Source of the DNA: Entophlyctis helioformis
Taxonomy: Eukaryota > Chytridiomycota > Chytridiomycetes > Chytridiales > Chytriomycetaceae
Reading direction: 5' to 3'
NCBI GenBank assembly: GCA_025526915.1
Contig: JAHLKH010000280.1
Coordinates: 1-25,013 of the forward strand
Length of the DNA stretch: 25,013 nucleotides
Part shown: piece after piece, positions 1 to 25,013 of the stretch
How positions within the stretch are numbered: the first letter of the stretch is position 1
Layout: every line of letters starts with the position of its first letter
Position numbers and translations under genes: made by a program
Notes under the pieces: model-generated
Database searches by the model: none
Seen by the model: only the letters and a program-made list of their open reading frames with translations
Told to the model about the DNA's origin: nothing

Positions 1-191
1 TGCGCGGCCTCAAGTGCAGCTGCTCGTCGTGATGGCCGTGATGGCCGATGGCTGTATATGCGTGCATGGCATGGATGCAGATGAGGATGTATTGCAAGAA
101 ACCTGGAATGAATGAAGAAAATGGCACAAGGGAGCAATAGGTGGAGGGTGGGGTTTGGGGCAGATAATAGATGGGATGAGTGGCGCACCGG

Positions 192-2952
192 TCACAGGAA
201 CGAGTTGAACCACCAGAACATCAGGGTCTCGAAATGCTCAATGACGTTGCCGGCACGCAGACCGTGTCCGCTCGCAACGGGTACACCTGCACGCGGTGCG
301 GCTTCGAGTGCCGCGCAAGGCCCGTCACCAGATCCTCCGTGTTGCGGAAATGCACGTTCTCGTCAATGAGCCCGTGGACAAGCAGCAGACGGTTCTCGGC
401 ATCGGGGAAGATGTGCGCGTACTCGAGGACAGAGCCGCGCGTGTACCCAGCACGGTTGGCTTCGAGCAAGCCCATGTACCGCTCGGTGTATGCGGTGTCG
501 TAGAGCTCCCAGTTGGTGACGGGTGCACCGGCCAGCGACATTTTGAAGATGGACGGGTAGTGACAGAGTGCCATGAGGGACAAGTACCCGCCTGTAAGAA
601 CGCGTGCGTGTGCTGCTGTCAGTCTAATGGCTCGCCTCGCCACATTGGTCCGACGGATGCCTACCGTAACTCCAGCCCGTGACGGCGATGCGGTCCATGT
701 CAACAAAGCCGTTGTAGCGGCCAAAGGCCTTGTCAGACTTGACTCCGGTGCCACAGCGAGATGAGCATGTCGTCCACGACACGCCCTGCGTCGGCATGCG
801 GCCGCGGCGTGAACATGAGCTGTCCATTCGTGGCAAGGTAAATCAGAGCCTCGATCTGGTCCTGCAGCTCGACTGTGCCCATGCGGTACTGGATGTGCGA
901 CTCAAACAGCAGGCCCCGATCATACGATCCACGCGAATCAATCATGACAATCGCGAACCTGTCGAGTGCAGACAGGCGAGTGAGCTCAGAGACAGCGGTA
1001 CTGCCACAATAAGCACCACATGAACACACCCAAACTTGAGCGCCATGAGCAGCCGGCTGAACTTGGGGTACTTGAAATCGTTGGTCACAATCTGCACGTT
1101 GGGACCGCCATAGATGCGCAGAATGGTCGGGTACGCGACGCCCTCGCGGAAGTTGAGTGGCTTGTACACCATGCCGTAGATCTTGACGCCGTCCGAGTTG
1201 ATGAACGAGAAGATCTCGGGGACAGGCAGACACTCGTAGATAAGCGACTGCTGGTGCATCAGCTCCTCAGCGCCTGCTTGCCAACTGTCGATGTCAATGC
1301 CGTCCACATCGCCCCGAATGCAGGAGCCGGTCAGGGTCGGCGTCGAGCCTGTCGCCAAGACCAAGACCGCCATTTTCGGTTGAGATGGCATACACATCTT
1401 GACTCGCATCGCTCTTGTCGCTCACGCTGCGGCTGCTGGCGCTCTCGTCGCCAACATCACTGGCTGAGGCAGCGTCGTCCACACTCTCGGCACCAATCTC
1501 GTCGTCTAATGGCGGCACGATATGCGGCGGTACAAGCTCGGTCAGGAAAACGGGCTCGGGAAACACATACGCGTCGAGGTATTCGCCAAATGCTTCGACG
1601 GGCATCGGCAGCGTTCCAAAGGTGCCGTCGTATCCGCCTTGCCCGGTTTCACTGGCCATCCTTGCATGCAAGCTCCGATGCTGATACGTTGACGAAGTAC
1701 GATGCAGATTGGCGAAATGGCGGCGTCTGCCTGTAGGAGGCTCCGCGTGTGATCGGCCAATACGACCATGAGCAGCACGTCGCGAACGCTGTTGCGGTTG
1801 ATGCTGCGACTGATGCTGCGATTGATGTTGCGATCGTGACTGTGTGGTGCTGCTCTGCTGGTGACGCCACTGGTGAGCATTGTGCGCGGCTGTCTTGATC
1901 TGCTCGATCGACGGTAGGGCAACAGCATGGGCGATGTCTGCATGTCACCTGTCTGGGCGACTCCGGCTGCATTCCAAACGGCATCTCCAGGAACGACGGG
2001 TGGTTCCGGCTGAGGCTGTGTCTGTGGCGATGTTGTAGTTGATACTTCGTCCTTGTCGGGTGGATGCAACAAGGCATACACGCGCGTGGTGGGAGGCTCG
2101 CGGATATTGGACGCGATGGTCACAAACCGCGTGCACAGCGGACTGACAGTGACTACGTGCGACATGCCCAGCTCCGTCAGTCGCTTGATGTTGCGTTCAA
2201 TGTGATGCAGCGTAAGAAGTGGTCCGCTCGCCGTCGCGGAAGGATCCGTGGGGCCATCCGACGGACTCGCGCCTAAGAACGGTGCAGTGCCATAGTGAGA
2301 CGTGCTGCTGCCGGACGGTTCGCCAGGCGACGCACTGCGACCCTGATTGCCACAGCGACTGAGATTGCGATTGACAGGACATGCATCTGACGCAAAGGGT
2401 GGGACCAGGAGCGTGAAGCTGGGATGGAAGGACGACACGTAGAGATGTGTCTCAAGCGGTGTGTCTCGCTTGCCGACAAAGTACACCAGCGACCGTGACG
2501 GGTCGAGTGTGATGGGATTGTCGACAACCTGCCACTCGCCTGTGGTGATCTGGCGTGCCGAAGACACGGGATAGAACGCGCCAGCCTGCTGCCAAAACGA
2601 CACGGGATCGTGGTCAAGCAGATCCTGCTGCTGCTGCTGTCGATTAAACTCTTGCAGCTGTTCTTGCTGACGCTCATCCTCGCGCAACTGTTGTTGTTCC
2701 CGCTGTTGCTGTTGCTGTTGTTGCAGTTGCAGTTGGTTGTATGTGTGCTGGAACGAAGCGCGATATGGATAGTCTTGTTGGTGATGATGGGTATGATGGT
2801 AGCTGTGGCGGATAGGGCTCTCGTCAAACAGACGTGGCTCGTGTGGACGGTGATGTGGTCGCATGCCCTCCTCTGTGTGCTTCTGTCGTTGCTGCTCGAA
2901 TTGGCGGAGATAGTCGTGGGGGCTGCTATGGTGATGATGTTGATGGTGGTGG

Positions 2953-3011
<59 letters not shown>

Positions 3012-5139
3012 ATGTTGTTGGCTTAGATGAGACGGTAGTGATGTCGTTGGCGACGTGGATCCGGTCGATAGTCTCGCGCCAACTGGGATGGAGGCTGCTG
3101 GGGTATCAAGCGAGCACGAGATGAGATACAAGTGCCGGAAGCCAGTTCGCTCACTGGGCCAGATGAACTCGAGCACAGACGACGACTGATTCTGAAAAGG
3201 CAGCGTGTCATCCGACGGCACTTGACTTGGAGAGCATGGCGGCGGAAGAAAGCTAAACGCGTCCGTGACATTGATCCAGTACGGCGACCGCTCTTCGTAC
3301 AGCACCTGGATGGCAGATGTGACAAGCGACGCACTCGGTGTTGTTGACGATGTGACAGGTGTGGTGTCGGCATCGATCGCGTCGGCCAGCGGGTCCTCCA
3401 CGGGCACAAAGAGCTCCTGCGGAATGCGGATGACTGCAGTGTGTCTCTGGCTGCGATCAAGGAGCTGGACCCAAACACTGCGGCCATCGGGAAGCCATCC
3501 GGCACGCACGAGATACTCTGTCCAAGGGAACAGATCCTTGATGCAGAAGCCAGGTCTCAATGCGAGTTGCGTGGGCAGACTCTGCCGGATCCAGCAGAGT
3601 GTGATGAGTATGCTGGCAAGCCATGAGTGGTTGCATGCATGTATGCATCCAAGGGGAAACAGCATACCGTGCTGTTGAGGGAAAACTCGACCATCTTGAG
3701 CACAGTGCTAGCATTCGGCTTGCCAGCGCGCGGATATCTGTATCTGTCGATCTCCTCGTTGATGCCGGGCCGTGCGATTAACACCCATTCGACATTGGAC
3801 TCGTCCGTCTCCATGTACAGAATGCGTTCGCTGCCATTTCCTCTGTGTCCATCAGCGTTGGGTGTCGACGGGCGCCACCAATAGCCAGTGTACCGTCGAA
3901 ACTCCTCCTGCATGACGTACTCGGCGACGCCGTTGGAGACTGCAGGCTTTGTGCTGAATGTCAGCTGCATTTCATGGCCGTCGAGCGATGCGACCCATAT
4001 GTCGCGATCGCGGATAAATGCAATCTGGTTGCCGTCTCGCCCGCCGAGTTTTGCATCAAGTCGCGGACCGGCAATGGGTGAGAGAACTTGGCGGGCATTG
4101 AGCGTGTTGGACTTCTGTGAGGGGACACTGTGAGATGGTGGGGGCAGAACAGCAAGATCGCGAAGTGGTGGCCGCTTACCTGTGGCAGAGTGCCAACGTA
4201 GAGCGTGCTAGCATATGGAAACAGGAACGTGTCTTCCAGTGGTGCACAGGTCTCGGACAAAGCGGACGACAGCGACAACGAAGACGATGGTCTTGCCTGC
4301 AGACGCTGGAAGCTGATGATGCCCTGGCTGGAGATGCGCTTGCGTTCTTTGAGCAGCTGCTCTTCTCGCGACAAGGCCGCGCAGGCGTCGAATTGCTGGA
4401 TCGACCAGTCCATGGGAAGCAGAAACCGCCAGGGGGTGATGGATAAGGGGGCCCGGCGCTGCTTCCTGGACGAGCGATCGTTGCGGTGGCGGTTGGGGGG
4501 CAGAGGGCCAGCAGCATCTGAGCGGTGCGGCGGATGGGCAGCCTTGCTGGATGCCGATGCGGCTTGCGGCGGCCAGGCCGAGCGTCTGTGAGCGTCTGCC
4601 AGGGTCGCGGGCAGCGGCACCCGAGCGACGCACAGTGACAGTTGCCGCCCGATAGGGCTGGCTGCACGGGCAGCGGCTTCGGCGGCAGCGGCAGCAGCAC
4701 CGGCACCGGCACCGGCACCGGCGGACGACGAGTTGGAGGATGTTGATTGCAGCGGATGCGGCGGCTGGTGGGCGTGCAAGCCGCCTTGCGGTGACGTGGA
4801 CGCCAGCGACGCAGGGCTGGGGCTGGCGAGGCCGCTGTCGCGGGCGTAGGCGTCGGTGTTGGCGTGGGTGCTGGCAAGGCCTTGGGCGTTGGCGAGCACC
4901 GGCGCAGGCGTGCCCGGCGAGGCCAGGAAGACGAGCGTGTCCTCGCACGACGCACCGTCACAGCCGCCTGCAGACGCACCAGTAGCAGCACCAGTCACCG
5001 CAGACGCACAGTCGCAGCCGCAGCCGCAGCCGCACGAGCCAAAGCTAAAGTCCCGCGGCGTCGTGGGCAGCGGCATGGCGGCCAGGAAGCCGTGGAAGCA
5101 GCGCACCTGCGAGCGCACCGAGTCCCAGCTGGTGGCCAT
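192..5139 (-). CDS. DPP8/9-type dipeptidyl peptidase (S9B prolyl peptidase), oversized, frame broken near C-terminus
   Basis: Predicted serine peptidase removing X-Pro/X-Ala dipeptides from peptide N-termini. The start at 5137-5139 precedes MATSWDSV..FHGF, which fits the DPP8/9 N-terminus; SREEQLLKERKR follows. Introns supported by motif continuity: 4115-4179 (CAG|GTAAGC), 3582-3667, 959-1029 and 592-664. VMQEEFRRYTGYWW (about 3880-3915) carries the Glu pair that in this family binds the substrate N-terminus. The hydrolase domain has EIFSFINSDGVKIYGM (about 1165-1215), IDSRGSYDRG, the nucleophile motif GWSYGG (split by intron 592-664), APVTNWELYDTAYTERYMG and HGLIDENVHF (catalytic Asp about 362-364). 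The catalytic His lies in another frame (264-266), followed by a C-terminal tail to the stop at 192-194. Two stretches are unresolved: 1230-2040, where the family has a short linker but this gene has several hundred bases of low-complexity sequence in changing frames, and 745-850. The family is usually about 880 residues; this would exceed 1300. No signal peptide is seen, so probably cytosolic. Family assignment is strong; exon structure is partial. Confidence 0.85.
264..274 (-). other. Reading-frame break at the DPP catalytic histidine
   Basis: Upstream coding sequence reads VQVYPL in one frame; the catalytic His and the conserved tail (HGLRAGNVIEHFE) read in another. Between them, Glu-Arg expected before the His appears in the third frame (271-273 and 268-270). 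This looks like two single extra bases, at 274 and 267, within eight positions. No intron fits in so short a gap. It is either sequence error or a real inactivating lesion. Confidence 0.7.
2956..3010. repeat. (CTG/CAG)n microsatellite, about 18 units, coding for poly-Gln
   Basis: A pure trinucleotide run on the plus strand reads as CAG on the coding (minus) strand and gives an uninterrupted Gln tract in the DPP gene, followed by His-rich sequence (about 2920-2955). Further imperfect Gln/His runs continue to about 2610. The tract is likely length-polymorphic. Confidence 0.95.
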
Positions 5140-5567
5140 GCGGGCGTGGGTAGTGGAGAGCGGCGTGGGAGAGCGGCGTGGGGTACGTGGGAGAGCGAGA
5201 GCGGGTGGGAGTGCGAGTTCGAGAGAGCAGAGGCGCTTTCCAGATGCCTGGGCGAGTGCCGAGTGCGCAGAATCGTGCTTGGGCTGGCCCGGCAAGCAGC
5301 AAAGGGCCCGGCGGGCAAGAACGCCGGCAGCAGCAGCCGACGTGGCCACAGACCGGCGGGTCCAGCCCAGACGGCCCAGACGGCCCAGACGGCCCAGACG
5401 GCCCGGCATCGACGCCGCATCAATGGTCTCTCCACACTCCACACTCGACGCCCCACTCGACTCTCCACTCTGCTGCATTCAACCAAAGGACTGCTGGGCT
5501 GCGGGACAGGAGCCCATTGCTGTATTCACACGTCTATGTCGACAAAGCCATTGGCACCGCCGCGCGC
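5140..5567. other. Intergenic region between the DPP start and the alpha/beta hydrolase stop
   Basis: Both flanking genes are on the minus strand, so this 428-bp stretch should hold the DPP promoter/5'UTR and the 3' end of the hydrolase. It is GC-rich, with a short 9-bp tandem repeat at 5366-5401. Open frames here are low-complexity Arg/Ala/Pro-rich by-products. No convincing TATA box or further gene is seen. Confidence 0.5.
5366..5401. repeat. 9-bp tandem repeat, four units
   Basis: The unit CCCAGACGG occurs four times head to tail without mismatch, about 230 bp upstream of the DPP start codon. It is probably a neutral minisatellite; a role in the promoter cannot be judged. Confidence 0.85.
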
Positions 5568-6787
5568 TCAAAGGCTGGCTTGGCCGCTGGCATGGCCGCC
5601 GGCCGCCGTGTGCCGCTCCCAGCCAGCGCGCACGTGGTCGTGCAGGTGCTTGTTGTGCCACTCGGGGTCCTGCATGCACAGAACGTGGCCGCCGCCCTGG
5701 TAGATCTCGAAGCGCGCGTTGAGCCGCTTGGCGAGGTACGCGCAGCTCGACGGCTGCACAAGAATCATGTCCTCGTCGCCCGTCAGCACAAGGACCGGGT
5801 AGCCCAGCTTGCGGATGCCGTCGAGGCGGCTGTCGCAGTAGTGCAGACCCGCCGCGCGCTGCTGGCCCTTGCGGCCGGCTGGCGTCTGGCGGCCCGAGAC
5901 GACCGCGCAGTCGTACATGAACTTGGTCATGGCCTGGTGGTTGGTGACGGCCGGGTCTTGCTTCGACGGGAGAGCAAGCCACTTCTTGGGGAACAGCACC
6001 GTGGGCATGAACTCGGTGTAGCCCTTGAGATCCGACAGGTCGTGGCCGGTTCCAACCAGCGTCAGCTTGAGCATCGCAAGCTGTTGATGGGTCGCGTGAC
6101 CGTGCAAGCAGCCAAGCCAGTCAGCCAAGCCAGTCAGCCAAGCCAGTCAGCCAAGCCAGCCAGCCAAGCCAGCCAGTCGATCTGTCAGTGGTCGTTCAAG
6201 GCACCATGCAAGACAGACTCGACGCACAGGAACACCGGTAAACTTGGAGTAGGTGCTCTCGAGAGTGAGCGACAGAACGCGAGTGCCGAGGAGAAGCGCA
6301 AGCTCCTGCGAGATCATGCCGCCCATCGACAGACCGACGACGTTGACGTGGTGCCAGCCGAGGTGGTCGAGCAGACGCATCGCCTCCTTGGCCATCAGCT
6401 TGGTCCTGCAAGCGATCGTAACCAACGCCGCCCGCAGTATCATGTCAGCGCTTGCCAACAGATTGTGCCGGTCGGCGCCACTTTCGACTTACGTCCACTT
6501 GCCCGACGGCACCGACGACCTGCCCACGCCTCTGTTGTCAAAGATGCAGACCGAGTACTCGGGCAGAGCCGCAAAGTAGGCGACCTGCTTGTCCCAGTTG
6601 TGGGCAACCGCACTCAAGCCTTTGACAGTGGTGCACATACAGGCCTCAGTCAACGAAGCGACGGCGCAGTGGAGTCCAGAACCCACATACCGTTGACAAA
6701 CAGAATGTGCTGCGGCCCGTTGCCGTGCACCTCGTAGTAGAGCTCGACGGGCTCCTGGCCGATATCAGCGACGTTGACCTTGGGCAT
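5568..6787 (-). CDS. Alpha/beta hydrolase-fold protein, five exons
   Basis: Predicted cytosolic serine hydrolase of the AB_hydrolase family; substrate unknown. The start ATG at 6785-6787 begins MPKVNVADIGQEPVELYYE, a typical first strand. Exons 6691-6787, 6493-6619, 6228-6405 and 5568-6080 are separated by GT-AG introns 6620-6690, 6406-6492 and 6081-6227. Phases match exactly and give 304 residues. The joined protein has ILFVNGLSAVAHNWDKQV (oxyanion region), CIFDNRGVGRSS, nucleophile elbow GLSMGGM, acid loop LTGDEDM and the catalytic His in GGGHVLCMQDP. The length is normal for the family. The long last intron holds a 13-bp minisatellite. The gene is divergent from the seven-TM gene at 7661. 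Fold and triad are clear; the substrate cannot be inferred (esterase, lipase and peroxidase-like relatives share this pattern). Confidence 0.88.
6110..6174. repeat. 13-bp minisatellite inside intron of the alpha/beta hydrolase gene
   Basis: The unit AGCCAAGCCAGTC occurs five times (the last two end in GCC), filling much of intron 6081-6227. This explains why that intron is about twice the length of the others in the gene. Confidence 0.92.
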
Positions 6788-7660
6788 GCTCCGTCTGAGA
6801 GGGTCTGAGCGAGTCTGAGAGGGTCTGGGCCAGAGCTGTTTGCGGGGAAGCGTCGCCGTTTATCTGCATCGGCTGTTGTGGCCGTCGGCGGAATCGGTGC
6901 CAGACAGACCGACCGACCGACCGACTGGCTGGCCGACCGACTGGCCGACTGGCTGGCCGGAGTGCATTCACATGCCATGCTGACCTGGTGTGTGACCGAC
7001 GCCGCTGATGCAACTTTGGTTGGTGCACGCACTAGTGGTCCCTGTCCTGCTGATTGCCGTCTTGCCTGCATGCCCTCTTGCATGCGATCATGCCCTCCTT
7101 GGCCGTTCAGGCTTCGGCCGAACCTCGTGTGCATCTGCATGAACGGCCGGCCACAAACGGCGTGGCTGCACAAGTGGATGTCGGCGCCGACACGGCAATG
7201 ACGACAGTGCACAAACCTGGTTGGCACACATGGCACACATGGCGCACACCGCACTGGCACCTGACACATCCACGCAGGCGGTGCTGCTCGCTGGACTGCG
7301 CTGTCCAGCCCACGCCACAGCCCCCTGTGCCAACAAGCACGCGTTCACACCAGACGCGCCACGCCACTCCGCGTGTCCCGAAACAGCAGCCAGCACAGCG
7401 CGCCACACTTCTCCGTCACTCAGACAACTCGCCCACCCTGTGTGCGGCTGGCCTGCCCGTCCGCCACAAAAGGGAGCGGCTCCCTCCGGGTGTGTCAACT
7501 GGAAAGCCAGCCAGCCAGCAAGCCAGCCAGCCAGCCAGCAAGCCTATTAATAGACGACAACAAACCATTTTCCCCTCGCACCATCCTCGACACCAGGCTT
7601 CTTCCGCACCGCTTCTTCTCCGGACACACACGCAGACAGACATCCTCCACCAGCACCGCC
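6788..7660. promoter_or_regulatory. Divergent intergenic region (putative bidirectional promoter)
   Basis: This 873-bp gap separates two divergent start codons (6787 minus, 7661 plus), so it should hold both promoters. It carries short simple repeats: a GACC/GACTGGCTGGCC tract at about 6906-6960, a CACATGG triplication near 7228-7245 and a CCAG/CAAGCC tract at about 7503-7545. Open frames here are low in complexity and lack any recognisable domain. No TATA box is identified with confidence. Confidence 0.45.
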
Positions 7661-8928
7661 ATGGCTCCAGTCACGATTCCCTTTGACCCTCAGCAGTTCA
7701 CGTCCGTCGGCACGTACCTGGCTCTGGCCCTGGCCATCATCGCCATCCCCGTGCTTGTGTGGCACGCATTCCGTCTCGTGGTGTCGTTCCGTCGCTCGCC
7801 CACCACCTTTGTGACTGTCTTTCTTGTGCATGCCATCCTCAGCATCATCTGTGAGTGGCACCGGCCAGCGGTCCCTTCCTCCATCCATCTGCCCACTCAT
7901 GCAACACTGACACTGACACTGACACTGACACTGACACTGACACACTCTCTTGCTGCACGATCGCCAAAGACGAGACGCTGCTCGCCACGTCCGTGTTCGT
8001 GTACACCGACTTTTACCTCACCATCACTCGCATCTGGGTGCTTGGCATCATGTCGCTCATCACATCCACCAAGATCATCTACGACATGCTGTCCATCTTC
8101 TCGACCGCCAACATGCTGCCCTCGTCGGTCCCGCTCATCACCATGATCATCTCGTTCATCTCGTACATGGTGCTCTACTTCCCGCGCAACCTGTCGTTTA
8201 TCCTGTTCGTGTCGCCCAACGAAAAGGGCAACTGGGCCGCCGCATGGTTCAAGTCGACGAGCGGCATGCACGGCATCGTCAACATGATCATCTACGAGTG
8301 TATCTGCATCTTTGCTGTTGTGGTGCTGGCGACGCGCATCCAGTCGCTGCGTGTGGGATCGACACACTCCGAGTCGGGAACATCGCAGTCGGTGCCCATG
8401 TCGCCCATGTCGTCGGGATCGGGATCGGGCCGCTCGGCAGGATCGACAGCCGTGGGCAAGGACTCGTCGTCGGCACTGCCCATGCCAGCGTCCGCGTCAA
8501 AGGCTCCCAAGCGACCCGTGCGACTGTCGAAGCGGCTGTTTGGTCTCTCGCGTCGCGACGCGATCCTGCTGCAGCTCGGCACCAACCTGCTCGTGTTCAT
8601 GGTCAACACGGTGCTGGTGCTGATGTTTGTGCGCATGGCCGACGCCGTGTCCGACTTCCCGCCGTCCGAGGGCTGGCGCGCGGCACAGCGCTTCAGCGTC
8701 GTTGCAGGCACACTCAACTCGTTCTCGGTCATCTTTGTGTGGAACGTGCTCGACGGCCTCAAGTACCTGCTGATTGAGCGTCGGCGGCCGCAGGTGTCGC
8801 TGTCTCTGCACCACAACGCCAACGCATCTCAGGGTCCGTTCTCGCCCATGTCGCCCATGTCGCCGTCGTCGATGGGCACTGTCCATGTCGCGTCGTCGCA
8901 CCCTTCCAAGTCTGGTTTCTCGCACTAG
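7661..8928 (+). CDS. Seven-transmembrane, GPCR-like membrane protein
   Basis: The start ATG at 7661 gives MAPVTIPFDPQQF. Exons 7661-7850 and 7970-8928 flank intron 7851-7969 (T|GTGAGT...AAAG), giving 382 residues with the first helices restored. Hydrophobic segments in order: TYLALALAIIAIPVLVW; FVTVFLVHAILSII; ITRIWVLGIMSLIT; SVPLITMIISFISYMVLY; IVNMIIYECICIFAVVVLA; then about 75 residues rich in Ser/Gly/basic residues; ILLQLGTNLLVFMVNTVLVL; and GTLNSFSVIFVWNVLDGL. A short N-terminus, a long loop between helices 5 and 6 and a Ser/Pro-rich tail resemble a GPCR with a large third intracellular loop. Repeated SPMSPMS motifs look like proline-directed phosphorylation sites. No DRY or NPxxY motif is evident, so membership in a known receptor class is not shown; an orphan seven-helix family is equally possible. 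Confidence 0.8.
7904..7939. repeat. (ACACTG)6 hexanucleotide repeat in intron
   Basis: Six perfect ACACTG units lie within the intron of the seven-TM gene, about 30 bp before the acceptor. Each contains CTGAC across the junction, which resembles a branch-point sequence, so several alternative branch sites may exist. Confidence 0.92.
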
Positions 8929-9233
8929 TCGCAGCGGACGGCCAGTCCTGCATAATCCTCGCACACGCTGCACAACTGATGTGCGCGACGCAGCCAGCCG
9001 CTCGCCGCTCGTCGCGCTGTACCTAATGCACGGTATCCATCCGATTGTCCATCACTGCCAACACTCTTCGCCACTCTTTCTTGTTGTTATGGGCCGTGGA
9101 TGGCCCAAATATATCATTCTATCGCGTCTCGATCTGGCAACATACCTCCACACCATTTCGTATCCACGGCTATTGTTCCCGCCTCCTCGAAACCTTGCCA
9201 GCACCATCCCCCCACCTTCTCACCCAAACAAAC
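8929..9233 (+). promoter_or_regulatory. Intergenic region upstream of the Gly-rich secreted protein gene
   Basis: This 305-bp region separates two plus-strand genes. An AT-rich AAATATATC at 9107-9115 stands out in GC-rich surroundings, about 120 bp upstream of the ATG, and could be a TATA-type element. Pyrimidine-rich sequence leads into the start codon (CAAACAAACATG), a favourable eukaryotic start context. Confidence 0.35.
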
Positions 9234-10616
9234 ATGATCGCTCTCGCTCTGACGCTAGCGCTCGCCATTGCGGCTCCTGCCCATGCCCGCTTCGGCCAGC
9301 AGAACCCGTCTGCACAGGGCCAGGTGCAGAATGCTGTAGGCGGCACGCTCGCTGGCCAGGTGCCGTCTGCGCTTCTCGGAGGAGCCGACCCGTGCCTCAA
9401 GCTATCGCTCGCCGACAAAATCGCTGCAGCCAAACCGGGCGACGCAGCCGCCCTCGATGCCGCCCGTGCCGTGGTCCACACGGAAGCCAACTTCAATCCC
9501 TTCACGCCAGGTGCGCTGCCCAAGTTCTGTGGCGACGCGGCGCTGCCCAAGACGCCCGAGCTGCGCGGCATCCTCGCGCTCGTGTCCGATCAGGACTTGC
9601 CGACCAAGTTTGGCGCTGGCGGCGGTCTCTCGGCTGAGGCGATCAACAAGATTGCGGCCGACAGTCTCAAGAGCCCGATCGCCAACAATGCAGGCAAGTC
9701 GGTCGCGCAGCTGTTCGCCGACCAAGGCTTCAAGGACTTTGTTGGTGCCGACAAGCTCAAGGTCGGCAATGCCGGTGGTGGTGGTGGTGGTGGCGGCGGC
9801 GGCGGCGGCGGTGATGCTGCTGCTGCTCCCCCTCCAACCGCAGCCGGCGGTGGTGGTGGTGATGCCAAAACGGTCACGATCGTCACGACTCGCCTTGCCG
9901 AACCGACGGAATGCGCGGCCCTTGACCTTGCGGACTCTGGTGATAACAATGATAACGATAACAACGGCGACGACGACAACGGCGACGACGGCGACGATGA
10001 TACGACGACCGTCACGGTCGTTGTCAAGGCTGCTGCCACGGACTGTGCCAAGGCGGGGCTGGACCAAATCTTGAATTCAAAGGCCAATGGCGCGGCGGAT
10101 TCCCAGGTCGCCAACGGCGGTGGTGGTGGTGGCAATGAGGGAAAGGGCAATGACGATGGCAAGGGCAAGGGCAACGGCGGTGGTGGCGAGGGCAAGGGCA
10201 AGGGCAACGGAAACGGCAATGACAAGATCGCCAACGGCGGTGGTGGTGGTGGTGGTGGTGGTGGTGAGGGCAAGGGCAAGGGTAGCGGTGGTGGCATGAA
10301 GGGCAACGGTGCAAACGCGAATAATGCCGGAGGTGGCGGCGGTGGCAACAACAATGCTGGAAAAGGCAGAGGAAACGGTGGTGGTGGTGGTGGCAACAGG
10401 GGCAACGGGGGCAACAACAACAACGACAACGCCGCAAAGAATGCCGACAAACAGGCCGAGAAGAAGGAGAAGAAGGAGAAGAAAGAGAAGAAGAACAACG
10501 CTGCTAACATGCAGAGCGGTGGTGGTGGTGGCGGCGGAGCTGACTCTGGCCTCGGATCGGGAGTCGTTGATAAGCTCAAGGCACTTCTCAACCAGATGCT
10601 TCTTGTGCTGGGCTGA
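9234..10616 (+). CDS. Secreted Gly/Asn/Lys-rich protein, single exon
   Basis: 460 residues, no intron needed. The N-terminus MIALALTLALAIAAPAHA is a textbook signal peptide with an AHA-type cleavage site. Residues about 20-180 form a non-repetitive, Ala-rich, probably helical domain (PCLKLSLADKIAAA, NFNPFTPGALPKFCGDAAL, VAQLFADQGFKDFV) that I cannot assign. From about residue 181 the protein is low-complexity: long Gly runs, an Asp/Asn-rich acidic stretch (about 9940-10000), two TxxTVTxVV-like valine-rich strands, then repeated GKGKGNGGGG-type basic blocks and a Lys/Glu-rich stretch (10455-10500). The end (VVDKLKALLNQMLLVLG) is amphipathic. Two Cys occur in the folded part and two around the valine strands. 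The design suits a cell-wall or extracellular-matrix protein; that is inference. Codon use matches neighbouring host genes. Confidence 0.82.
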   Translation: MIALALTLALAIAAPAHARFGQQNPSAQGQVQNAVGGTLAGQVPSALLGGADPCLKLSLADKIAAAKPGDAAALDAARAVVHTEANFNPFTPGALPKFCGDAALPKTPELRGILALVSDQDLPTKFGAGGGLSAEAINKIAADSLKSPIANNAGKSVAQLFADQGFKDFVGADKLKVGNAGGGGGGGGGGGGGDAAAAPPPTAAGGGGGDAKTVTIVTTRLAEPTECAALDLADSGDNNDNDNNGDDDNGDDGDDDTTTVTVVVKAAATDCAKAGLDQILNSKANGAADSQVANGGGGGGNEGKGNDDGKGKGNGGGGEGKGKGNGNGNDKIANGGGGGGGGGGEGKGKGSGGGMKGNGANANNAGGGGGGNNNAGKGRGNGGGGGGNRGNGGNNNNDNAAKNADKQAEKKEKKEKKEKKNNAANMQSGGGGGGGADSGLGSGVVDKLKALLNQMLLVLG

Positions 10617-10843
10617 TCGCGCTTTGGCGGCCCTTCTCTCTCTCACACCATTCATCCTCGACACCAAGAAAACAGTCCAATGAACCATCTGATGTCTGGA
10701 AGTGTGCTGTATTCCAAGATCTCACGTTGCCACCGGCCATTGCATATGCTCGTTGGCGGCACTCACACAGGGTCCCCATCGTTCGCGGTCGCGTCGAGCG
10801 GAGTTTGTCCAGACAACCACAAAGCGAGCAAGTGGCTGCGACG

Positions 10844-12295
10844 ATGCAGAAGCAGCGACAGACGACAGGCAAGGCAGACGCAACAAGAACAACCAGCGAC
10901 GAGCTTGTGCGCAGTCTGCAGAGCCAGCTGCAGAGCACAGCCGAGCAGCTGGTTGCCCTTGGCCGCACCGACATTGTGCGGGCAGTGTTCGAGCAGGTCG
11001 TTGGAGAGAGTGGCAACCAAGCCGTCGAGCCAGGGCAGCCAGTTGTGCCTCGCTATGTGGTGCCGCCAGCCACCGGCGACCTTGCGTTCGGCAGCAGCCA
11101 CTGGGACGGCAAGCCTGCCGAGATCCACGCCTTGATCCTCAAGCACGCCAGCCCGCTCACCCGCTTCCTTAACGGACTGCTCAGCGACACGGACACACTC
11201 GACGAAGCGACCAAGCTGCAGCTGTGGATCGAAGCGTTCAAGATGGACTGGCAGGGCGATCTCGCTCTGCTGCCTGATGCTGAGCTGACGGCCGACAACG
11301 GACTGCTCCTCGCACACTCTCGCTCCATGTACGACCGTCTGTGCAAGCGCTTTCCTCAGTACACCGAGACTTCATACACGACCCAAGACGGACGCTTCAA
11401 AGACACCCAATACCAGTTCGAGTTCAAACACGTCGATAAATACCGGCTGCTTCTCATTCCCATGCGGCAGGGCTGGTTCGATCTGATCGCCTTGCCGAAG
11501 GCGATCGCACTCGCTGACCTCGCCATCCGCTTTGGATGTCTCAATCTGCTCAAGCATCTCGACGACAAGTACAAGCCGCCTAATCGCTGGATGGCCGAGC
11601 AAGATCCGACAAGCTCGTACTGGCAACTAGCCGTTGATCTAGCAGCGAGCCATGGACACCTCGATGTTGTGCAGTACCTGTTTGAAACGGGTGTGACGGG
11701 ATGCACGACTGCTGCCATGGACGAGGCGGCTGGCAACGGCCACTTGCATGCCGTCATCTGGCTCCACGAGAACAGGACGGAAGGATGCACGACGGATGCG
11801 ATGGATCATGCGGCTGGAAACAACCATCTGCACGTTGTCAAGTGGCTGCATGCCAACAGGACGGAAGGATGCACCAAGTGGGCGATCCTATTTGCTGCGG
11901 GCCGCGGGCATCTGCCTGTTGTGCAGTGGCTCCACGAGACCCGCGGTGAGGTGTTTACGTCCCGCGCAGTGGATGCCGCCATTAACTCGGGTCACCTGGA
12001 CATTGTCAAGTACATGCATTCCAAGGGCGGCCGTGCATCAGAAAGGGCTGTCGACTCTGCAGTCAGAGCAGGCAATATCGAGATGCTTCAGCACTTGATG
12101 GATTGCGAATACGCGGTTCGACTGGGAGCACTCAACCGCGTCAAGACTGCCGAAGTCGCCGATATCCTGCTTGACAGCCTCACACTGGACCATGCACGAG
12201 CGCTGCTCGCAGAAGCCGACCACGAAAATGCCACCATGGTCACCCTCTGGCGGATCGAGTCGGCCATCAAGAAACTGCAAATTTCAACCGAGTGA
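10844..12295 (+). CDS. Ankyrin-repeat protein
   Basis: A single open frame; the ATG at 10844 (MQKQRQTTGKADATR) gives 483 residues. An upstream in-frame ATG at 10727 would add 39 residues of atypical sequence and is less likely. Residues about 1-60 look helical/coiled (SDELVRSLQSQLQSTAEQL). The C-terminal half has degenerate ankyrin repeats of the kind common in chytrids, oomycetes and amoebae, with the core AA..GHL.VV.WLHENR. Clear units start near 11640, 11700, 11780, 11864 and 11950; the central ones have a 28-residue (84-bp) period, with DNA nearly identical across the junction AACAGGACGGAAGGATGCAC. This shows recent duplication. A protein-binding scaffold role is likely; no enzymatic domain is seen. 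Such proteins usually form large dispersed families. Confidence 0.87.
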   Translation: MQKQRQTTGKADATRTTSDELVRSLQSQLQSTAEQLVALGRTDIVRAVFEQVVGESGNQAVEPGQPVVPRYVVPPATGDLAFGSSHWDGKPAEIHALILKHASPLTRFLNGLLSDTDTLDEATKLQLWIEAFKMDWQGDLALLPDAELTADNGLLLAHSRSMYDRLCKRFPQYTETSYTTQDGRFKDTQYQFEFKHVDKYRLLLIPMRQGWFDLIALPKAIALADLAIRFGCLNLLKHLDDKYKPPNRWMAEQDPTSSYWQLAVDLAASHGHLDVVQYLFETGVTGCTTAAMDEAAGNGHLHAVIWLHENRTEGCTTDAMDHAAGNNHLHVVKWLHANRTEGCTKWAILFAAGRGHLPVVQWLHETRGEVFTSRAVDAAINSGHLDIVKYMHSKGGRASERAVDSAVRAGNIEMLQHLMDCEYAVRLGALNRVKTAEVADILLDSLTLDHARALLAEADHENATMVTLWRIESAIKKLQISTE

Positions 12296-12310
12296 TGTGT
12301 GAATGGCCCA

Positions 12311-12541
12311 GACTCGCAGTTCGAATGAAGACGTGATTGCCGCCACGACTTGCACCGCGTCTGCCAATGCTACATGTGTCTCTGCGAGAATGACCGCATC
12401 GTCTGCAAACATCAGTCCACGGATGCCATGACCGTCAGCCATGGCTGGGATGCTGATCATGAGGATGCCATCGAGGTTGTCGTTGAGGAACAGGTTGAAC
12501 AAGAGGTCAGACAGCGGGGAGCCTTGCACAGAAGGTACCAA
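12311..12541 (-). pseudogene. Non-LTR retrotransposon reverse transcriptase fragment
   Basis: The minus-strand frame contains VQGSPLSDLLFNLFLND and, about 100 bp further, GLMFADDAVILAE. These are the conserved QGSPLSP.LFN.. and (Y/F)ADD blocks of LINE-type reverse transcriptases, in the right order and spacing. Nothing of the N-terminal RT, endonuclease or C-terminal part is present. The fragment stops within about 80 bp of the tRNA-Asp gene and almost touches the stop of the ankyrin gene. It is a dead relic. Confidence 0.82.
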
Positions 12542-12608
12542 CAAATGCAGAACTGGCAAAAGAATACAGTATCGACATATGTCTGCCCATGTGGTGCGGC
12601 AAAACGGC

Positions 12609-12613
12609 AAAAA
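12609..12613 (-). terminator. Pol III terminator (T5) of tRNA-Asp
   Basis: Five T on the minus strand, four bases after the last base of the tRNA, followed shortly by a T4 run. This is the standard RNA polymerase III stop signal. Confidence 0.85.
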
Positions 12614-12617
12614 GTGC

Positions 12618-12688
12618 TCTTCAGCGGGGAATCGAACCCCGGTCTTCCGCGTGACAGGCGGAGATACTAGCCACTATACTACTGAAGA
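12618..12688 (-). tRNA. tRNA-Asp (anticodon GTC)
   Basis: The 71-nt minus-strand sequence folds as a cloverleaf: acceptor stem TCTTCAG/CTGAAGA, D arm GTATAGTGGCTAGTAT (A box), anticodon stem TCCGC/GCGGA with loop CTGTCAC (anticodon GTC), and T arm with B box GGTTCGATTCC. No intron is present. It closely resembles eukaryotic tRNA-Asp. CCA is not encoded, as usual for nuclear tRNA genes. A T5 terminator follows. Confidence 0.97.
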
Positions 12689-13003
12689 CCCCTTCACATA
12701 CAAAAAAGTTGCTTTGACAATATGACCATTGAGACATACCAGAGATTTTGTGCACTGCCACGTTTGTCAGCCACGTCACAAGACAATCTAATCCCACAAC
12801 TCACATCGTTGACTAACATTTAAAGGATAAAAAGGACGTCGCTATCTTCTGTATATCGAGGGCCGAAGAGACTGGATTATCACAAACAATTCAATGACGA
12901 CGTCAAAGTGAAATGATTGAAAACATCCTCCAGTCTCGGCATTCGCCTTCACTTTTTTAGATCTCCTTTGGACTCTCTGTATGGCTGACTGGCCGTTTAT
13001 CTT
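12689..13003. other. AT-richer intergenic region upstream of tRNA-Asp
   Basis: This 315-bp stretch lies between the 5' end of the tRNA gene and the stop codon of the SERHL-like hydrolase. It is clearly lower in GC than its surroundings and has A/T runs (ACATTTAAAGGATAAAAAGG near 12820). It should contain the hydrolase's 3'UTR. No gene or conserved motif is recognised. Confidence 0.5.
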
Positions 13004-14160
13004 TTACAGCTTGGACGGCTCTGGCAGCACGATCCGTGAGTGCGGCAGCGTCCCGCTGTTTGCTTTGTTCCAAAAGCCTGCAATCAGATGGGCAATGACA
13101 GTCGCAGACGCGGTTTCCATGTGCAGGTGGTGGCTGTAGATGCCCTGCGTGCGATGCTGATGCAGATGTCCTCGTAACGCGGCTTGGATCTCTGCCGGAG
13201 CAAACGACTGTCGCATGGTGTGGTCGGCCATGATGTTGAGCACTGGGCATTCAATGCGACCGAGAACGTCCAGGATGAATCCTTTGGTTGTTTTGAACGG
13301 GTTGGTTGGCGATGGGATGCGCGAGTCGGACGACCACACGTATCCCACAATCCTACCACTGCCGTCTGGTGCAGTGGCTGGCTTGACGCCGCGCGCAGCC
13401 ATGAGACGAGCCAAGGGCAGGCTGAGCGGATACTTGCCCGCCGATCTGGCGACTGCTGCCTCCTCGACTGTTGCAAACACACGCTTGGTGCTTGCTGCAG
13501 GGTCTCGCTTGACAAAGTCTGCCCGGGCATGGATGGCCTGAACGATGGCATCCGTGTGCTCGGCTGGCTCGTAGTAGATCATAGCGATGGTGTCAATGGC
13601 AACGACATGCTTGATGCGCTCGGGATAGAGGCCAGCCAAGTACACTGCAATGAAGCCGCCCATCGAGTGGCCCAGGATCGCAAACTCCTTCCATCCTGCA
13701 CACATCGCCTGCCTGTCAGTCCAGCAGAACAGAGACAGCACACGGCCACGCTGCTCACCAAGAGCGTTGACAACAGCGAGAGCGTCCTCAATGTCGAACA
13801 GCTTGGCATACGGTGCCTCCAGACTTCGGTGGTCGGACTGGCCATGACCCGCATAGTCCATGGCAACCATGTCGAAGCGGATGCTTGGATACTTGGCCAC
13901 AAGTATCGGCACCAGTACCTCCCACGTTGCGCAGTTGTCGTACCACTGTCGGTGGAGTGAGTGAGTGAGTGTGAGTGAGTGACCGCAGCCAGCCAGGTTG
14001 TGTCGCAGAGCCGCACGCCATGCAGAGCGAGCAGCGGGAGGCCATCGGCGTATCCCCATCGCTTGGCGGCAATGCGCAGGCCAGAGTGCGACCGGAACTC
14101 GAGCTCTTCGCCACGATAGTCCATCGATGCTGCAAGTCTGTGGCTGTTGGGCAAACGCAT
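13004..14160 (-). CDS. SERHL-like serine hydrolase (alpha/beta fold) with peroxisomal PTS1
   Basis: Three exons, 14017-14160, 13759-13945 and 13004-13695, with introns 13946-14016 and 13696-13758, give 340 residues. An alternative start at 14124 (MDYRGEELEF) would shorten the protein by 12. Motifs in order: FRSHSGLRIAAKRWG, LLALHGWYDNCATWEVLVPI across intron 1, VAMDYAGHGQSDHRS, NALGWKEFAILGHSMGG across intron 2 (nucleophile Ser), acid region LNIMADHTMRQSF, and catalytic His in YSHHLHMETA. The HGW.DN and MD..GHG..SDH signatures match the serine hydrolase-like (SERHL) branch. The protein ends in Ser-Lys-Leu (13007-13015), the canonical peroxisome-import tripeptide, which agrees with the peroxisomal location reported for this family in animals. 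The substrate is unknown. The 63-nt second intron has no stop and is divisible by three, so naive gene calling would retain it. Confidence 0.88.
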
Positions 14161-14294
14161 CTGGCGGCTGGTGCACGGTCGCGTTGTGGCACCACGAACA
14201 GCATCGTGCCACCATGAACAAGACCGTGCACAACACACACTGGCCACGGCTCTGCATCTGCTGCATGCAACGGCTTCATTCCCAGTCAGGCAGC

Positions 14295-16323
14295 CTACTG
14301 CTTGGCCACAAACTGAAGCGGTGTGTCTGACACGCTCACGCTCATGAGTCCATCTGCTCCACGCTTGAACACAAGTGCGATCTTGGGCGACACATCAAAC
14401 ACCATGCTGTGCGCCTTGCTCTTGCGTGCCTTGCCATCCTTGCGTGCGGTGCGGATGGCTGCCACTGGCGCGGCCATCGTCACTCCAGGAAGCGTGACAA
14501 GCAGTCCAGCATCGCCGTTGGCATTGAGCGTCGCCTTGTCAGTGCCCATGGCAACAACGATGGGCTGCACAGGGTTGCTGGCCATGCGCTCTGCATTGGA
14601 AACCACAAACGTGCCGACGCAGTCGGCGATCGAAAACGGCTCGAGCACAGCCTTGTCCTTGCCATCATCTTGCTTAGTTCCAGAAGTCGGTCCAGGCCAT
14701 CCATATGACTTTGTGATGACCTCCGGAACGATTCTTGACACAGCCTTTATGACGTCCTGCGATGTCATGACCGACACGGACGCGCCGGTCTTCTTGACAC
14801 TCATGGTGTTGCACAGGTAGCCCTGATTAGAGCCGCCGTGCTGTTGATCACACGAGACACAGGGCATGCGGGCACTCGGTTGTCAGCCAGCGTGCATGCC
14901 TTGAGCATACCGCCAAACCGATCAGATAGGCTACTCACACCAAACGACTCCTTGTCCTGCCCCCAGCCAACGCCAAAGTTTCCTTTGTCGTCTCCAACAA
15001 AGTGCGGCTTGAGCATCTCCTGAGCGAGATCCTTGCGCAGAAAGCCGTCGTTGTCGCCACGCACACTGGCATACATGGCTGCATGCACCTTGTTCAGATC
15101 GGTGGGCGTGGTCCAGCAACCGGCAGCCGCAGCCTCGGGATACAGATGGTAGCCGCCAGGGACAGGGATGCCGTCACCGGTGAGATGGCCAGCCACAAAG
15201 TCGCCGTTGTTGGGAGCTGTGTCCATGGCGAGGTGGAAGGACGTGTTGAGGAGACCGAGAGGCTGGATGAGGTGCTCGTCCATGATGTGCGCAAACGGCT
15301 TGCCGGTGACCTGCTCTAGCACATGCTGGACGATCGTGGTGCCGCCCTGCACAGAGCATCGTGGCAATGGCCGAACAAGCCAAGGCAAGGTGCATGTCAG
15401 CCATCGAGCAGCGAGCGAAGAGTGTGGCAGCGACAGCGACAGACACTCACGCCCGAGTAGCGAGACGCGAGACCAGGCAGCAGCTTGATCTCGACGCGGT
15501 CCGAGTTGCCTGTGCCGTTGAGCACGTCGACCGTGCTGGCAGGCATCGCAAGCGTGCCGTTGCGCACGGCCTTGCGGTTGTATCCGCCAAAGCCGTGCAC
15601 GTTGGTGCCGGCCGCGTGGGCAAGCAGCTGGCGCAGCGTGGTGGGTGTGGCTGGCGCCATGGACTCTGGCAGACCAGACTGCAGACGCCAGCCGTCGGCG
15701 CTGCCGTCCTTGCACAGATACGAGTCGATGTCTGCATCGAGATCGAGCAGTCCCTGCTGCACAAGCCGCATCACCACCACAGCCGTCAGCGGCTTGGAGA
15801 TGGACGCCGCCTGGAACACCGTGGCGGGCGAGACGGGAGCATCGATGAGGCCAATGTCTGCATCGCTGGCATCCGCATCGTCGATGGCCTTCTTGCCGGT
15901 CGATCGAAGCCACTCTTCCCAGCCGGCCATGCCGTCCTCGTCCTGCTTTTCGTCGGGCTCGATGTCGTCGTTGCCGTCGGTCTTGGCAGCGGCATCGTCG
16001 GTCTTGTCAGCGGCATCGTCGGTCTTGGAGGCAGCAGCAGTAGCAGCAGTAGCAGCAGCCTCGTCTCTGGCCTTGACAGGCTCGATGGCAGCACCGTTGC
16101 GGCGAGTGCCGTACGCCTTGGCCCAAGCAGGCACAGCACCTTCCCGCGAGACAGCAACGGTCAGCGCAGCACAGCCCTTGGACAGCAGCGCACGGGCAAC
16201 AAAGGCGTCGTTGGACTCGGCGGCAAGACGGTCGGCGTCCTTGAAGCCAGCGTAGTCGAGGATGGCCTGCTCCACAGCACGGATCGCAAGGGTGTCTGCC
16301 TCGGTGAGCGTCTCGACGGTCAT
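14295..16323 (-). CDS. Beta-lactamase-family serine hydrolase (class C / LACTB-like)
   Basis: Three exons, 15451-16323, 14939-15346 and 14295-14840, with introns 15347-15450 and 14841-14938 (both GTGAGT donors), give 608 residues in frame. The SxxK motif is in QAASISKPLTAVVVMRLVQQ, the Tyr motif in SRYSGGGTTIVQ (rebuilt across intron 1), and the third motif as GHGGSNQGY (rebuilt across intron 2), as in penicillin-binding-protein-like hydrolases of fungi. Between the N-terminal helix region and the SxxK motif lies a strongly acidic Asp/Ala/Lys linker (KTDD repeats, about 15950-16080), which is not typical of the family. The last about 130 residues form a separate beta-rich tail (VFDVSPKIALVFKRG..) like the C-terminal domain in fungal members. 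No signal peptide is seen. The role is probably an esterase or peptidase on an unknown small substrate rather than antibiotic resistance. Confidence 0.88.
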
Positions 16324-16581
16324 GTCCGTTTGTGCACTGTGAGCAGAGGTGCACAAGCGGTGTGGCAATGGTTTTGTTGGGGCACATGACGTGGCATACG
16401 TGGCACAGCCTCGTTGGGCCATTCCCAGTCGACACCACAAGAAGCCGACAGTGACGCAGTTCGCACGCACGCACGCACTCGGTCCCACAACTGGAGGCCG
16501 CAGATCCTGCTGGCGTGTCAAGTGCCTGGGGCTGGCGTCGCGGCTTCGAGGGGTTGGGTGTTGGCGTCTGGCAGCCACCAT

Positions 16582-16628
16582 GCCGCTGGTCTGCATTGCG
16601 GCCGGGTGCTGGCACGCGCTTGGAGCTG
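16582..16628. repeat. 47-bp direct repeat, copy 1
   Basis: GCCGCTGGTCTGCATTGCGG begins this copy; it matches copy 2 at 16720-16766 with two mismatches over 47 bp. The copies are 138 bp apart (start to start), separated by AT-richer sequence. Confidence 0.92.
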
Positions 16629-16719
16629 TATATTTCGATGAGTTTTACTTTACGATTGAAGAGTTTTTGACATTGAGCGTTGCTGTTGTGCCTGTGTCCT
16701 CGATGAGCTCCATCAGACA

Positions 16720-16766
16720 GCCGCTGGTCTGCATTGCGGCCGGGTGCTAGCACGCGCTTGGAGTTG
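16720..16766. repeat. 47-bp direct repeat, copy 2
   Basis: Same sequence as 16582-16628 apart from G to A and C to T changes. The first change makes GTGCTAGCAC, a perfect 10-bp palindrome (16744-16753), which copy 1 has only imperfectly. Confidence 0.92.
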
Positions 16767-16825
16767 CCGCCGTCCGATGCTCAGCTTCTCCCTTCACTGC
16801 GAGGGGTGGGCAATAGGGCGAGGGA

Positions 16826-16846
16826 TTGCCGGCAAACCGCCGGCAA
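16826..16846. other. Perfect 8-bp inverted repeat (hairpin) downstream of Fanzor
   Basis: TTGCCGGC - AAACC - GCCGGCAA forms a stem of eight pairs, six of them G-C, with a five-base loop. It is about 230 bp past the Fanzor stop codon on the transcribed side. It could be part of a structured guide RNA, a transposon-end structure or chance. Confidence 0.8.
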
Positions 16847-17072
16847 ATGGCCCGACATTCAAACAATTACCAAGCGTTTTGGAAGTGGATTCGACCCGAG
16901 AGGCGACGGATGCAAGCCAGCACATCACACGATGGAAGGTTCGAGTCAGCAACGAGCATGCGACGACAGGTGGGCGAGGCACATCCAACGAGATGCTCAC
17001 CTTCTATTGAAGTGACCCGTTAGGTCGATCGGGAGGTGCCCCGATTCAAAGTGTTGGTGGTGGTGCTGGAAG

Positions 17073-17350
17073 TCACATGGAGTGACGTGCTGTGTCTGTG
17101 GAGGATACTGCTGCGATGCTGTTGACAGGCTGACTGGCTGGCGTGTGCGTCAAATAGAGCGGCCGTTGTCCATGGAACAGATGCCCCAGTGCGACCATTC
17201 CGATGTTGGTGGCTCCAAGCACATCGCGGTGGTAGACGGTCTTGCATGGTATGCACTCGTAGCGTCGCAGGTTGGTGCGGTTCTTGTCTGGGATCCGTTG
17301 CTTGCACTGCGGGCACATCTGGCTGGTCAGGTTCTCGTTGCAGCGGTAGA

Positions 17351-17385
<35 letters not shown>

Positions 17386-20300
17386 TCAGTTGGTGCACAG
17401 ATGGATGGATGGATCGACAGCATGGCATCAGACGCACATAGGCATATCCAGACGACCGCAGATGCCTGATGAGAAAGTCCTCAAACACAGCGTGCCGGCC
17501 ACCTTGACCTGTAAAGTCGATGCCAAATGCCCACACAACGGGAATGTTGTCCTCTGTCGACTTTGTTCGGTCGACAGGGAGGCCTTGAGATGCAGCAGAT
17601 GCGCGCTCTCCAGTGGTCGAGCCTGCCAGCTTCATGATGCCCTCAAGAGCGTTTCCGCGATCAGACGTGCTGTTGCTGCGCTTGGTGAACCGCTTGGCCT
17701 TGACCTTCTGTGGAATGCCATGCCATGCCATGCCATCCAGTGCAATCAGCAGGCGATCAAGCAGTATGGCGGCCATGGCAATGGGCATCCAGAACCAGAG
17801 AAAACGTACCCGTGCATTCAGGAATGGCGAGCAGTATGCATGGCAGCGCAGATCCCAAAAGGCTCTCTCGCCTGCTGAGACGCCTGGATCGGCATGCTTT
17901 GCTGTCTTGAAGGCAATCGCCTCGTGGACGTCGGCTGCCTTGGCATATTGATTGTTGAGCCTGGCACAGGAGGCAGGCACTGTGAGTTGATCTGGTCAAG
18001 AGTGCACGTGGCAGAGTCATTGCATGCATACCACTGCTGAAGGTCACGCTCAGCTCGTGCCATGCCAGAGGAGAGCACGTAGTTGGACTCCATCGTGTAT
18101 GTCTCGTCCTCGACATTGACCAGCATGCTGGACGCGCCAAACAGGTACCGCTTGCCCCAATCAATGCCAACAACGCGAACAAAGTCCTTGTCGGCAAGCA
18201 GCTTGTTGGCATCAGCAACATCGGGCAGTCGCTGGGATGCATTAAAGTTGCGCTGAGCCTGCCATGCCATGGCATGAGTGAGGAATGTGCAATGCATGTG
18301 CACCAATGCGCGAGTTTAGCATGCAAGTGACTTACAGGATTGGTTGCTTTTGGCTTGGCGGCTGACGGGTTGGCTGGATTGGCGGCTGTGGATGGCATGT
18401 CAGTTGGTGTGGACAACAAGTGCCCGTCTGGATTGGCACAGCAACTCACATGTGCCATTCAGGTAATCGGGCTCAATAAATTGACCATTCAAGGCATTAA
18501 GGATACCAACAGCAGCATCAGCAAGACTGGGCTGCTGGGCTGGAGACGCCGCATTGGGACCTGCAGAGCAAGGCAGTGGTCAGAATCAATGCGTGCACCA
18601 AAGCATCCAAGCATGGCACATACTGCGAGGCGACTCTGGACGGTCTGCGCGGCAGTCCAGTGCCAGCTGATAGACCATGTATCCATCCGTCATGATGCTG
18701 CCTTGTCTGATCACTTGCTTTGAAGCCACCAGAGGCTGAGAATCAACCGCGGCCTCGTCACCCTCAGCCTGCGTTGGACGGCGTCGATTCTTGGGGCAGA
18801 GGCCGGGCAGGAGGATGTCGAGGATGGCCAGCTCCTTGCTATTGCTGAAGGCCGTTTGGATGTCGTTGTTAGTCGACTTGAGAGTCAACTTGGCATCTTT
18901 GCAGTTTTGGATAAAAGTGGAGTGTCAGCATCAAATAGCATTGACGTGGCATAGACACATGCAACTTACCAACTGCAGCCAGGAGCTCCTTTCGCAATGC
19001 TTGGAGGACAGGATTGTGCTCATTGCCAATGCGATCGCTTTGCAGCCCCACCACCGCCCAAAAGAGCGTGGCCTCAGTGACGAGGATGAACGGGTCACGG
19101 CTTGCTGGCTGCAGGCATAGCTTCATCACTGAAGTGCCAGCGAGCTTGAGGAGTTGGTAGAACCGTCCAATGTCCAATGTTGACATGCTGCGCACAATTG
19201 CCTGAATTGGATTCAGCTCTTGTGGGATCTTGATGGCGTCCCCATCCTGTGCGGCTGGTGGTGTGGCCTGCGTGGTGTCAACGGCCCGTATCCACGGTCG
19301 TTGGGTTCTTATGGCGTTTCGGCATTTATTGGAATCTTAACTTAACGATTGAAATCTACTACTACCCGCCCTCGTTCTGGAACTTTCATTGTGGCACCTG
19401 TGGCGACAGGGGCAGTAGTCTCGTCCCTTTGCCTCTTGGATGTGCTGCCATCGGTGGGCAGCAGAAGCTGTGACGCGGTCCGCTTGAGAGTTGGGGCGGG
19501 AGGAGCAACATCCTGAGTGGCGTCCATGGCGTCGTCCATGGCGTCGTCCTCAATGGCCGGCAATGGGGCGTCTTGAGCAGTGTCCTGAGCGGCGTCCTGA
19601 ACGGCGTCTTGAGCAGCGGCATGCCTGGCAACCTTGGTGGTCTTGAGTGGCTTGAATATGGCATCGACCCACGCTGCAATCTGCTCAGAAGTCGCAGCAG
19701 GCATTGCTCTCTGGGCTGCGACCAATGCCAGCTTTGACCGGTTCTCGATGAAGTGCTTGGCGAGTGTGACGCTCACCTCCCTTGCCAGGTTTTCGAAGAT
19801 CTGCTTGGTCGCATGTGCGCACAAGGTGTTGACAAGCCGATAAGGCACCACTGCCTGCTGTGTGTCGGCCTGCTGTGCATCAGCTGGGTGCAAGCTCGAC
19901 CACCACATGTCTGGATGCCGCCCACGAGTCTGCTGCTTCTTGGCCGGTCGACGCACGCCTGCCTTCATCTTGGTCATCCGTGCGGTGGTCCGCAGCGTGC
20001 CTGCCTGCTGCGCATTGCCAGTGTCCATGTCAGCCTTGATCGTGTTGGCTGGTGGTGCAGCTTGGTCGGTCATGCTGCCAGGTGTCCAGCTGCGATGGAT
20101 CAGCAGCTGGACAACTGTGACAAGCCACGCATTGAGCGTGAGCATGATAGACATCGGCTTGACCATCTGCTCGCCCGTTAGGACAAACGAGAGGTGCCGC
20201 AGGATGCAGGCCGCGGATGTCTGGCCACCCGACTCACTGGCGACAAGCATCGCAAGCAGCTCATTGGGCGTCAGCACTGCTGGTGCTGCTGGTGCTGGTG

Positions 20301-20436
20301 GCTGGCCGTTGGGCAACTTGCGCGTCTTGACCTTCTCGAACATGACGCGCTTGAGTCTTGTTCCCTTGACCAGTCGCACGCGATGGCCAAAGCGAGGGTG
20401 CTTGCTGCTGCCATTATACTGACTCGCGCCGTACAT
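17073..20436 (-). CDS. Fanzor (eukaryotic TnpB-like RNA-guided DNA endonuclease), eight exons, apparently intact
   Basis: Exons: 19366-20436, 18970-19267, 18624-18896, 18450-18560, 18336-18385, 18032-18258, 17438-17960 and 17073-17351. All seven introns (63-98 nt) are GT-AG and phases match throughout, giving 943 residues with no internal stop. RuvC-I is VRVVGIDWGKRYLFGAS (Asp about 634). A helical stretch follows (FWDLRCHAYCSPFLNARVRF.., about 712-750), then VVWAFGIDFTG. The last exon has NENLTSQMCPQC (Glu about 857 in E-x-x-T-S, then CxxC), the second zinc pair CIPC (884/887) and RuvC-III YHRDVLGATNI (Asp about 894). This order is diagnostic of TnpB/Fanzor; the size and introns fit Fanzor1. 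The first exon (357 residues) has basic clusters (KKQQTRGRHP, STSKRQRDE) that could be nuclear signals, a helical block (REVSVTLAKHFIENRSK) seen in the Fanzor N-terminal region, and a Gln-Asp-Ala repeat. Start chosen at 20436 (MYGASQYNG); in-frame ATGs further upstream lie in repeated sequence. Known members cut DNA guided by an RNA from their 3' flank. Confidence 0.9.
17353..17384. repeat. (TG)16 microsatellite forming a Fanzor 3' splice site
   Basis: On the coding strand this is (CA)16 and its final CAG is the acceptor of the last Fanzor intron (17352-17437). Changes in repeat number leave the AG in place but alter the branch-site distance. Confidence 0.9.
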
Positions 20437-20463
20437 GGTCTGTAACGGATGCTCGGTCGCGGT

Positions 20464-20487
20464 CACGTGATCCACGTGACCCACGTG
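20464..20487. promoter_or_regulatory. Three CACGTG (E-box) sites at 9-bp spacing
   Basis: CACGTG occurs at 20464-20469, 20473-20478 and 20482-20487, 28 to 51 bp upstream of the Fanzor start codon and about 300 bp upstream of gag. CACGTG is the classical site of bHLH factors such as Cbf1/Pho4 in fungi. Nearly one-turn spacing puts all three on one DNA face. It may serve Fanzor, the retrotransposon, or both. Confidence 0.65.
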
Positions 20488-20541
20488 ACCGGACAGACAT
20501 TGCCCGGCCGCGTCCCCCACTCTGGTTGCCCCCGTTCTTGC

Positions 20542-20592
20542 AGTCGTCTGCCCGCCCTTCCTCGCGTGCATACTCACTGCCCCTGCAACCAG
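20542..20592. repeat. 51-bp direct repeat, copy 1
   Basis: Begins AGTCGTCTGCCCGCCCTTCC and is identical over 51 bp to 20615-20665. The period is 73 bp. It lies between the divergent Fanzor and gag genes, possibly within the retrotransposon's 5' LTR or leader. Confidence 0.95.
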
Positions 20593-20614
20593 GTCCGTGC
20601 TTATGTCTCAATGA

Positions 20615-20665
20615 AGTCGTCTGCCCGCCCTTCCTCGCGTGCATACTCACTGCCCCTGCAACCAG
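20615..20665. repeat. 51-bp direct repeat, copy 2
   Basis: Perfect second copy of 20542-20592 separated by 22 bp of unrelated sequence. The identity implies a recent duplication or selection, for example tandem protein-binding sites in an LTR. Confidence 0.95.
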
Positions 20666-20787
20666 CCGGCAAGTCCGCCTGGAGGCCCAGTGTTACAGCA
20701 AGAACGCCCTCTCGACGCCGTCGGCCGCCGTTCCCCGCCGCCGTCGATCGATTTTTCCGTCGTTTTTCCGTTTTTTTTTTCCTTTGG

Positions 20788-23391
20788 ATGGCCGTCGAGC
20801 ATTCGCCCAGGGCCTCGGCTCACTCAGCCGCCGCCCCCTCGGGCACCGACCAGGACCTCCTCGGCGAGGCCTCGTTCGATACGGCCCCCTCGTTCATCGA
20901 TGCCACCCCCTTAAGGTTCCAGCGCCGCCTCGACCCTGCGGGTACGTCGTCTGTCTTGATGGCCGACTCTGCTCTGGGCGTGTCTTTTGGCGCCTCAGCG
21001 GCGCGCCGCCAATCCTCGGCCGACCTGTTGGGCCGCCACGATGCGGGTTCCGGTCGGCACCAAGAGGCGTTCCTCTCCAGCACGCCGGCCGCCCAGCCGG
21101 GCGCCGCAAGCCGCCCTGAGCAGCCTGGCACCACAGTCGATGACTACATGATTGCGGAGCTGGCACGCCTTGGCACGGTGACATTGGACACCAGCCGCGC
21201 ACTCAGGGCGACCACATCATCTGCGGCCGCTGCCCACGCAGCCCTCAACGATCTGCGGCTTCAGCTGCAGTCGGACCGCGACATGGCCGCCAGGCAGGCC
21301 GAGGCCTACTCCAATGCCATCCAGCTCCACCACCAACGCATGGTGGCACTCTTTGACTCCGTCGAGGCCAACTCAGAGGCCATACGGGGCCTGCAGAAGA
21401 GCGTCGCCAACACGTCGGAATCCGTGATTGCACTGGAGCAGGTCTTCTCGGATGCCGTCGCCAAGGCCACCAAAACGGCAAACGCTGCGTTGGCGCAGGC
21501 CTCAGCCACGGCGACCCTGCTTGCGGAGCATCCGGTCCAGGCGCTTGGGTCCTCGGTGGACTCGCGTCCGACCCTCGCGTCTGGATCCTCGGTGGATGCC
21601 CGCAGCCCTGCCAAGCTGTTTGCAGACAACCTGGGCAGCAAGCTTGTGCCATTCCAGGGCTTTGTGATGGTTGAGGGTTCGATGGACGTCGATTGGACGG
21701 CCACCCACGCGGCTTTCAAGCCGTTCGCCCTCGCCATCGAGATGGCTTATGGCAACACCTGCGAGTCGCTGTCATGCACCTCGATTCCCATGCCGCGGAT
21801 CTTTGGGCAGCTCCTGAATGCCTTCCAGGGAGCCGCGCTCCAGGAGGTCACCACCTGGTACATCGACAACAAGGCCGACGCCTCGTCGTTCACATTCGAC
21901 ACGTTCCTCGAGCACCTCCGGTCGACTTACACGCACCAGGACTCGGCCCGGATCAGCGCCAAGGCCAAGCTTGCCTCCGACTTCCCGCCGCTGTCGTGCC
22001 ATGGCTGGGCCCCCCAGGACTGGGTACCCCGCGCGGAGGCGCTGTTCAAGGTTGCCGGCCACTCGGAGCAGCTCAAGATCGACTTCATCCTGGGCCGCCT
22101 CAAGGCGACGCCCTCGGAAACGTTCTCCTCGTACGCGGCCATCCGGGATTACCTCATGGCCCTGCACACGCGGAAGGCCAACCACAAGCAGTCAACCGCG
22201 CTGGCCACTGCTGAGGCAGCCGCCGCCAAGGCCCTCGAGCCCAAGTCGAAGCCCAGCCTGAGCAAGACGGCTGCCACGCCGCCGCGTTCTTGGAGCTCCT
22301 CATCGCCCAAGGCTGCCACCCCTGCGCCCTCTGGCAACAACAGCGCGTCTGAGACGCGTAAGGCTGCCTCGCCCGCTGCGACAGCCGACCATGCCAGCCG
22401 ATCGCCTAGCCAGCGCCCGCCCCACTCTAAGGTCGGGCGCATCGCGGCAAAGGCCAAGGCACCCGGGTACGTTCGCTCGCCCCCTCTGGCTCCTCCTGCT
22501 CCTGCGGCCAAGCACGCTTCGGCGGCTAAGCCTGCAGCCGTGCGTAAGCCCAATGCTGACACCGAACCTCCATCGGTCCCTGCCCGTGACGACGGCGCAC
22601 CAGCAATGGCTCCGGCTCGCGGTCGCTCGAAACCGTCTCGTCGTTCTCAGACGACGGGACCCAGTACAGCGACGCAGATGAAGAAGAGTAGTCCAGTTGT
22701 GGCTGATGCGAATAAAAGGGTGCCCTCTGTGGCCCCTGATCACCCTGTTTGTCCTGTGTTGCCGCCGTCGCGACTGAAGGAGGGGCACCTGGCTCCTGTG
22801 AAGCCCATCACAGAGAACCGGTGCACCTTCCCTGTCTTCTTAGACAATCGCAGCGCCAGCGTCCTGGTGGACACTGGCAGCAGCGCGAATCTAGTGGCTC
22901 GCCATTGGTTGGATGCCAATGGCCTGCTCGCCGCTGCCCGGCCGTTCACCCGGCAGGCGGTGACTCTCGAGTTTGCCAACGGCAACTTGCAGAGACTAGA
23001 TTCGGAGGTCTACCTCACGCTCGCGGACAGATCAAATGCTGTCAGCCAGGTGCGGTTCCTTGTCTATGACGGCGTGGATGATGTCATCCTGGGCATGCCG
23101 TGGCTGCGCACTACCGCAAAGGCGTTGTTCAACTTCCGTCGCGGTGTTTTCCGCTTCTCGACCGAGTCGCGCCCCGATGTGCACCACATCTGGCAGCACG
23201 GACGCTCCGCCGTCTGCTGCCCCCACCACCGGCCGCACTCTGACATCGTGGTTACCATGTCGGACATCCTCGCCCATCCGACGAGTACGCGGAGCTGGTC
23301 TATGTGGATGACCTGCCTGAGGACCGTGAGGCAGCTGCTGATGCGCGCCTTCGCGTCGCGGCTGCAAACGGCCTCACCCCGGACGAGCTGA
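20788..23391 (+). CDS. Gag-protease polyprotein of the Ty3/gypsy element
   Basis: The ATG at 20788 ([15 protein letters not shown]) follows a T-rich leader; the open frame extends further upstream but through non-coding-looking sequence. The N-terminal region is disordered. An Ala-rich coiled coil (about 21190-21530, [19 protein letters not shown]) is followed by a retrotransposon-gag capsid domain (about 21640-22170, [29 protein letters not shown]). A basic Ala/Pro/Ser/Lys-rich stretch (22200-22740) replaces the usual nucleocapsid; no CCHC zinc knuckle is seen. The aspartic protease follows: active site [11 protein letters not shown] (Asp codon 22869-22871), flap region and the C-terminal VILGMPWLR. 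After about 23260 the frame turns to non-homologous sequence up to the stop at 23391, while coding continues in another frame. That could be a frameshift site between protease and RT, or damage. Confidence 0.87.
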
Positions 23392-25013
23392 AGGAGAAGT
23401 ACCCCTACCTTCCAGTCTGCCCGGACGAGGAGACGCAGAAGGCATTCATCGAGTACTACGAGGTCTGCTGCCCGCCGCAAGGCCGTGCGCACGACTCGGA
23501 GTTCGAGATCGCATCCCTTTCATTAAGGATGCGCAGCTGCCGCCGCGTCGTGGCCTCAAGAGACTGAACCAGGATGCATCCGTAGCGCTCAAGAAGCAGC
23601 TGGACGAGTGGTACACCAAAGGTTACATCCGCCGCTCGTCATCGCCTTTGGGCGCCGGCACGCTCTTTGTCCGCAAGAAGGATGGTTCGCTGCGGTTGGT
23701 CATCGACTACCGCGGCTTGAACAACATCTCGGTGAAGTTCCACAGTGCGATCCCGGAGATTGAGACCCTCCGTGATAACTTGGCAAACAAACCCTTCCGC
23801 TCGATGCTTGACATCCGCGAGGGCTTCCTTAACATCCGTGTTAAGGCGGAGGACCAGTGGAAAACTGCGTTCTCCACCCAGTTTGGTCACTTTGAGTTCA
23901 CGGTCATGCCTTTTGGGCTGACCAATGCTCCGGCTGTGTTTACACAGGCCATCCAGTCGACGCTCAATGAGCTGCTGGGCACGTGCGTCTCGGTGTACAT
24001 GGATGACATCTACATCTACAGCGCGACGTACAAGGAGCATATCAACACCTACGCACTGTTCTCAAGCTGCTACTGGAGGCTCAATTGTACATTAAGCCGT
24101 CCAAGTGCATGATCCTGCAGCAGGACATTGAGTTCTGTGGTCACGTGCTCTCGCCCACTGGTTATTCCATTGCGCCAAAGCACTTGCAGGAGATGGCCGC
24201 AGCGCCACACATCTCAAACACGCCACTCTGGCAACTTGGCTAGGTAAGCTTGTGTGGTTAAAGTCATTCATTGGTGGGCCGAACCCTGCAAAGGCGTACG
24301 CCACCATGTGTCTGCCACTATACAAGCTACTAGCCAAGAATGCCAAGTGGGAGTGGGGCCCTGCTCAAAAGCAGGCTGTGGAAGACCTGCGACAGGCAGT
24401 GTTGAAGGCACCGAGCTGCGGTTCTTTGACCCGGCTCTGGAAACGCATGTCTACACTGATGCCAGCAACTACGTCATTGCCGGCTACCTGTCGCAGATCC
24501 ACCCAGATGGCGAGAAGCTGGTGGCCTGCTGGTCACGTAAGCTTAGCCCAGCCGAGATGAACTATCCAACCCACGAACGCGAGTTGCTCGCCATCGTGGA
24601 GTTCTTCTCGCGTTTCCGTCATCTGCTGTCCAGTGTGCGCTCTGTCACGCACACTGACCACAAGGCGCTGGTCTGGTTGGCCACGCAGCCCCACCTGTCG
24701 GATCGGCAGGCTCGATGGGTCCTGTCTCTGCAGGAGTTTGATACATCCATCGAGTACGTGCCTGGCGAGCTCAACTCGCTGGCCGATCTGCTGTCCCGCG
24801 ATCCCTCAAAGGCCCCTCTCTGCACAAACTGTCGCTCGCCTGTCCCGATCCGTGCTGCCAATCTGCGCACTGACTCTGACTGGGCGAAAGACGTGCGTGC
24901 GGCGTTGCCGGCCGACCCATTCGCCTCCAGACTGCCTGGCTGGAAGGCTGACCCGTCGTCAGCCACGCCGGCCGACCGCAAGGTCGTAGTGCACATGGAG
25001 TGCTTGGATGGTG
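23280..25013 (+). pseudogene. Pol (RT and RNase H) of the Ty3/gypsy element, frameshifted
   Basis: A linker ([20 protein letters not shown]..) starts near 23280. RT spans about 23507-24240, with [27 protein letters not shown] (catalytic Asp), [15 protein letters not shown] and YMDDIYIYS (23996 onward). RNase H spans about 24415-24810, with VYTDASNYVIAGYLSQ, SRKLSPAEMNYPTHERELLA, THTDHKAL and LADLLSRDP. Frame changes are seen near 23506, 24047, 24200-24225 and 24410, besides the protease/linker change near 23275. The continuation of the RT frame also meets a stop at about 24241-24243. Protein similarity is continuous across these points, so they look like single-base indels rather than introns. 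The frame is then open to the window end, before integrase. Confidence 0.86.

Follow-up and report, generated by a model that had tools for sequence, protein, structure and literature searches.

The window analyzed here, a stretch of 25,013 nucleotides from the chytrid Entophlyctis helioformis, very probably contains a transposable-element copy of which the 3′ part is preserved; the element is roughly 10 kb long, has a high copy number, and carries a Fanzor/TnpB-type gene (Table 1). A genome search with positions 17073 to 20436 returned at least 87 matches (best 40 of 315 candidate places scored; 29.6-Mb genome), and at least 150 loci, the window's included, exceed the cut-off of the Pfam profile PF07282 (150 of 205 candidates scored). 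We fetched 20 loci from the same genome for comparison. The window copy ends on its right side at 16801, and by blastn 17 of the 20 loci end within 5 bp of 16800; on the 5′ side it is cut at 20440/20441 by an LTR retrotransposon. Judged from these alignments it is a 5′-truncated remnant of the roughly 10-kb element, and it is most likely nonfunctional because its N-terminal exons have been cut off.

For the element family as a whole, we infer a RuvC fold, RNA guidance, cleavage, and a role in persistence. The family would encode a large Fanzor/TnpB-type protein with a RuvC domain split by a C4 ribbon, which probably cuts DNA under the guidance of RNA from the element's 3′ noncoding end, and such cutting may help the element to persist. 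Exons and introns were delimited on an alignment of the window copy with 19 same-genome copies (20 rows, L026 excluded).

Table 1. Features of the window, from the neighboring retroelement to the right end of the element; rows are those of the 20-row alignment
Feature	Position	Strand	Basis or remark
LTR retrotransposon; LTR about 20441-20697 (inferred)	20441..25013	+	runs off the window
3′ part of ~10-kb Fanzor-bearing transposable element	16801..20440	-	blastn against same-genome loci
5′ part of long exon (MYGASQYNG...VATG), ATG 20436 internal	19395..20436	-	L009 frame, B and C subfamilies
119-bp insertion: 115-bp unit (19276-19390) plus one copy of 4-bp CCAC duplication	19276..19394	-	
3′ part of the same long exon, after the insertion	18970..19275	-	L009, L011, and L024, which are without the insertion, read on from the 5′ part in one frame
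Intron GTAAGT...AAAG, 73 nt	18897..18969	-	18/20 rows
Exon	18624..18896	-	
Intron, 63 nt	18561..18623	-	20/20 rows
Exon	18450..18560	-	
Intron, 64 nt	18386..18449	-	20/20 rows
Exon	18336..18385	-	
Intron, 77 nt	18259..18335	-	20/20 rows; same junction in P0001 (BC831DRAFT_236294)
Exon with RuvC-I (GIDWG; catalytic Asp 18162-18160)	18032..18258	-	
Intron, 71 nt	17961..18031	-	20/20 rows
Exon	17810..17960	-	
Intron, 102 nt, overlooked in the original prediction	17708..17809	-	GT-AG in 20/20 rows, 92-103 nt
Exon with WAFGIDFTGQGG...	17438..17707	-	
Intron with CA repeat, 86 nt	17352..17437	-	20/20 rows, 66-99 nt
Last exon: E-x-x-TS, C4 zinc ribbon, RuvC-III HRD	17074..17351	-	PF07282, 6.5e-10
3′ noncoding end, candidate omega-RNA region	16801..17073	-	
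Stem H1	17045-17028	-	near-invariant
Stem H2	17026-17014	-	near-invariant
Stem H3	17012-17001	-	hypervariable
Donor-like AAGGTGAGC	17003-16995	-	AG-poor tract from there to the right end

Identity and conservation of the encoded protein

The assignment to TnpB/Fanzor, first made from the sequence alone, holds. The minus strand carries GIDWG, NENLTS, CPQC/CIPC, and HRD, and PF07282 (Cas12f1-like TNB) matches the last exon with an E value of 6.5e-10 and 39.5 bits, over its curated cut-off of 26.3. The NCBIfam TnpB models NF040570, NF038281, and NF038280 all stay below their cut-offs (25.6, 25.2, and 11.3 bits versus 100, 425, and 350) and match the window protein at the ribbon end only. The motif D-X(125,275)-[TS]-[TS]-X-X-[C4 zinc finger]-X(5,50)-RD given by Bao and Jurka in 2013 (PMC3627910) is present in the window copy within the C-terminal 308 residues, where it comprises D33, T225, S226, C229/C232/C249/C252, and R258-D259, with 191 residues from D to T and 5 from the last Cys to RD. 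Searched against the PDB, the Fanzor-like protein has no relative by phmmer at E 1; a profile of the family matches best a Rho exchange factor, which is unrelated (E 0.33), and finds three chains named RNA-guided nuclease or LaTranC at E 0.40 to 0.73.

Fanzors are described as having near-exclusively DPG in RuvC-I together with a shifted Glu some six residues ahead of the zinc finger (PMC10711439). Here the shifted Glu is present, with six residues between E222 and C229, but RuvC-I reads DWG in 7/7 rows of A1. For this reason we file the family as TnpB/Fanzor-type at the motif and profile level, and as probably an aberrant Fanzor rather than a proven Fanzor1 or Fanzor2. Carriage by a eukaryotic transposable element, the mark of Fanzor1, is observed in that the gene belongs to a repeated element with common ends. 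The same combination of DWG with a Glu seven positions before the first Cys would also fit a TnpB-type protein that eukaryotes acquired separately from the known Fanzors and that forms a TnpB lineage of its own, and a clade with an alternative Glu and a D-hydrophobic-G motif has been described (PMC10711439). We consider such an origin possible, though rather unlikely: loss of the Pro would be a small change within a Fanzor, and searches of viral and prokaryotic contigs, which reach close relatives only, found no relative. In the protein databases the family has three matches, all BC831DRAFT proteins of E. helioformis, and none outside this species (partly with the best ~8,000 candidates scored, and at limited sensitivity).

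The catalytic D, E, and D are kept in 20/20, 18/20, and 20/20 rows, respectively, and the four zinc-ribbon Cys in 20/20. Ten of the 20 rows, the window's among them, are stop-free from 19273 onward. Apart from the window, three of 19 rows (L009, L011, and L024) have an open frame across the corresponding ~900 residues that start at the MYGASQ position; this number may be an underestimate, as the frame of B-type rows was set by alignment alone. The median dN/dS is 0.60 (45 pairs from 10 rows chosen for open frames); the coding sequence is thus constrained, but not strongly. A RuvC-like protein devoid of nuclease function, serving the element by binding DNA or by regulation, would accord with a dN/dS only moderately below 1 and with the E-to-K replacement in two of the 20 rows (L020 and L025), but the 18 other rows keep the E and every row keeps both D and the four Cys, making this reading improbable. 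The Fanzor/TnpB-type nuclease preferred here would be large for its kind: the 904 residues open in L009 and ~135 upstream codons of the same exon add up to a minimum of about 1,040 residues encoded by the gene, and ~1,400 residues is a rough estimate of the protein length, whereas the usual Fanzor size is 600 to 700 residues (PMC11423790).

The element family and its 3′ noncoding end

Two extended copies, A (C38) and B (C1), share both their left and their right ends, which lie 10.0 and 9.9 kb apart, with a diverged stretch in between. Probes for the left and right ends (best 40 of 85 and best 40 of 208 candidates scored) pair, by eye, 9.7 to 10.3 kb apart in eight cases (C1, C2, C13, C38, C95, C103, C178, and C331); other pairs lie 2.4 kb (C89), 5.9 kb (C418), or 16 to 19 kb apart (C3, C14, C22, and C312). 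The termini are rich in G and show no more than a short, imperfect inverted repeat, and among the three copies with both ends an 8-bp repeat resembling a target site duplication (TSD) flanks A, while none is seen at B or L027. No transposase was recognized among the element ORFs scanned.

Copies A and L028 differ at roughly 20 to 45% of positions per 200-column window in the upstream coding part and at 2 to 9% over A 12247-13440, the RuvC end. In the same way, A and B are patchwise 64 to 80% or >85% identical upstream and 93 to 98% identical at the RuvC end. Divergent upstream parts joined to a near-identical RuvC end suggest an exchange of sequence between subfamilies.

Upstream of the Fanzor gene lies P0003, an annotated ORF of 349 aa that is 55 to 65% identical between subfamilies and matches at least 218 stretches of the genome (best 116 of 403 candidates scored). 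Conserved frames continue between P0003 and the window's part of the Fanzor gene. We considered a single fused protein and rejected it: P0003 as annotated stops at RQVLA, and alignments for subfamilies B and C terminate at these residues as well, so that two adjacent genes appear to fit better. An assignment of P0003 to the FEN/XPG nucleases is a weak lead. It scores 13.9 bits against Pfam XPG_I_2, below the cut-off of 24.2 (E 0.038), and 5_3_exonuc_N matches the same region at E 0.22; its B-type counterpart has no Pfam match at E 0.5, no FEN chain is among its PDB matches, and the XPG_I_2 profile run over the genome yields three places, all of them outside the listed P0003 stretches. A full-text literature search, with subscription papers mostly outside its scope, found none joining Fanzor and XPG. 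In addition, the left block of the element carries conserved minus-strand ORFs, which have no Pfam match and give no clear frame for a gene.

Known omega-RNAs are located between the stop codon and the right end (PMC10432273), and the corresponding region of this family contains three stems. Among them H3 is replaced wholesale between copies, yet 10/10 variants fold as hairpins, with z scores of -1.8 to -4.5 against shuffles that preserved base content and not dinucleotide content. Pairing in H3 is maintained through these replacements, a behavior that might be that of an omega-RNA scaffold. RNAalifold on a MAFFT alignment gives almost no covariation (term -0.2; both sides changed in 1/61 pairs) because the H3 variants do not align. 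At gathering scores Rfam has no match in four loci; its one match in the window lies below the gathering score.

The stems are followed in 19/19 aligned rows by a donor-like AAGGTRAG. From this donor to the right end, 179 to 197 nt contain 0 or 1 AG versus 5.6 to 7.6 expected from base content, counted in 19 sequences with a recognized end (18 copies and L041; L019 was unmatched by the search string), and three copies without a recognized end, L013, L028, and L042, have 1, 7, and 4 AG in 203 nt. As proof of an intron the tract was rejected, and as a sign of one it is only suggestive, since AG-free runs of 185 to 287 nt occur elsewhere in the window. At 14 of 16 distinct insertion sites the first AG of the flank starts within 6 nt of the right end (mean, 4.3 nt), and 20,000 random draws from these flanks never gave as good a result. 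This proximity could reflect a preference at insertion, a filter, or a device for splicing.

The last of these would allow a joint reading in which the right end is the front of an intron: a conserved donor after the stems, followed by ~190 nt that contain hardly any AG and finish with a pyrimidine tract but lack an acceptor, would be inserted just upstream of a host AG, so that the stem-bearing scaffold or the Fanzor transcript would be spliced directly to host sequence. The spliceosome would thereby supply the guide, and a ~1,400-residue Fanzor and possibly a FEN-like nuclease would be combined in one mobile element. We regard this whole as speculative and quite improbable.

State of the window copy

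In the original prediction the gene was intact, with eight exons and 943 residues, and could be active, no lesion being seen in its catalytic residues. These residues are indeed undamaged. The copy itself is damaged by two insertions: one disconnects the part upstream of an internal ATG, and the other, of 119 bp net and thus not a multiple of 3, lies inside an exon; the 102-nt intron, furthermore, had been read as exon.

The ATG at 20436, taken to be the start, is an internal codon, as the relatives' exon extends ~135 codons further upstream. Eighteen of the 20 fetched loci continue past the equivalent of 20440; of the remaining two, L026 runs into a contig end and L027 has an internal deletion. 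Read upstream from this ATG in its own frame, L009 shows no stop for 153 codons. Subfamilies B and C have stops in the ATG frame at query residues 10 and 15, and the protein is conserved from there past the Met at 68 to 74% (B) and 47 to 53% (C) identity, except for a single stop in L020 and, in L028, another that falls in a second alignment overlapping the first. The window sequence diverges four bases before the ATG, where the LTR begins. The retroelement next to it has aspartyl protease, reverse transcriptase, and RNase H matches in separate ORFs (Pfam), and the L026 copy carries inside it a related retroelement, 59 to 69% identical and with the same termini against the element sequence.

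Among the copies compared, the 119-bp insertion is present in the window's only and is absent from the 18/18 other rows that cover the site (L027 is deleted there). Its sequence occurs at 18 places in the genome, with two copies 10.3 kb apart on C57. Among 10 loci cut out, the window's included, 4 are flanked on both sides by 4-bp duplications and 5 continue into one common internal sequence. The insertion is most simply read as a solo LTR with its 4-bp duplication. We also considered an introner; this fits less well than an LTR, because the repeat lacks GT/AG ends and 5/10 copies share the common internal sequence.

Of the seven GT-AG introns originally proposed, six are supported by the 19 other copies, and the first has its donor inside the insertion. 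We reconstructed the proposed positions from residue numbers, which imply 375 nt of introns before RuvC-I and 157 nt after it; the six supported introns and a 98-nt first intron reproduce these numbers, and the 102-nt intron is absent from that model. P0001 (BC831DRAFT_236294) reads NARKVKAKRF across this overlooked intron. The alignment thus supports seven introns, several of which vary in length internally between rows, with GT-AG in 20/20 rows each except for the 18/20 at 18969-18897.

Unspliced, the frame of the window copy stops at 19344. The only 98-nt GT-AG pair found that restores it is 19365-19268, and there are 30 frame-restoring GT-AG pairs of 40 to 200 nt at the insertion; finding one therefore says little. 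That the gene is nevertheless intact from 20436, a working eight-exon nuclease with the inserted repeat spliced out as an intron, is very improbable: the 98-nt pair and the intact catalytic residues speak for it, but the relatives' exon runs on upstream of an ATG that abuts the LTR end, the repeat that supplies the donor is missing from the 18 other rows covering the site, none of the 30 pairs is singly supported, and the model retains one true intron. The truncated-remnant reading is retained, and with it a lesson: intact motifs and frames that can be opened by splicing did not equal an intact gene.

Comparison with known systems

If the open copies are active, they would represent a Fanzor lineage well above 600 to 700 residues and without DPG, at no fewer than 150 loci in a single 29.6-Mb chytrid genome. 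With many natural copies that vary in flanks and scaffold stems, the family would offer a test of how an RNA scaffold turns over while still fitting its protein. It would also let the spread of such elements be studied, a transposase being so far unrecognized in the scanned ORFs. In the Fanzor, TnpB, chytrid, and Entophlyctis helioformis literature, covered as titles and abstract starts and with subscription papers mostly outside, nothing points to this family.

Among the closest known systems is SPu-1/SpuFz1 of Spizellomyces punctatus, a Fanzor1 that is likewise found in a chytrid, in multiple copies, with a RuvC domain bearing a C4 ribbon, with a 3′ noncoding region before the right end, and with Ty3 insertions in or near its copies (PMC10432273). 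The SPu-1 element measures 2.1 kb, has 33-bp terminal inverted repeats, and encodes SPu-1-1p in a single 633-aa ORF (PMC3627910), whereas the family described here has a multi-exon gene for >1,000 aa, an element of roughly 10 kb, and a DWG motif. Introns in Fanzor genes are already known: CRe-2 and CRe-3 of Chlamydomonas reinhardtii, intron-rich as here, have ten exons supported by ESTs, and Helitron ends as a feature of their own (PMC3627910). MCi-2 of Mucor circinelloides, reported among unclassified Fanzor elements whose 5′ parts vary and whose 3′ parts are constant, recalls the subfamilies here that differ upstream yet share the RuvC end; it has 11 copies and TSDs of 11 to 12 bp (PMC3627910), compared with a possible 8-bp TSD in one of three copies with both ends here. 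Finally, CMe-1A of Cyanidioschyzon merolae resembles this family in its about 150 copies and is of unknown class, in an element of about 3 kb (PMC3627910) as against roughly 10 kb here.

Divergence among the copies

When copies A, B and L028 of the Fanzor-bearing element are aligned, we observe a mosaic of divergence in which the upstream parts of the subfamilies lie far apart while the RuvC end is almost identical, and this combination suggests exchange between copies. Across the element's left 2 kb, subfamilies A and B are 93% alike, and a Pfam scan of three ORFs from this part returned no match. P0003, the annotated 349-aa ORF, contains the acidic motifs EAD...DSD...ND, is scored weakly by XPG/5'-3' exonuclease profiles and is matched by at least 218 stretches of the genome.

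Positions of the features in and around the element
Feature	Position	Remark
Left 2 kb of element	L029 3863-5934 (A) and corresponding B stretch	conserved minus-strand ORFs
P0003 ORF	6839-8091 in copy A (L029/L009)	upstream of Fanzor gene
115-bp repeat	window 19276-19390	17 further places
Donor-like AAGGTRAG	window 16995-17003	conserved, immediately 3' of stems
AG-poor tract	window 16801-16995	after donor-like AAGGTRAG
ORF, beta-lactamase-family match	window 15397-16641	host-like neighbour
ORF, alpha/beta hydrolase match	window 13004-14272	host-like neighbour
ORF, ankyrin-repeat match	window 10574-12292	host-like neighbour

Right end and flank

Just past the right end, the host flank has an AG at 14 of 16 distinct insertion sites. 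Just outside this end in the window there is also a 47-bp direct repeat (16582-16628 and 16720-16766; units 96% identical, spacing 138 bp).

The 115-bp repeat

This repeat seems to be the very short LTR of a ~10-kb element at C57:48789-59253, another contig of the genome, and appears to occur as solo copies as well.
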